From positions 1-64,000 of the forward strand of contig WHTS01000017.1 of the NCBI GenBank assembly GCA_009377585.1: a stretch of DNA of 64,000 nucleotides, in the 5' to 3' direction. Below are positions 1 to 64,000 of the stretch, piece after piece (position 1 is the first letter of the stretch; each line of letters begins with the position of its first letter). The notes beneath the pieces are model-generated. The model searched no databases, was not told where the DNA came from, and saw only the letters and a list, made by a program, of their open reading frames with translations. This stretch comes from Betaproteobacteria bacterium. Its GTDB lineage: Bacteria > Pseudomonadota > Gammaproteobacteria > Burkholderiales > WYBJ01. Both the position numbers and the translations under genes were made by a program.

Positions 1-2237
<2,237 letters not shown>

Positions 2238-2276
2238 GTATCGGGTCCCTGGACGCTGATAGGAAAAAGCCGTCGA

Positions 2277-4049
2277 TTATACGCTCGACTCCAGCCGGAC
2301 GGCCGGCTCTTTCGCCGCCTGGCTCAAGCCCCGCAGCAGGCATTCGAGCTCTGCCTGCTCCTCGGGGGAACGATGCTCGGCAGCCCGCAGGGCGGTCAGT
2401 CGCCGCCGCAGAGTCTGCTGCTGCGCCTTGGCCAACGCCTCGGCGAACTCGGCTTCGATGTCGACCTGCGGGGCCGAGAGCAGATCGCATTGGACCTCGC
2501 GCAGCACTAGAGCGACCGCGCCGTCCTGGATGCGTTCCATGGCCCAGGGTACGACCTGCCTGGGGTTGATGTCGGGGCGAGCGGCCACCAAGTCAAGCAC
2601 GGCCGCCAGCGCCGGCGTATAGCGGTCGGAAGGGTCGAGCGCCGAACGCGCCAGCCGGGCGGCGAGATGGGGCGCGGTCAGGATCGCCTGCAGCAGCCAG
2701 CGCATGAGCGTCGGCGCGGCCCGACGCGGGGGCGGCGCCGCGGCGGTGTGGGGCGCCGCCTGGGGCGCGCGACGCAGGCCGAAAAGCCGCTCGATGTCGG
2801 CCACCTCCACCTGGGTAGCCGCAGCCAGGCGCCGGCGCAAGAGCAATGCCAGCGCCGGGGCGTTTACCTGGGCGAGCAAGGGTTTTGCCAAGTGCAGCAG
2901 GCGGGCGCGGCCCTCGGGGGTAGCGAGATCGGCGCGCTCGCTCAATTCGCGCATGATCATCTCCGACAAGGGAACGGCTTCGCGCAGCAGGAGCTCGAAC
3001 GCTTCGCGCCCGTCCCGGCGCACATAGCTGTCGGGGTCGTCGCCGTCGGGCAGGAACAGGAAACCGACCCCCTTCCCATCCACCAGCTTGCCGAGGCTCG
3101 TTTCCACCGCGCGCCACGCGGCCCGCCGGCCCGCCTCGTCGCCGTCGAAACAGAAGATCACCTGGTCGGTCAGACGCAGCAGCTTTTCGAGATGCATCGG
3201 TGTGGTTGCCGTGCCCAGCGTGGCGACCACGCCCGGCACGCCGTACTGCGCCAGCGCGACCACGTCCATGTAGCCTTCCACCACCACCGCGCGCCCGGAC
3301 TCGCGCAACCCCTGGCGCGACTGAAACAGGCCATACAGCTCTCGGCCTTTTTCGAACAGCGGCGTTTCCGGCGAATTGAGGTATTTGGGCTCGCCCGCAT
3401 CGATGATGCGCCCGCCGAAGCCGATGATCGCGCCGCGCGCGTTGACGATGGGGAAGACGATCCGGTCGCGAAACCGGTCGTAGCGCCGGCCACCCTCGGC
3501 ATCGATCACGAGCCCGGCATCTTTCAGGGCCGTAGAGGTCTTGTAGTCGGAGAACGGCTCGGCCAGGGACTGCCAACCGCCCGGGGCGTATCCCAGCCCG
3601 AAGCGGGCGGCGATCTCGCCGTTGAGGCCGCGTTGCTTGAGATACGCGATGGCGCGCTCGGAACGCTTGAGCTGCTCCTTGTAGAAGCGCGCGGCGCGCA
3701 GCAGGCATTCCGCCAGATCCGGCCCCTGCTGGGTGCGTGTCACAACGTCGGTTGCACGCTGCTCGGGCAGCGTCATCCCGACCATCGCGGCGAGCTCTGT
3801 CACGGCCTCGACGTAGCCCAGGCCGGCGTGTTCCATGACGAAGCCGATGGCGTTGCCGTGCGCTCCACAGCCAAAGCAATGGTAGAACTGCTTGCTGGGG
3901 CTGACCGAGAACGACGGGGTTTTTTCGTTGTGGAAGGGGCAGCGCGCGACGTAGTTCTGACCGGCCTTGCGCAACTGCACGTGATGCTCGATCACGTCCA
4001 CGATATCGACCCGGTTGAGCAGCTGCTGCTTGAAATCGTCCGGGATCAT
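2277..4049 (-). CDS. dnaG: DNA primase DnaG
   Basis: Synthesises RNA primers at the replication fork with the DnaB helicase. 590 residues from ATG 4049 (MIPDDFKQQLLNRVDIVDVI). The N-terminal CHC2 zinc finger is intact (Cys37, His40, Cys58, Cys61). The TOPRIM core follows, with VVEGYMDVVAL and the acidic DGDEAG motif, then a Pro/Ala-rich linker and a C-terminal DnaB-binding-like region. The frame is open further upstream, but the family start matches MIPDDF. It sits between yqeY and rpoD in the classic macromolecular-synthesis operon. Confidence 0.97.
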   Translation of the reverse strand: MIPDDFKQQLLNRVDIVDVIEHHVQLRKAGQNYVARCPFHNEKTPSFSVSPSKQFYHCFGCGAHGNAIGFVMEHAGLGYVEAVTELAAMVGMTLPEQRATDVVTRTQQGPDLAECLLRAARFYKEQLKRSERAIAYLKQRGLNGEIAARFGLGYAPGGWQSLAEPFSDYKTSTALKDAGLVIDAEGGRRYDRFRDRIVFPIVNARGAIIGFGGRIIDAGEPKYLNSPETPLFEKGRELYGLFQSRQGLRESGRAVVVEGYMDVVALAQYGVPGVVATLGTATTPMHLEKLLRLTDQVIFCFDGDEAGRRAAWRAVETSLGKLVDGKGVGFLFLPDGDDPDSYVRRDGREAFELLLREAVPLSEMIMRELSERADLATPEGRARLLHLAKPLLAQVNAPALALLLRRRLAAATQVEVADIERLFGLRRAPQAAPHTAAAPPPRRAAPTLMRWLLQAILTAPHLAARLARSALDPSDRYTPALAAVLDLVAARPDINPRQVVPWAMERIQDGAVALVLREVQCDLLSAPQVDIEAEFAEALAKAQQQTLRRRLTALRAAEHRSPEEQAELECLLRGLSQAAKEPAVRLESSV

Positions 4050-4152
4050 GCGCCGCGTGCCCTCAGCGAGAGTTACCCGCCGTCGCGATAAACGCGCCTC
4101 ATGGACTGCCAATCCCTGGAGCCTGGGTTCCAGGGAGCGCCGACGGTTCGCA

Positions 4153-4181
4153 ATTATAGGCGATGGAATACGGCAACTTAG
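4153..4181 (-). promoter_or_regulatory. possible internal promoter ahead of dnaG-rpoD
   Basis: On the minus strand a perfect TATAAT lies at 4158-4153 in the 190-bp gap between yqeY and dnaG. No good -35 stands 17 bp upstream (CTAAGT). A 7-bp stem (4114-4120 with 4129-4135) sits between this site and dnaG and could be an RNA-processing or attenuation point, as known for rpsU-dnaG in enterics. Both assignments are weak. Confidence 0.28.
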
Positions 4182-4238
4182 GGGGCAACATCCATGCCAG
4201 CGCGGCGCGGCAGGTGCACCCGACTCAAGCGCTCGAAC

Positions 4239-4685
4239 TTAGGCGTTCAAGCGGCTCTTCACCAGTTGCGATACCGCGGCCATATCGGCGCGCCCGGCGA
4301 GCCGCGGCCGCAGTGCCGCCATCACGGCCCCCATATCCTTCAGGCCTGCGGCGTTCACGCTCGCAATCGTCTCGTTCACGAGGCTTTCGATCTCGGCTGC
4401 GCTCAGCGCCTGCGGCATGTAGGCCTGGAGCACCGAGATTTCAGCCTGCTCGGCATTGACCAGATCCTGCCGGCCGGCCTTTTCGAACTGCGCGATCGAC
4501 TCGCGCCGCTGCTTGAGCATCTTGTCGATGATTGCGAGCACGTCGGCGTCGGCAAGCTCGATACGCTCGTCGACCTCGCGCTGCTTGATCGCGGCGAGCA
4601 GCAGCCGAATCGCCTTCAGACGCTCGGCGTCCCTGGCGCGCATCGCCGCTTTCATATCGTCGCTGATCCGTGCCTTGAGCGACAT
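4239..4685 (-). CDS. GatB/YqeY domain protein
   Basis: 148-residue YqeY-family protein (MSLKARISDDMKAAMRARDA). The family resembles the C-terminal tRNA-binding helical domain of the GatB amidotransferase subunit, but its own function is not established. Full length: the helical QREVDERIELADADVL and AYMPQALSAAEIE segments are typical. It lies between rpsU and dnaG, its usual position in many proteobacteria and firmicutes, so it is probably co-transcribed with them. Confidence 0.93.
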   Translation of the reverse strand: MSLKARISDDMKAAMRARDAERLKAIRLLLAAIKQREVDERIELADADVLAIIDKMLKQRRESIAQFEKAGRQDLVNAEQAEISVLQAYMPQALSAAEIESLVNETIASVNAAGLKDMGAVMAALRPRLAGRADMAAVSQLVKSRLNA

Positions 4686-4752
4686 CGGGAAAGGCTCTCG
4701 CCGCGCCGGCGGGCCACCAGCGCGAAGCAAAAAACACTCGACTCGGGGAGAC

Positions 4753-4965
4753 TCAGTACAGCTTGGGGGGGAGGAGCTGGGAGCGCAGGCGCTTGTGCTG
4801 GCGCTTGACGGCGGCTGCGAGCTTGCGCTTGCGCGCCGAGGTGGGCTTCTCGTAGTACTCGCGGGAGCGCAGCTCGGTGAGCAGACCGGTCTTTTCGACC
4901 GTGCGCTTGAAGCGGCGCAGCGCTACCTCGAACGGCTCGTTTTCCTTGATGCGAACTGTCGTCAT
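4753..4965 (-). CDS. rpsU: 30S ribosomal protein S21
   Basis: 70-residue bS21 of the small subunit, involved in translation initiation near the 3' end of 16S rRNA. The sequence [19 protein letters not shown] is typical, with the basic C-terminus ([19 protein letters not shown]). ATG 4965 is preceded by GGAAGAAG. First gene of the rpsU-yqeY-dnaG-rpoD operon, divergent from tsaD. Confidence 0.98.
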
Positions 4966-5001
4966 ACAGGGGCTTCTTCCTGTCGAAGTGCGGGGTCTGG
5001 C

Positions 5002-5030
5002 ATTATAGGCAGCACCTTTCCTGCTTTCAA
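5002..5030 (-). promoter_or_regulatory. sigma-70 promoter of the rpsU operon
   Basis: Minus-strand TTGAAA (5030-5025), 17-bp spacer, TATAAT (5007-5002), 37 bp upstream of the rpsU start codon. Near-consensus elements at optimal spacing in the rpsU/tsaD divergent gap make this the best promoter in the window. Confidence 0.8.
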
Positions 5031-5091
5031 CCACCCGGATCACGGCGGTGGTCAGTCAGGTTTTTACGTGAGGCAATAGGCCACCCGAAGC

Positions 5092-6135
5092 ATGTCCTTT
5101 CCCAGCGAGGACCGCTGCGTCCTCGGCATCGAGACGTCCTGCGACGAGACCGGCGTGGCACTTTATTCCAGCCGCCGCGGCCTGCTCGCCCATGCGCTCC
5201 ATAGCCAGGTAGCGCTGCACGCCCGCTACGGCGGCGTGGTGCCGGAGCTCGCCTCGCGCGATCACGTGCGCCGGCTGCTGCCGCTCACGCATGCCGTGCT
5301 CGAGGACGCCCGCATGCAAGTCGCGCAGATCGATGCGATCGCCTACACGCAGGGGCCGGGACTTGCCGGCGCCCTGCTGGTCGGCGCTTCCTTCGCCCAC
5401 GCGCTGGCCTATGCGCTGGACGTACCGGTACTCGGCATCCATCACCTCGAGGCGCACCTGCTCTCCCCGCTCATGAGCTCGGCCGCTCCCGCCTTCCCGT
5501 TCGTCGCTCTGCTCGTTTCGGGGGGCCATAGCCAGCTCATGCGGGTCGCGGGACTGGGCGATTACCGGCTTCTCGGCGAAACGCTCGATGATGCCGCGGG
5601 CGAAGCGTTCGACAAGACCGCGAAGCTGCTGGGCCTGGGCTATCCGGGAGGCCCGGCGCTGTCGAAACTGGCCAGCCGCGGCACGCCGGGACGCTACAAG
5701 CTGCCGCGGCCCATGCTCGCCAGCGGCGATCTCGACATGAGCTTCAGCGGGCTCAAGACGGCGGTCGTGACCATCGCGCGCAACGTGCAGCTCGACGCGC
5801 GCGACAAGGCGGATCTCGCTGCCGAATTCGAGCAGGCGGTGGCCGAAGTTCTGGCAGGTAAAGCATTGGCGGCGGTGCGCGCCGAGGCCGCGGGCGATCT
5901 GGTGGTCGCGGGCGGGGTGGGTGCCAATGCGCGCCTGCGCGCGCTGCTGGCGGCAAGAGCACGCGACGAAGGCATCGCCGTCCACTATCCGCCGCTCGAG
6001 CTCTGCACCGACAACGGGGCCATGGTCGCATTCGCCGGGGCCATGCGGCTGGCCGCAGGCACAGCGCGCGCGCCGGCCGCGGCGGAGCGCGCATTCAACG
6101 TCCGACCGCGCTGGGATTTGGCAACGCTGCGCTAG
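5092..6135 (+). CDS. tsaD: tRNA N6-adenosine threonylcarbamoyltransferase TsaD
   Basis: Transfers the threonylcarbamoyl group from TC-AMP to A37 of ANN-decoding tRNAs, with TsaB and TsaE. 347 residues from ATG 5092. The Kae1/TsaD fold is clear: [15 protein letters not shown] at the N-terminus, the metal-binding HxxxH (His118 and His122 in IHHLEAH), [13 protein letters not shown], and the C-terminal [13 protein letters not shown] and CTDNGAMVA motifs. Divergent from rpsU, the widespread rpsU/tsaD arrangement. Confidence 0.97.
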
Positions 6136-6162
6136 CGCTTCCGCGCGTTGGCAAAAGAAACG

Positions 6163-6762
6163 TCAGGAGGCCCGTTCGCCGATGCGCCCCTCGGTGCCGG
6201 TAAGCAGCTTGGCGATGTTGGAGCGGTGGCGCAGGACGAGAATGGCCGCGACCATCAGTACCGCGGCGAAGTAGGGGTGGCGTACATTGTAGAGCATCGC
6301 CGTGAACACCGGGGCGGAGGTGGCGGCGATGAGCGCGGCGAGCGACGAGATGCGAAAGAAGGCCGCGATGGCGATCCAGGTCGCCAGCGTTCCGGCGCCG
6401 AGCCAGGGGTTGAGCGCGAACAGCACGCCGGCCGCGGTGGAAACGCCCTTGCCGCCGGCGAAGCGATGATAGAGCGGAAAGACGTGGCCCAGCACGACGG
6501 CAACGGCCGCAATGCCGGCCGCCAGCGTCGGATCGCTGCCATACTCCCGGGCCAGCAGGACGGCAACCGCCCCCTTGCCGGCGTCGCCGATGAGCGTGAG
6601 CACGGCTGCGGCCCTGCGGCCGGTGCGCAACACGTTGGTCGCTCCCGGATTGCCGGAGCCGTAGCTGCGCGGATCGGGTAGCGCGAGCGCTCGCGACACA
6701 ACCACGGCGAACGACACCGAACCGATGAGATAGGCGGCGATGGCGACGACTATCGGGTTCAT
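6163..6762 (-). CDS. plsY: glycerol-3-phosphate acyltransferase PlsY
   Basis: Integral membrane enzyme that acylates glycerol-3-phosphate with acyl-phosphate made by PlsX, the first step of phospholipid synthesis. About 199 residues with five hydrophobic segments. The three catalytic loop motifs are present: GSGNPGATNVLR, GHVFPLYHRFAGGKGVST, and RHRSNIAKLLTGTE near the C-terminus. I chose ATG 6762 (MNPIVVAIAAYLIGSVSF); an in-frame ATG three codons upstream (6771) is equally possible and neither has a strong ribosome-binding site. Divergent from folB. Confidence 0.94.
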   Translation of the reverse strand: MNPIVVAIAAYLIGSVSFAVVVSRALALPDPRSYGSGNPGATNVLRTGRRAAAVLTLIGDAGKGAVAVLLAREYGSDPTLAAGIAAVAVVLGHVFPLYHRFAGGKGVSTAAGVLFALNPWLGAGTLATWIAIAAFFRISSLAALIAATSAPVFTAMLYNVRHPYFAAVLMVAAILVLRHRSNIAKLLTGTEGRIGERAS

Positions 6763-6791
6763 GCGGCGCATTCTACAATCGAGCGCCAGCC

Positions 6792-7148
6792 ATGGACACC
6801 ATCTTCATATCCGAGCTCAAGCTCGACACGCTGATCGGCATTTACGCGTGGGAGCACGAGGTGCCACAGACGATCCAGCTCGACGTGGAGCTCGCGGTCG
6901 ATGCGAGCCGGTGTGCGCGCTCGGGGCGCATCGCCGACACGGTGGATTATTCCAGAGTGGTAACGCGCATCCGCGAAACGCTCGCGAAGCGGCATTTCAC
7001 GCTGATCGAAAAGCTCGCCGAGGAGCTGGCGGCGATGATTCTGCGCGAGTTCGATACGCCCTGGGTGCGCATCACGGTGGCGAAGCTCGCGGCGTTGCGC
7101 AGCGTGAAGAAACTCGGCCTCACCATCGAGCGCGGCGTTCGCCCCTGA
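6792..7148 (+). CDS. folB: dihydroneopterin aldolase FolB
   Basis: Converts 7,8-dihydroneopterin to 6-hydroxymethyl-dihydropterin and glycolaldehyde in folate synthesis. 118 residues; MDTIFISELKLDTLIGIYAW and the catalytic C-terminal Lys region (VAKLAALRSVKKLGLTIER) are characteristic. The leader is very short: a TACAAT at 6774-6779 lies only 12 bp before the ATG. Divergent from plsY and convergent with xerD. Confidence 0.95.
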   Translation: MDTIFISELKLDTLIGIYAWEHEVPQTIQLDVELAVDASRCARSGRIADTVDYSRVVTRIRETLAKRHFTLIEKLAEELAAMILREFDTPWVRITVAKLAALRSVKKLGLTIERGVRP

Positions 7149-7170
7149 CGCTTGCGCGCTCGGTCAGCCG

Positions 7171-8070
7171 TCAGCCGCGCGGATGATGCCGCGCATGCAA
7201 TTGCTTCAGCCGTTCGCGCGCGACGTGCGTGTAGATCTGGGTGGTGGAGATGTCGCTATGCCCGAGCAGCATCTGCACCACGCGCAGGTCGGCGCCGTGA
7301 TTGATGAGATGAGTGGCGAAGGCGTGCCGCAGCACGTGCGGCGAGACGCTCTGTGCGATGCCCGCGCTGCGGGCATAGCGCCCGATCAAATGCCAAAAGG
7401 CCTGCCGCGTCATCGCCGCGCCGCGAGCGGTGACGAAAAGAGCGTCGGCACTGCGCCCGGCCAGTAACCGCGGTCGCGCGGCGCGCAGAAAGTGCTCGAT
7501 CCAGTCGAGCGCCTCCTCGCCCAGAGGCACCAGGCGCTCCTTGGCTCCCTTGCCGAGCACGCGCACCACACCGGCGTCGCGGCTTACCTGCCCGACGGCG
7601 AGCTGCACCAGCTCCGATACGCGCAGGCCGGTGGCATAAAGCGTCTCCAGCATGGCGCGATCACGCAGTCCCAAGTCGGTGCTCACGTCCGGTGCGCCGA
7701 GCAACGCCTCCACGTCGGCCTCGCTCAGGGTCAGCGGAAGCGCGCGTGCGAGCTTCGGCGCCTCGATCGCCACGGTGGGATCGGCCGCGCATAAGCTTTC
7801 CCGGACCGCGTGGCGGTAGAAGCGCTTGAGCGCCGACAGCAGGCGGGCCGAGCTGCGCGCACTGGTGCCCTGCGAGACCCGATGCGCCAGGTAGCCGAGC
7901 ACTTCGGCCTTGCCGGCTTCGAGCAAGCTGCGGCTGCGCCGCGCACCGAGCCAGCGGGCGAAGTGTTCGAGATCGCTGCGATAGCTCTCCAGCGTATTGC
8001 GTGCAAGCCCGTCCTCGAGCCACAAGGCGTCGCAGAAGCGGTCGATCGCGGGATCAACGCCAGCCTTCAT
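7171..8070 (-). CDS. xerD: site-specific tyrosine recombinase XerD
   Basis: Acts with XerC at dif to resolve chromosome dimers. 299 residues from ATG 8070 (MKAGVDPAIDRFCDALWLED). The N-terminal SAM-like DNA-binding domain is followed by the catalytic domain with all active-site residues: Arg in ATGLRVSEL, Lys in LGKGAKERLVPL, His-x-x-Arg in HVLRHAFATHL, His in LLGHSDISTT, and Tyr in IYTHV. Upstream gene ogt overlaps its start by 17 bp. No integron or phage genes lie nearby, so it is the housekeeping XerD. Confidence 0.94.
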   Translation of the reverse strand: MKAGVDPAIDRFCDALWLEDGLARNTLESYRSDLEHFARWLGARRSRSLLEAGKAEVLGYLAHRVSQGTSARSSARLLSALKRFYRHAVRESLCAADPTVAIEAPKLARALPLTLSEADVEALLGAPDVSTDLGLRDRAMLETLYATGLRVSELVQLAVGQVSRDAGVVRVLGKGAKERLVPLGEEALDWIEHFLRAARPRLLAGRSADALFVTARGAAMTRQAFWHLIGRYARSAGIAQSVSPHVLRHAFATHLINHGADLRVVQMLLGHSDISTTQIYTHVARERLKQLHARHHPRG

Positions 8071-8566
8071 GCCGCAGCAGCCATTGCTTGATCGACAAGG
8101 GGCCGGTCGCACGCGAGTGCATGAAACCGCCGATGCGCCCGCCCGCGGCTACGACCCGGTGGCAGGGCACGACCAGCGGCACCGGATTCGACCCGCACGC
8201 TCCGCCCACCGCTCGCGCCGCAGTCCCGAGCGCGGTGGCGAGCTCGCCGTAAGTACGCGTGCGGCCGCTCGCAATCGCCGCGATCGCTCGCCATACGCTC
8301 ACCTGGAACGCCGTGCCCTCGAGCACGTAGGGCACATCGAAATGGTGCCTGGGATTCGCCAGGTAAGCCGCGATCTGGGCGCAGGCTTCGCGGGCAGTCG
8401 CATCCAGCGGATCCAGACGCTTCGCCTTTGTCCCGAGGTACCTGACTTCGGTCACCTGATCGCTACCGGTGCGAATGCCGACGTAACCGAACGGCGCAGC
8501 CACCACGGCCTGCCAGCGCCAGCTTGCCGGATCCGCATCGCGCTCGGCCGCCGTGCTGCGCTTCAT
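8054..8566 (-). CDS. ogt: methylated-DNA--protein-cysteine methyltransferase
   Basis: Removes alkyl groups from O6-alkylguanine by irreversible transfer to its own cysteine. 170 residues from ATG 8566. The acceptor motif VPCHRVV is intact, followed by GGRIGGFMHSRATGPLSIKQ. Upstream is the helix-turn-helix region (AFQVSVWRAIAAIASGRTRT). Its 3' end overlaps xerD by 17 bp, and its ATG overlaps the stop codon of a short gene remnant by four bases (ATGA). Ogt and Ada-C cannot be separated by motif alone; the absence of an Ada N-terminal domain favours Ogt. Confidence 0.92.
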   Translation of the reverse strand: MKRSTAAERDADPASWRWQAVVAAPFGYVGIRTGSDQVTEVRYLGTKAKRLDPLDATAREACAQIAAYLANPRHHFDVPYVLEGTAFQVSVWRAIAAIASGRTRTYGELATALGTAARAVGGACGSNPVPLVVPCHRVVAAGGRIGGFMHSRATGPLSIKQWLLRHEGWR

Positions 8567-8700
8567 GACGGTTGAACGCGCATCCGGACGAGTTTCTGCA
8601 GCGCGTTCACGGTCAACACCAGCTCGATGCTGCTCGCATCGAGCACGAACATGAACGGCAGCAGGAAGGCGGGCGCGGTGTACTTCCAGGCCTGCAGCGT
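8563..8700 (-). pseudogene. remnant resembling the C-terminus of a TRAP transporter fused permease
   Basis: An open stretch of about 46 codons without its own start ends in a TGA that overlaps the ogt ATG (ATGA). It reads AWKYTAPAFLLPFMFVLD and continues for about 28 residues to the stop. From memory this resembles the last hydrophobic helix of TRAP 4TM/12TM fused permeases. The rest of such a gene is absent because the S9 peptidase gene ends 50 bp away. It could be a deletion scar or chance; I have no alignment. Confidence 0.35.
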
Positions 8701-8749
8701 CGTAGGCGGGCGGGCGCGTCGATCGACATGGCAAGCGAGCGTACTACTT

Positions 8750-10768
8750 TCAGTCGAACAACGGCAGCCGTCCGCTCAATCGCGCCGCCCATTCGAGCGG
8801 ATCGAAGCGCGCCGCCCGTCCGCCGAGGCAATCGGACAGAAACGTCTCCGTTGCCCGCAACACGCGCAGGTGGTGCGCCCAATAGCCCATCGAATGTCCC
8901 ATCTCCGGAACGGTCACGTACTGCACGTGCCGTCCTCGGCTACGCAGGGCTTCGACCATCCGCGCGGATTGCTCGGCGCGAACCCGCACGTCGTTTTCGC
9001 CTTGCACGATGAGCACGGGGCGTTCGATCCGGTCCGCCCAGTTGAGCGGCGAGACCTTCTCCATGCGCGCCCGGTCGACCGGCACGGCCGGATCGCCGAC
9101 GTAGTTGTACCAGTAGCTGAGCTCGAGCTCCCAGTAGGGCGGAAAATCCTCGATCAGACTGACGAGATCGGTGGGTCCGGCGATATCGATCCCGCAGGCG
9201 AACAGTTCCGGCTCCCGGGCGAGCGCCATCAAGCTCGCATAACCGCCGTAGCTGTGGCCCATGACCGCGACCCGTGCCGGGTCGGCGATGCCTTTCTCGA
9301 TCGCCCAGCGCACGCCGTCGACGAGGTCGTCCTGCATGCGTCCACCCATCTCGCCCACCGCCGCAGTCAGGAACGAACGGCCATAGCCGGTAGAGCCGCG
9401 GAAATTGATGGCAAGCACGGCATAGCCGCGATTGGCGAGGAAGTGCGCCCGCAGCAGATCCTCGCTGTGACCCGGATCCGACCATACCACCCGCGACCAA
9501 GGCCCGCCGTGGACCAGCACCACCAAGGGCAGCCGCTTCTTGTCTCCTGTCCCGGGCGGACGCACGAGGTAGGCGGGAATCGCAAGACCGTCGCGGGCCT
9601 GGAACTCGACTGCTTCCGGCACCGTCAACAGACGCCCCAGCCCGTTCGCGTCGCTGTCGCCCAGCGGCTCGTGGGTTTTCCGCATGCGATCGAGCAGGTA
9701 GTAGCGCCGATCCGCGTGGGTGAATACGCCGATCACGAGACGCTTTTCGGCCGCGTCCATGGACACGATGTCGAAGCCGAAACGCACGCCGGCGTATTCG
9801 TCCAGCAGGGGTTTCAGGTCGGCCTCGAGCCCCGGGTCGAGGATGCGCGTGTGCGGATAATCCGCGTTGGTGCTGACGGTGAGCGGTGCACCGCTCACCT
9901 TGCTGGCCACGACCCGGCCCACGTCGGCGCCCGCCTCCTCGTGCACGAGCGCACCCACGCCGCTCGCCGTATCGACTTCGAACAGCGCCATGCGGTCGCG
10001 GCCCTTGTTGCTCAGCACCCAGGCCTTGCGGTGATCCGGCGATACACCGACCGCGCGGGTCACGTCCTCGCTCTCGCGCGACAACGCCGAGCGCGCGCGC
10101 AGTTCCGCCGAGCGTGGCTTACCCCGCGGGCGCGCGGCGACCTCGGACTTGCGCCAGCCGAGAACGGCGCCCTGCGCATCGGTTACAGGTGTGACGCCGT
10201 CGCCTGGATTGGCGGCGACCAGTTCCTCGGCGCCAGTGGCGAGATCGATCCGATAGAGATCGCGCACGTTGCGATCGCGCCGGTTGTGCAGCACCAGCAC
10301 GTGCTGCGGATCCGAATCCAGGATGCGATAGAGCCACACGCGCACACCGGGATACGGCGTCAGATCGCGCAGCTCGGCATCGGGATCATCCAGCTCCAGG
10401 CTGTACAGGTGGTGGTTTTCCGCGCCCGACTTGTCGTCCAGGATCAGCAGCCGCCGGCCGTCCGCCGACCAATGCGTGCCGCTGCCGCCGACGCGATACA
10501 CGTGCACCGAGCCGTCGGGGTTGCGCACGTGCAAGCGCCGGCCCCACCTGGACGGCCCGCTCCAGCGCAGCCGGCTGCCGTCGGGAGAGAAGGAAAATCC
10601 GTCGAGCCCGTGACGCCCGAATACGAACTTGTAGGTCGCAATGAGCTCGGGCAGCTCGGCTTCGCGCAGCGCCGGATGCACCGGGGCGCGCTCGCAGCCG
10701 GCGGCGAGCGTCGTGATCAGCACGCACAGCGCGACGTGCCGCCATACCGGACGCAGTCTAGGCAGCAA
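8750..10768 (-). CDS. S9-family prolyl oligopeptidase-like lipoprotein
   Basis: Predicted exported serine peptidase of the dipeptidyl-peptidase/acylaminoacyl-peptidase group. An N-terminal lipoprotein signal (ALCVLITTLAAGC) anchors it in the envelope. A long beta-propeller-like region precedes the alpha/beta-hydrolase domain, where the nucleophile GHSYGG, the acid in VQGENDVRV and the His in EMGHSMG are all present. The start is uncertain: TTG 10768 gives a 24-residue signal peptide, while GTG 10810 and TTG 10831 are in-frame alternatives. All overlap the upstream dehydrogenase gene, so translation is probably coupled. Its peptide substrate is unknown. Confidence 0.88.
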   Translation of the reverse strand: MLPRLRPVWRHVALCVLITTLAAGCERAPVHPALREAELPELIATYKFVFGRHGLDGFSFSPDGSRLRWSGPSRWGRRLHVRNPDGSVHVYRVGGSGTHWSADGRRLLILDDKSGAENHHLYSLELDDPDAELRDLTPYPGVRVWLYRILDSDPQHVLVLHNRRDRNVRDLYRIDLATGAEELVAANPGDGVTPVTDAQGAVLGWRKSEVAARPRGKPRSAELRARSALSRESEDVTRAVGVSPDHRKAWVLSNKGRDRMALFEVDTASGVGALVHEEAGADVGRVVASKVSGAPLTVSTNADYPHTRILDPGLEADLKPLLDEYAGVRFGFDIVSMDAAEKRLVIGVFTHADRRYYLLDRMRKTHEPLGDSDANGLGRLLTVPEAVEFQARDGLAIPAYLVRPPGTGDKKRLPLVVLVHGGPWSRVVWSDPGHSEDLLRAHFLANRGYAVLAINFRGSTGYGRSFLTAAVGEMGGRMQDDLVDGVRWAIEKGIADPARVAVMGHSYGGYASLMALAREPELFACGIDIAGPTDLVSLIEDFPPYWELELSYWYNYVGDPAVPVDRARMEKVSPLNWADRIERPVLIVQGENDVRVRAEQSARMVEALRSRGRHVQYVTVPEMGHSMGYWAHHLRVLRATETFLSDCLGGRAARFDPLEWAARLSGRLPLFD

Positions 10769-11756
10769 GTTGCCGGATCTGCGCGAGAAGCGAATCGGAC
10801 AGCGTGACACCTTCGGCTCGAGCCGTCGCAAGCGCCGCGTGGCGGCGCGAGCCGGGAAGCCGCACGCCTGCGTCCGCCGTCATGGCCGCAACCAGGGCCT
10901 CGATCCGGTCCAAGAATACTTCGCGTCCAGCCACGGCGTCCGGATCGATGGCAGCCAGGGCATGTCCGATCCGCGCGGGATCGCCGGGCTCGAAGAACGA
11001 GTCGTTTTCGAAGCCGAACGCGGCGCCGGTCAGGGCGCAGCACAGGAGCTCGACCGTGAGCGCCAGCATGGTCCCTTTCGCGCCGCCGATGGCGGCGAGG
11101 CTTCCGGTAAGCGCGGCTTTCGCGTCGGTGGTCGGATTGCCGTCTCGATCCAGCGCCCAGCCGAGCGGAATAGGCTTGCCGTGCTCGGCATGCAGCATGA
11201 TCTTGCCGCGCACGACCTCGGTGAGCGACAGATCGATCAGGAGCGGCGGCCCATCGCGGCGCGGGAACACGGCAGCGATCGGGTTGGTGCCGAAGAGCGG
11301 CCGCTTGCCGCCCCACGGGTTGATGGCCGCCGGCGAGTTGGTGAAGGCAAGTCCCACCATCCCGGCCTCGGACATGGGCTGCAGATGGTAGGCCATGACG
11401 CCGGCGTGGTGGCTGCCGGTCACACCCGCAAGCGCGATGCCGCACTGCTTCGCACGCGGGACCGCCTCGGCCGCAGCCAGCGCCAGAGCCTCATAAGCGA
11501 GCCCGCCGCCGGCATCGATCAGGCAACAACCTGCGTGGCTGCGCACGATGCGCGGCACCGCCGTTCCTTGCGCGCGTCCCGTGCGCAAGTGTCCGCAGTA
11601 GAGTGCGAGGCGTGCGAGCCCGTGGGTGGGAACGCCGCTCGCTTCGGCGTGCACGAGCGCTCTAGCCGTTGCGCGCGCCATGCTCGGCGCTGCGCCGGCG
11701 CGGCACAGCGCTGTCGCCGCGAGAGCAATCAGATCGGAGATCGAAACGAGCGGCAC
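10758..11756 (-). CDS. Ldh family malate/lactate-type oxidoreductase
   Basis: NAD(P)-dependent enzyme of the malate/L-lactate/ureidoglycolate dehydrogenase family (type 2), which is unrelated to classical Rossmann LDH. About 332 residues from GTG 11756, which has GGGG about 8 bp upstream; an in-frame ATG at 11837 would give a longer Arg-rich N-terminus. Family signatures visible: HGLARLALYC, TGSHHAGVMAYHLQP with the conserved His, and FTNSPAAINPWGG. Members reduce or oxidise 2-keto and 2-hydroxy acids, including delta-1-pyrroline-2-carboxylate and sulfolactate (ComC), so the substrate cannot be set from sequence. It overlaps the downstream S9 peptidase gene. Confidence 0.87.
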   Translation of the reverse strand: MPLVSISDLIALAATALCRAGAAPSMARATARALVHAEASGVPTHGLARLALYCGHLRTGRAQGTAVPRIVRSHAGCCLIDAGGGLAYEALALAAAEAVPRAKQCGIALAGVTGSHHAGVMAYHLQPMSEAGMVGLAFTNSPAAINPWGGKRPLFGTNPIAAVFPRRDGPPLLIDLSLTEVVRGKIMLHAEHGKPIPLGWALDRDGNPTTDAKAALTGSLAAIGGAKGTMLALTVELLCCALTGAAFGFENDSFFEPGDPARIGHALAAIDPDAVAGREVFLDRIEALVAAMTADAGVRLPGSRRHAALATARAEGVTLSDSLLAQIRQLAA

Positions 11757-12031
11757 GGACCGACCCCGGTTCGGGTGGCGAGTTGGATGCGGCTGCGAGC
11801 GCGCCGCCTTCGAAGGCGCGCGTGCAAGCGCGCGCATTGTAGAAGCCGGCCCGGCGAGGGTCAACGCGCAGACACTGACGCGCGGGTTAAAGCGCCGCAC
11901 TCGAACGCGCAGGCTCGCAGGGCGTATAGGTCACCCGCCGCATGCGCCGCGCGCATTCTCCCTCGAACGCGCACACTCCGGGATGCACCCTGGCGGCACC
12001 CCGGATCGAAACGCGCTCGGCAGCCGAGCCC

Positions 12032-12658
12032 TCAGATCGCGTGCTCGCGGTCTGCCGTGAGCGCGAAGCGAATGAGCTCGGAGAGATTGCGCGCCTGCAG
12101 CTTCTCCATCAGGCGCGCCTTGTACACCTCCACCGTGCGCGGGCTGATGCCGAGCGCTTCGCCGATTTCGCGGTTGTGCCGACCGGCCGCGGCAAGATCC
12201 ATCACCTGGCGCTCGCGTGGCGTGAGCCGTGCCAGGCGCGAGGAGGTCTCGTCGCCCACCACTTTTTCGGCGCGCCGCTTCGCATCGCGTTCCAGCGCCG
12301 AGCCCACCGCCGCCACCAGCTGCTCCTCATCGAGGGGCTTCTCGAGAAAGTCGACCGCACCCGTTTTGAGTGCCTGGCGCGCTGACGCCGCATCGCCGTG
12401 CCCGGTGATGATGACGATCGGCATCTCGACGTTCTGGGATGCCAGCCGGGATTGCAGATCCAGGCCCGTCATGCCGCTCATCTTGATGTCGAGCACGAGG
12501 CAGCCGCGCCAGTCTTTGCGGTAGGCGGCCAGAAAATCCTCGGCGCTGCTGAAGATCGCCGTGCGATAGCCCTTCAAGCCGAGCAACAAGGCAAGCGCAT
12601 CGCGCACCGCCCCATCGTCGTCGACGATAAACACGGTTTGTTCAACTGTCGCTGTCAT
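12032..12658 (-). CDS. FixJ-type two-component response regulator
   Basis: 208 residues. Receiver domain with acidic pocket DDD (13-15), phosphoacceptor Asp57 in LVLDIKMSG, Thr85 and Lys107. A short linker leads to a LuxR-type helix-turn-helix (LTPRERQVMDLAAAGRHN, then ALGISPRTVEVYKARLMEKL). This NarL/FixJ layout is a phosphorylation-dependent transcription activator. Its start overlaps the kinase stop by 17 bp, so the pair is co-translated with the kinase first. Targets are not visible. Confidence 0.93.
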   Translation of the reverse strand: MTATVEQTVFIVDDDGAVRDALALLLGLKGYRTAIFSSAEDFLAAYRKDWRGCLVLDIKMSGMTGLDLQSRLASQNVEMPIVIITGHGDAASARQALKTGAVDFLEKPLDEEQLVAAVGSALERDAKRRAEKVVGDETSSRLARLTPRERQVMDLAAAGRHNREIGEALGISPRTVEVYKARLMEKLQARNLSELIRFALTADREHAI

Positions 12659-14303
12659 CGGTTTCTCCTGTCAGGGTGGGCAAAGTCAAATGAAACGACC
12701 CGTAATCGGTCGGCTCCACCCAGAGCCGGCCGCCATGCGCCTTGACGATCGCGCGGCTGATCGCGAGACCGAGACCCATGCCGTGCGACTTGGACGTCGA
12801 GAACGGCAGGAACAATTTGTCGCGTAGCGACGGAGGAATGCCAGGACCGGAATCGATCACGCTCAACTGCACGAAGCCGCCTTCGCGGTCCGCCGCCATG
12901 AGCTTGATCTCGCGGCGCACCGGCCGTGCTTCGCGAATCGAGTCCAGGGCGTTGGCGAGCAGATTGCGGAACACGATCTCGAGCTCCAGGCGATCGACCA
13001 GGATGCGCGGCAGATCGGGCTCGATCTTGAGGTTGAGCGCGATGCCGTCGGCCTTGGCCTCCTGGGCGAACACGGTCCGCATGGCTTCGAGGAACTCGCC
13101 GGGCGCAAGACGCTCCAGATTCATCGTGCCGCTGCGCAGGAAGTCGCGCAGGCGCTTGACGATCGCGCCGACGCGCTGCGCCTGCTCGGTGATCTTGCCG
13201 ACCGTCTGCTCCAGCTGCAGCACATCGGGCGGCGTGCGCGCCAGCATGTGCTGGCAGGCGCGCCCGTAAGTCACCAACGCGGTGAGGGGCTGGTTGACTT
13301 CGTGCGCCAAGGCGGCAGCCATCTCGCCGGCCGCGGCCAGCCGCAGCGATTGGCGCAGGCTCTCCTGCGCGCGTTCGCGTTCGTCCACCACCACGCCGAG
13401 CAGCAGCCCGGTGACGCTCAGACCCAGCATGCGCGCCTGCAGCTCCAGCAACGTGCCGACTTCCGTGCCGCTCGCCTGGGCCACGACGATGAGCCCGACC
13501 TGGACGAATGCGAGCCCCGCGGCCGCTCCCACCAAGCCCTGCCGGGCCGCGATCCAGATGAGCGGCAGGAACAGAACGAAGAAGTACTTGACGTGCCCGC
13601 CCGGCAGAAAGGCGAACACGGCGCCCAATATGGCGACGGTACTGACCAGCTGGACCAGCGTTTCCCAGCGCGGCAGCATTGCGGCGACCTTGCGCCGGCC
13701 GTTGCGGTCGGCCAGGACGAGAAAGAAGGGCATCAAGGCGAGCACGCCGACGACATCGCCGATCCAGTAGCGCAGCAACGCCTCGGGAAAAGCGGACCAC
13801 TCCGCCAGACCGAACACGGCATGGCTGCCGACGTACACGCTGCCGATCAGCAACGGCGCAATCGACAGGATCCCGAGCATCCAGGCGAAATCGCGCAGGC
13901 TGCGAATGCGCCCGCGCACCGACAGACGGCGCGACAACGCCATGCCGGCAGCGGTGTAGCCGAGGGTCATGATGAGGGCGCCCACCACGACCGTGCCCAC
14001 CGGCGCCGGCGTCTGCCGCACCAGGGCCTCGGATATCAGCATGGCGAGCAGCAGAGCCGGTGCAGCGCGCAACCCCCGGATCAGCACCAGGCCGAGAGCC
14101 AACGCGATCTGTGGATTCCAGGGCGTGATGCCGATGGAGGCCGACGGGTGGATGAAGCTGACGCGCTCCAGAACGAGATACAACCCGACGAAGACGATCG
14201 CCAGTTCCCATTCCTGCAACGACCAGATCGCTGCCGGCCGCGACTCGGGACCCGAGGCGGCGATCGGTTGCTGCAACAATCCGGAGGGCTGGGTTTTCTG
14301 CAT
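12642..14303 (-). CDS. MASE1-domain sensor histidine kinase
   Basis: About 553 residues from ATG 14303; an in-frame GTG at 14348 is possible. Residues ~35-300 form a MASE1-like integral membrane sensor of several hydrophobic segments, including the SIGITPWNPQIALALGLVLI region. HisKA follows, with phosphoacceptor His334 in ALAHEVNQPLTAL, then HATPase_c with N, G1 and G2 boxes (FRNLLANALDSI, DSGPGIPPSL, GMGLGLAISRAIV). No PAS or heme-binding domain is present, unlike FixL. It overlaps the FixJ-type regulator gene by 17 bp. The signal sensed is unknown. Confidence 0.9.
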   Translation of the reverse strand: MQKTQPSGLLQQPIAASGPESRPAAIWSLQEWELAIVFVGLYLVLERVSFIHPSASIGITPWNPQIALALGLVLIRGLRAAPALLLAMLISEALVRQTPAPVGTVVVGALIMTLGYTAAGMALSRRLSVRGRIRSLRDFAWMLGILSIAPLLIGSVYVGSHAVFGLAEWSAFPEALLRYWIGDVVGVLALMPFFLVLADRNGRRKVAAMLPRWETLVQLVSTVAILGAVFAFLPGGHVKYFFVLFLPLIWIAARQGLVGAAAGLAFVQVGLIVVAQASGTEVGTLLELQARMLGLSVTGLLLGVVVDERERAQESLRQSLRLAAAGEMAAALAHEVNQPLTALVTYGRACQHMLARTPPDVLQLEQTVGKITEQAQRVGAIVKRLRDFLRSGTMNLERLAPGEFLEAMRTVFAQEAKADGIALNLKIEPDLPRILVDRLELEIVFRNLLANALDSIREARPVRREIKLMAADREGGFVQLSVIDSGPGIPPSLRDKLFLPFSTSKSHGMGLGLAISRAIVKAHGGRLWVEPTDYGSFHLTLPTLTGETDDSDS

Positions 14304-14473
14304 GCGAGCCTCGATGACTGCCTGCGTGAGAGCCGTACGACGTTGCACGCAAGCACCGTTCCGCTGCGCAACTCAAATCCGCCGTTCTTGCAACACTAAG
14401 TTACATAGCGTACGCAGCCGGAAATAAAAGCGCAACCCCCCTTACGAGTTTTTTTGCCGCAGACGCAGCGCCC

Positions 14474-15610
14474 CTAACGCGATCCCGGGCTTTCCCTGCC
14501 GCACCAGCGCTCGCACATCGCCCGTACGACATCGGCGAGCGAACCATTGCGGGCGTTCAGGGTGCGCATCCATTGCGCATCGTTGAGCTCCGCCGTGGCC
14601 CTGGCGCGCAGAAAAGCCAGCGCGCGTTCGCTGCCCAGGCGCTCGGCGCAAGCGCCGAGCCGCTCCAGTATCGCGAGGATTTCGCTGCGCAGGCTCACCG
14701 ACCTGCCGCTGCGGACATCGGCAATCTGCGCCGCAAATCCGAAGCGGCAGGCCTGGAACCGGTTGTAGTCGTAGACGTTGGAATCCTCGGCTGCGTCCTC
14801 CTGCGTACCGCGCTGATCCTCGAGCCATGCGCACAGGGTCTGCGCAAACGCCGCGATCGCCGCCGCGGTTTCGATGTCGAGCGGCGTATCGCAGACGCGG
14901 ATCTCGATCGTGCCGAATTCGGGTTTGGGCCGCACGTCCCAATAGAAGTCCTTCATGCTGCGCACGATCCCGAACCCCGCCATGCGATCGAAGTAGCGCG
15001 TGAATGCCTGCCAATCCGCAACGGGCGGCATGTGGCCCGAGAGCGGGAAGACCGAGACGGCGTGCAGGCGGGAGCTGTCGAAGGCCGTATCCTCGCCTTG
15101 CGAAAAAGGCGAGGCCGCGGCGAGCGCGATCAGGTGGGGAATGAAGCGTGCCATCTGGCGCGTAAGATGAATCGCCTCGTCGGCGCCGGCGCAGCCGATA
15201 TGGATGTGCTGGCCGAACACGGTGAACTGCTTGGCGAGATAACCGTAGAGCTCGGACAGCGCGGAGAAGCGCTCGGTGGGGAAGATCCTGCGCTGCGCCC
15301 AATGGTGAAAGGGATGCGCGCCGCCGCCGGCGATACCGATATTGAGCTTCTCCGCCGCCGCGCACAGCTCGGCTCGGACCTCGGCGAGATCGCGCAACAG
15401 ATCGTCGTGGCGCGTGTGCACCTCGCTGTTCACCTCGATCATGCTCTCGGTGATCTCGGGCTTGACGTTGTTCGCACGCGGGCTCCTGGCAAGCACAGAA
15501 AGCAGACTTTCGGCGCCGCGTGTGAGGTCGAAATCGCGCAGGTTGACGAGCTGCAATTCCAGCTCGACACCCATGCTCAGCGCTCGACCTGCTTTGAATG
15601 CGGGCAGCAC
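14474..15610 (-). CDS. YbdK family carboxylate-amine ligase (GCS2-type)
   Basis: About 378 residues starting at GTG 15610 (LPAFKAGRALSMGVELELQ follows the initiator). The fold is that of glutamate-cysteine ligase 2: GVELELQLV, ITESMIEVNSEVH, GGGAHPFHHW, GQHIHIGC and EIRVCDTPLD. Enterobacterial YbdK has weak gamma-glutamylcysteine synthetase activity and its true role is unknown. It lies 10 bp downstream of the antiporter gene, so they are probably co-transcribed. This may link thiol or redox protection with ion transport, as in Kef systems, but that is inference. Confidence 0.9.
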   Translation of the reverse strand: MLPAFKAGRALSMGVELELQLVNLRDFDLTRGAESLLSVLARSPRANNVKPEITESMIEVNSEVHTRHDDLLRDLAEVRAELCAAAEKLNIGIAGGGAHPFHHWAQRRIFPTERFSALSELYGYLAKQFTVFGQHIHIGCAGADEAIHLTRQMARFIPHLIALAAASPFSQGEDTAFDSSRLHAVSVFPLSGHMPPVADWQAFTRYFDRMAGFGIVRSMKDFYWDVRPKPEFGTIEIRVCDTPLDIETAAAIAAFAQTLCAWLEDQRGTQEDAAEDSNVYDYNRFQACRFGFAAQIADVRSGRSVSLRSEILAILERLGACAERLGSERALAFLRARATAELNDAQWMRTLNARNGSLADVVRAMCERWCGRESPGSR

Positions 15611-15620
15611 GCTCGTCCTC

Positions 15621-16823
15621 TCAGGGCTTGACGTCGCCGGACAGCCGCAGCGCCCAGTGCAGCGCGAGCGGACCGGCCAGCTCGAACACGACGATCGCAG
15701 CCAGCAACACCGACGCGAGCTCCTGGCCGAACTGCGGATAACGCATGGCGATGTCGTGCATCAGCAGCAGCGCCATGCCCGACATCGGCATCAATGTAAG
15801 TCCCAGACAGGCTGTCTGGCGCCACGGTAGCGGCGACAGCGGCGCGGAGGCCATCACGCCCAGCCACTTGCCGGCGGCCCGGGCCAGCACATAGATTACC
15901 GCAGCCCAGCCGGCGGTCTGCAATTCCGGCCAGGCGGCCTGGGCGCCGGTGATCACGAACAGCAGGATGTAGAGCACGCGTGCGCCGCCGCCCAGATCGA
16001 ACTCCATCAGCTCGAAGCGGCGCGGAACGTTGCGCACCGTCGCCCCGGCAGAGAGCAGAGCCAGGAACACCGACAGCTGGAGTGCCGTTGCAAGCCCCAC
16101 CGCGATCAGCACCGCCGCCACGATCAGCACGAAGTGGACATCGGCGCGCCGCGTCAAGGCGCTCGCCGCATAGGGCAGCGCGAAGCCGGTGGCGATGCCG
16201 ATGGCGAGCGAGCCGAGCAGCAGATACAGGGGGTGCAGCACCACCGTGAGCCAGCCCGCGCGGTATTCCAGGTGCACCATCGCGACCAGCATGGTGGTGA
16301 GCAGGAAGGCAAGCAGCGTATTCACGGCGACCAGGTTGAGGCAGCGATCGGTGACTTGTCCTTGCGCATGCGCGTCGCTGGTGACGAGCCAAACGACTGC
16401 CGGTGAGGTCGCGATCCCGATGGCAGCGGCCACCGCGGCCTGGATGGGCGGAAAGCCGAACGCGATCAGCGCCGCACTGACGCCACCGAAGCACAGCGCG
16501 CTTTCGGCCAGCGACGCGATCCACAGCGAGGGATCGCGGCGCAGCCATTGCAGGTCGAGGCGGCGACCCAGCTCGAACAGCACCAGGCCGACCGCGATAT
16601 CGACGATGACACGCGCTTCCTCCAGCAGCGGCCGCACCGGCAAATCGAGCGCGAGCGGACCCACGGCGAATCCCGCCAGCACGTAGCCGAACACCGCAGG
16701 CATTCTGAAGCGCTGCGCAGCCGCGCCCAGGACACCGCCAATCACCAGCAGCACGCCGAGCAGCAGCGCCTCGTTCAACGGCGGCGGGAAATCCGGGAAA
16801 AAGGGCATCATCACTTCAGCCAC
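15621..16823 (-). CDS. CPA2-type cation:proton antiporter
   Basis: 400-residue integral membrane protein with about 12 hydrophobic segments, of the Na+(K+)/H+ exchanger domain family. Visible landmarks are RMPAVFGYVLAGFAVGP, VDIAVGLVLFELGRRLDLQ and AIGIATSPAVVWLVTSDAHA. There is no RCK/TrkA-N domain, so it is shorter than KefB/KefC. Start chosen at GTG 16823 because AGGGA lies 6 bp upstream; ATG 16811 is also in frame. First gene of a pair with the YbdK-type ligase and divergent from the dehydratase at 17044. Confidence 0.9.
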   Translation of the reverse strand: MAEVMMPFFPDFPPPLNEALLLGVLLVIGGVLGAAAQRFRMPAVFGYVLAGFAVGPLALDLPVRPLLEEARVIVDIAVGLVLFELGRRLDLQWLRRDPSLWIASLAESALCFGGVSAALIAFGFPPIQAAVAAAIGIATSPAVVWLVTSDAHAQGQVTDRCLNLVAVNTLLAFLLTTMLVAMVHLEYRAGWLTVVLHPLYLLLGSLAIGIATGFALPYAASALTRRADVHFVLIVAAVLIAVGLATALQLSVFLALLSAGATVRNVPRRFELMEFDLGGGARVLYILLFVITGAQAAWPELQTAGWAAVIYVLARAAGKWLGVMASAPLSPLPWRQTACLGLTLMPMSGMALLLMHDIAMRYPQFGQELASVLLAAIVVFELAGPLALHWALRLSGDVKP

Positions 16824-16929
16824 GATCGTCCCTGTTCGGGTCGCATGCGAGGCGCGAAGCGTGCGATTCGCAGCGCAGGCCTGTCATCGGTTTGCGCGCG
16901 TACGCCGGCAGTCCGCCCGATGCGTTGGC

Positions 16930-16935
16930 TATAAT
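16930..16935 (+). promoter_or_regulatory. possible -10 element upstream of the IlvD/Edd-family gene
   Basis: A perfect TATAAT stands 108 bp before the ATG at 17044, in the 220-bp gap divergent from the antiporter. No convincing -35 hexamer lies 16-18 bp upstream, so this is only a candidate. Confidence 0.28.
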
Positions 16936-17043
16936 CCCCGGGCGCGCCTGCGCATCGCGGCTGCGCACATGCCGGCGCAAACCAAGCGCAACGCGCGCCG
17001 TGCAGCTCCACCATTGGCATTCAACCCCCTGCGGAGGCCCGAA

Positions 17044-18771
17044 ATGAGCGATTCCAGGCGAGGCATGCGCCGCGCCCTGACCAGCTACGGCGACGAAGCG
17101 TTCTCGCTGTTCCTGCGCAAGGCCTTCATCAAGGCGATGGGCTATTCGGACGATGCCCTGGCACGCCCGGTGATCGGAATCACCGATACCTACAGCGGCT
17201 TCAACGCCTGTCACCGCAATGTACCCGAACTGATCCAGGCGGTGAAGCGCGGGGTCATGCTCGCCGGCGGATTGCCGATCGAATTCCCGACCATTTCGCT
17301 GCACGAGTCGTTCTCGCATCCGACCAGCATGTATCTGCGCAACCTCATGTCGATCGACGTGGAGGAAATGATCCGCGCGCAGCCCATGGACGCGGTGGTG
17401 CTGATCGGCGGCTGCGACAAGACCGTTCCGGCCCTGCTGATGGGCGCGGCGAGCGCGAACACGCCGGCCATCGTGCTGGTGACCGGACCGATGATGACCG
17501 GTTCGCATCATGGCGAACGGCTCGGCGCATGCACCGATTGCCGGCGCTTCTGGGCCAAGTTCCGCGCCGGCGAGATCGACGAGCAGGAGATCAACGACCT
17601 CAACGCAGTGCTCGCACCGTCCGCCGGCACCTGCATGGTGATGGGCACCGCCAGCACCATGGCGTGCATGACCGAGGCACTGGGCATGATGCTGCCGGGC
17701 GGCGCGGCGATCCCCGCCGTGCATGCCGACCGGCTGCGTGCGGCCGAAGCCACCGGCGCGCGCGCCGTTGCAATGGCCGCTGAGGGACTCACGCCGGATC
17801 GGATCATGACGCCGCGCGCATTCGAAAATGCGCTGCGCATGCTGGCTGCGATCGGCGGCTCGACCAACGCGATCGTGCACATCGCCGCGGTCGCCGGCCG
17901 GCTCGGCATCGAGATCGATCTCGATGCGTTCGACCGGCTCGGCGACCAAACGCCCGTGCTGGTGGACCTGAAGCCCACCGGCCAGCACTACATGGACGAT
18001 CTGTTCAAGGCGGGCGGGGTCACGGCGATCCTGCGCGAATTGCAGCCGCTGCTCAATCTCGACTGCGTCACCGTCAGCGGCAAGACCCTGGGCGAGAACA
18101 TCGATCAAGCGCCCGCGTCGTTTCCGCAGGAGGTGGTGCGGCCGTTTTCCGATCCGATCTTCAAGCAAGGCGGTATCGCCGTTCTGCGCGGGAACATTGC
18201 GCCCAACGGAGCGATCATCAAGCAGGCGGCTGCTACGCCGGCGCTGCTGCAGCATACCGGCCGTGCGGTGGTGTTCAGCTCGCTGGAGGATCTCGCCGAG
18301 CGCGTCGATCGCGACGATCTCGACGTGCACGCGGACGACGTGCTCGTGCTGCAGAACGCAGGGCCCAAGGGCGCGCCCGGGATGCCCGAATCGGGTTATC
18401 TGCCGATTCCGCGCAAGCTCGCACGCCAGGGGGTGAAGGACATGGTCCGGATCTCGGATGCACGCATGAGCGGCACCGCCTTCGGCAGCATCGTGCTGCA
18501 CATTTCGCCCGAAAGCGCGGTGGGCGGTCCGCTCGCGCTGGTGAGAACGGGCGATCGCATCCAGCTCGATACCACGGGGCGGCGCATCGATCTGCTGGTC
18601 GACGACGCCGAGCTCGACAAGCGCAGGAAGACCTGGCGCGCACCCGAGCCGCGCGCCGAGGACGATCGCGGTTATCGCAAGCTCTTCCTCGAACAGGTCG
18701 AGCAGGCCGAGCGCGGCTGCGACTTCACGTTCCTCATGCCGGCCATGCGTGCTCGCTCGCCCGAACGCTAG
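17044..18771 (+). CDS. IlvD/Edd family dehydratase (sugar-acid dehydratase type)
   Basis: Removes water from a 2,3-dihydroxy acid to give a 2-keto-3-deoxy acid. 575 residues from ATG 17044, with GGAGG ahead of it. The three iron-sulfur cysteines are Cys56 (FNACHRN), Cys124 (GGCDKT, with Lys126 next to it) and Cys197 (SAGTCMVMGTAST). The N-terminal NACHRNVPELIQAVKRGVM matches the L-arabinonate/D-xylonate dehydratase branch more than biosynthetic IlvD, so I prefer a sugar-acid role. It converges on the SDH-like flavoprotein gene with only 6 bp between stops. It is not part of that operon but may serve the same catabolic island. Confidence 0.88.
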   Translation: MSDSRRGMRRALTSYGDEAFSLFLRKAFIKAMGYSDDALARPVIGITDTYSGFNACHRNVPELIQAVKRGVMLAGGLPIEFPTISLHESFSHPTSMYLRNLMSIDVEEMIRAQPMDAVVLIGGCDKTVPALLMGAASANTPAIVLVTGPMMTGSHHGERLGACTDCRRFWAKFRAGEIDEQEINDLNAVLAPSAGTCMVMGTASTMACMTEALGMMLPGGAAIPAVHADRLRAAEATGARAVAMAAEGLTPDRIMTPRAFENALRMLAAIGGSTNAIVHIAAVAGRLGIEIDLDAFDRLGDQTPVLVDLKPTGQHYMDDLFKAGGVTAILRELQPLLNLDCVTVSGKTLGENIDQAPASFPQEVVRPFSDPIFKQGGIAVLRGNIAPNGAIIKQAAATPALLQHTGRAVVFSSLEDLAERVDRDDLDVHADDVLVLQNAGPKGAPGMPESGYLPIPRKLARQGVKDMVRISDARMSGTAFGSIVLHISPESAVGGPLALVRTGDRIQLDTTGRRIDLLVDDAELDKRRKTWRAPEPRAEDDRGYRKLFLEQVEQAERGCDFTFLMPAMRARSPER

Positions 18772-18777
18772 CCGACC

Positions 18778-20514
18778 CTACGCGGCCTGCTGATCGCGCA
18801 GCAGCGTCTCGCCCGGCTGCACGCGGGTGAACTCCACCGGGCGTGTATCGATCTCGAACTTGCCCTCGGTCAGGCGCACGCAGGTGAAGCGCGAGGTCGC
18901 GAGATCGCCGGTATTGGGGAAGTCGGAACGGAAGTGCGCACCGCGCGAATCCTCGCGCGCCTGCGCCGCGGCACGGATCGACTTGCTCACGAGCAGCAGG
19001 TTCTCGAGATTCAGCCAATCGTGCCAGGTCAGATTGAATGCAAGATCGCTATCCGCAACGCCGGTCTCGTTCAACCTCGCTTCGAGCGCATCGAGACGTT
19101 CCGACGCGCGCGCGAGGCTCGCCGCATCGCGCACGATGCCGACCTCGTCCCACATGACCTCGTGGAGCGTATCGCGGATCGCAGCCAGATCGCCCGGCTT
19201 GCGCGTCAGCGGATGGCGCGCGCGCGCCATCGCCGCATCGATGATGTTCTCGTCGGGCTCGCGGAATTCGCCGTGGCGGCCGAGCCACTGCGCGATCCGA
19301 TCACCCGCGATGCCGCCATAGACGGTGGAGTTCGCGACCCCGTTGCCACCCAGGCGGTTTGCCCCGTGCACCCCACCCGTATCCTCGCCGGCGGCGAACA
19401 AGCCCGGCAGCTCGGTGGTGCAATCGGTGCCGAAGACCACCCCGCCCATCATGTAGTGCGCGGTCGGCACGACCTCCACCAATCCGCCGGCCAGGTCGAA
19501 GCCGCAGTCCTCGCAGCGCTCGACCATGCCTTTGAACATGCGCCGCACGTTCTCCGGACCGAGGTGGCTCATCGAGATGTAGACGCCGCCGTTGGGCGTG
19601 ACGTTGCCGCAGCGCATTTCTGCGAAGATCGCGCGCGAGACGATATCGCGCGTGGCGCGTTCGCCGCGCGGATCGTAGTTGTGCATGAAGCGTTCGCGCG
19701 CGCCGTTCCAGAGCTCGCCGCCGGACCCGCGCAATCCTTCCTCCAGCACGGTGCCGGTCATGCGCGTATGCGGTCCCGCCAGCAAGCCCGTCGGATGGAA
19801 CTGCACCATCTCCATGTCGCGCAGGGTAAGCCCCGTGTGCAACGCCATCGCCATGCCGTCGCAGGTCTTGTCGCCCGAGGGCGTGTGGTACTTGTACATG
19901 GTCGGTCCGCCGCCGGTGGCGAGCAGAACGGCTTTGGCTTGCACGAACACGAAACCGCCGCTACGGATGTCGATCATGAGCACGCCCGCGATGCGGCTGC
20001 CGTCCTTCGAGCGCACCAGCGCGATCGCGCGATGCTCTTCCAGGCGCCGTATGCTGCGTGCCCAGACCTGCTCGGCGAGGCGGTTGATGATCTCGATCCC
20101 GGTCAGGTCGCCCTTGTGTACCGTGCGATCGAAGGTCTGGCCGGCAAATGCCTTCTGGTGCACGCTGCCATCGGGATTGCGATCGAAGAAGCAGCCCAGC
20201 TCGTTCTCCAGCTCGTGGATGCGCTCGATGGCGACTTCCACCAACTGCCAGGCGAGCTCCTGGTGCGGCAGCCACTTGCCGCCTTCGATCGTGTCCATGA
20301 AATGGCGCTCGACCGAATCTTCCTTCGCCAGCGCGACGTTGTACCCGCCCTGGACCATGCGGGTGCAACCGCACTTGCCGAGCAGCCCCTTCACCGCCAC
20401 CGTGATGTCCAGCGCAGGATCGGCCTTGTGCGCGTGCAGGGCGCCGAACAGGCCCGCGCCGCCCGAGCCCAGGATCAGGAGGTCGGTTTGGGTTCGTCGC
20501 AATTTGATTGTCAT
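18778..20514 (-). CDS. succinate dehydrogenase/fumarate reductase-like flavoprotein subunit
   Basis: 578 residues from ATG 20514 (MTIKLRRTQTDLLILGSGGA), with GGAAAC about 8 bp upstream. FAD-binding GSGGAG (16-21) is present. SDH active-site residues are conserved: His240 (QFHPTGL), Arg294 (RDIVSRAI), His353 (PTAHYMMGG) and Arg387 (GANRLGGNG). The histidine that carries covalent 8-alpha-FAD in SdhA/FrdA is replaced by Cys50 in GKCGCTRMVQGGYN, as judged by spacing to the QGG motif. FAD is therefore probably non-covalent. SdhB, C and D-like partners are in the same operon about 4 kb upstream. Substrate could be succinate, fumarate or a substituted dicarboxylate. Confidence 0.85.
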   Translation of the reverse strand: MTIKLRRTQTDLLILGSGGAGLFGALHAHKADPALDITVAVKGLLGKCGCTRMVQGGYNVALAKEDSVERHFMDTIEGGKWLPHQELAWQLVEVAIERIHELENELGCFFDRNPDGSVHQKAFAGQTFDRTVHKGDLTGIEIINRLAEQVWARSIRRLEEHRAIALVRSKDGSRIAGVLMIDIRSGGFVFVQAKAVLLATGGGPTMYKYHTPSGDKTCDGMAMALHTGLTLRDMEMVQFHPTGLLAGPHTRMTGTVLEEGLRGSGGELWNGARERFMHNYDPRGERATRDIVSRAIFAEMRCGNVTPNGGVYISMSHLGPENVRRMFKGMVERCEDCGFDLAGGLVEVVPTAHYMMGGVVFGTDCTTELPGLFAAGEDTGGVHGANRLGGNGVANSTVYGGIAGDRIAQWLGRHGEFREPDENIIDAAMARARHPLTRKPGDLAAIRDTLHEVMWDEVGIVRDAASLARASERLDALEARLNETGVADSDLAFNLTWHDWLNLENLLLVSKSIRAAAQAREDSRGAHFRSDFPNTGDLATSRFTCVRLTEGKFEIDTRPVEFTRVQPGETLLRDQQAA

Positions 20515-20654
20515 CCGTTGTTTCCAGTGAATTACGGCGTTACGGTTCGCACTTCCAGGTTTCCCCTCACTTGCAGTGCGCGCATCGGCATGCAGGCCGA
20601 TGCCGTTCGGCCGGCGCGACCCATGGTTCGCCAAACCCCGGCCGAACCCCCCAA

Positions 20655-20677
20655 CCCCTCTCCCGGAGGGAGAGGGG
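20655..20677. repeat. 10-bp perfect stem-loop between hydro-lyase beta and SDH-like flavoprotein genes
   Basis: CCCCTCTCCC, loop GGA, GGGAGAGGGG, in the 180-bp gap inside the operon. There is no T-tract, so it is not a standard terminator. Sequences of this type are frequent intergenic hairpins in proteobacterial genomes. It may stabilise the upstream mRNA or lower expression of the distal flavoprotein gene. Confidence 0.7.
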
Positions 20678-20694
20678 AGCCGGGCGCCGAAGGT

Positions 20695-21312
20695 TCAAAG
20701 CTTCGCTGCGACGCCGAGCTCGGCGAGCACCTTGGCGCGCCGGTCGCGCGCGGAGTCGGCGACGTTCGTGTACAGGTTGCCGCCGTGGCTATCCATTGCG
20801 ACCAGCAAGGGGCCGAAGCCCTTGACGCGGAATTTCCATAACGACTCGGGATTCAAGTCGTCCAGATCCACGTCTTCGATGGCCTCGATCCAGGTGGTTT
20901 CGAGCGCGGCCGCGCCGCCGATGATGGCGAGATAAGCTCCGCCCAGTTCGGCAAACGCCTTCTGCGACTCGGCGAGCAGACCGCCCTTGCCGATGATGAT
21001 CCGCACGCCGTATTGTGCCATGAGCGGGCGGGTGAATCGCTCCATGCGCGCGCTCGTGGTCGTGCCCACGCAGAGCGGCTCGTAGCCCGTCGGCGTGGCC
21101 TGCGTTTCGCCGATCCACTTCACGTTCGGCGCGGTGTGCACGGCCGCATGCCCGTTTAGGTCGAAGCGGGTCTTGCGGCCGCGGTCGAACATGTGGATCT
21201 GGGTCGCATCGCGGATGCCGTACAGCGTGCCGTTGAGCGTCACGGTATCGTTGACGCGCAGCGCGCGCACCTGCTGCTCGTCGATCGGCATGTCGAACTC
21301 GTGATGGGCCAT
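20695..21312 (-). CDS. class I fumarase/tartrate dehydratase family hydro-lyase, beta subunit
   Basis: 205 residues, matching the C-terminal half of FumA/FumB and the TtdB type. Landmarks are the Asp/Arg-rich N-terminal region, HTAPNVKWIGETQATPTGYE, GTTTSARMERF and IIGKGGLLAESQKAF. The partner alpha subunit gene ends 63 bp upstream. Together they would form a [4Fe-4S] hydro-lyase adding water to fumarate, mesaconate or the oxaloacetate enol (tartrate dehydratase); sequence alone does not separate these. ATG 21312. Confidence 0.9.
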   Translation of the reverse strand: MAHHEFDMPIDEQQVRALRVNDTVTLNGTLYGIRDATQIHMFDRGRKTRFDLNGHAAVHTAPNVKWIGETQATPTGYEPLCVGTTTSARMERFTRPLMAQYGVRIIIGKGGLLAESQKAFAELGGAYLAIIGGAAALETTWIEAIEDVDLDDLNPESLWKFRVKGFGPLLVAMDSHGGNLYTNVADSARDRRAKVLAELGVAAKL

Positions 21313-21375
21313 GTGTCTCTCCGTTTCGCCGCTGCGCGCCAACATTGCGACGATCTCGCGACCGTCGAACCGCGT

Positions 21376-22251
21376 TCAGAAGCCGTATTCGACGCCCGCC
21401 GGCGTGAAGGTTGCCCGCGCCCGCCGCGCCGAATGGCATTGCATGTTGACCGCCACCGGATTCATGGTGATGTGCGTGGCCGCGGTCTCCACGTGCACGG
21501 CGAAGGCGGTCGAATCGCCGCCGAGACCTTGCGCACCGACGCCCAGCTCGTTCACGACCGCGGACAGCCCGCGTTCGAGCTCGGCGCCTTCCGGGTCCTC
21601 GCACACCGAGCCCAGAGCCCGCGTCGCCGCCACCTTGGACAGGTGCACGCACAGGTCAGCCGTTCCACCTACGCCCACGCCGACGATCGTCGGCGGGCAG
21701 GTCTTGCCGCCAGCATCGAGTACGCAATCGATGACGAAGGTCTTGATGGCGTCGATCCCGTCGGCGGGAATCGCCATTTTGAGCCAGGAGTTGTTCTCCG
21801 AGCCGCTGCCCTTGGGAATCATCTCGATCGAGAGAACATCGGGCGCGGGCGAAAAATCGATGTGGATAACCGGCACCGAGCGGCCGCACGACGTGTGCTC
21901 GTTTTTCCGCGTGACCGGGTGCACGACCGAGGAGCGCAGCGGATGCTCCTTGGTGGCGCGGGCGCATCCGGCCACGATCGCCTCCTTCAAGCGATGACCA
22001 TCCACCGTCACGTTCGCACCGATGACCACGTTGTAGATCGGGATGCCGGTGTCCTGGCACAGCAGGTTGTCGTTCGCCTCGGCCACCGTGATGTTGCGGA
22101 TCATCGTGCCCAGCACCGACTTTCCGGTCGCGTCGGTCTCGGCCGCGTCCAGGCGCCGGAAACCTTCCTTGATGTCCGGCGGCAACAGCTTGAGCGCGCG
22201 AATATAGAGCGCCTTGGCCGCTTCCTCGACTTGCGTCAGATCGACGTTCAT
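21376..22251 (-). CDS. class I fumarase/tartrate dehydratase family hydro-lyase, alpha subunit
   Basis: 291 residues, matching the N-terminal half of class I fumarases and TtdA. The iron-sulfur ligating cysteines are likely in LLCQDTGIPIY, HTSCGRSVP-type and AGGKTCPPTIVGVGVGG segments. GGTADLCVHLSKVAATRALG is a family hallmark. It pairs with the beta subunit gene immediately downstream and follows the Bug-type binding-protein gene by 21 bp. The two-gene form is common in anaerobes and in some betaproteobacterial catabolic operons. Confidence 0.9.
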   Translation of the reverse strand: MNVDLTQVEEAAKALYIRALKLLPPDIKEGFRRLDAAETDATGKSVLGTMIRNITVAEANDNLLCQDTGIPIYNVVIGANVTVDGHRLKEAIVAGCARATKEHPLRSSVVHPVTRKNEHTSCGRSVPVIHIDFSPAPDVLSIEMIPKGSGSENNSWLKMAIPADGIDAIKTFVIDCVLDAGGKTCPPTIVGVGVGGTADLCVHLSKVAATRALGSVCEDPEGAELERGLSAVVNELGVGAQGLGGDSTAFAVHVETAATHITMNPVAVNMQCHSARRARATFTPAGVEYGF

Positions 22252-22272
22252 CGGTGCTTACCTCTTCTTTCG

Positions 22273-23235
22273 TCAGTCGACGTACAGATTGCGTGCCTTG
22301 ATGATCTTCGCCCAGCGCACGGACTCTTCCTTGATCGCTTGCGCGAACGCCGCCGGCGTGTTGGCCACCGGCTGCATGCCGATCTGCTCGAAGCGCGCAC
22401 GCACCTCGGCGGCTTGCAGCACCTTGGCGGCGTCGTTGTATACCTTGTCGATCACCGCGCGCGGCGTGCCCTTCGGCGCCACCAGCCCGAACCAGCCGAG
22501 ATTCTCGAATCCGGGCAGCGTCTCCGCGACCGCAGGCACGTTGGGCACTTGCTTCGACCGCTCCTTGCTCGTCACCGCGAGCGCGCGCAGCTTCCCCTGC
22601 TTCACGAAGCCGATCGCGGCCGACAGGTTCGGCGTCACGAAATGGATTTGCCCCGCTACCAGGTCGGCAATGGCCGGCCCCTCGCCCTTGTAGGGGACGT
22701 GCGTCACGTCGATGCCGGCCGCGGTGACGAAATTCTCCGCCGCAAGATGCGTCTGCGTCCCCACGCCCGCCGAACCGAAGTTCATGGTCCTGGGCTTGGT
22801 CTTCGCCATCGCGATGAAATCCTTGAGGCTCTTGGCAGGGAAGCTGGCATTGACGGCTACGATCTGCGGACCGCTCGCAACGTTGGTGATGGCGACGAGG
22901 TCGGTATCGGGATTGAACGGCATCTTGCGATACATGTGCTGGTTGGCCGTTACTATCGAGCCGGAAGTCATCAGCAGGGTATAGCCGTCGGGCGCCGCCT
23001 TGGCGACGATATCGCCACCGATGTTGCCGGCCGCACCCGCGCGGTTGTCGACCACGACCGTCTGCCCCCAGACCTCGGTCAGCCGCTGCGCTACGATGCG
23101 GGTGACGATGTCGGTTGCTCCCCCCGGTGAAAACGGCACCACGATCCGTACCGGGCGCGCCGGATAGCTCTGCGCGTTGACGGCCGGAGCCAAAAGGGCA
23201 AGTGCCGTCAACACGCTCGTGCTCGATATGCGCAT
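22273..23235 (-). CDS. Bug/TctC family tripartite tricarboxylate transporter substrate-binding protein
   Basis: 320-residue periplasmic binding protein from ATG 23235, preceded by GAGGAGG. Cleavable signal peptide (MRISSTSVLTALALLAPAVN, cleavage after Ala-Gln likely). Family motifs are YPARPVRIVVPFSPGGATD, RAGAAGNIGGDIVAKAAPDG and YKGEGPAIADLVAGQ. Bug proteins bind carboxylates and similar small anions. No TctA or TctB membrane gene is present in the window, which is usual for orphan Bug genes in Burkholderiales. The ligand is probably the substrate of the surrounding operon. Confidence 0.93.
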   Translation of the reverse strand: MRISSTSVLTALALLAPAVNAQSYPARPVRIVVPFSPGGATDIVTRIVAQRLTEVWGQTVVVDNRAGAAGNIGGDIVAKAAPDGYTLLMTSGSIVTANQHMYRKMPFNPDTDLVAITNVASGPQIVAVNASFPAKSLKDFIAMAKTKPRTMNFGSAGVGTQTHLAAENFVTAAGIDVTHVPYKGEGPAIADLVAGQIHFVTPNLSAAIGFVKQGKLRALAVTSKERSKQVPNVPAVAETLPGFENLGWFGLVAPKGTPRAVIDKVYNDAAKVLQAAEVRARFEQIGMQPVANTPAAFAQAIKEESVRWAKIIKARNLYVD

Positions 23236-23334
23236 GATGTTCCTCCTCGTCGTTTGATTGGATATCGCCACCGTAATTCAACTTCGGTCCGTCGGCCGCC
23301 CCGGCAAGCCGTGCCGCATGCTGGCGCGGCCCGC

Positions 23335-24711
23335 TTACAAGCCCAGCGCCTGTACCGTGAGCTTGCGCAGCTCGCGCTGGAGTTTGTCCCGCACGCCCCG
23401 ATGGTTGCGGCTCCTGTTCAGATTGGCGAGCTCGTACGGATCGTTCTCCAGGTCGTAGAGTTCGTCGAGCTCGCCGTTGCGTCCGCGGTTCACCCAGCGG
23501 ATGTACTTGTAGCACTCGGTGCGCACGCACTTGTAAGTCATCCCGACCAGCCACGGCATGGCGTTCTCGGCCCAGTATTCCACCAGGAGCGAGCGGCGCC
23601 AGCCGGCGCGCTTGCCTGCGAGCAACGGCAGCAGCGATCGGCCCTGCACCTGGGCACCCGGCTTGCCGCCCGCGAGCTGAATCAACGTGGGCGCGATATC
23701 CTGGCACAGGACGAGATCGCCCACCCGCGTACCCGCCTTGATGCGGCGAGGGAAGCGGGCGATGAAGGGCGCGCGGATGCCCTCCTCGTAAGGGAATCGG
23801 CGTTCGGGACCGAGCCCGTGTTCGCCGAAGAAATAGCCGTTGTCGCCGAGGAAGACGATGCAGGTGTTGTCGAGCTCGCCCTTGCGCTCCAGCGCCTCGA
23901 GCAGCATGCCGACGCCTTCGTCGACCGCGGCCATCATGCGTGCTCGCAACCGGATCTCCTCCTGCTCGCCGGAGTGGATCGCAGCGAGCATCGCGCGTGA
24001 CTTCTCCGAGCGCTTCAGCTCGAACGCTTCGCGCCAAGCGGGCTTCGACTTCACCACCTCGGCCGCGCTCAGCATGTTGGGCTTGCGCGGAAAGACGCAG
24101 TCGCGATAGAGATCCTGGTGGCGCTCGGCAACGCGGTAGCCTTCCATCGCGAACGAGCCGTCGGCGGCCTGCTCCGCATCCGGGTGCACCGCCTTGTGGG
24201 CGAAGAACAGCGACCAGGGCTTTGCGTGCTTGCGTTCGACGAACTCGACCGCCATCTCGTTCATGATGTCGGTCACGTAGCCACGATGCTGCACGTACTT
24301 GCCATTGACGTTGAGCAGCGGATCGTTCAGCCGCCCATGGCCGTCGAACGCGACCCAGTGGTCGTAGCCGGGACGGGGCTTGCCGTCGTTGCCCATGTGC
24401 CATTTGCCGATGTGCGCGGTCTCGTAGCCCAGGCGCTGCAGCTCGAGGTGATAATTGGGCAGGCGGTGGCTCGCCAGGTCGCGCGCGACGTTGTCGATGA
24501 TGCCGTGCCGGCTCGCATACTGGCCGCTCAGGATCGAGGCCCGGTTGGGCGAGCAGATCGGCGTGGTGTGGAAGGCGCGCTCGAGGATGGCCCCCTCGTG
24601 CGCGATGCGATCGATGTGCGGCGTGCGCATGTACGGGTGGCCGCCCGCGCCGAACTCGTCGTAGCGCAGGTCGTCGATCAGGATCACCAGCAGATTCGGT
24701 TTGACCGCCAA
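23335..24711 (-). CDS. formylglycine-dependent type I sulfatase
   Basis: 458 residues starting at TTG 24711 (AVKPNLLVILIDDLRYDEFG follows). The metal ligands Asp13-Asp14, the CxPxR core (Cys53-Ser-Pro-Asn-Arg57 in CSPNRASILSG), GKWHMG and LGDNGYFFGEHG are all present. The Cys should therefore be matured to formylglycine by an FGE or AtsB-like enzyme. No signal peptide is seen, so it is probably cytoplasmic and acts on an imported sulfate ester, or possibly a phosphonate ester. It lies between the SDH-like D gene and the Bug gene, an unusual place for a sulfatase. Confidence 0.9.
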   Translation of the reverse strand: MAVKPNLLVILIDDLRYDEFGAGGHPYMRTPHIDRIAHEGAILERAFHTTPICSPNRASILSGQYASRHGIIDNVARDLASHRLPNYHLELQRLGYETAHIGKWHMGNDGKPRPGYDHWVAFDGHGRLNDPLLNVNGKYVQHRGYVTDIMNEMAVEFVERKHAKPWSLFFAHKAVHPDAEQAADGSFAMEGYRVAERHQDLYRDCVFPRKPNMLSAAEVVKSKPAWREAFELKRSEKSRAMLAAIHSGEQEEIRLRARMMAAVDEGVGMLLEALERKGELDNTCIVFLGDNGYFFGEHGLGPERRFPYEEGIRAPFIARFPRRIKAGTRVGDLVLCQDIAPTLIQLAGGKPGAQVQGRSLLPLLAGKRAGWRRSLLVEYWAENAMPWLVGMTYKCVRTECYKYIRWVNRGRNGELDELYDLENDPYELANLNRSRNHRGVRDKLQRELRKLTVQALGL

Positions 24712-24750
24712 CGCGCTCTCCCTTGCGTTCGTTGGTTGCGGACCACGCCG

Positions 24751-25098
24751 CTAGACGAGGTTCATCAGAAACGCTCCGCCCGCCACGACGGTCAGGCCGG
24801 CCGCCACCGCCAGCAGACTTTTTTGCCAATCGCACCACGGCAGGAATTCGAGCATGAGCAGCCGGATGCCGCCGGCCATGTGGGCGGCGAGGAGCACCAC
24901 CAGCAAAACCTCGCCCGCCTTGACGAGCGGCTGCTCGGTCCAGGCGAGCGCCGACTGCAGCCCGGCCTCACCCTTCAATGCGGTAGCCAGCGTAAGGAAG
25001 TGCACCGGCAAAAACAGCGCCAGTAGCAGCCCCGATATGCGATGCACCAGGAACGCCCACCAGGCGGGGTGGGCGCGTGCGCGCCAGTCGCTTTTCAT
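24751..25098 (-). CDS. SDH-like membrane anchor subunit (D position)
   Basis: 115 residues with three hydrophobic segments. FLVHRISGLLLALFLPVHFL carries the His-Arg-x-Ser signature of the SdhC/FrdC cytochrome b fold, and LLAAHMAGGIRLLMLEF a further candidate heme-ligand His. Its ATG overlaps the preceding subunit's TGA by 4 bp (ATGA), so translation is coupled. Together with the 112-residue partner it would anchor the flavoprotein and iron-sulfur subunits and pass electrons to quinone. Confidence 0.84.
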   Translation of the reverse strand: MKSDWRARAHPAWWAFLVHRISGLLLALFLPVHFLTLATALKGEAGLQSALAWTEQPLVKAGEVLLVVLLAAHMAGGIRLLMLEFLPWCDWQKSLLAVAAGLTVVAGGAFLMNLV

Positions 25099-25433
25099 GC
25101 CACCACCGCCCACACCGCGCGCAAGCCCAGGGCGACCAGCACCAGCGCGATGATCGCGACGATAACGTCGAGCTTGCGCCCGCGCAGGGCGAACCATTCG
25201 TTCAGGATCGCGCGCAGTCCGATCGGCGCATGCACCGCGACCGCAATCACGAAGATCGCGTAGAACGCGCCCCAGGTGAAGCTGCCGCGGGTGCGCTCCA
25301 GGATCTCCGCGGCGCTCAGGCCGCCGCGAACCGCGTAGATCAGCGTCACCAGGTGCACTGCCACGCAAAGCGCGAGCACCATCGCGCTGATGCGTTGCGC
25401 CGCCCACAGATAGGCCTGCGAGCGCGCAATCAT
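25095..25433 (-). CDS. SDH-like membrane anchor subunit (C position)
   Basis: 112 residues with three hydrophobic helices. AAQRISAMVLALCVAVHL has the Arg-x-Ser...His pattern of SDH/FRD cytochrome b subunits, and FVIAVAVHAPIGLRAIL a second His. Located directly after the SdhB-like gene and overlapping the second anchor gene by 4 bp. The order B-C-D, with A ten genes' distance away, differs from the usual sdhCDAB, so this is probably a second, specialised complex and not the TCA-cycle enzyme. Confidence 0.83.
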   Translation of the reverse strand: MIARSQAYLWAAQRISAMVLALCVAVHLVTLIYAVRGGLSAAEILERTRGSFTWGAFYAIFVIAVAVHAPIGLRAILNEWFALRGRKLDVIVAIIALVLVALGLRAVWAVVA

Positions 25434-25482
25434 GGACGTCGGGTCGGGAACGCGTCGGCTGCGGCCAGGCGCGCCATGGCGA

Positions 25483-26196
25483 TCAGATGCGCCCCTTGAG
25501 CAAGGCGCCCAAGGTCGCTCGTTTCAAGCCCGCGATCGCCGCGGTCGGCGAAATCTTCTTCGGACAGCGCTCGGTGCAGCTCATGTGGGTATGGCATGCG
25601 TGGCAACCGGCGTCGCCCGCCACCGCGGCCAGGCGCTCGTCGCGGGCACTATCGCGCACGTCGTTCACCAGCGTCCAGGCCCGATTCAGCGCGGCGGGTC
25701 CGAGATATTCGGGATTCCAGGCGACCACGTCGCACGAGGCGTAACACACACCGCAGCCGATGCATTCGATTCCGGCGTCGACCTGTTCACGTTCCTTCGA
25801 ATCGGGTTTCACGCGCGCGAAGTCGTCCTTGCGCGTCGCGGTCGACTGGAACTGTCCGCGCGCCCGAGCCCACTTGTCGAAGAACGTGCTCATGTCGGTC
25901 ACCAGATCCTTGATGACCGGCAGATTCTTCAGCGGAGCGATCTCCAGCGTGTCGTCCTCGATCACCTGGTCGACGTGCGTGCGACAGGTCCAGCGTGCGC
26001 GGCCGTTTACGCTCATTGCGCACGAGCCGCACATGCCGACACGGCAGGCGAAGCGATACGACAGCGTGGGATCGAGCGCGCGCTGGACGTGCGTGACGAC
26101 GTCGAGAACCGTCTGGCTCTCGAGCCGCGGCACTTCGAAATCCTGGAAGGCGCCTTGTTCGCGTCCTCGCCAGACCCTGACCTTGAGAGTGCTCAT
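25483..26196 (-). CDS. SDH/fumarate reductase-like iron-sulfur subunit
   Basis: 237 residues from ATG 26196 (MSTLKVRVWRGREQGAFQDF). The three cluster motifs of SdhB/FrdB are visible: [2Fe-2S] in CRVGMCGSCAMSVNG plus a later Cys, [4Fe-4S] in CIGCGVCYASC, and the third cluster in CHACHTHMSCTERCPK. It transfers electrons from the flavoprotein (18778-20514) to the membrane anchors encoded next. It follows the lyase large subunit gene in the same operon. Confidence 0.9.
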   Translation of the reverse strand: MSTLKVRVWRGREQGAFQDFEVPRLESQTVLDVVTHVQRALDPTLSYRFACRVGMCGSCAMSVNGRARWTCRTHVDQVIEDDTLEIAPLKNLPVIKDLVTDMSTFFDKWARARGQFQSTATRKDDFARVKPDSKEREQVDAGIECIGCGVCYASCDVVAWNPEYLGPAALNRAWTLVNDVRDSARDERLAAVAGDAGCHACHTHMSCTERCPKKISPTAAIAGLKRATLGALLKGRI

Positions 26197-26265
26197 GTCA
26201 TGCAAACCCGAGCCCGGTCGCACCGCCGGGATGCAAGGACGACGCGATCACCCGCCGCGCAATCC

Positions 26266-27435
26266 CTAGGCGCTTTCGTACAGCCGGGTCAACACGAACT
26301 CCCGATGTCCGAGCGCTTCGGCGCACGTCAAGCGCCCGTTGCAGGTGCGCAGCATGATCTCGAGCAATTCGTCGCCGCACTGGTCCATGTTCTTCTCCCG
26401 CTGCAGCAGCCCGGAGACGTCGAGGTCGATGTGCTCGCTCATCGTGCGGCAGGTGCGCGGATTCGCGGAGAGCTTGATGACCGGGAGGATCGGGTTGCCG
26501 ATCACGTTGCCCTGCCCGGTCGGGAAGAAATGCACCACGTAGCCCGCGGCGGCCACCAGCGTCACCATCTCGGCGGCCGCGGACGACGAATCCATGAACC
26601 ACAGGCCCGGGCCGGTTGGCTCCTCGGCCTTGTCGAGCACACCGATCACCTTGCACTTGTGGCCGATCTTCTGGATGTTGCCGAGCGCCTTCTCCTCGAT
26701 CGTGGTCAAGCCACCGGCGATATTGCCCTTGGTGGGCTGGGAGTCGGACAGATCACTCGTCTTGTGCCGCTCGATCACTTCCTGGTAGCGGTCGAACATG
26801 TACATGAAGCGCTCGCGCACTGCCGGCGTGGCGCAGCGGCTGGCGACGATCAACTCGCCGCCGGTGATCTCGGTGGTCTCGCCGAAGCACATCGTCACGC
26901 CCAGCGGATCGAGCTTGTCGAACGCATTGCCCACGGTCGGATTGGAGCCGCAACCGGAGGTCGTATCGGACTCGCCGCACTTGGTCGACACCCACAGCTC
27001 GCCGATGGGGCAGTCCTCGCGCCGCAATTCGGACGCCCACTGCACGTATTCCTTGGCCACCTTGGAGGCGCGGAAGATCGTGTCGTGGTCGCCGTGCAGC
27101 TCGATGCCGAAACCGGTCACCGGCTTGCCGGTCTTGGCGATGCCCTCGACGACGCGCTGCATCCAGCCGTCTTCGATGCCGATCACGACCACCGCGGCGA
27201 CGTTCGGATTGCAGCCCGCACCGATCAGGGTGCGGAAATGCAGCTCCAGGTCGGCGCCGAACTGCAGCCGGCCGTAGGGGTGCGGAATAGCCAGCGTGCC
27301 CTTGATGTTGTGGGCCACCGCTTCGCAGGCCGCATTCGACAGATCGTCGACCGGCAGGATGATGACGTGGTTGCGTACGCCCACGCGGCCGTTTTCGCGC
27401 CGGTAGCCGCGGAAAGTCGTCTTGCTCGATATCAT
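26266..27435 (-). CDS. UxaA-family lyase large subunit, (2R)-sulfolactate sulfo-lyase SuyB-like
   Basis: 389 residues, a stand-alone C-terminal domain of the altronate/galactarate dehydratase (UxaA) family. It opens with [20 protein letters not shown] and carries [47 protein letters not shown] and [20 protein letters not shown]. Separate small and large subunits and these lengths match SuyAB, which splits 3-sulfolactate into pyruvate and sulfite, and from memory the N-terminal text resembles SuyB strongly. A sugar-acid dehydratase of the same family is the main alternative. The small subunit is encoded 51 bp upstream. Confidence 0.8.
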
Positions 27436-27486
27436 GGCTTAAGCCTCGCTCGATGGGGCTCGCGCTTGGCAGCGAGCCGCGGGTTG

Positions 27487-27768
27487 CTACCAGCGCTTGG
27501 TCTTGAGATTGTGGACGTGGCAGTGCTCGCCCACCTTCATGTCGGCCACCGCTTTGCCGATGTCATGACCGTACTTGATGACCGTGTCGCCGTTCTTGAT
27601 CGGCTGCGTGGCGACTTTGTGGCCGATCGGGATGTCGTTCAGGGCCTTGACGTGCACGGTCGAGTCGCCCTCCATCACCCAGCCGGCGAGCTCCTGTCCG
27701 GCTTTGACATTCTCGACCACGACGACACCGACGCTGTCCTTCTTATCGTGAACCAGGAAATGAATCAT
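27487..27768 (-). CDS. UxaA-family lyase small (SAF-domain) subunit, SuyA-like
   Basis: 93 residues from ATG 27768, preceded by AAGGAG. It corresponds to the N-terminal SAF domain of altronate dehydratase: DSVGVVVVENVKAG, IPIGHKVATQPIKNGD, and the C-terminal metal-binding-like GEHCHVHNLKTKRW. First gene of the operon, with a good promoter upstream and the GntR regulator divergent. In the family this domain forms part of the active site with the large subunit. Confidence 0.82.
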   Translation of the reverse strand: MIHFLVHDKKDSVGVVVVENVKAGQELAGWVMEGDSTVHVKALNDIPIGHKVATQPIKNGDTVIKYGHDIGKAVADMKVGEHCHVHNLKTKRW

Positions 27769-27870
27769 CGTTGCTCCTTGGTAGCGCAAGCGGCAGGCGG
27801 GCCGCAGGAGGCGGACGAACGCTGGATTGCGCGTTCCGGCTTCGAAGCCTTTGCAAAGCGGACGCTTGCG

Positions 27871-27899
27871 ATGGTAGCCAGCGCCTCGATCGAAGTCAA
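27871..27899 (-). promoter_or_regulatory. sigma-70 promoter of the ten-gene catabolic operon
   Basis: Minus-strand TTGACT (27899-27894), 17-bp spacer, TACCAT (27876-27871), about 100 bp upstream of the small-subunit start at 27768. Strong -35 and fair -10 at optimal spacing, in the gap divergent from gntR. Confidence 0.65.
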
Positions 27900-27903
27900 C
27901 TAG

Positions 27904-27919
27904 ATGACCTATATGACCT
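27904..27919. promoter_or_regulatory. candidate GntR/HutC operator (direct repeat)
   Basis: ATGACCT occurs twice, at 27904-27910 and 27913-27919, with 9-bp periodicity. It sits 5 bp upstream of the -35 element of the catabolic operon and 32 bp before the gntR start codon. Position fits an operator shared by both genes. It is a direct repeat instead of the palindrome more usual for the family, so binding is inference. Confidence 0.4.
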
Positions 27920-27950
27920 CGCGCCCCGCGGTGCTACCATAGCCGTCACC

Positions 27951-28709
27951 ATGAACATCGCCAACGAAGCCCGGCTGCTCGCCGGTAAACCCGGCGGCCA
28001 GCCGCTGTACAAGGGCGTGAAGCTGCGCCTCACGCAGGGTCTCATGGCGAGCGAATGGCGTCCAGGCCAGGCGATTCCGAGCGAGTCACGCCTGGCCGAG
28101 CGCTTCGGCGTTTCGCTCGGCACTGTACGCAAGGCGATCGACGAGCTGGTGGCCGAGAAGATCCTCCTGCGCCAGCAGGGACGCGGGACCTTCGTCGCCG
28201 CGCACACGCCCGACCGGACGCTGTTCTACTTCTTCCACATCGCGGGCCGCGATGGCCGCAAGGAAACGCCAGAGATCGAGCTGCTCGCCTTCAGCCGCGG
28301 GCGCGCGGACGCCGACGAGGCAGCCAGGCTCGCGATCGCTCGCGGCGAGCGGGTCCTGCGCATACGAAACCTGCTGCGCCTGGCGGGCGACCCCGTAGTC
28401 ATCGACGACATCATCATTGCCACGCAGCTCGTTCCGGGCCTCGATCGAGCGGGCTTCGGTGGACGGGACGGAACCATCTACGGCCTGTACCAGGCGCGCT
28501 ACGGTATCAGCGTGATTCGCATCTCGGAGCGCCTGGGCGCCACCCTGGCCGACCCGGAGAGCGCCCGCCTGCTGGCGGTGCCCGATGCAACGCCGCTGCT
28601 TCGCATCGCGCGCATTGCCTACACCTATCACGACCGGCCCGTCGAGCTGCGCTACAGCCTGGTCGATACCACCGCGCATGAGTACGTGAGCGACCTCGTG
28701 AAGCAGTAG
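27951..28709 (+). CDS. GntR family transcriptional regulator, HutC subfamily
   Basis: 252 residues from ATG 27951. N-terminal winged helix (LRLTQGLMASEWRPGQAIPS, then RLAERFGVSLGTVRKAIDEL and LLRQQGRGTFVA). A C-terminal UTRA ligand-binding domain includes RIRNLLRLAGDPVVIDDIII and PVELRYSLVDTTAHEY. It is divergent from the catabolic operon and is presumably its local repressor, released by a pathway intermediate. Convergent with the TPR-like gene. Confidence 0.92.
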   Translation: MNIANEARLLAGKPGGQPLYKGVKLRLTQGLMASEWRPGQAIPSESRLAERFGVSLGTVRKAIDELVAEKILLRQQGRGTFVAAHTPDRTLFYFFHIAGRDGRKETPEIELLAFSRGRADADEAARLAIARGERVLRIRNLLRLAGDPVVIDDIIIATQLVPGLDRAGFGGRDGTIYGLYQARYGISVIRISERLGATLADPESARLLAVPDATPLLRIARIAYTYHDRPVELRYSLVDTTAHEYVSDLVKQ

Positions 28710-28739
28710 CGGACGCCACGCGCGCGGCGCCCGGCGCGC

Positions 28740-30440
28740 TCAAAGCCGCGAGAGCCTGCGTTCGGCGGCCTGCCTCGCTTCGGCCGAGCGGGCGTTACGC
28801 GCAATCCATTCGAATACGGCGCGGGCATCGGCACGCAAGCCGGCGCGCAGGAGATTGGCGCCCGCGGCCTCACGCGCCGCGAGCGCGGCCGGATCATGGG
28901 GATCCTTGGCTGAGACGGCCGCGAGCAGGTACGCCTCGGCCGCGGCGCGCGGATCGCCGCCGGACTCGTGTGCGCGCGCGAGCCCGGTGAGAACAGCGGC
29001 GCGTTGTTGCACATCGTCGACGTGCGCCAGGAGTCCCTGGAACACGATCCGGGCCGCCTCGGCATGGCCGAAGTCCAGGGCATCCGAAGCAGCGAGCGTA
29101 ATCCGGCGCACGCTCTCGGCATCCAGCCGCGGCTTCGCTTCCAACGCGCCGGCGGCAAGGCTCAGCGCTTGCGGGATCATTCCCGCTTGCAGCAGAAGCG
29201 CGAGATTTCGTACCTGCCATTGGCTTGGGCTCATGCCGTCCATCGGCGGCAACCCTTGCCAGTAGCGAATGCCAGACGCGGCTTCGCCCACCTCGGCGGC
29301 GAGCATGCCCAGCTCGAAGCGCACTTGCGAGTCCATTTGCGCCACAGGAAACCGGTTCGCATCGGAAAACAGACGCCAAGCGGTGCGGGCCAGCCCCGCA
29401 TCCCGCAGCCAGGCGAGCAGCTGCGACTGCGCCCGGACGCGCGCCCCGGGCGTGCGCGCATTCACAACGAGCGATGCCGTCAGCGCGCGCGCGATACGGG
29501 GCCGCTTCGGTCGCATGCGGCTGGCCGCTTGCGCCCAATGCGCGTCGTCGCCCGCCAGCAGCTGCGCGGCGTTGGCGGCGCGTTCCGCGACTTGCACGTA
29601 TGCCTTCCACAATGCCGCGACCGAATCCGCCTGCGAGGACGCAGTAATGGCGAACACATTGAGCCGGCCTTCCAGCACTTCGAGCTCGATTTCGGGGTCG
29701 GCAGCCGCGCGTCCGGCCGCGGACAGGAGCGCCCAGCCGGGCTCGGTCGCGCCCTTGGCGAGCAGCGCCCGCGCCTGCGCCACAGCCGCGGCAGGCTGTA
29801 TCAACCCGGCGCGAAGCCGCAGCATCGCCCCAGCGGGCGAGTCCGGGTCGAGCTGCGCCAGCCATTGGGCGGCTTCGTCGGCACGGCCGGCGCCAAGCAG
29901 TCCGGCGACGAAGCGTTCGACCTCGGCCGGTTGCAACGGAGCGAAATCCTGGCGAAAGCGCAGCATGGCGAGATAGGCTGGGTCGGCCCGTCCTTCGCCC
30001 AGATAGGCGTCGATCGCCGTGAGACGCGCGGCGCGATAATCTCCGGCGCTCATTTTTTCGGCGTGGACGAAGGCCTGGACGAGCAAGCCGCGCGCTTGCT
30101 CGAAGCGGCCGAGAGCGACGGCCGCGCCTGCCGCCACGTTGAGCAAGGAAGCGCGCGGCTGCGAGTCCCGGGCATCCGGGGCGTGCGTCTTCACTCGCGC
30201 CAGGACATCGGCATAGCGCTGCCTGCGGGACAGAAGATCGAGGCGCGCCAACTCCCACTCGGCCCAGCCGGGATCGGAGCTCCGGGACGGCTGGCTGCGC
30301 TCGACGCGCTCCAGCGCGAGCTCGACGGCGCCGGCAGCCGCTATGGCGCGCACGTCTTCGATGTGGGAAACCTGCGCCCAGGCTGTTGCCGAAAGGACTG
30401 CCGCGAGCAGCATCAGGCCAAGACGGCAAACCGTGCTCAT
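28740..30440 (-). CDS. exported TPR-like helical protein, function unknown
   Basis: 566 residues from ATG 30440. Signal peptide (MSTVCRLGLMLLAAVLSATA, cleavage near AWA-QV). The rest is almost entirely Ala/Leu/Arg-rich helices in ~34-residue periodicity (for example GRADPAYLAMLRFRQDFAPL and GHAEAARIVFQGLLAHVDDV), which suggests TPR or Sel1-like solenoid repeats. No catalytic motif seen. It stands alone between the rplS terminator and gntR. A role in envelope protein assembly or polysaccharide export would be typical for such folds, but nothing here proves it. Confidence 0.72.
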   Translation of the reverse strand: MSTVCRLGLMLLAAVLSATAWAQVSHIEDVRAIAAAGAVELALERVERSQPSRSSDPGWAEWELARLDLLSRRQRYADVLARVKTHAPDARDSQPRASLLNVAAGAAVALGRFEQARGLLVQAFVHAEKMSAGDYRAARLTAIDAYLGEGRADPAYLAMLRFRQDFAPLQPAEVERFVAGLLGAGRADEAAQWLAQLDPDSPAGAMLRLRAGLIQPAAAVAQARALLAKGATEPGWALLSAAGRAAADPEIELEVLEGRLNVFAITASSQADSVAALWKAYVQVAERAANAAQLLAGDDAHWAQAASRMRPKRPRIARALTASLVVNARTPGARVRAQSQLLAWLRDAGLARTAWRLFSDANRFPVAQMDSQVRFELGMLAAEVGEAASGIRYWQGLPPMDGMSPSQWQVRNLALLLQAGMIPQALSLAAGALEAKPRLDAESVRRITLAASDALDFGHAEAARIVFQGLLAHVDDVQQRAAVLTGLARAHESGGDPRAAAEAYLLAAVSAKDPHDPAALAAREAAGANLLRAGLRADARAVFEWIARNARSAEARQAAERRLSRL

Positions 30441-30488
30441 GCGCGCGACGTAGCGGCTAGCCAGCAGCGGGAGCGCGCGGGTGCACGG

Positions 30489-30517
30489 CAACAAAAAGGG
30501 CGACCTGGGTCGCCCTT
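30489..30517 (-). terminator. rho-independent terminator of rpsP-rimM-trmD-rplS
   Basis: On the minus strand AAGGGCGAC, loop CCAG, GTCGCCCTT is followed by TTTTTG. A 9-bp stem with a T-tract 17 bp after the rplS stop codon; the clearest terminator in the window. Confidence 0.9.
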
Positions 30518-30533
30518 GGTGAGCCGGTGCTCG

Positions 30534-30962
30534 CTAACCGGCGGCCGGTGCGTCGGCAGCGGGCGCTGCCGGCTCCTCGGCCGGTGGGGGGCTTTCGACT
30601 TCGCGCTGAACATTGAGCTTTTCGCGGATCCGCGCCGACTTGCCGGAACGCTCGCGCAGGTAATAGAGCTTCGCGCGCCGCACTTCGCCGCGGCGCTTGA
30701 CGTCGATGCTGGCAATCAGCGGTGAATACGTCTGGAAGGTGCGCTCCACACCTTCGCCGGAAGAGACCTTGCGCACGATGAACGACGAGCTCAGGCCTCG
30801 GTTGCGCTTGGCGATCACCACGCCTTCGTACGCCTGGACTCGCCTGCGCTCGCCCTCCACGACGTTTACGTTCACGACCACGGTGTCGCCCGGGGCGAAC
30901 GAAGGAATGGTCTTGCCGAGACGCGTTATCTCTTCGCGTTCGAGTTGCTCGATGAGGTTCAT
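30534..30962 (-). CDS. rplS: 50S ribosomal protein L19
   Basis: bL19, at the 30S/50S interface. 142 residues from ATG 30962 ([20 protein letters not shown]). The core is typical ([57 protein letters not shown]). A Pro/Ala/Glu tail of about 25 residues follows residue 115, longer than the ~115-residue E. coli protein. Last gene of rpsP-rimM-trmD-rplS. Confidence 0.97.
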
Positions 30963-31008
30963 GCTGTTCGCTCCTTGCCCGGAATGTTTGTTCAATTTGG
31001 CCGCTTCG

Positions 31009-31779
31009 TCAGGCGACCGATACGGCCGCCTGCTGTTCCTGTTCGAATTCGTCCAGCAACCGTGCCTGCATCTCGGTCAATTCCAACCGCGCCAACAGAT
31101 CCGGCCGCCGCTGCCGTGTACGACCCAGCGCCTGCTTCATGCGCCAGCGCTCGATCACGGCATGATGGCCCGACAGCAGCACCTCGGGCACCCGCTGGCC
31201 CTGGTAAATCTCGGGCCGCGTGTAGTGCTGGCAATCGAGCAGCCCGTTCACGAACGAGTCCTGCAGCGCCGATTCCGGATCGCCCAACGTGCCGGGCAGC
31301 TGGCGAATGATCGTATCCATCAGCACCATGGCCGGCAATTCGCCACCCGAGAGCACGTAATCGCCGATCGAGATTTCGATGTCGATCGCGCGCTGCAACA
31401 GCCGCTCGTCCACGCCTTCGTAGCGCCCCGCCAACAGCACCAGCCCATCGAGCGCTGCCAGCTCGCGCACCAGTGCGTGATCCAGCAACCGGCCCTGCGG
31501 CGAGAGGTAGACCACGCGGCTGGCGGCCACACCACTGCTCGCCTGCCGCTGGCGCGCGGCCGCAATGGCTTTCTCCAGCGGTTCGGCCAGCATCACCATG
31601 CCGGGCCCGCCGCCGTAGGGCCGATCGTCCACGGTCCGATAGGCATCCGTCGTGAAATCCCGCGGATTCCATGCCACGACCTCGTAGCAGCGCCTATCGC
31701 GCGCCCGCCCGGTGATCCCCCATGCGGTCAACGCCTCCAGCATGGCCGGAAACAAGGTGACGATGTCGAACTGGAACAT
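31009..31779 (-). CDS. trmD: tRNA (guanine-N1)-methyltransferase TrmD
   Basis: Methylates G37 of tRNAs with a G36 anticodon to prevent +1 frameshifting. 256 residues. SPOUT knot residues are visible: [44 protein letters not shown], and [17 protein letters not shown]. Start set at ATG 31779 because GGAG is spaced 6 bp from it; ATG 31785 would be too close. Lies between rimM and rplS. Confidence 0.97.
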
Positions 31780-31794
31780 GGGCATCTCCGGGCA

Positions 31795-32280
31795 TCAGTA
31801 GTCCGCGTCCCAGTCCAACGTCAGCAGAGCAGCTTCGATGTCCACCTTGACGACCACCGCTTCGATGAACGGGATCAACCGTTCCCGCTCGCCGCGCACC
31901 ACCAGCACATCGTTCGCGCCGGTCGCGAAAATTTCGGCCACCCGACCCAATTGCACACCCTCGCGGTTCAGTACGCTCAGCCCGATCAGATCGGACCAGT
32001 AGTACTCGCCCTCGGGCGCGGGCGGCAGCTCCGAACGTGGCACTGCGATGCGCGAGCCCCGCAGTTGCGCCGCCCGGTCGCGATCCTCGACGCCTTCCAG
32101 ACGGGCTATCAGGTCCGTGCCGTGAACCCGGCCTTCCAGCACCCGATGCGGCTGCCATTCGCCCTGCGCCGCGAGCCACCATGTTCGATAGACCAGCAGA
32201 CCTTCCACGCTTTCGGTCTGTGGCCGCACCTTGATCCAGCCGCGTACGCCGAACGGGGCGACGATGCGCCCCATGATCAC
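31795..32280 (-). CDS. rimM: ribosome maturation factor RimM
   Basis: Assists 30S head assembly by binding S19. About 161 residues from GTG 32280, just 7 bp after the rpsP stop codon; ATG 32274 is an alternative. N-terminal RimM barrel (MGRIVAPFGVRGWIKVRPQT) and PRC-like C-terminal domain (GEYYWSDLIGLSVLNREG, then RLIPFIEAVVVKVD). The frame is open further upstream inside rpsP, but that part is not RimM-like. Confidence 0.95.
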   Translation of the reverse strand: MIMGRIVAPFGVRGWIKVRPQTESVEGLLVYRTWWLAAQGEWQPHRVLEGRVHGTDLIARLEGVEDRDRAAQLRGSRIAVPRSELPPAPEGEYYWSDLIGLSVLNREGVQLGRVAEIFATGANDVLVVRGERERLIPFIEAVVVKVDIEAALLTLDWDADY

Positions 32281-32287
32281 GTAGGTG

Positions 32288-32545
32288 TCAGGCTGCCTGC
32301 TTCGACTCACCGGCCTGGCGCACCAGCCGACGCACGGTGTCGCTGAGTTGCGCGCCATGCCCCTGCCAATAAGCCACGCGATCCAGCGCGATGCGAAGCT
32401 TCTCTTCGCTCTGAGCGGCCATCGGGTTGTAATAGCCGATGCGCTCGACATAACGGCCGTCACGCGCCCGGCGCGAATCGGCGACCACCACGTTGTAGAA
32501 CGGCCGCTTCTTGGCCCCGCCGCGAGCCAGTCGAATCACCACCAT
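32288..32545 (-). CDS. rpsP: 30S ribosomal protein S16
   Basis: bS16, an early-assembly protein of the 30S body. 85 residues from ATG 32545 ([20 protein letters not shown]). Residues [20 protein letters not shown] are diagnostic. First gene of the rpsP-rimM-trmD-rplS operon, with a promoter just upstream. Confidence 0.98.
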
Positions 32546-32580
32546 GAGCGTTCTCGCCCTGCCAGAAAAGAAAGGGCGTG

Positions 32581-32609
32581 ATTCTAGCGGACTTTCCCGC
32601 GCCGGCCAA
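32581..32609 (-). promoter_or_regulatory. sigma-70 promoter of the rpsP operon
   Basis: Minus-strand TTGGCC (32609-32604), 17-bp spacer, TAGAAT (32586-32581), 36 bp upstream of the rpsP start. Good spacing and a near-consensus -10 in the gap divergent from the reductase gene. Confidence 0.62.
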
Positions 32610-32720
32610 CCGCGATCGCTTGACGGCGCCTGCCGAAGCGGCCACCCTCGTCCGGATCGGAGCGAGCCGCGACCCCTTTGCACGCGAGCCCCAGCGAGCC
32701 TCTTTTGCGGAGCGAACGCC

Positions 32721-33725
32721 ATGAAGAACCGTCAGATCGTGCTTGCGCACCGGCCCCACGGCTGGGTCCAGGAGAGCGACTTCCGCCTGGTCGAGAGCGA
32801 GGCGCCCGAACCGCAGGAAGGAGAAGCCCTCGTGCGCAACCGGTATCTCTCGCTCGACCCGTACATGCGCATGCGAATGAGCGACGCGCCGTCCTATGCG
32901 CCCAGCGTCGGCGTGGGCGAGGTGATGGTGGGCGGAACGATCGGCGAGGTGGTGGCTTCGCGCTCGCCGCTGCTGGCCGCAGGAGACACCGTCACGGGAC
33001 CGCTCGGCTGGCAGCTTTACGGCGTCGCGCCGGCGACGCGCCTGCGTCGGATCGAAAACCCGGTCGCGCCGCTGTCCGCGTACCTCGGCGTGCTCGGGAT
33101 GCCGGGCATCACGGCCTGGGTGGGGCTCGAGCTCATCGGCCCTGGTTCGCCCGGACAGACGCTGGTGGTGTCCGCGGCCTCCGGGGCGGTTGGGAGCGTC
33201 GCCGGGCAGATCGGCCGCATCCGCGGCTGCTCGAGCATCGGCATCGCGGGCGGCGCGCAGAAATGCCGCCAGGTCGAGAAGGAACTGGGGTTCGATGCCT
33301 GCGTCGACTATCGAGAGCCGGATCTGTCCGGACGCTTGAGGGCCGCTGCGGCCAAAGGCATCGATGTTTATTTCGAGAATGTCGGGGGCTCGATCCTCGA
33401 TGCCGTGCTCGAATTGCTCAACCCGTTCGCGCGCATCGCGCTCTGCGGCCAGGTCTCGCAGTACAACCTGACCGAGCCGTATGGGGTGCGCAATCTGCGC
33501 TCGCTGCTGGTGAACCGCGTGCTGCTGCGCGGCTACATCGTTTCCGATCACATGGACCTTTGGCCCAGGGCAACCGCGGAGCTCACCGGCTGGGTGCGCG
33601 AAGGGACATTGCGTTATCACGAAACCGTCGCACACGGCCTGCCGAGCGCGCCCAAGGCCTTCATCGCCATGCTCCGAGGCGATAAGCTCGGCAAGCAGGT
33701 GGTCGAGCTCGACGACGCTGGATGA
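32721..33725 (+). CDS. NADP-dependent zinc-independent MDR oxidoreductase (PTGR/CurA-like)
   Basis: 334 residues. Medium-chain dehydrogenase/reductase of the leukotriene-B4 12-hydroxydehydrogenase/prostaglandin reductase group: [50 protein letters not shown] (the nucleotide-binding motif), and [14 protein letters not shown]. No zinc-binding Cys set. The group reduces C=C bonds of alpha,beta-unsaturated ketones. Next to a nitroreductase-family gene on the same strand, 24 bp apart, so probably co-transcribed. Confidence 0.92.
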
Positions 33726-33749
33726 TCCGACAACGAAGGAAGGCATTGC

Positions 33750-34607
33750 ATGAGCGGCAGCAATGAATGGATGGGAAGGATCGCCGCAGCAGTCGAAAAG
33801 CGCTTCGGCGAGCGCATTGAAGTGGGCGCTGACACGTCCGGCATAACGGGAGTGGGCGAGATCGCCCGCATGCTGGAGCACTGCACGCATCGCAAGTGGA
33901 CCGAGCGGGCAGTGACCCCTGAATTGTTGCGTTTGCTCTGCGCCGCTGCGCTATCGGCGCCCTCGAAAAGCGACCTGCAGCAGACCGACATCGTCCACGT
34001 CGCCGATTCGGCCAGGCGCGAGGCCATTGTCGCGACCATCGACGACATGGACTGGATCATGGATGCGCCGGTGTTTCTCGTCTTCTGCGGCAACAACCGG
34101 CGGCTTCGCCTGATGTCGCAATGGCACGGCACGCCCTTCCCGAACGATCATCTGGATCAGTTCTTCAATGCCGCCTGTGACGCGGCGATGATCATGGGCG
34201 CGTTCGTCCAGGCGGCCGAGGCCGCAGGGCTCGGTTGCTGCCCGGTGAGCCACGTGCGCAACCACGCCGACAAGGTATCCGAGGTGCTTGGGCTGCCGCA
34301 GTGGGTCTTCCCCTTCGCCGGCCTGTGCGTGGGCTACCCGGCGCGCGGCAATCGCATCACCCCGCGGCTGCCGCTGTCGGTCACGCTGCATACCGATCGC
34401 TACGACGAGGCGCAGTTGCAGGAGCAGATCGCGCAGTACGATGCGCGCCGCCACGCGGTGCAGCCGTACGCCCGGCAGCGCGATCCGCAGCGCTTCGGCA
34501 AGGCGCAGTTCTACGGCTGGTCGGCGGACAAGGCGCGGCAGTATGCGGTGGAAGAGCGCGCGAACTTCGGCGGCTTCGTGCGCCAGCAAGGTTTCAGGCT
34601 CGATTAA
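33750..34607 (+). CDS. nitroreductase family protein
   Basis: 285 residues of the FMN-dependent nitroreductase fold. Arg-rich phosphate-binding start (HCTHRKWTERAVTPELLRLL), ALSAPSKSDLQQTDIV as the family SxxNxQP-like region, and the C-terminal GLGCCPVSHVRNHADKV and GLCVGYP motifs. Probably a flavin-dependent oxidoreductase of unknown substrate, partnered with the MDR reductase upstream. Convergent with ffh. Confidence 0.9.
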   Translation: MSGSNEWMGRIAAAVEKRFGERIEVGADTSGITGVGEIARMLEHCTHRKWTERAVTPELLRLLCAAALSAPSKSDLQQTDIVHVADSARREAIVATIDDMDWIMDAPVFLVFCGNNRRLRLMSQWHGTPFPNDHLDQFFNAACDAAMIMGAFVQAAEAAGLGCCPVSHVRNHADKVSEVLGLPQWVFPFAGLCVGYPARGNRITPRLPLSVTLHTDRYDEAQLQEQIAQYDARRHAVQPYARQRDPQRFGKAQFYGWSADKARQYAVEERANFGGFVRQQGFRLD

Positions 34608-34635
34608 CGGCTTTGCCGGCGCGCTCTTCGTGATT

Positions 34636-34651
34636 GCGTGGCGAGCCACGC
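34636..34651. repeat. 7-bp stem-loop between nitroreductase gene and ffh
   Basis: GCGTGGC, 2-base loop, GCCACGC in the 168-bp convergent gap. No T-tract on either side, so a terminator role is doubtful. Nothing else is recognisable in this gap. Confidence 0.3.
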
Positions 34652-34775
34652 AGGGGGCAAGCGGAGAGCCGGATCGAGCCTGCGCGGCCGCCCGGCCCGC
34701 GCCTGTCGACACGACCGGCACGTGCGGGCAAACGCCTGCGCGTCGGTGGCGACCGGCGATCGGCGTGGGTGCTGC

Positions 34776-36125
34776 TCAGCGCATACCGGGCAGCATGCCG
34801 CGAAAATTGCGCATCATCTTCGTCATACCGCCCTTGGCCATCATCTTCATGAGCTTTTGCGCCTGCTCGAACTGATTGAGCAGGCGGTTGACTTCCTGCA
34901 CGCTCGCCCCGGCGCCGGCCGCGATGCGCCGCTTGCGCGAGGCCTTGATCAGCTCCGGCTTGGCACGCTCCTGCGGCGTCATCGAATTGATGATGCCCTC
35001 GATGCGCCGCACGGTCTTCTCGTCCATTTGCGCGCCCTGCGCAGCCTGCGCGAACTGCGCCGGAAGCTTGTCCATGAGCGAGCTCACGCCGCCCATCTTG
35101 CGCATCTGCCCGATTTGCGCCTTGAAGTCTTCCAGGTCGAAGCCCTTGCCGGTCTTGACCTTCTTCGCCAGCTTCTCGGCATCGGCCCGATCGACGGTGC
35201 GCTGGGCTTCCTCCACCAGCGAAAGCACGTCGCCCATGCCCAGAATGCGCGAGGCCATGCGGTCGGGGTGAAATGCCTCCAAACCGTTCAGCTTCTCGCC
35301 CACGCCGGCGAACTTGATCGGCTTGCCGGTAATATTGCGCACCGACAGCGCCGCCCCGCCGCGCGCGTCGCCGTCGAGCTTGGTGAGCACGATCCCGGTC
35401 AGCGGCAGGGCCTCGGCGAACGCCTTGGCCGTATTGACGGCATCCTGGCCCTGCATCGAGTCGACCACGAACAGGGTCTCGGCCGGATCGAGCGCGGCAT
35501 GGAGCGCCCGAATCTCGTCCATCATCTCCTGGTCGATCGTGAGCCGTCCGGCCGTATCGACGATCACGATGTCGTGGAAATGCGTGCGCGCGTAGGCGAC
35601 CGCGCCGCGTGCGATCTCGACCGGCGCTTGGCCCCCGGGGGCTTCGTAGAAATCGGCTTCCACCTGCTGCGCCAGCGTGCGCAACTGCTCGATCGCGGCC
35701 GGGCGGTACACGTCCGCGCTGGCCAGCAGCACCTTCTTGCGCACCTGCTCCTGCAGCAGCTTGGCGAGCTTTCCGCTCGACGTGGTCTTGCCCGAGCCTT
35801 GCAGGCCGGCCATGAGGATGATCGCCGGTGGCTTGACCGCGAGATCGAGCCCCACGCTCTCTGTGCCCATCAGCTCGACCAGCTCGCGGTGGACGATACC
35901 GACCACCGCCTGCCCCGGCGTCAAGCTGGTCAGCACATCCTGTCCGAGCGCCTTCTCGCGCACCCGCGCAATGAAGTCGCGCACCACCGGCAACGCCACG
36001 TCGGCTTCGAGCAGCGCCATGCGCACTTCGCGCATGGCCTCCTGCACATTGGACTCGGTGAGGCGAGCCTCGCCGCGCAAGGACTTGAGAACGCCGGTGA
36101 GCCGGCTGGTCAATGCATCGAACAT
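34776..36125 (-). CDS. ffh: signal recognition particle protein Ffh
   Basis: GTPase that with 4.5S RNA targets nascent membrane proteins to FtsY and the translocon. 449 residues. N and G domains with MAGLQGSGKTTSSGKL (P-loop), DVYRPAAIEQLRTLAQQV, VDTAGRLTIDQEMM and LTKLDGDARGGAAL. The C-terminal M domain is Met-rich, ending MMRNFRGMLPGMR. Divergent from ypjD, the conserved ypjD/ffh arrangement. Confidence 0.98.
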   Translation of the reverse strand: MFDALTSRLTGVLKSLRGEARLTESNVQEAMREVRMALLEADVALPVVRDFIARVREKALGQDVLTSLTPGQAVVGIVHRELVELMGTESVGLDLAVKPPAIILMAGLQGSGKTTSSGKLAKLLQEQVRKKVLLASADVYRPAAIEQLRTLAQQVEADFYEAPGGQAPVEIARGAVAYARTHFHDIVIVDTAGRLTIDQEMMDEIRALHAALDPAETLFVVDSMQGQDAVNTAKAFAEALPLTGIVLTKLDGDARGGAALSVRNITGKPIKFAGVGEKLNGLEAFHPDRMASRILGMGDVLSLVEEAQRTVDRADAEKLAKKVKTGKGFDLEDFKAQIGQMRKMGGVSSLMDKLPAQFAQAAQGAQMDEKTVRRIEGIINSMTPQERAKPELIKASRKRRIAAGAGASVQEVNRLLNQFEQAQKLMKMMAKGGMTKMMRNFRGMLPGMR

Positions 36126-36258
36126 GGTCGCGGAACGATCAAGAAAGGACGAGCCGTATAATGCCTTGCTCTGCGCGCGCGCCAGATAGACACGGCAACA
36201 CGGCGCAGCGACTCGAGATTCGAATGGACCCCGCCCCGGAAACGACGCGAAGCGAAGG

Positions 36259-37098
36259 ATGACGCCGTCGATTTTAGCCTACCTTGCGACGGCGCTCGTT
36301 TACGGCGCGCTGGCGGCTTACTTCTGGCGCACGCGCTGGGCGAGTCCCATCCCGGCTGCTGCCGAGAAGTCCTTGAGGCCGGGTCTTTGGGAGCAGATCG
36401 CGGTGCTTGTGCCGCTCGCGCTGCATGCCGTGCTGCTCTACCAATCGACCCTGGCGGGTCCCGAAGTCCGGCTCGGCCTAGGCAATGCCGCCTCGCTCAT
36501 CGTGTGGCTATCGGTCCTGATCTACTGGCTCGGCAGTTTCGTCTACCGCGTGGAGGGCTTGCAGGCGCTGGTGATGCCCATCGCCGCCATCGGCTGTCTG
36601 CTGCCGCTGGCCGCGCCGGGCGCACGGGCACTACCCAACACGCAGTTGCTGGCCTTCAAGGCGCACCTGCTCATTTCCATGCTGGCCTACGGCTTTTTCA
36701 CCATCGCCTCGCTCCACGTGCTGCTGATGGCGGTGCTGGAAAAGCGCCTGCATGGCGGGCAGCTGCGATCCGCGCTGACGCGCCTGCCGCCGCTGCTCAC
36801 GATGGAGCACATCCTGTTTCAATTGATCGGCGCCGGCTTCGTGCTGCTCACCCTGAGCCTTGCCTCGGGCATCGTCTTCTCCGAGGAAGTGTTCGGTAAA
36901 CCCCTGAGTCCCAATCACAAGACCGTGTTCGGCGTGATTTCGTGGGCGCTTTTCGGCGCGCTGCTGTGGGGCCGGCGGCGGTACGGCTGGCGCGGACGTG
37001 TCGCCATGCGCTGGACGCTCGCGGGGTTCCTGACGCTGATTCTGGCCTACTTCGGCAGCCGCTTCGTGCTGGAAGTCGTGCTGCAGCGCACGGCTTGA
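36259..37098 (+). CDS. ypjD: CcsA/YpjD-type cytochrome c assembly family membrane protein
   Basis: 279 residues with about eight hydrophobic segments, of the ResC/CcsA/HemX superfamily. Conserved His-containing segments include KAHLLISMLAYGFFTIAS and SLHVLLMAVLEKRL, and PNHKTVFGVISWALFGALL near the C-terminus. E. coli YpjD occupies the same place, divergent from ffh and next to a CorC/CorB-type gene. Direct evidence for a role in cytochrome c maturation is lacking. Confidence 0.88.
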   Translation: MTPSILAYLATALVYGALAAYFWRTRWASPIPAAAEKSLRPGLWEQIAVLVPLALHAVLLYQSTLAGPEVRLGLGNAASLIVWLSVLIYWLGSFVYRVEGLQALVMPIAAIGCLLPLAAPGARALPNTQLLAFKAHLLISMLAYGFFTIASLHVLLMAVLEKRLHGGQLRSALTRLPPLLTMEHILFQLIGAGFVLLTLSLASGIVFSEEVFGKPLSPNHKTVFGVISWALFGALLWGRRRYGWRGRVAMRWTLAGFLTLILAYFGSRFVLEVVLQRTA

Positions 37099-37154
37099 CG
37101 CTGGCCGGGTCTGGCCGCCATACTGCCTTCGGTCCCCCGACAGCACTAACCCGT

Positions 37155-38459
37155 TTGGACCCTTTCCCTCTAGGCACGATCGTTATCGCCCTGATCGTGC
37201 TGCTCATCGTTTCAGGCTCCTTCTCCATCGCCGAGACCAGCATGATGGCGCTCAACCGCTATCGGCTGAAGCACCTGGTGGAGACCGGCCGACCCGGCGC
37301 CAAGCTCACACAGGACCTTCTCAATCGCACCGACCGGCTGTTGGGGGTGATCCTGCTCTTCAACAACCTGGTCAACGCCGCAGCGGCCATGCTCGCCACG
37401 ATCGTGACCGTGCACCTGTTCGGCGAGAACAAGCTTGCCCTGGCACTCGGCACCGCAGCCATAACGTTCCTGATCCTGGTATTCAGCGAGATTACGCCCA
37501 AGGTCGTTGGCGCGACCTATCCGGAGCGGATTGCGCTGCCGGCCTCGTTCGTCCTGGCACCCTTGCTCAAGCTGACGTATCCGTTCGTCGGCTTCACCAA
37601 TTTCTTCGTGCGCGGGCTGCTCAGGCTCGCCAGGCTGCCGGAACGCCCGTCCGAGGCGGAAAGCAAACTGACCCTGGAAGAGCTGCGCACCCTGGTGCTG
37701 GAGTCCAGCCGCTACATTCCGAACAAGCACAAGAGCATTCTGCTCAACCTGTTCGAGCTGGAGTCGATAACCGTCGACGACGTCATGACCCCGCGCAGCC
37801 ACATCGAAGCGATCGATCTCGCCGACCCGTTGGCCGCTATCCAGCGCCAGATCGCGACCTGCTATCACACCCGGCTGCCCGCCTATCGCGGTCAACTGGA
37901 CGAGGTTGCCGGGATATTGCACGTGCGCTCGGTCCTGAACCTGGGCAAGAGGTTCGACCAGCTGCACGTCGAGGATCTCGAATCGGTGCTGCGCGAGCCC
38001 TACTTCATCCCTGCCGGAACCCCGCTGTTGACGCAATTGCAGCAATTCCAGGAAAACCACGACCGGCTGGGATTGGTGGTCGACGAGTACGGCGAGCTGA
38101 TGGGGCTGGTCACCATCGACGACATCCTGGAGGAGATCATCGGCGAGTTCACCACCCATTCGCCGCTGGTAAGCGGGCTCATCCATCGCCAGCCGGACGG
38201 CAGCACGCTGGTCGAGGCGAGCGTGCCGCTGCGCGAGCTGAACCGAAAGTTGAATCTCACCCTGCCGCTGGATGGACCGAAGACCTTGAACGGACTCATT
38301 CTCGAGGCCTTGCAGGACATTCCCGAGCCCGGCACGACGGTGCTGATCGACGGCTATCCGCTGGAAATTGTCCAGACCCAGGAAAAAGTCGTAAAAGCCG
38401 TCCGTATCTATCCGCGACGCAAGGAAAATGAGCTCTTGAATAGCGAAGCTAAGGTCTGA
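37155..38459 (+). CDS. HlyC/CorC (CNNM-type) transporter with CBS domains
   Basis: 434 residues. Start placed at TTG 37155 (DPFPLGTIVIALIVLLIVSG follows); the frame is open far upstream, but that part is antisense-like and not family sequence. DUF21 membrane domain (residues ~5-190), two CBS domains around VMTPRSHIEAIDLADPL and EDLESVLREPYFIPAGTP, and a C-terminal CorC_HlyC domain (NRKLNLTLPLDGPKTLNGLI). E. coli YfjD/CorB sits at the same locus. Probably Mg2+ or Co2+ efflux. Confidence 0.92.
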   Translation: MDPFPLGTIVIALIVLLIVSGSFSIAETSMMALNRYRLKHLVETGRPGAKLTQDLLNRTDRLLGVILLFNNLVNAAAAMLATIVTVHLFGENKLALALGTAAITFLILVFSEITPKVVGATYPERIALPASFVLAPLLKLTYPFVGFTNFFVRGLLRLARLPERPSEAESKLTLEELRTLVLESSRYIPNKHKSILLNLFELESITVDDVMTPRSHIEAIDLADPLAAIQRQIATCYHTRLPAYRGQLDEVAGILHVRSVLNLGKRFDQLHVEDLESVLREPYFIPAGTPLLTQLQQFQENHDRLGLVVDEYGELMGLVTIDDILEEIIGEFTTHSPLVSGLIHRQPDGSTLVEASVPLRELNRKLNLTLPLDGPKTLNGLILEALQDIPEPGTTVLIDGYPLEIVQTQEKVVKAVRIYPRRKENELLNSEAKV

Positions 38460-38540
38460 CTTCTTCGCTTTACAAGGCGGCTGTGTGCAGGGCATCATTG
38501 AAAAAGCTGGGCAGAAGGCCAGGCAGAGCGGGGAGCGTCT

Positions 38541-39770
38541 ATGGCAACGGCAACGGCCGCGGCACCACGAAAAGATGTGCGGGAGGCGACGTTCTCCTGG
38601 GTCGGCCAGGACAAGGCCGGAAAAACCGTGCGCGGCGAAATGCGCGCCGGTGGGCAAGCTCAGGTCACCGCAACGCTGCGCCGCCAGGGCGTCAAGGTGG
38701 TGCGGGTGCGCAAGCAATCGATCCGGCGCGGCGGCTCGGTCTCCGACAAGGACATCACCTTCTTCACGCGCCAGCTCGCGACCATGATGAAGTCCGGAGT
38801 GCCGCTGCTGCAAGCGTTCGATATCGTCTCCAAGGGGCATTCCAACCCGGCGGTCCAGCGCCTGCTGATCGACGTGAAGACCGAGGTCGAGACCGGCTCC
38901 AGCTTGAAGCAGGCGTTCTCCAAGCACCCGCTGTATTTCGACGCCCTGTACGTGAACCTGGTGGGTGCGGGCGAGCAGGCCGGTATTCTCGACACCGTGC
39001 TCGACCGGCTTGCGACCTACAAGGAAAAGATCCTCGCCATCAAGAACAAGATCAAATCGGCGCTGTTCTATCCGATTGCGGTCATCGTGGTGGCCATCGT
39101 CATCACCGCGGTGATCATGATCTTCGTCATTCCCGCGTTCAAGAGCGTGTTTGCGAGCTTCGGCGCCGATCTGCCGGCGCCGACGCTGATCGTGATCGCC
39201 ATCTCGGATTTCTTCGTCGAGTACTGGTTCGTCATGGCGGCCGGCATCGGCGGTGCCATCTGGGCCTTCTTCTGGACCTGGCGACGATCCACCAAGATGC
39301 AGATCGTCATGGACCGGCTGTTCCTGCGCATCCCCATCTTCGGCGAACTGATTCGCAAGAGCGCGATCGCGCGCTGGACGCGTACGCTGGCGACCATGTT
39401 CGCAGCCGGCGTGCCGTTGGTGGAGGCGCTCGATTCGGTGGCCGGTGCGGCCGGTAACTACGAATACTTCGCCGCGACCAAGAAGGTCCAGACCGAGATC
39501 TCGACCGGCACGAGCCTCACCGTCGCCATGCAGAACGCGGACGTGTTTCCGAACATGGTCGTGCAGATGGTGTCGATTGGCGAGGAAGCGGGCTCGCTCG
39601 ACGCGATGCTGTCCAAGGTCGCGGACTTCTACGAAGCCGAAGTCGACGACGCGGTCGAAGCGCTGCAAAGCCTGATGGAGCCGATCATCATGGTGGTGCT
39701 CGGTACGCTGATCGGCGGCATGGTGGTGGCCATGTACCTGCCGATCTTCAAGCTGGGCCAGGTGGTCTAG
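38541..39770 (+). CDS. pilC: type IV pilus inner-membrane platform protein PilC
   Basis: 409 residues. Two T2SSF domains, each ending in a membrane helix: FFTRQLATMMKSGVPLLQAF and ARWTRTLATMFAAGVPLVEA are the paired repeats. It anchors the PilB/PilT motors to the growing pilus. The C-terminus (LMEPIIMVVLGTLIGGMVVA) is typical. pilD follows after 136 bp, but no pilB precedes it: only 81 bp separate it from the CorC-type gene. Confidence 0.96.
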   Translation: MATATAAAPRKDVREATFSWVGQDKAGKTVRGEMRAGGQAQVTATLRRQGVKVVRVRKQSIRRGGSVSDKDITFFTRQLATMMKSGVPLLQAFDIVSKGHSNPAVQRLLIDVKTEVETGSSLKQAFSKHPLYFDALYVNLVGAGEQAGILDTVLDRLATYKEKILAIKNKIKSALFYPIAVIVVAIVITAVIMIFVIPAFKSVFASFGADLPAPTLIVIAISDFFVEYWFVMAAGIGGAIWAFFWTWRRSTKMQIVMDRLFLRIPIFGELIRKSAIARWTRTLATMFAAGVPLVEALDSVAGAAGNYEYFAATKKVQTEISTGTSLTVAMQNADVFPNMVVQMVSIGEEAGSLDAMLSKVADFYEAEVDDAVEALQSLMEPIIMVVLGTLIGGMVVAMYLPIFKLGQVV

Positions 39771-39906
39771 TCCCGCTTGTCGAGTCCGAGCCTCTGGTCG
39801 TGTTGCTGCACGGCGCGGCCGACTGCTGGCCGGGACACTGTGGCGTGGCGTTGGCCTTTGTTCGCCGCAGCGGCTGAATTGCCGAGCCGACGGCCGAGCT
39901 GATTGA

Positions 39907-40773
39907 ATGGATGCCCTCGCCGAACTGCTGGCGCGGCCGGTTGCGTTCGTTGCGCTATGCGCGATCGTCGGGCTCGTCGTCGGCAGCTTTCTCAACGTGG
40001 TGATCCATCGCCTGCCGAAGATGCTCGAACGGCAGTGGCAGCGAGAGTGCGCCGAGCTCGAGGGCGAAAGGCCGAACGCGACGCCGCGCTACAACCTGAT
40101 CGTGCCGGCATCGGCCTGTCCCGGCTGCAATCACCGCATCCGGGCGCTCGAGAACGTGCCGGTCCTGAGTTATCTCGCTTTGCGCGGCAAGTGCTCGGCG
40201 TGCGGCATGCGCATCCCGGCACGCTATCCGGCAGTGGAGTTGCTGAGCGGCGCGCTCAGTGCCTACGTGGGCTGGCATTTCGGTCCCGGCTGGACCGCCG
40301 CTGCCGCGCTGCTGTTCGCCTGGTCGATGATCGCGCTGGCGTTCATCGATCTCGATACCTTCTTCCTGCCCGACAACATCACCCTGCCGCTGGTATGGGC
40401 AGGGTTGCTGGCACAATTGCTGCACCTGTTGCCCGAGGTGACGCTGGCCGATGCCGTGATCGGTGCCGTGGCCGGGTACTGCGCGTTGTGGTCGGTGTTC
40501 TGGCTGTTCAAGCTCGCCACCGGCAAGGAGGGCATGGGGTACGGCGACTTCAAGCTGCTGGCGGCGATCGGCGCCTGGCTCGGATGGAAGGCGCTACCCC
40601 TGGTCATTCTGTTGTCGTCGCTGGTAGGCACGCTCATCGGCGTCGTTCTCATGTTGCTGCGCCGGCAGGGGCGCGACATGCCAATCCCGTTCGGCCCGTA
40701 CCTGGTCATTGCCGGCTTGATCGCGCTCTTCTGGGGCCGTACGATCACCGAGCGCTATCTCGACCTGTTCTGA
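39907..40773 (+). CDS. pilD: prepilin leader peptidase/N-methyltransferase PilD
   Basis: 288-residue membrane aspartyl protease that cleaves and N-methylates type IV prepilins and type II pseudopilins. Four zinc-type cysteines in CPGCNHRIR and KCSACGMRIP. Catalytic aspartates in AFIDLDTFFLPD and GYGDFKLLAAIG. Methyltransferase-type N-terminal segment GSFLNVVIHRLPKML is intact. Lies 7 bp upstream of coaE. Confidence 0.97.
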   Translation: MDALAELLARPVAFVALCAIVGLVVGSFLNVVIHRLPKMLERQWQRECAELEGERPNATPRYNLIVPASACPGCNHRIRALENVPVLSYLALRGKCSACGMRIPARYPAVELLSGALSAYVGWHFGPGWTAAAALLFAWSMIALAFIDLDTFFLPDNITLPLVWAGLLAQLLHLLPEVTLADAVIGAVAGYCALWSVFWLFKLATGKEGMGYGDFKLLAAIGAWLGWKALPLVILLSSLVGTLIGVVLMLLRRQGRDMPIPFGPYLVIAGLIALFWGRTITERYLDLF

Positions 40774-40780
40774 GCGCACC

Positions 40781-41422
40781 ATGAGTTATGTCGTCATCAT
40801 CACCGGAGGGATCGGCTCGGGCAAGACCGCGGTATCCGACCTGTTGCAGGCGCGCGGCGCCGCAGTCGTGGATACCGACGTGATCTCTCGCCGCCTCACC
40901 GCGCCCGGCGGCGCGGCGATGCCCGCGCTGGTCGCCCGGTTCGGTGCCGATATTGCGGCGGCGGACGGCGGCCTCGATCGCGACCGGATGCGCGCGCTCG
41001 TATTCGGCGACCCCGAAGCGAAACGCAGCCTCGAATCGATCCTGCATCCCATGATCCGGCTCGAAGCCTTCCGGCAGGTGCATGCTGCGAGCACGCCCTA
41101 CGTGGTGCTGGTGGTCCCTTTGCTGGTGGAATCCAACGCCTATCGCGACATCGCCGATCGGGTGCTGGTGGTCGATTGTCCCGAAGCGATACAGATCGAA
41201 CGCACCATGCGGCGCAGCGGTCTTGCGCGCGAACAAGTGGAGCGCATCGTGCAAGCGCAAGCGCCGCGCTCGGCGCGACTGGCGCTCGCCGACGACGTGG
41301 TGGTGAACGATGCAGGGCTCGACGAGCTCACGGTGGCGGTGGAGCGATTGCACATGCGTTACCTGCAATGGGCTGCGGACAAGTCGCGGCCCGGCGCCAA
41401 AGCCCCGGAAGCGCGCCCCTGA
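40781..41422 (+). CDS. coaE: dephospho-CoA kinase
   Basis: Last step of CoA synthesis, phosphorylating dephospho-CoA. 213 residues. P-loop GGIGSGKTAVSDLL, DTDVISRRLTAPGG and VVPLLVESNAY are characteristic. Located in the conserved pilC-pilD-coaE-zapD-yacG order. Confidence 0.97.
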   Translation: MSYVVIITGGIGSGKTAVSDLLQARGAAVVDTDVISRRLTAPGGAAMPALVARFGADIAAADGGLDRDRMRALVFGDPEAKRSLESILHPMIRLEAFRQVHAASTPYVVLVVPLLVESNAYRDIADRVLVVDCPEAIQIERTMRRSGLAREQVERIVQAQAPRSARLALADDVVVNDAGLDELTVAVERLHMRYLQWAADKSRPGAKAPEARP

Positions 41423-41506
41423 AGCTTTATTTTTTGCAGGCATTGAACCATACTTAGCGTGCCGCTCGGGCGCTTGCGGTAGCGGCCGAGTGGCAAGACC
41501 AGGGCG

Positions 41507-42313
41507 ATGTCATCCGGGGACAGGAGTGTGCCGACGCCAGCCAACGCGAATCGGATCGGCTATGAATACCCGCTGAGCGAGCGGGTACGGACCCTGTTGC
41601 GCCTGGAAGACCTGTACCGCAAAGCGTGGTATTTCACGGCGAAGTCCGAGTCGGTCGAGAACCACGTCGCGCTCGTTCTGCTGTTCGACATCCTGGAGGT
41701 CGCTGGCCGGGCCGATCTCAAGTCGGACTTGCTGCAGGAGCTCGAGCGCCAGCGCCAGAGCCTGGAGAGCCTGCGCGACAACCCGGCGATCTCGCTCGAC
41801 ATCCTCGATCAGGTGATACGCGAGATCGACCAGACCTCCACCCGCCTGTTCCAGATGTCGGGCAAGTTCGGCCAGGACCTGCGCGACAACGAGTGGCTGA
41901 TGAGCATCAAGCAGCGCACCGGCATTCCGGGCGGCGTGTGCGAATTCGACCTCCCCTCGTATCATTACTGGCTCAATCAGGACACCGAACAACGGCGTCA
42001 CGACCTGGAAGCGTGGCTGGCGCCGTTTCGCCCCATTCACGACGCGATCACCATCGTGCTGCGGCTGCTGCGCGAAAGCGGCAAGTCGAGCGCGCAGATG
42101 GCGACCCAAGGCGTATTCCAGCAAATGATGGCCGGACGCATGGCCCAGATGCTGCGCGTACGGCTGAAGCGCGACTATGCCTGCGTGCCCGAGATCAGTG
42201 CGAACAAGTACGCGCTCAACATCCGCTTCATGACCCTGTCCGGCCCGGGCAGGGAACGGCCGCGCACGGCCGATTTCGACGTTCCGTTCGAGCTGACGTT
42301 CTGTAGTCTCTAG
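41507..42313 (+). CDS. zapD: cell division protein ZapD
   Basis: Binds the FtsZ C-terminal tail and cross-links FtsZ filaments. 268 residues from ATG 41507; the family core begins at GYEYPLSERVRTLLRLEDLY, so a GTG at 41528 is a possible later start. SGVC-like turn and the C-terminal YALNIRFMTLSG and DVPFELTFCSL segments are typical. Followed here by an FtsH-like gene in the same reading frame, not by yacG as is usual. Confidence 0.94.
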   Translation: MSSGDRSVPTPANANRIGYEYPLSERVRTLLRLEDLYRKAWYFTAKSESVENHVALVLLFDILEVAGRADLKSDLLQELERQRQSLESLRDNPAISLDILDQVIREIDQTSTRLFQMSGKFGQDLRDNEWLMSIKQRTGIPGGVCEFDLPSYHYWLNQDTEQRRHDLEAWLAPFRPIHDAITIVLRLLRESGKSSAQMATQGVFQQMMAGRMAQMLRVRLKRDYACVPEISANKYALNIRFMTLSGPGRERPRTADFDVPFELTFCSL

Positions 42314-42367
42314 CAAGCGCCCATCGCCGAACCCTGGCGCGCAAGCGGCCCACAACAGCCCGCCCCC

Positions 42368-44143
42368 TTGCCTCGCCGCCGCGCATGTCTGCCAACGGGT
42401 TCGGTTCGTGCGGATGCGGTGGGCGTTGCCAACCAGCCGAGGAAGGTGAGCAATTTCGAGACGATCCTGCCCGCGTTCGTCGACCCGGGGCTGGAGCGCT
42501 TTCTCATCGACCACGGCGTAGAGATCAGTGCCACGCCGATCTCGGAGGGCGGCAGTCCGTTGCTGACGCTGCTGTTCGGATTCGGCCCGGCGCTGCTGTT
42601 CATCGGCTTTTACATCTGGCTGTTCCGCCGCGCCGCGCAACAGGGCGGCGGCATGGGCGGCGCGCTCATGGGTATCGGCAAGAGCAAGGCGCGCCGCTTC
42701 GACAAGGAAAGCGAAACCAAGGTGACGTTCGACGACGTGGCCGGAATCGACGAGGCCGAGAACGAGCTGGTGGAGATCGTCGACTTTCTGAAGGCGCCCG
42801 AGAAGTACACGCGTCTGGGCGGTACGGCGCCCAAGGGCGTGCTGCTGGTCGGCGCGCCCGGTACGGGCAAGACGTTGCTCGCGCGCGCGGTCGCGGGCGA
42901 GGCCGGCGTGCCGTTCTTCTCGATGAGCGCCGCCGAGTTCGTGGAAATGATCGTAGGCGTGGGCGCGGCGCGGGTGCGCGATCTGTTCAAGGAAGCGCGC
43001 GCCAACGCGCCGGCGATCATCTTCATCGACGAGCTCGACGCCATCGGGCGCGCACGCGGGCAGGTTGCGATCGGCGGTTCGAGCGAGCAGGAGCAGACGC
43101 TGAACCAGATCCTCACCGAGATGGACGGCTTTTCCAGCCGCGAAGGCGTGATCGTGCTCGCGGCAACCAACCAGCCCGACGTGCTCGACAAGGCGCTGCT
43201 GCGGCCGGGCCGCTTCGACCGGCGCGTCATCGTCAATCTGCCCGACAAGCGAGGGCGGGAAGCCATCCTCGCGGTGCATACGCGCAAGGTTCCGCTCGCC
43301 GACGACGCCCACCCGGAGGAAATCGCCGCATCGACGCCTGGATTTTCGGGCGCCGATTTGAAGAACCTCGTCAATGAGGCGGCACTGCTGGCGGCGCGGC
43401 GCGGCGAGAATCACGTGCGGCAGAAGGATTTCGCCGATGCGCTGGAAAAGATCGTGCTCGGTCCCGCACGTCCGATCCTGTTGAGCGAGGACGATCGCAA
43501 GCGCATCGCATACCACGAAGGCGGACACGCCATCCTGGGCCTGGTGGTGCCGGGCGCCGACCCCGTCAGCCGCGTGACGATCGTGCCGCGCGGGCAGGCG
43601 CTCGGCGTCACCTACCAGCGCCCCGGGAGCGACCGCTACAACTACCCGGAATCTTATTTGCGCGGAAGAATCGTCGGCATGCTCGGGGGGCGCGCAGCCG
43701 AGGAAATCGTTTTCGGCGACCGCACCACCGGCGCGGAGAACGACATCGAGCAGGCGACCTCGCTCGCACGGCGCATGGTCACGCGCTGGGGCATGAGCGA
43801 CCTGGGGCTGATCCAGCTCGCACCACGCGACAATCCCTATCTTGGCGGCCAGGCCTTCACGGGCACGAAGCCCTTCAGCGAGCACACGGCGCAGGCGATC
43901 GACGCCGAGGTGGCGAGAATCATCGACCAGAGCCACGCCGAAGCGAAACGGTTGCTGAACGCGCATCGCGATGCGCTAGACGCACTGGCGCAGGCGCTGC
44001 TCGAGCGCGAGTCGCTGGACGAGCGGGAAGTGTTGCAGGCGACCGGGCTCGAGCGTGCCCAGCCTGTTTCCCCGATTCCGTCGGACGAGCAGGACGCGGC
44101 TAGTGCGCCGCAGAACCCCCGGGCTCAACGCACCGTATCTTGA
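42368..44143 (+). CDS. FtsH-family AAA zinc metalloprotease, N-terminally shortened
   Basis: About 591 residues if TTG 42368 is used; GTG 42446 is another possible start and no ATG exists near. The end of the FtsH periplasmic domain ([19 protein letters not shown]) and one membrane helix (65-86) precede a complete AAA domain: Walker A GAPGTGKT (162-169), Walker B IIFIDEL (217-223), pore motif [17 protein letters not shown] and Arg finger RPGRFDR. The protease site HEGGH (383-387) and the later [11 protein letters not shown] Asp are intact. The first membrane helix and most of the periplasmic domain are missing, because zapD's stop is only 55 bp upstream in the same frame. Probably a second FtsH, inserted between zapD and yacG. 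Confidence 0.87.
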
Positions 44144-44338
44144 CCGGGCGCGGGCTGCGCCTGCGATCGAAAGCATGTCCGATGCTGCGGGAGAACTGCA
44201 TACCCGGAGCTACGAGGCATCGCCAAGCCCAAAGCGGTTCTTGCATTGCGCGCTCGCAAGCCGGGCAGTTCGCCTCGCAGGCAACGCCACGGCCGATGCG
44301 GGTACAATGCGCCCGTTTTGTTGATCGCTTTTAGTCCG

Positions 44339-44536
44339 ATGGCCGAGCCCGGCAAGCGCGTCGTCTCCTGTCCGACCTGCGGCTCTCCGGTCCCGTGGGG
44401 GCCGGAGAGCCGTTTCCGCCCCTTCTGCTGTGCACGCTGCAGGCTGATCGATCTCGGCCAGTGGGCTACCGAGCAGTACCGGGTGCCGGACGAAACGCGC
44501 AACGACGGTGACCCGAACGACCGCTCGGACGTTTGA
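44339..44536 (+). CDS. yacG: DNA gyrase inhibitor YacG
   Basis: 65-residue zinc protein; binds GyrB and blocks DNA binding by gyrase in E. coli. Start ATG 44339 ([20 protein letters not shown]). Zinc ligands are CPTCG and CCARC. A TACAAT at 44303-44308 may be its -10 element. Its TGA directly abuts the stop codon of the convergent Nudix-ThiE gene with no spacer. Confidence 0.92.
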
Positions 44537-45508
44537 TCAGCTCCCCCAGGCGGCACGCTGCATCGCGATGCCGTGCGCGCCGCCGCGCCATGCCGTTTGC
44601 ATATCGTCCGGATGCATGCCACCGAGCGCGAATACCGGCAAGGCATAGCCGCGTACGAGCTGCGCGAATCGATCCCAGCCCAGCACCTCGGCGCCGGGAT
44701 GGGTCAAGGTCGGCGCCACCGGCCCGAGCACCACGAAGTCTGCGCCCAGGGCGCACGCAAGCTCGAGCTCTTCCGCGTCGTGGCATGAGGCAGCGATCAG
44801 CGCGGCCGAGGGCCGCTCGCGCAACGCGCGCAGCTGCGCCGACTTCAGATGCACGCCGTCGGCCGAGCATTCCTGCGCAAGCGACACATCGGCGTTGATC
44901 AGAACGCGTGCGCCGGCTGCGTGTGCGTGTTCCACCACGCTTGCGGCAAATCGACGCAGATCGCAGCGGCTCAACTGCGGCTCGCGCACCTGGATCAGGC
45001 GCAGCCCCTGCGCCAGCGCCGTGTCCAGATCGTGCAGCGCGCGATCCGTGCCGCGTCCGGCGGCATCGGTGATCGCATACACGCTCGGCAAACGCAATGC
45101 GGCGAGGATCGGTCCATTGGCCGGAAGGATCGGAGCAACGTCGATGCGCTCGATCGACTGCCATGCCAGCGCCTGGTTCTCCCGCCCATGCGGTTCGCCG
45201 CGGAATTCGAGCACGCGAAAGAAGTTGAGATCGACGGTTGCATGCGCGTAGACGTAATGCCGGGTGATCCAGGGATACGCCTGCTTCACCTCGATACCGA
45301 GCTCTTCATGGAGCTCGCGCGCAAGCGCGGCCGCAAGCGCCTCGCCGGGCTCGACCTTGCCGCCGGGAAACTCCCAATAGCCCGCGTAGACCTTGCCTGC
45401 CGGGCGCTGCGCCAGGAGAAAGCGTCCGTCTTCGCGTACGACCACCGCCGCGACCACCTGCAGCACGCGGTCGGTGGCCGTAGCCGGCGAAGTCGTCGAG
45501 GCGGGCAC
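44537..45508 (-). CDS. Nudix hydrolase (MutT-like) fused to ThiE-like domain
   Basis: 323 residues from GTG 45508. N-terminal Nudix domain with the box GGKVEPGEALAAALARELHEELGIE region (written here in parts: GKVEPGEA, then RELHEELG), as in 8-oxo-dGTP diphosphatase. C-terminal domain from ~residue 140 resembles thiamine-phosphate synthase (LRLIQVREPQLSRCDL, SADGVHLKSAQL, DFVVLGPVAPTLTHPG, FALGGMHPDDM). The fusion is known in beta- and gammaproteobacteria; whether the ThiE half is active is unclear. Position near zapD-yacG is conserved. Confidence 0.92.
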   Translation of the reverse strand: MPASTTSPATATDRVLQVVAAVVVREDGRFLLAQRPAGKVYAGYWEFPGGKVEPGEALAAALARELHEELGIEVKQAYPWITRHYVYAHATVDLNFFRVLEFRGEPHGRENQALAWQSIERIDVAPILPANGPILAALRLPSVYAITDAAGRGTDRALHDLDTALAQGLRLIQVREPQLSRCDLRRFAASVVEHAHAAGARVLINADVSLAQECSADGVHLKSAQLRALRERPSAALIAASCHDAEELELACALGADFVVLGPVAPTLTHPGAEVLGWDRFAQLVRGYALPVFALGGMHPDDMQTAWRGGAHGIAMQRAAWGS

Positions 45509-45535
45509 GGACGAGGGGCGCGATAACGAGGCTCG

Positions 45536-46426
45536 TCAGCGTCGCTTCTTCATGCCGATGCGGCCGGCATAGTCGCGCGCGAACTGCCATGCCACGCGGC
45601 CGCTGCGAGAGCCGCGGGCGAGCGCCCACTGCACCGCTTCGCGGCGCACCGCCTCGTCGATGGCCGCAGCGGGCGCATAGTGCCGCACCCAGTGCGCGGC
45701 GATGGCGAGGTAGTCGTCCTGGTCGAAGGAATAGAACGACACCCACAGCCCGAAGCGCTCCGAGAGCGAGATCTTCTCCTCGACCGTTTCGCCGGGATGG
45801 ATTTCCTCGTCGACATGCCGGTACTCCAGGTTCTCGTGCATGTACTCGGGCATCAGGTGGCGGCGGTTCGAGGTCGCATAGATGAGCACGTTGTCGCTCG
45901 CTGCAGCGATCGAGCCGTCGAGCACGACCTTGAGCGCCTTGTAGCCCGGATCGTCGGCCTCGAAGGACAGGTCGTCGCAATAGACGACGAAGCGCTCGGG
46001 TCGGCCGCAGACCTGCTCGACGATGTCGGCCAGATCGACCAGATCGTGCTTCTCCACTTCGATCAGGCGCAGCCCCCTGCCCGCATACTTGTTCAGCAGC
46101 GCCTTCACCAGCGACGACTTGCCGGTGCCGCGCGCGCCCGTGAGCAGCACGTTGTTCGCCGGCAACCCTTGCACGAACTGGCGCGTGTTCTGCTCCACCA
46201 GGCGCTTCTGCGGATCGATCCCGCACAGATCTTCCAGGCGAATGCGGTGCGGCTGCGGGATCGGCTGCAGGTAGCCTTTCACGCCGCGCTTGCGCCAGCG
46301 CCATGCGATCGCGGCTTTCCACTCCGTCCCGGCCGGCGGCGTGGGCAGAACGAGCTCCAGGCGCTCCATGAGGCGCTCGGCCCGCGTCATCAGCTCGTGT
46401 GCGTTGCTGCTGTTCGTCTTGGTCAT
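45536..46426 (-). CDS. ATP-binding protein of the DUF815 family
   Basis: 296 residues from ATG 46426 (MTKTNSSNAHELMTRAERLM). AAA-type ATPase: Walker A LTGARGTGKSSLVKALL, Walker B FVVYCDDLSF, sensor-like NVLIYATSNRRHLMPEYM and DEEIHPGETVEEKISLSERF. Its cellular role is not established. Located between argJ and the Nudix-ThiE gene, a conserved betaproteobacterial neighbourhood. Confidence 0.9.
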   Translation of the reverse strand: MTKTNSSNAHELMTRAERLMERLELVLPTPPAGTEWKAAIAWRWRKRGVKGYLQPIPQPHRIRLEDLCGIDPQKRLVEQNTRQFVQGLPANNVLLTGARGTGKSSLVKALLNKYAGRGLRLIEVEKHDLVDLADIVEQVCGRPERFVVYCDDLSFEADDPGYKALKVVLDGSIAAASDNVLIYATSNRRHLMPEYMHENLEYRHVDEEIHPGETVEEKISLSERFGLWVSFYSFDQDDYLAIAAHWVRHYAPAAAIDEAVRREAVQWALARGSRSGRVAWQFARDYAGRIGMKKRR

Positions 46427-46470
46427 TCGAAAGCCTGCGCGGGCTTGCCTCCCCGGCCCGGCGCAGGGCG

Positions 46471-47733
46471 TCAGGTGCGGTACTCGGCGTTGATGGTCAC
46501 GTAATCGTGCGAGAGATCGCAGCTCCAAAGCGTCGCGCGCTGCGCCCCGCGGTGCAAGTCGACTCGCACCAGGAACTCGCTCTTCGCCATGGCGCGCTTG
46601 CCCTCCTCCTCGACGTATTCCGGATGGCGAGCACCGGCGGTGGCGACGTGGACATCGTCGATGTAGAGATCGAGCCGATCCACGTCCAGGTCGTCGATGC
46701 CGCTGTAACCGATCGCACACAGGATGCGCCCCAGGTTCGGATCGGAAGCGAAGAAGGCCGTCTTGACCAGAGGCGAATGGGCGATGGCGTAGCCGACCCG
46801 ACGGCATTCGTCGATGGTCTTTCCGCCTTCGATTTGCAGCGTCACGAACTTGGTGGCGCCTTCGCCGTCGCGCACGATCGCCTGCGCCAATTCGGTCGCG
46901 ACCTCGGTGATCGCGGCGCGCAACTGCTCGAACGCCTTGCCTCTAGCGCGCTCGATGCGAGGCAGCTCCGCCGTCCCTGTCGCCAGCAGGATCAGCGCGT
47001 CGTTGGTCGAGGTGTCGCCGTCCACACTGATGCAATTGAAGGAGCGTTCGACGGCATGGGCGATTGCCGCATCGAGCGCGGCCGGGGAGACCGGCGCGTC
47101 GGTCGCGACGAAACCCAGCATCGTCGCCATGTTGGGCCGGATCATGCCCGAGCCCTTGGCGATGCCGGTGACCTTGACGGCCGTGCCCGCCATGTCGACG
47201 CTGCGCGATGCGGCTTTCGGCAGCGTATCGGTGGTCATGATCGCTTCCGCGGCGGACAGCCAGTTGTCGGCGCGCAGATCCGTGCGGCAGGCTTGCAAAC
47301 CGGAGACGATGCGATCGACCGGCAAGCGCTCCATGATGACGCCGGTCGAAAACGGCAGCACCTGCGAGGGCGCGCATCCCATGGCTTCGGCGACCGCCGC
47401 ACAGACCGCACGCGCATCCTCGATCCCCTGCGCGCCGGTGCCGGCGTTCGCGCAGCCGGTATTGACCACCAGCGCGCGAATCGAGCCGGCCTCGCGTGCC
47501 AGATGCTCGCGTGCCAGATGCTCGCGTGCCAGATGCTCGCGTGCCACCACGACCGGGGCAGCGCACAGGCGATTGCGCGTGAATACGCCGGCCACGGTCG
47601 TGCCCGCTCGCAATCCGAGGATCAGAAGATCCTTGCGGTCGGGTTTACGGATGTTGGCGCGGGCGACTCCGAGCGTCACGCCTTCGATTGAAGCCAATGC
47701 GCGCGCATCCGGTAGGGCGAGATTGACGGCCAT
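46471..47733 (-). CDS. argJ: bifunctional ornithine acetyltransferase/N-acetylglutamate synthase ArgJ
   Basis: Recycles acetyl groups in arginine synthesis. 420 residues from ATG 47733. The self-cleavage site is intact: Ala203-Thr204 in [12 protein letters not shown], with Thr204 as nucleophile. Substrate residues in [16 protein letters not shown] and [10 protein letters not shown] are present. Residues ~65-83 ([19 protein letters not shown]) come from an in-frame 15-bp tandem repeat, an insertion not expected in the family just before [16 protein letters not shown]. Lies 13 bp downstream of secA. Confidence 0.95.
47491..47545. repeat. 15-bp in-frame tandem repeat inside argJ
   Basis: Unit CTCGCGTGCCAGATG occurs three times without mismatch (47491-47535), followed by its first ten bases (47536-47545). 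On the coding strand each unit encodes HLARE. Typical of slipped-strand expansion and contraction; one unit gained or lost keeps the frame. Confidence 0.97.
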
Positions 47734-47746
47734 GGTGCCGATCCTC

Positions 47747-50488
<2,742 letters not shown>

Positions 50489-50623
50489 TCGGATTACGCC
50501 TTGCTTCGGCTCTCTGGCAGCCCGCCCGGCACGCGTTCGCAGCCGGACCGGCAAGTCCGAGCGCCAGAACGCAAAAGGGGGTGAGGACCATGTCCCACCC
50601 CCTGCTGCCAACGGCATGGGCGC

Positions 50624-51544
50624 CTAGCCCGATAGACGCAGGAACCGCGCCGGATTCTGCGGGACGCCGTGATGGATCACCTCGAAATGAAGATGCGGCC
50701 CGGTCACCCGGCCGGTGCTGCCGACCTCGCCGATCGTCATACCCTTCATGACGACACCGCCAACCCGGGAGAGGCGCTTGGAGCAGTGCGCATAACGCGT
50801 CACCAGACCGTTGCCGTGATCGACCTCGATCATATTACCATACTGAGGATGGTACTCCGACGCGATCACGACCCCCGCAGCCGCGGCCAGGATCGGGGTT
50901 CCGTGCTTGGCCATGAAATCCACGCCGTCGTGAAAGGCCCGCCGGCCGTTGAAAGGATCGAGTCGCCAGCCGAAATCGGAGGTATAGGTGCCGGCGCGAA
51001 TCGGCAGCACCGAGGGAGCCAACTGCTTCTTCACGTTGTCGGCCGTAAGCAGCGAATCGAGCAAGCCCAGCGAATCACCGCGTTCGTCGACCTCGCGGGC
51101 GAGGAAATCGAGCCGGCGCGCCAGCTCGGTGAACGACAGCGGGTCGGAAGGCAGTTGCGATACGGCGCCGCCGCGGGCCGGCGGCATTTCGAACAGGAAG
51201 TCCTGCGGCTTGAAGCCGGCAAGGCGCGCCACGCGTTCACCGAGCGTATCCAGGCGCAGGATCTGGGCCTGCAGCTCGCCCAGGCGGGTGGCCATGGCAT
51301 CGAGGTTATCGCGCACGTACGCCTGGGTACGCTCGCTGTCCTCGCGCGTCGTCGTATCGGAGAATAACGATGACAACAGTGGATCGTGCGACTGCGCTGC
51401 GTAACGCAACATGGCGTAATTGATGAAGACTGCCAACACGACCAGCGCCGCCAAAACGAGTGCGAACCCGCCGACGATATGGCTGCGGCCCAGAGTGATG
51501 GACTTGGCCGTCGGCCGTCGGCTGGAAACCAGGATGATGTTCAT
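50624..51544 (-). CDS. M23 family metallopeptidase (LytM-type), membrane anchored
   Basis: 306 residues. One N-terminal membrane helix (GGFALVLAALVVLAVFINYA), a coiled-coil-prone segment and a C-terminal LytM domain. Zinc ligands are in FHDGVDFMAKHGTP (HxxxD) and TGPHLHFEV (HxH). Degrades peptidoglycan cross-links or activates amidases. Its place between secA and lpxC is typical of betaproteobacteria. Confidence 0.93.
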   Translation of the reverse strand: MNIILVSSRRPTAKSITLGRSHIVGGFALVLAALVVLAVFINYAMLRYAAQSHDPLLSSLFSDTTTREDSERTQAYVRDNLDAMATRLGELQAQILRLDTLGERVARLAGFKPQDFLFEMPPARGGAVSQLPSDPLSFTELARRLDFLAREVDERGDSLGLLDSLLTADNVKKQLAPSVLPIRAGTYTSDFGWRLDPFNGRRAFHDGVDFMAKHGTPILAAAAGVVIASEYHPQYGNMIEVDHGNGLVTRYAHCSKRLSRVGGVVMKGMTIGEVGSTGRVTGPHLHFEVIHHGVPQNPARFLRLSG

Positions 51545-51561
51545 CGTTCCCCCCGCCGCTC

Positions 51562-51993
51562 ATGCCTGCACGTAAGGTATCCGAGATACTCGGCGCGGAT
51601 AGCGCTCTCGGCAATCTGGCCGCGGCGTCGCGCCGCCTGGAGCAATTGCAGCGAATCTATCTGGAAACCGTGCCCGCCGCTTTTTCCCGAGCCAGTCGCG
51701 TCGGTTCGGCTCGCGGGGGCGTCGCAACTATTATCGCCAGCAATGGCGCGGTAGCGGCGAAGCTGAGGCAAATGACGCCCCGGATTCTCGACGGCTTCAA
51801 GCGGCACGGGCTCGAATTTAATTCAATGCATATCGAAGTGCAAGCTGACGCCGCAGTCGAACGTCCCGGGGCCGCAGGTGCAATGCGACTCTCGCCGGCC
51901 GCATCGAGCGCCCTCGAGGAAGCTTTGCGCACCGTCCCGCCTTCGCCTTTGCGGGATGCGTTGAAACGCCTCGCGCGCAGGCGCGGCAGCTAG
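51562..51993 (+). CDS. DUF721 (DciA-like) family protein
   Basis: 143 residues from ATG 51562 (MPARKVSEILGADSALGNLA). DUF721 includes DciA, the ancestral DnaB-helicase loader partner, but shorter members like this one near lpxC/secA are uncharacterised. Helix LAAASRRLEQLQRIYLETVP and the GVATIIASNGAVAAKLRQM region are visible. The TAG stop overlaps the first two bases of an inverted-repeat element, so the natural C-terminus may have been cut or replaced. Divergent from the M23 gene by 17 bp. Confidence 0.82.
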   Translation: MPARKVSEILGADSALGNLAAASRRLEQLQRIYLETVPAAFSRASRVGSARGGVATIIASNGAVAAKLRQMTPRILDGFKRHGLEFNSMHIEVQADAAVERPGAAGAMRLSPAASSALEEALRTVPPSPLRDALKRLARRRGS

Positions 51994-52181
51994 TGTCCTG
52001 AGTCCGAAATTCACCGCGCAAAAGATGCCGAGAATCGACGCCATACATTGTCGCGAATCCTCGCCAGGTGTCCAACCTGGCTGTGGTTCGCTTTGCGTCT
52101 GGCGCCGATTTCGACCTTTGCCCGCTTGGCCTCAGGGCAGATGTTCGAGATTGCTGCGACGAACCTCGGACTCAGGACACT
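51992..52181. mobile_element. 190-bp MITE-like element with 16-bp perfect terminal inverted repeats
   Basis: AGTGTCCTGAGTCCGA at 51992-52007 is the exact reverse complement of 52166-52181. The 158 bp between carry no recognisable gene and include a smaller hairpin (CCAGGT at 52064-52069 with ACCTGG at 52075-52080). No target-site duplication is seen. Most likely a non-autonomous element or IS remnant. It starts at the DUF721 stop codon and ends 9 bp before the stop codon of the small membrane protein gene on the other strand. Confidence 0.68.
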
Positions 52182-52190
52182 GGCCCGCGC

Positions 52191-52370
52191 TTACAGCAGC
52201 CGCTCCAGCATGTAGAGCAGCGCCAGCACCACGCCGGCGACCAGCGCGAGTCGCAGCACCTGGAAGGCGAACCGCAGCCAGCGTCGATTGCGCGTTATGA
52301 CGTAGGCAAGCAGCGCCGCACCGATGGTGGCAATGGCGAGAAAGCCGAGCAGCCGTATGACGATCAGCAT
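52191..52370 (-). CDS. small two-helix membrane protein, 59 residues
   Basis: ATG 52370 to TAA 52193-52191. Two hydrophobic helices (IRLLGFLAIATIGAALLAYV and ALVAGVVLALLYMLERLL) flank a basic turn (ITRNRRWLRF). The charge pattern predicts both ends on the periplasmic side. Function unknown. It lies 45 bp downstream of lpxC on the same strand and may share its transcript. Composition and codon use fit a real gene. Confidence 0.72.
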   Translation of the reverse strand: MLIVIRLLGFLAIATIGAALLAYVITRNRRWLRFAFQVLRLALVAGVVLALLYMLERLL

Positions 52371-52415
52371 CGTGCCTGGCGCGAGTTGGAGCGCGCGCGG
52401 CGAAACCTGCAGCCG

Positions 52416-53327
52416 CTATACGGGCTGCAGCCGCGCCTGCAGCAACGCGGGCGCCGCCTCGCCACGCCCGAAGCTCACCTGTTCGTAGGCTGCGGGTTCG
52501 GCCAGCAACTGCCGCAGCAGCAGGTTGTTCACCGCGTGACCGGACTTGTGCGCCGAGTAGGCGCCGATGACGGGGTGCCCGAGCAGGTACAGGTCGCCGA
52601 TGGCATCGAGCACCTTGTGCTTGACGAACTCGTTGTCGTAACGAAGCCCGTCGTTGTTGAGCACCCGGTATTCGTCCATCACGATGGCGTTGTCGAGACT
52701 GCCGCCGAGCCCCAGGCCTTGCTCGCGCATGGTCTCGACATCCTGCATGAAGCCGTAAGTTCGTGCGCGGCTCACCTCGTCGATATACGAAGTGTCGGCG
52801 AAGTCCACACATACGCTCTGCTGGCCCGATGCGAACACCGGATGCCGATACTCGATGGTGAAGACGATGCGGAAGCCATGGTAGGGATCGAAGCGCGCCC
52901 ATTTGTCGCCGTCACGCACTTCCACCGGACGCAGGATGCGGATGAAGCGCTTGGGCGCCTTCTGCTCCTCGATACCGGCAGACTGGATCAGGAACACGAA
53001 CGGCCCCGCGCTACCGTCCAGAATCGGTATCTCGGGGCCGCCCACGTCGACATAGGCATTGTCGATGCCGAGGCCGGCGAACGCCGACATCAGGTGCTCG
53101 ACCGTCGATATGCGCGCCGAGCCCACCTGGATGCAGGTGGAGAGCCGCGTGTCCACGACCGAGCTCGCTTGCGCCCGCTCGTGCGCCGGCGGATCGAGAT
53201 CGGTGCGCGTAAAAACGATCCCGGTGTCGGCCGAGGCGGGACGCAACGTCAGCACGACCTTTTCGCCCGAGTGCAATCCCACACCGACGGCCCGAATTTT
53301 GGACTTCAATGTGCGTTGCTTGATCAT
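52416..53327 (-). CDS. lpxC: UDP-3-O-acyl-N-acetylglucosamine deacetylase LpxC
   Basis: Committed step of lipid A synthesis, a zinc amidase. 303 residues from ATG 53327 ([20 protein letters not shown]). Zinc ligands are His in [17 protein letters not shown] and the H-x3-D pair in [17 protein letters not shown]; the catalytic His lies in [14 protein letters not shown]. Frame continues upstream but the family start is clear. Follows ftsZ in the conserved dcw order. Confidence 0.97.
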
Positions 53328-53392
53328 CCTGGCACGCGTCTTGACGTTCGTGGCAGTTGCACCGATAGTCGCACTGATAGTTGAGCCGATCG

Positions 53393-53422
53393 AGTGTAGC
53401 ACGCTTGCTGCATTGCAACCAA
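53393..53422 (-). promoter_or_regulatory. candidate lpxC promoter
   Basis: Minus-strand TTGGTT (53422-53417), 18-bp spacer, TACACT (53398-53393), 66 bp upstream of the lpxC start. lpxC has its own promoter in other proteobacteria. The ftsZ-lpxC gap of 162 bp contains no clear terminator. Confidence 0.42.
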
Positions 53423-53489
53423 CCGCATCTCCCGCACCCGCAACAAGGCGCGTGCGGGGCCGGTGTTGCGCGCAACGGCGGCGCGCATT

Positions 53490-54656
53490 TCAATCGGCCT
53501 GCTTGCGCAGAAACGCCGGTATGTCCAGCTCTTCCACGCCGGAGTGCTTCAGAGCCTCCACCGTGGCGCGATTGCGCCGCATGATGGCCGGTGTCTGATC
53601 CAGCACCGAGTAATCCACTTCGCCGGGCTCCATCGCGGGCGAGTTGTCGGTACCGGTCTTCACGACGCTTAACGCCTTGGGCTGCTGGCGGTTTACCGCG
53701 GCGCCCAATCCGGTCGCGACGATCGTCACGCGCAGCTCGTCGTTGAGGTTGTCCTCGAACACCGCGCCCACGATCACGGTCGCACTGTCGGCCGTGAAAG
53801 CGCGGATGGTGTTCATCACCTCGTGCATCTCCTTCATCTTCAGGGTGCCCCTGGCCGCCGAGATGTTGACCAGCACGCCGCGGGCGTCGCGGATGTTGAT
53901 GTCCTCGAGCAGCGGGCAGGCCACCGCCTGCTCGGCCGCGACGCGCGCGCGATCCACCCCGGCAGCGCAGGCCGAACCCATCATCGCCATGCCCATCTCG
54001 GACATGACCGTGCGCACGTCGGCGAAATCCACGTTGATCATGCCGGGGCAGCTGATGATCTCGGCGATGCCCGCGACCGCGCCGTGCAGCACGTCGTTGG
54101 CGGCGCGAAACGCGTCATCGACCGTGATGTCCTCGCCCAGCACGTGCATCAGCTTGTCGTTCGGGATGACGATGAGCGAGTCGACGTGCTCGGTCAGCAG
54201 CTCGAGCCCCTCCTGCGCGAGCTTCTGCCGCTTGCCCTCGAAGGAAAAGGGCTTGGTGACGACCGCCACCGTGAGGATGCCCAGCTCCTTGGCGACCTGC
54301 GCGACCACCGGGGCTGCGCCCGTTCCGGTACCGCCGCCCATGCCGGCGGTCAGGAACAGCATGTCGGCGCCGCGAATGAGCTCGGCGATGCGGTCCCGGT
54401 CCTCCATCGCGGCGGCGCGCCCGATCTCGGGGTCCGCGCCGGCGCCGAGGCCCTTGGTGATGTCGGAGCCCAGCTGCAGCTGCACCTTGGCCTGATTGCG
54501 CCGCAGCGCCTGAACATCGGTATTGGCCGCGATGAATTCGACGCCCTTCACGCCCTTGTCGATCATGTGGTCGACCGCGTTGCCGCCGCATCCTCCGACG
54601 CCGAACACCTTGATGACTGCTTCCTGGGATTGCGCCTCGATGAATTCAAATGCCAT
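53490..54656 (-). CDS. ftsZ: cell division protein FtsZ
   Basis: Tubulin-like GTPase forming the division ring. 388 residues. Nucleotide-binding GVGGCGGNAVDHMI, the tubulin signature TAGMGGGTGTGAAP, T7-loop NVDFADVRTVMSE. After a ~50-residue linker the conserved C-terminal peptide LDIPAFLRKQAD, which binds FtsA, ZapD and MinC, is intact. 54 bp downstream of ftsA. Confidence 0.99.
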   Translation of the reverse strand: MAFEFIEAQSQEAVIKVFGVGGCGGNAVDHMIDKGVKGVEFIAANTDVQALRRNQAKVQLQLGSDITKGLGAGADPEIGRAAAMEDRDRIAELIRGADMLFLTAGMGGGTGTGAAPVVAQVAKELGILTVAVVTKPFSFEGKRQKLAQEGLELLTEHVDSLIVIPNDKLMHVLGEDITVDDAFRAANDVLHGAVAGIAEIISCPGMINVDFADVRTVMSEMGMAMMGSACAAGVDRARVAAEQAVACPLLEDINIRDARGVLVNISAARGTLKMKEMHEVMNTIRAFTADSATVIVGAVFEDNLNDELRVTIVATGLGAAVNRQQPKALSVVKTGTDNSPAMEPGEVDYSVLDQTPAIMRRNRATVEALKHSGVEELDIPAFLRKQAD

Positions 54657-54710
54657 CTGCTTCTCCTTTGTCGTTGGCTGCTGCGAGCGCGTTGCCGCGA
54701 CCCTCGGTTG

Positions 54711-55949
54711 CTAGAAATTTCCGGTGACCCAGCTTCTCATCCGTTCGAACACCTGCCCTATCGATCCGCTTTGCAACTTGACCAGTTCGTTGTGCCGGTG
54801 CTGCTCCAGGCCCGTGAGCAGCAGGCCGACGCCGGTGGAATAGCGCGGCGTGGAGACGACTCCGGCGAGCCCGCCGAGATAGCGCGGAACGCCGAGGCGC
54901 ACCGGCATGTGGAAGAGCTCCTCGCCGAGCTCGACCATGCCCTGCATGACCGCCGAGCCGCCTGTGACGACCACCCCGGAGGACAGCAGCTCCTCGTAGC
55001 CGCTCGAGCGCAGCTCGCGTTGCACCAGCGAGTACAGCTCCTCCACGCGCGGCTCGATCACTTCCGCGAGCGTCTGGCGCGAAAGTTGGCGCGGCCCGCG
55101 ATCGCCGACGCCGGGAACTTCGACCATCTGCTCCGGATCGGCGAGCTGGCGCAGCGCGCAGCCGTACTTGATCTTGATCTCCTCGGCGTCCTTGGTCGGC
55201 GTGCGCAACGCCATGGCGATGTCGTTGGTGATCTGGTCGCCGGCGATCGGAATCACCGCGGTATGGCGGATGGCGCCGTGGGTGAACACCGCCATGTCGG
55301 TGGTGCCGCCGCCGATGTCGACCAGGCACACGCCGAGATCCTTCTCGTCCTCGGAAATCGTGGCGGTCGCGGAAGCGAGTGGCTGCAGGATGAGATCGCG
55401 CACTTCCAGCCCGCAGCGGCGCACGCACTTGATGATGTTCTGCGCCGCCGACACGGCACCCGTGACGATGTGCACCTTCACTTCCAGCCGCACGCCGCTC
55501 ATGCCGAGCGGCTCGCGCACGTCCTCCTGGCCGTCGATGATGAATTCCTGGTTGAGCACGTGCAGGATCTGCTGGTCGGTCGGGATGTTCACCGCCCGCG
55601 CGGTCTCGATCACGCGCAGCACGTCCTGCTGCGTGACTTCCTTGTCCTTGATCGCCACCATGCCGTGCGAGTTGTAGCTCTTGATGTGGCTGCCCGCGAT
55701 GCCGGCGTAGACCTCGCGGATCTTGCAGTCGGCCATCAGCTCGGCTTCCTGCAGCGCGCGCTGGATGGCGTTCACCGTCGATTCGATGTTCACCACCACG
55801 CCCTTCTTCAGCCCCCTGGACGGCTGGCTGCCCATGCCGATGATCTCGGCCGTGTCGTCGTCCCTGATCTCGGCGACGATGGCGACCACCTTCGAGGTCC
55901 CGATGTCGAGTGCGACCAACAGGTTCTTGCTGTCCTTCGGTCTGGTCAT
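54711..55949 (-). CDS. ftsA: cell division protein FtsA
   Basis: Actin-like ATPase that tethers FtsZ to the membrane. 412 residues. NLLVALDIGTSKVVAIVAEI (phosphate 1), CLVDIGGGTTDMAVFTHGAI (phosphate 2) and VVTGGSAVMQGM (adenosine motif). The SHS2/1C domain and a C-terminal amphipathic helix (GQVFERMRSWVTGNF) are present. The start codon overlaps the ftsQ stop codon (ATGA). Confidence 0.98.
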   Translation of the reverse strand: MTRPKDSKNLLVALDIGTSKVVAIVAEIRDDDTAEIIGMGSQPSRGLKKGVVVNIESTVNAIQRALQEAELMADCKIREVYAGIAGSHIKSYNSHGMVAIKDKEVTQQDVLRVIETARAVNIPTDQQILHVLNQEFIIDGQEDVREPLGMSGVRLEVKVHIVTGAVSAAQNIIKCVRRCGLEVRDLILQPLASATATISEDEKDLGVCLVDIGGGTTDMAVFTHGAIRHTAVIPIAGDQITNDIAMALRTPTKDAEEIKIKYGCALRQLADPEQMVEVPGVGDRGPRQLSRQTLAEVIEPRVEELYSLVQRELRSSGYEELLSSGVVVTGGSAVMQGMVELGEELFHMPVRLGVPRYLGGLAGVVSTPRYSTGVGLLLTGLEQHRHNELVKLQSGSIGQVFERMRSWVTGNF

Positions 55950-56674
55950 TTACGTCGTTCCTTCGCCTCGGCGCGCGCGAGCTCCGGTACCCGCACCGCA
56001 AAGCCGTTCGCATAGCGCAGATCCACGTACTCCATGGGCCGCCCGAGCAAGCTGGCTGCCTGGGTATAGCTCTGCACGAAGCGGGCAAGCCTCCCTTCGA
56101 TGTCGGCGCGTCCGAGCTCCAGCGCCGTCCCCCCGTCGAGCCGGATCGACCAGGCGCGGCGCGCCGACAGGTTCACCTGCACGGGCTCGCGGCCGATCCG
56201 CTCCAGACTGCGACGGAAATAGGCGTACTGGATGGCCATTTCCTTCGCCGCCCCGTTCGGACCGTTGAACGCCGGTAGCTTTCCCTCGTAGTGCGCGTGG
56301 AACACTTCGCCTTGCGCGTTCACCAGTCCCAGCGTTCCCCAGCGCGCAAGCGGCACGTGCTCTTCCAGCGTGACGTCGAGTCGATCGGGCCATTGCCGGC
56401 GCACGTCCGCCCTGCGCACCCAGGTAATGCTCTCGAAGCCCTTGCGCGCCCGCGCTAGGTCCAGGGTGAAGAAATTCCCGCGCAATTGCTGCCGCACGAT
56501 CGCCTCGATTTCGGCTCGCTGCACATGAGCCGGTTGCGCGCTGATACGCACCTCGCGCAGGGGAAAGACCGGCAAATGCACCGCGACCATGAAGAGCGCA
56601 TAGAAGATGGCCAGGAACGCGGCTCCGAAGAGCGCGTTCGCGATCGCGTTCAGTGCTTCCGGCCTGTCCCACAT
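55946..56674 (-). CDS. ftsQ: cell division protein FtsQ
   Basis: Bitopic membrane protein of the FtsQLB complex. 242 residues: short cytoplasmic N-terminus, one helix (GAAFLAIFYALFMVAVHL), POTRA domain (FPLREVRISAQPAHVQRAEI), then the beta domain (SITWVRRADVRRQWPDRLDV). Located between ddlB and ftsA as usual. Confidence 0.96.
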   Translation of the reverse strand: MWDRPEALNAIANALFGAAFLAIFYALFMVAVHLPVFPLREVRISAQPAHVQRAEIEAIVRQQLRGNFFTLDLARARKGFESITWVRRADVRRQWPDRLDVTLEEHVPLARWGTLGLVNAQGEVFHAHYEGKLPAFNGPNGAAKEMAIQYAYFRRSLERIGREPVQVNLSARRAWSIRLDGGTALELGRADIEGRLARFVQSYTQAASLLGRPMEYVDLRYANGFAVRVPELARAEAKERRK

Positions 56675-56756
56675 GTCGCGCGACGTTCGTCATCCCCCGC
56701 CTGTCAGCCCTGCATGCGCCGACCCGTTCGTCCATATGCTCGCTCGCACCGCCTTG

Positions 56757-57680
56757 CTAGCCTCGTACACGCGCCGACCCCAGGATGCGCAGCACGAGCT
56801 CGTCGAATTCGATCCCCTGCGCGCGCGCCGCCATCGGCACCAGGCTGTGGTCCGTCATGCCCGGAATGGTGTTCACCTCCAGGCAATAAGGGCGGCCGGA
56901 ACGATCGCGCATGAGATCGACCCGCCCCCAGCCTGTGGCGCCGACGGCGCGAAAGGCCTCCAGCGCCAGCGACTGCAGCGCCTGCTCTTCCGCGGCGGCA
57001 AGCCCGCAGGGCACCCGATAGCGCGTGTCGGACGCGTGGTACTTCGCCTCGTAGTCGTAGAACACCCGCGGAGTTTCCAGGCGGATCAGCGGCAGCGCTT
57101 CGTCGTCCAGGATCGCCGCGGTGAGCTCGTCGCCATCGACGAACTGCTCGGCGAGCACGATTGCGTCGTGGCGGGCGGCGAGCCGATAGGCGGGTTCGAG
57201 CTGCTCGATGCTCGTCACCTTGCTGATGCCGATGCTCGAGCCCTCGCACGCGGGCTTCACCATGAGCGGAAGTCCCAGCGCGGCCACGACCGCAGCCCAA
57301 TCGCTCGCAGCGTCGAGCAGCCGGTGCGCCGGCGTCGGAATTCCGAGCGCTTGCCAGACGAGCTTGGTGCGCCATTTGTCCATGGCGAGCGCACTGGCGA
57401 GCACGCCGCTGCCGGTGTAGGGCAAGTCGAGCCACTCGAGCACGCCTTGCACCGTGCCGTCCTCGCCGAAGCGGCCGTGCAGCGCAATGAAAACCCGTTC
57501 GAAGCGCTCGGCGATGAGCTCGGGCAGACTGCGGTCCTTGGGATCGAAGGCGTGCGCATCCACGCCCCGGGACTTGAGCGCCCGCAATACCATCGCGCCG
57601 CTCGCGAGCGAGACGTCGCGTTCGGCCGAGCGGCCGCCCAGCAGCACCGCGACCTTGCCGAATCGAGCGGCGTCGCTCAT
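56757..57680 (-). CDS. ddlB: D-alanine--D-alanine ligase
   Basis: Makes D-Ala-D-Ala for the peptidoglycan stem. 307 residues ([20 protein letters not shown]). ATP-grasp ligase with [58 protein letters not shown] and the C-terminal [12 protein letters not shown]. The gap to murB upstream is 223 bp and contains repeats, although the two genes are often adjacent. Confidence 0.98.
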
Positions 57681-57741
57681 GGCGCCGCCTCCGAACGATC
57701 ATCGAGTCGAGAACGCCGAGCCGTCGTCGGCCTGGCGGCAG

Positions 57742-57847
57742 TTCGCTTTGCGGTCGATCCCCGCAAGCGGGCACCTCCGAACCGGTTGATGTAGATGAAC
57801 GGCCAAGCCTTCGGTGTCCGGCGCCATTCGCTTTGCGGTCGATCCCC
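57742..57847. repeat. pair of REP-like hairpin repeats between murB and ddlB
   Basis: TTCGCTTTGCGGTCGATCCC plus C occurs at 57742-57762 and 57827-57847. Each copy runs straight into a short hairpin that differs in sequence but keeps pairing: CCCC-GCAAG-CGGG-type in the first and CCCCACTGCGTGGGG in the second. A conserved tail plus a covarying stem is the pattern of REP elements. No coding sequence is recognisable in the 223-bp gap. Confidence 0.72.
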
Positions 57848-57858
57848 ACTGCGTGGGG

Positions 57859-57908
57859 CCCCTCGCCCGGGAAGCTCATGTCGCCGCCCCTCGCCCGGGA
57901 AGCTCATG
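57859..57908. repeat. 22-bp direct repeat at the murB 3' end
   Basis: CCCCTCGCCCGGGAAGCTCA plus TG at 57859-57880 and again at 57887-57908. The second copy includes the murB stop codon, so the end of murB has been duplicated in tandem with 28-bp periodicity. Confidence 0.85.
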
Positions 57909-58815
57909 CCGCCCCCACGATGCGCACTTCGCACTCGAGCACGACGCCGAAGCGCTCGAGCACGCGCGTCTGCGCCTGCTCGATCAGGCTTTCGATGTCC
58001 GCGGCGGACGCGCTGCCGGCGTTCACGATGAAGTTCGCATGCTTGTCGGATATCACCGCGCCGCCGCTGCGCTGGCCCTTGAGCCCGCACGCTTCGATCA
58101 GACGCGCGGCGAAATCTCCCGGCGGGTTGCGGAACACCGATCCGGCGTTCGGCATATTCAGGGGCTGGGTGGCGATGCGGCGCGCCAGCAGATCCTTGAT
58201 GCGCTCGCGCGCCTCTTCGCCGCGGCCGGAGCCGAACTGGAACGTCGCGGCAACGAACCATTCCTCGCTCTGGCCCGGACTCGCGCGCAGCGCGACGTGG
58301 CGATAGCCGATTTCGTATTCGTCGCGTGCGCGCCGCCGCACCACGCCGTCGCGGCCCAGCACACTGACCTCGCGCACGAATAGCCACGTCTCGGCGCCGT
58401 AGCAGCCGGCGTTCATCGCCAGCGCGCCGCCGATGGTTCCCGGAATGCCGGCGAGGAACTCGGCCCCGGCAAGATCGTGAACGGCGGCGAATCGCGCCAC
58501 CTTGGGGCTCGCGACGCCGGCGCCGGCGTGGATCGCCTGGCCTTGCAACCGAACTTCGTTCAGAACGCCGTGCGTGAGAACGACCGTGCCGGGATAACCG
58601 CCGTCGCGCACCAGCAGATTGCTGCCCAGGCCCACGAACATCATCGGTTCCGCATGCGGCATCGCCCGCATCATGGCGGCGAGGTCGTCGAGGTCCGCGG
58701 GCACATAGACGCGCCGGGCCTTGCCGCCCGCCCGCCAGCTCACGTGCCGGGACATCGGCTCGTCGGCCCGCCACTGTCCGCGCAGATTCGCCAGCGTATC
58801 CTCCGCCATGTTCAT
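57904..58815 (-). CDS. murB: UDP-N-acetylenolpyruvoylglucosamine reductase MurB
   Basis: NADPH- and FAD-dependent step to UDP-MurNAc. 303 residues from ATG 58815, whose ATGA overlaps the murC stop. FAD-binding [37 protein letters not shown], catalytic Ser in [20 protein letters not shown] and terminal Glu region LECEVRIVG. Short type I-like form. A long frame upstream is out-of-frame shadow of murC. Confidence 0.97.
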
Positions 58816-60236
58816 CGCGCTCGCGCCTCGTCGTGCTCGCTGTGCAACCACACCGGCACGTTGCCGATCGAACCGGCGCCCATGGTGACGATCACGTCGC
58901 CATCGCGCGCGGCGGCCCGAATCGCCGCGGCCAGTTCGCCCACCTGCTCGACGAAAATCGGCTCGACCTTGCCTTGCACCCGCAGCGCGCGCGCCAGAGC
59001 ACGGCCGTCGGCAGCGACGATCGGCGCCTCTCCCGCGGAATACACCTCGGTGAGCAGCAGCAAATCGACATCCGAGAGCACGTGCACGAAGTCCTCGAAC
59101 AGGTCGCGTGTGCGTGTATAGCGATGCGGCTGGAAGGCGAGCACGATGCGCCGGTCGGGGAACGCGCCGCGCACCGCCGCCAGCGTGGCCTGCATCTCGG
59201 CGGGATGGTGACCGTAGTCGTCGATCAGGCTTGCATGGCCGCCGCTTTCCAGCGGCAGATCGGCATAGCGCTGGAAGCGCCGTCCCACACCGCCGAATTC
59301 CTGCAGCGCCTTCGCGATGGCGGCATCCGACGCCCCCACTTCCATTCCGACCGCAATGGCCGCGAGCGCATTGAGCACGTTGTGCTCGCCGGGGAGATTG
59401 AGATCGATACAGAGGTCCGCGTATTCCTCGGCGCGGCCCGGATTCAACTTGCGCAGCACGCGGAACTGCATCCGGCCAGCCCGATGGACGACATCGACGG
59501 CGCGGATCTGCGCGTCCGGATCGAAACCGTAGGTGATGATCGGCTTCGCCACCGCCGGCATGAGTGTTTTGATGTTGGCGTCGTCGCTGCACAGCACCGC
59601 CATGCCGTAGAACGGAAGCTGCTGCAGGAAATTGACGAAGCTCTCGCGCAGCCGCTCGATCGAGTGGCCGTAGGTCTCCATATGATCGGCATCGATGTTG
59701 GTCACCACCGCCAGCACCGGGTGCAGATGCAGGAAGGAAGCGTCCGATTCATCCGCTTCCACTACGATGAACTCGCCGCCGCCGAGTTTCGCGTGCGATC
59801 CGGCGCTCACCAGGCGCCCGCCGATCACGAACGTCGGGTCCATTCCCGCCTCGGCCAGGACACATGCCACCAGGCTCGTGGTCGTGGTCTTGCCATGGGT
59901 GCCGGCAACCGCGATGCCCTGCTTGAAGCGCAGCAGCTCGGCGAGCATCAGCGCGCGCGGCACGACCGGGATCTGCAGCTCGCGCGCGCGCACGACTTCG
60001 GTGTTGTCGGGCGCGACCGCCGTCGAAACCACGACCACATCCGCCGTCTCCACGTTGGCTGCGTCGTGTCCGCGCGCGATCTGCGCGCCGAGTTCGGACA
60101 GCCGCCGCGTGGTCGTGCTCTCGACCAGATCCGAGCCGCTCACCTCGTAGCCGAGGTTGATCAGCACTTCGGCGATGCCGCTCATGCCGGCGCCGCCGAT
60201 GCCCACGAAATGCACGCGCTTGACCTTGTGTCGCAT
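58812..60236 (-). CDS. murC: UDP-N-acetylmuramate--L-alanine ligase MurC
   Basis: Adds L-Ala to UDP-MurNAc. 474 residues ([20 protein letters not shown]). ATP loop [18 protein letters not shown], acidic [14 protein letters not shown], and the C-terminal [14 protein letters not shown] motif are typical Mur ligase features. Start is 71 bp after the murG stop; stop overlaps murB. Confidence 0.98.
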
Positions 60237-60307
60237 CGGTCAGTGGGCCTCCGTGCGATGCGCCGGGAACCGGGCTGCCATAGCTGCGGATTGGCTGCGG
60301 CTTGCGC

Positions 60308-61390
60308 TCATCGACGCACTCCGGCGGCAAGCTCGATGCACACCTCGGCCACCTTCTGCGCCGCATCGGGCTTGCCCAGTGCCCGCGCCGCGCACGCCAT
60401 GGCGACGAGCCGCGCGCGGTCGAGCGATGCGATCAGCCCGGCCAGCCGCTGCGGCGAGAGCTCGGGTTGCGGCAATACGATCGCCGCACCGGCCTGAGCC
60501 AGCCTGCGCGCGTTGTGCGTCTGGTGATCGTCGATCGCGAACGGGAACGGCACGAGTATCGAGCCGACACCTACCGCGGTCAGTTCGGCCAGCGTGGTTG
60601 CGCCGGCGCGGCATATCACCAGATCCGAGGCCATCAACTCGGCCGCCACGTCCTCGACGAAGGCCACGCAGCGCGCTGCGACGCCCGCATCCCGATAGCC
60701 TGCTTTCACCGCGTCGATGTGTTGTTCGCCCGCCTGGTGCAGAACCTGGGCCTGCTGCGCCGCCGGCATCGAGGCGAGCGACTGCGGCACGACGTCGTTC
60801 AGCGCCTTCGCGCCCAGGCTGCCGCCCAGGACGGTGATGCGAAGGGGCCCGGTGCGCTGTGCGAAGCGCGCCTGCGGCGAGGGCAGCGACGTGAAGGCCG
60901 CCCGAATCGGATTGCCCGTCACGACCACGCGTCGCCTGGCGCCGAAGGTCGATTCGTAACTCGCAAGCACGCGATCGGCGATCTGCGCGAGCAAGCGCGT
61001 GCTCGTTCCGGCGATCGAGTTCTGCTCGTGGATCGCAAGCGGCCGGTTCAACGCCGACGCCATCATGCCGCCGGGGAAGCTGATGTAGCCGCCCATGCCG
61101 AGCACCACGTCGGGACGCAGCGCACGGATCGCCTTTGCCGACTGCCAGAACGCCCGCAGCACTCGATATGGAAGGAGTGCCAAGCTGATCGGGCCTTTGC
61201 CGCGTACGCCCTGGAACTCGACGAAGCGCATCTCGTAGCCGCTGCGCGGCACGATGCGCGCCTCCATGCCGCTCTTCACGCCCATCCACACCACGCGCCA
61301 GCCGCGCGCGGACAGCTCTTCCGCCACGGCAAGCCCGGGAAAGATGTGACCGCCTGTCCCGCCGGCCATGATGAGGATGGTTTTTTGCAC
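60308..61390 (-). CDS. murG: lipid II synthase glycosyltransferase MurG
   Basis: Adds GlcNAc to lipid I at the inner membrane face. 360 residues starting at GTG 61390 (QKTILIMAGGTGGHIFPGLA follows). Signature motifs GGTGGHIFPGLAVAEEL, GMGGYISFPGGMMA, HEQNSIAG and the C-terminal DLVICRAGATTLAELTAVG are intact. The preceding gap to ftsW is 344 bp and full of repeats. Confidence 0.98.
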   Translation of the reverse strand: MQKTILIMAGGTGGHIFPGLAVAEELSARGWRVVWMGVKSGMEARIVPRSGYEMRFVEFQGVRGKGPISLALLPYRVLRAFWQSAKAIRALRPDVVLGMGGYISFPGGMMASALNRPLAIHEQNSIAGTSTRLLAQIADRVLASYESTFGARRRVVVTGNPIRAAFTSLPSPQARFAQRTGPLRITVLGGSLGAKALNDVVPQSLASMPAAQQAQVLHQAGEQHIDAVKAGYRDAGVAARCVAFVEDVAAELMASDLVICRAGATTLAELTAVGVGSILVPFPFAIDDHQTHNARRLAQAGAAIVLPQPELSPQRLAGLIASLDRARLVAMACAARALGKPDAAQKVAEVCIELAAGVRR

Positions 61391-61437
61391 GGGTCACGCT
61401 CGGCACCTGCGGTCGGCGTCGCGCTTCGCAAGGAGCC

Positions 61438-61508
61438 CGTCATTCCCGCGGACGCGGGAATCCAGGCTGATTACGCCGCCCTGGATTCCCGCTTTCGCGG
61501 GAATGACG
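61438..61508. repeat. 29-bp inverted repeat with nested hairpins
   Basis: Arms 61438-61466 and 61480-61508 are imperfect inverted copies, separated by 13 bp. Each arm also folds on itself (TTCCCGCG...CGCGGGAA). This is the common proteobacterial dispersed hairpin of the type ATTCCCGCN6GCGGGAAT. Lies at the ftsW-distal side of the 344-bp murG-ftsW gap; no gene is seen in that gap. Confidence 0.8.
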
Positions 61509-61553
61509 ACAAGGACGTTGCCTGTCGTCATGCCGTCCTGCCTTGCATCGATT

Positions 61554-61729
61554 GGCGATTCCGGCTCCGGCGTAACGCGCACTTTGTGCGCATTAGCCTG
61601 CGCCGAAACCACCAACTCATGCACGGATCGAACCTTCATACGGTTCGACGTCGAATCGGGCGATTTTGGCTCCGGCGTAACGCGTACTGCGTACGCATTA
61701 GCCTGCGCCGAAACAGGCAACTCACGCGG
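61554..61729. repeat. two ~71-bp direct repeats with covarying hairpins
   Basis: Copy A 61554-61624, copy B 61659-61729, about 80% identical. Core stem is GCGCAC-TTT-GTGCGC in A and GCGTAC-TGC-GTACGC in B: a C-G pair has become T-A on both sides. An outer stem (GGCGTAA with TTAGCCTGCGCC) is the same in both. Between them is a palindrome around GGTTCGACGTCGAATC. On the minus strand both copies are also open and read VSAQANA-x-x-VRVTPEP, which may be incidental. Confidence 0.75.
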
Positions 61730-61734
61730 GCCCG

Positions 61735-62895
61735 TCATACTGTCCGGCCCCGCATCAATTGCCTGTTTTCCCAATCGATCCGGAGGAGCACGGCGAGCGC
61801 GCAGCAGTTGGCGGCGATCGCGCTGCCGCCAAAGCTCATGAGCGGCAGCGTGAGTCCCTTGGTCGGCAGCACGCCCATGTTCACGCCCATGTTGATGATC
61901 GCCTGCACGCCGATCCACAAGCCGATACCTTGCGCGACCAGCGCCGCGAACAGCCGCTCCAGCATCGCCGACTGCTGCCCGATCGCGAACGCGCGCAGGA
62001 TGAGCCAGCAGAAGAGCCCGATCACGACTGCCACCCCGGCGAAGCCGAGCTCCTCGGCGATCACAGCGAGCAGGAAGTCGGTATGCGCTTCGGGCAGATA
62101 GAACAGCTTTTCCACGCTGCCGCCCAGCCCCACGCCGAACCACTCGCCGCGGCCGAACGCGATCAGCGCGTGCGACAGCTGATAGCCGCGCCCATACGGA
62201 TCCGCCCAGGGATCCATGAAGCCAAGGATGCGCTGCATGCGGTAAGGCGAGGTGAGGATCAGCATGACGAATCCCACCACCAGCAGCGCAGCGAGGCCGG
62301 CGAACAGCCGCCAGTTCATTCCGCCGAGGAACAGGATCCCCATTGCGATCACGGTGATGACCGCGAACGCACCGAAGTCCGGTTCGCGCAGCAGCAGCCC
62401 GCCGACGAACAGCATCACGACCAGCATCGGCGCGAAGCCCTTCTTGAAGCTGCCCATGTAGGCCGCCTTGCGCACCGTATAGTCCGCGGCATACAGGACA
62501 ACGAAGAACTTCATGACCTCGGAGGGCTGCAGATTGAGCAAGCCCAAGGGCAACCAGCGCTGGCTGCCGTTCACCTCGCGGCCGATGCCGGGCACCAGGA
62601 CGAGCACCAGCAAAGACATGCCGGACAGGAACAGCAACGGCGCGTAGCGCTGCCAGATGCGGATCGGCACCTGGAATGCCGCGACCGCGATGGCCACGCT
62701 CACGGCCACGAACAGCGTGTGCCGGAGCAGGAAATAGGCCGACTGGTGGCCGGTGTGCCGAGCCGCCTCGGCCATTGCGATCGACGAGGAGTACACCATC
62801 ACGATCCCGAGCGAGAGCAGCGCGACAGTCACGCCGACGATTCCCCGGTCGTACTCCGCGGGCGGCTGGATGCGCTGAACGTCGCGATAGAACAT
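61735..62895 (-). CDS. ftsW: lipid II polymerase FtsW
   Basis: SEDS-family peptidoglycan glycosyltransferase of the divisome, partner of FtsI. 386 residues, ten membrane segments. Landmarks are [30 protein letters not shown] with the catalytic Asp, [19 protein letters not shown] and [16 protein letters not shown]. Its ATG follows the murD stop codon directly. Confidence 0.98.
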
Positions 62896-64000
62896 TCAAT
62901 GCCGTCCCCCCGAGCGTTGTGCCAACGCACGCGAGATGCGCGCGAATGCTTCGCCGCGGTGGCGATAGTCGCGAAACATGTCGAAGCTCGCGCAGGCCGG
63001 CGAGAGCAACACGGCATCGCCCGGCATGGCGGCCGCGTACGCGATGCCGACCGCGTCCTCGAGCGTGTCGGCCGCCATGAGCGCGACACCGCTCGCGGCG
63101 AGCGCCGCGCGAATGCGGTCGCGATCGCGCCCGATCAGCACCACCGCGCGGGCGTGCTGCTGCACGGCCTGCGCCAGAGGCGTGAAATCCTGCCCCTTGC
63201 CCTCGCCCCCGGCGATCAGCACGCTGGTGCGGCCGAGCCCGGACAGCGCGGCCACGGCGGCGCCCACGTTCGTGCCCTTGGAATCATCGTAGAAGGTGAC
63301 TTCTCCGCAGACCGCGACCGGCTGCAGGCGGTGCGGCAGCCCGCGAAACGCGCGCAAGGCGCCGACCATGGGTGATTCCGGCAGGCCGAGCGTCGTGCAC
63401 AGCGCGAGTGCCGCGAGCGCATTGGCGGCGTTGTGCAATCCGGGAACGCCGAGCTCGGACAACGCCATGACGCGGCGGCCGCCCTGGGTGAGGAACGCGC
63501 CGCTCGCGTCCGACACGATGCCCCAATCGCGCGACCCTTGCGGTGCGTTCAGACCGAAGGTCACGACCTGCCGGTCGGGCAGGCGCATACCCATGCTCCA
63601 GCCATCTTCGCGGTTCAGCACCTGCGCGCCGCTCCCCTGGAAGATCCGCGCCTTCGCCCGCGCATAGCTTTGCATGCCGTCGTAGCGATCGAGATGATCC
63701 TCGCTCACGTTCAGCACCGTCGCTGCGGCTGGATCGAGCGAGCACGTCGTTTCCAGCTGAAAGCTGGAAAGCTCCAGCACATAGATCTCGGCCTGCGTTG
63801 CCTCGCTCAGCGCATCCAGCACCGGCAGCCCGATGTTGCCGGCTACCACGGTGCGCGCGCCGGCCGCCTTGCACATCGAGCCGGCCATCGTCGTGACCGT
63901 GCTTTTGCCGTTCGAGCCCGTGACGGCGATGACTCTCGAGGCTGCATCCTTCGCGTGCGCGAACAGCTCCACGTCGCCGACGACCGGCAGGCCATCGTCC
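62896..64000 (-). CDS. murD: UDP-N-acetylmuramoylalanine--D-glutamate ligase MurD, 5' end outside window
   Basis: Adds D-Glu to UDP-MurNAc-L-Ala. About 368 residues visible, from the middle of the N-terminal domain (DDGLPVVGDVELFAHAKD) to the stop. ATP loop VTGSNGKSTVTTMAG, LNVSEDHLDRYDGM and the C-terminal VLLSPACASFDMFRDYRHRG are typical. Roughly 100 N-terminal residues lie beyond the right edge. A GTG at 63972 is internal, not the true start. Confidence 0.97.
   Translation of the reverse strand, partial: DDGLPVVGDVELFAHAKDAASRVIAVTGSNGKSTVTTMAGSMCKAAGARTVVAGNIGLPVLDALSEATQAEIYVLELSSFQLETTCSLDPAAATVLNVSEDHLDRYDGMQSYARAKARIFQGSGAQVLNREDGWSMGMRLPDRQVVTFGLNAPQGSRDWGIVSDASGAFLTQGGRRVMALSELGVPGLHNAANALAALALCTTLGLPESPMVGALRAFRGLPHRLQPVAVCGEVTFYDDSKGTNVGAAVAALSGLGRTSVLIAGGEGKGQDFTPLAQAVQQHARAVVLIGRDRDRIRAALAASGVALMAADTLEDAVGIAYAAAMPGDAVLLSPACASFDMFRDYRHRGEAFARISRALAQRSGGRH

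Follow-up and report, generated by a model that had tools for sequence, protein, structure and literature searches.

The window analysed here, a stretch of 64,000 nucleotides from a Betaproteobacteria bacterium (contig WHTS01000017.1), encodes a succinate dehydrogenase-like flavoprotein that, judging from its sequence and gene context, is probably part of a quinone-linked, membrane-bound, complex II-like 3-sulfopropanoate dehydrogenase. Its gene lies in an operon on the minus strand, in the order SuyA-, SuyB-, SdhB-, SdhD- and SdhC-like genes, sulfatase, TctC/Bug, fumarase alpha-type, fumarase beta-type and flavoprotein. The relevant features of the window are the following:

10722..11747, minus strand: Ldh2-family dehydrogenase (41% to a Polynucleobacter ComC-like protein)
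18778..20514, minus strand: SdhA/TfrA-like flavoprotein, 578 aa, proposed catalytic subunit of 3-sulfopropanoate dehydrogenase (FAD_binding_2 and Succ_DH_flav_C, TfrA model, family alignment)
19738..19743, minus strand: Glu258-Glu259 codons, equivalent to FrdA Thr244-Glu245 (positions calculated from the start codon and the residue numbers)
20365..20367, minus strand: Cys50 codon (TGC), FAD-His position
20695..21312, minus strand: fumarase/tartrate dehydratase beta-type (TtdB-like), proposed sulfoacrylate hydratase beta (PF05683; TIGR00723, 136.7 bits)
21376..22251, minus strand: fumarase alpha-type (TtdA-like), proposed sulfoacrylate hydratase alpha (PF05681; TIGR00722 and NF004885 over cut-off)
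22273..23271, minus strand: TctC/Bug-type solute-binding protein (PF03401)
23335..24711, minus strand: sulfatase, CSPNR motif read from the sequence (PF00884 and PF16347)
24751..25098, minus strand: SdhC-like cytochrome b membrane anchor, HRISG motif (PF01127)
25095..25433, minus strand: SdhD-like membrane anchor (PF01127)
25483..26223, minus strand: SdhB-like iron-sulfur subunit, all three cluster motifs (TIGR00384, 201 bits, over cut-off)
26266..27435, minus strand: SuyB-like (R)-sulfolactate sulfo-lyase large subunit (80.5% identity to the C. pinatubonensis homologue)
27487..27789, minus strand: SuyA-like small subunit, SAF type, start codon tentative (profile and homologue comparison)
27771..28709, plus strand: GntR-type regulator, divergent, true start probably inside the ORF (homologous ORF divergent from suyA in relatives)

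Proteins encoded by the operon

The flavoprotein has the FAD_binding_2 and Succ_DH_flav_C domains of SdhA and FrdA. It shares about 30-35% identity with E. coli FrdA/SdhA and resembles them in fold (Foldseek, TM 0.81-0.84 to the best FrdA chains), which confirms a complex II fold only. Among the matches listed (25 of 30), none reached its NCBIfam cut-off. The best was to TfrA of the CoM/CoB thiol:fumarate reductase, TFR (NF004900; 496.9 bits against a cut-off of 718), while NadB, of the same superfamily, scored 346 against 453 bits; we know of no such operon for NadB. Automatic annotation labels the family's proteins 'FAD-binding protein' or 'fumarate reductase'. As in E. coli complex II, the partners are an SdhB-like subunit, here with motifs for all three iron-sulfur clusters, and two membrane anchors. 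This is unlike TFR: the SdhB-like protein (246 aa) is short and covers only positions 2-212 of the 488-position TfrB model, whose C-terminal part we take to be HdrB-like. The neighboring pair belongs to the class I fumarase (TtdAB) type, with PF05681 and PF05683 subunits.

The SuyAB-like proteins form a two-subunit UxaA-type pair close to SuyB of a known sulfonate cluster. The large subunit shares 80.5% identity with the UxaA protein encoded beside hpsN/hpsO in Cupriavidus pinatubonensis, and 70% with the homologue of S. mexicanum, which is encoded beside suyA-, yeiH-, slcC- and comC-like genes. SuyAB of C. pinatubonensis JMP134 is described as an (R)-sulfolactate sulfolyase (PMC12890257, PMC9594981), according to a 2026 review SuyAB was identified in that strain, and S. 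mexicanum is named as a carrier of SlcC, ComC and SuyAB (PMC12421959). Two Cys of GarD are replaced in the SuyB-like protein of the window, in agreement with PMC6336799. With the SuyAB pathway of C. pinatubonensis and Paracoccus the operon shares SuyA/B; its relatives also share SlcC- and ComC-like genes, TauE and hpsN/O. The upstream complex II-like dehydrogenase and fumarase-like hydratase go beyond that pathway and are not described for SuyAB in the literature searched. A second suyAB set (contig C101, 5147-7671; SuyB 67%) is present in the genome, accompanied by several Bug genes and one of the Ldh2 family; no SlcC homologue was found there at E 1e-60. The Polynucleobacter ComC-like protein compared with the window's Ldh2-family dehydrogenase has L-sulfolactate dehydrogenase as its best NCBIfam match, below cut-off.

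The sulfatase gene sits between the SdhC-like and Bug genes, a position shared by about a dozen betaproteobacterial relatives. A 3-sulfopropanoate substrate does not explain it, and this counts against our reading. An IlvD/Edd-type dehydratase gene (family read from the sequence; 16861-18771) adjoins the operon, and IlvD/Edd-type genes are annotated near the operon also in Methylobacterium oryzae and Paracoccus seriniphilus (4400-6097 in L107 and 21442-23117 in L128).

The flavin position and the substrate pocket

An earlier note on this DNA had proposed that Cys50 stands where SdhA and FrdA have their FAD-linking histidine, and the analysis upholds this. The motif G-K-C-G-C-T-R-M-V-Q-G-G places the Cys five residues ahead of QGG, PDB alignments lay it on the 'SHT..(Q/E)GG' segment of FrdA, and exchanging Cys50 for His raises the score with the SdhA/FrdA model TIGR01812 from 329.8 to 334.7 bits (+4.9 bits). 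The loop ahead of Cys50 is one residue longer than in SdhA (eight against seven residues from the preceding Lys to Thr), so that the MAFFT gap falls exactly beside Cys50; the assignment to the His column was therefore made by distance to QGG and by profile scores.

At least 588 genome stretches encode a relative of the flavoprotein. In the window and the best 80 of these, the His of the covalent 8alpha-N3-histidyl FAD site is replaced by Cys without exception (81/81); the whole GCTRMVQGGYN block, and TRMVQGGYNVA after the Cys, are equally fixed, and position 48 varies (C in 51, S in 25, T in 5). All 15 family rows of the alignment likewise retain GCTRMVQGGYN; they count the window gene twice (as the window and as L090) and reach down to 49% identity, with Rhodococcus jostii RHA1 (52%) and the archaeon Natribaculum (49%) among them; L126 to L131, added later, stand outside this residue-by-residue check. 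Each of the 14 SdhA-type rows aligned with them has SHT(V)..QGG instead, the canonical SdhA of the same genome included. Conservation on this scale shows that Cys50 is no accident. One 4.1-kb IMG/VR contig, the sole match in one viral-contig scan, encodes part of a 79% identical relative and is probably a misassigned bacterial fragment.

On profile evidence, a Cys at this position is not unique to the family. The TfrA model also prefers it (C 419.7, H 413.2 and S 414.3 bits), losing 6.5 bits on the change to His and 5.4 on the change to Ser, so that TfrA itself, by profile substitution alone, evidently has Cys there. NadB also has no covalent His, and its profile scores S above both C and H. 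Since the TfrA model shares the Cys, the absence of the His speaks for membership of a known subgroup within the superfamily and not for a one-off loss.

The active-site His and Arg residues of SdhA/FrdA are kept. PDB and family alignments equate H240, H353 and R387 with FrdA H232, H355 and R390, as the earlier note had it. They give the role of the catalytic Arg (FrdA R287) to R289, in a TRD motif, and not to R294 as claimed there; both arginines are conserved. Glu259 (FrdA Glu245) is kept as well. The residue before it is not: FrdA Thr244, presumably a ligand of the C4 carboxylate, is replaced by Glu258, which was fixed in all 43 family sequences aligned, whereas the SdhA rows have T in 13 of 14 and S in one. 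Changing Glu258 to Thr raises the scores with TfrA (+3.6), SdhA/FrdA (+2.8) and NadB (+2.6 bits), and all three families therefore expect Thr. Glu258 adjoins a six-residue insertion, LLAGxxTR(M/L/I)TG, found in every family row aligned; it is one residue shorter in the Rhodococcus and Natribaculum rows and carries a conserved R/K.

By these comparisons the family-specific change is the exchange of Thr244 for Glu258, and not Cys50; it is the larger departure, and the earlier note had missed it. Glu258 in place of this Thr, together with the insertion, thus remodels the pocket at its substrate end, and this is better evidence of another substrate than Cys50, from which the earlier note had argued for one. 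The likely effect of Glu258 and the inserted loop is to adapt the site to the end of the substrate that is not a carboxylate. An acidic Glu258 suggests no obvious preference for an anionic sulfonate, which counts against 3-sulfopropanoate.

The flavin linkage bears on what such an enzyme could do. The His-FAD bond raises the potential by about 100 mV and is needed for succinate oxidation (PMC10238741, PMC9557727); relatives that hold FAD non-covalently are confined to fumarate reduction, and once the bond is removed the potential falls by about 90-150 mV (PMC9557727). In the literature searched we found no statement on non-covalent FAD in TFR. By analogy with TFR, whose FAD is non-covalent, the FAD of a protein with Cys50 is probably non-covalent too. 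An FAD linked to Cys50 is conceivable as an alternative; monoamine oxidase binds its FAD through sulfur. An oxidising enzyme with Cys for His must either tolerate a lower potential, tune it through the pocket, or hold FAD through sulfur. An AlphaFold model (43-row alignment, mean pLDDT 77) fell below 50 pLDDT at residues 44-61, and its Cys50-FAD geometry was set aside.

Sulfonate genes around the family

We compared the neighborhoods of 44 family loci of at least 19 kb, taken from the best 80 of at least 588 (36 shorter loci were left out), with 15 stretches of about 20 kb around canonical SdhA genes in related genomes. Genes of sulfonate metabolism were found at the family loci only: suyB in 27 of 44, suyA in 28, ldh2 in 25, slcC in 12, TauE in 18 and SsuA/SsuC-like ABC parts in 10, against 0 of 15 SdhA loci in each case. 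Any of suyAB, slcC and tauE was present at 35/44 family loci and 0/15 SdhA loci (p 3e-8, a value that overstates independence, the loci being related to each other). SdhB was, as expected, common to both (43/44 and 14/15). HpsN (about 80% identical) occurred in three of the 44 loci, and suyB in 36 of the best 80 of all lengths. Neither suyB nor tauE was in view in nine of the 44 large loci (L028, L042, L055, L058, L062, L064, L065, L066 and L073). In L042, L054 and L078 the flavoprotein has no SdhB or fumarase-like neighbors, with a TRAP transporter in L054 and L078; these loci may differ in function.

Co-occurrence extends to whole genomes. Among 276 genomes of the class, eight carry the flavoprotein, 12 suyB and six both; with the window's own genome excluded (n=275) the counts are seven, 11 and five (Fisher p 7e-7; per genus 3e-5), a suyB match at threshold being absent from two of the seven flavoprotein-bearing genomes.

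Other candidate markers were set aside. TauE belongs to a generic family present in 14 of 14 control genomes and was rejected as sole evidence. A TPP enzyme encoded at 22 of the 80 loci matched models of 2-hydroxyacyl-CoA lyase and acetolactate synthase best, below cut-off, and was dropped as a sulfopyruvate decarboxylase or Xsc. The aldehyde-dehydrogenase link to homotaurine was weak: such enzymes, which would make 3-sulfopropanoate, lie near in only one of 44 loci, so that this compound would need to be imported.

Of 13 plasmid regions around flavoprotein matches, 11 are annotated; TauE/SafE appears in nine of these, YeiH or a putative sulfate exporter in seven and either in ten; two name a sulfite oxidase or dehydrogenase. 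The region of Sulfitobacter S190 has neither TauE/SafE nor YeiH/sulfate exporter annotated. The operon of M. nodulans is flanked by a sulfite dehydrogenase, cytochromes, TauE and a sulfate exporter, and on Paracoccus plasmids it lies beside YeiH, TauE and an SlcC/ComC-like pair. Plasmid pFER3 of P. ferrooxidans combines the operon with an ABC set (presumably of the sulfonate type), YeiH and TauE; it also has TctAB together with an SlcC/ComC-like pair, a group of hisD/SDR/galactitol-type genes that resembles hpsNOP and, farther along at 359713, suyB. The NT-25 region adds a sulfolactaldehyde-reductase-like and a gabD-like gene. On the unannotated pRHL1 of RHA1, tblastn located suyB, slcC-, ldh2- and tauE-like genes, sdhB, flavoprotein, ttdA and ttdB within 24 kb. 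The haloarchaea Natribaculum and Haloarcula carry the flavoprotein, an SdhB-like protein, TauE and UxaA pairs. Both have no fumarase pair but an argH-annotated (argininosuccinate) lyase between the TauE/UxaA genes and the flavoprotein (10200-11702 in L111 and 10278-11780 in L129), possibly an unrelated sulfoacrylate hydratase. In Sulfitobacter THAF37 a 3-sulfinopropanoyl-CoA desulfinase is encoded about 11 kb from the operon (L108, 24415-25587), a possible link to C3 sulfinate metabolism.

Proposed pathway and its alternatives

A complex II-like dehydrogenase and a fumarase-like hydratase encoded beside a sulfo-lyase fit, step for step, a route from 3-sulfopropanoate through sulfoacrylate to sulfolactate. 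The complex of flavoprotein and SdhB-, SdhC- and SdhD-like subunits would oxidise 3-sulfopropanoate to 3-sulfoacrylate, passing electrons from the flavin through three iron-sulfur clusters to quinone. The class I fumarase-like pair would add water to give 3-sulfolactate. Where SlcC/ComC-like dehydrogenases are encoded, they would switch its configuration; (R)-sulfolactate would be split by SuyAB into pyruvate and sulfite, the latter to be exported via TauE/YeiH or oxidised. The series would mirror succinate, fumarate and malate with a sulfonate replacing one carboxylate. The sequence features, the operon, its conservation and the co-occurrence are observed; substrate, direction, product stereochemistry and flavin linkage are what we infer here. 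Points against this reading are the nine large loci with neither suyB nor tauE in view, the two flavoprotein-bearing genomes lacking a suyB match at threshold, the scarcity of nearby aldehyde dehydrogenases, and the lack of an SlcC homologue at E 1e-60 in the window's own genome.

3-Sulfopropionate arises in sulfoquinovose fermentation and in homotaurine metabolism. A 2024 paper (PMC11489063) states that its breakdown was unreported save in a thesis on Roseovarius nubinhibens, by way of sulfoacrylate and sulfolactate, and gives no genes; a January 2026 review calls the mechanism of Bilophila unclear. We found no genes assigned to this route in the open-access literature searched.

Other substrates could be drawn from the same genes. 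The same three enzyme types would suit sulfosuccinate, taken through sulfofumarate and sulfomalate to oxaloacetate with desulfonation by the SuyAB-like lyase, and the exchange of Thr for Glu makes a pocket unlike that of SdhA. We nevertheless consider this very unlikely: SuyB is 80.5% identical to an enzyme of a C3-sulfonate (DHPS/sulfolactate) cluster, and the neighbors are SlcC-, ComC- and HpsN-like C3 genes. The literature searched held nothing on desulfonation of sulfosuccinate with release of sulfite, which says little. A dicarboxylate dehydrogenase acting on a substituted succinate, for instance methylsuccinate, with sulfonate genes merely adjacent, would agree with the TctC/Bug-type binding proteins and fumarase-like pair, which are general for C4-C6 acids, with the nine large loci that have neither suyB nor tauE in view, and with Sulfitobacter S190, where no sulfonate genes are near. 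It is made quite unlikely by suyAB lying within the same operon in the window and by the greater frequency of sulfonate genes at family loci than at SdhA loci, seen again in Actinomycetota and Haloarchaea.

The direction of the reaction can be questioned as well. A fumarate or sulfoacrylate reductase with low-potential, non-covalent FAD, the direction that the earlier note had offered as an alternative to another substrate, draws on the TfrA profile's preference for Cys and on the restriction of relatives with non-covalent FAD to fumarate reduction. That direction was not borne out. Gln55 precedes GG as in the SdhA rows, the SdhC/D-like anchors are of the quinone type with an HRISG motif, the SdhB-like subunit is far shorter than the TfrB model, and the hydratase, sulfo-lyase and sulfite or sulfate exporters or oxidases of relatives suit catabolic oxidation; several hosts are, we assume, aerobic. 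We regard the reductive direction as highly doubtful. The case for another substrate did gain, from Glu258, the insertion and the sulfonate-degradation gene context, and oxidation of 3-sulfopropanoate remains our preferred reading.

A bolder version would make 3-sulfopropanoate:quinone oxidoreductase a widespread third class of complex II, with 8alpha-S-cysteinyl FAD at Cys50 raising the potential for oxidation and, together with the fumarase-like hydratase and SuyAB, supplying the missing pathway of 3-sulfopropanoate mineralisation in Proteobacteria, Actinomycetota and haloarchaea; in that full form we think it unlikely. If the 3-sulfopropanoate assignment itself is right, it would put named genes to a gap in 3-sulfopropanoate degradation, describe how complex II has been adapted to a sulfonate, and offer a natural test of whether oxidation by such enzymes needs the covalent flavin bond.
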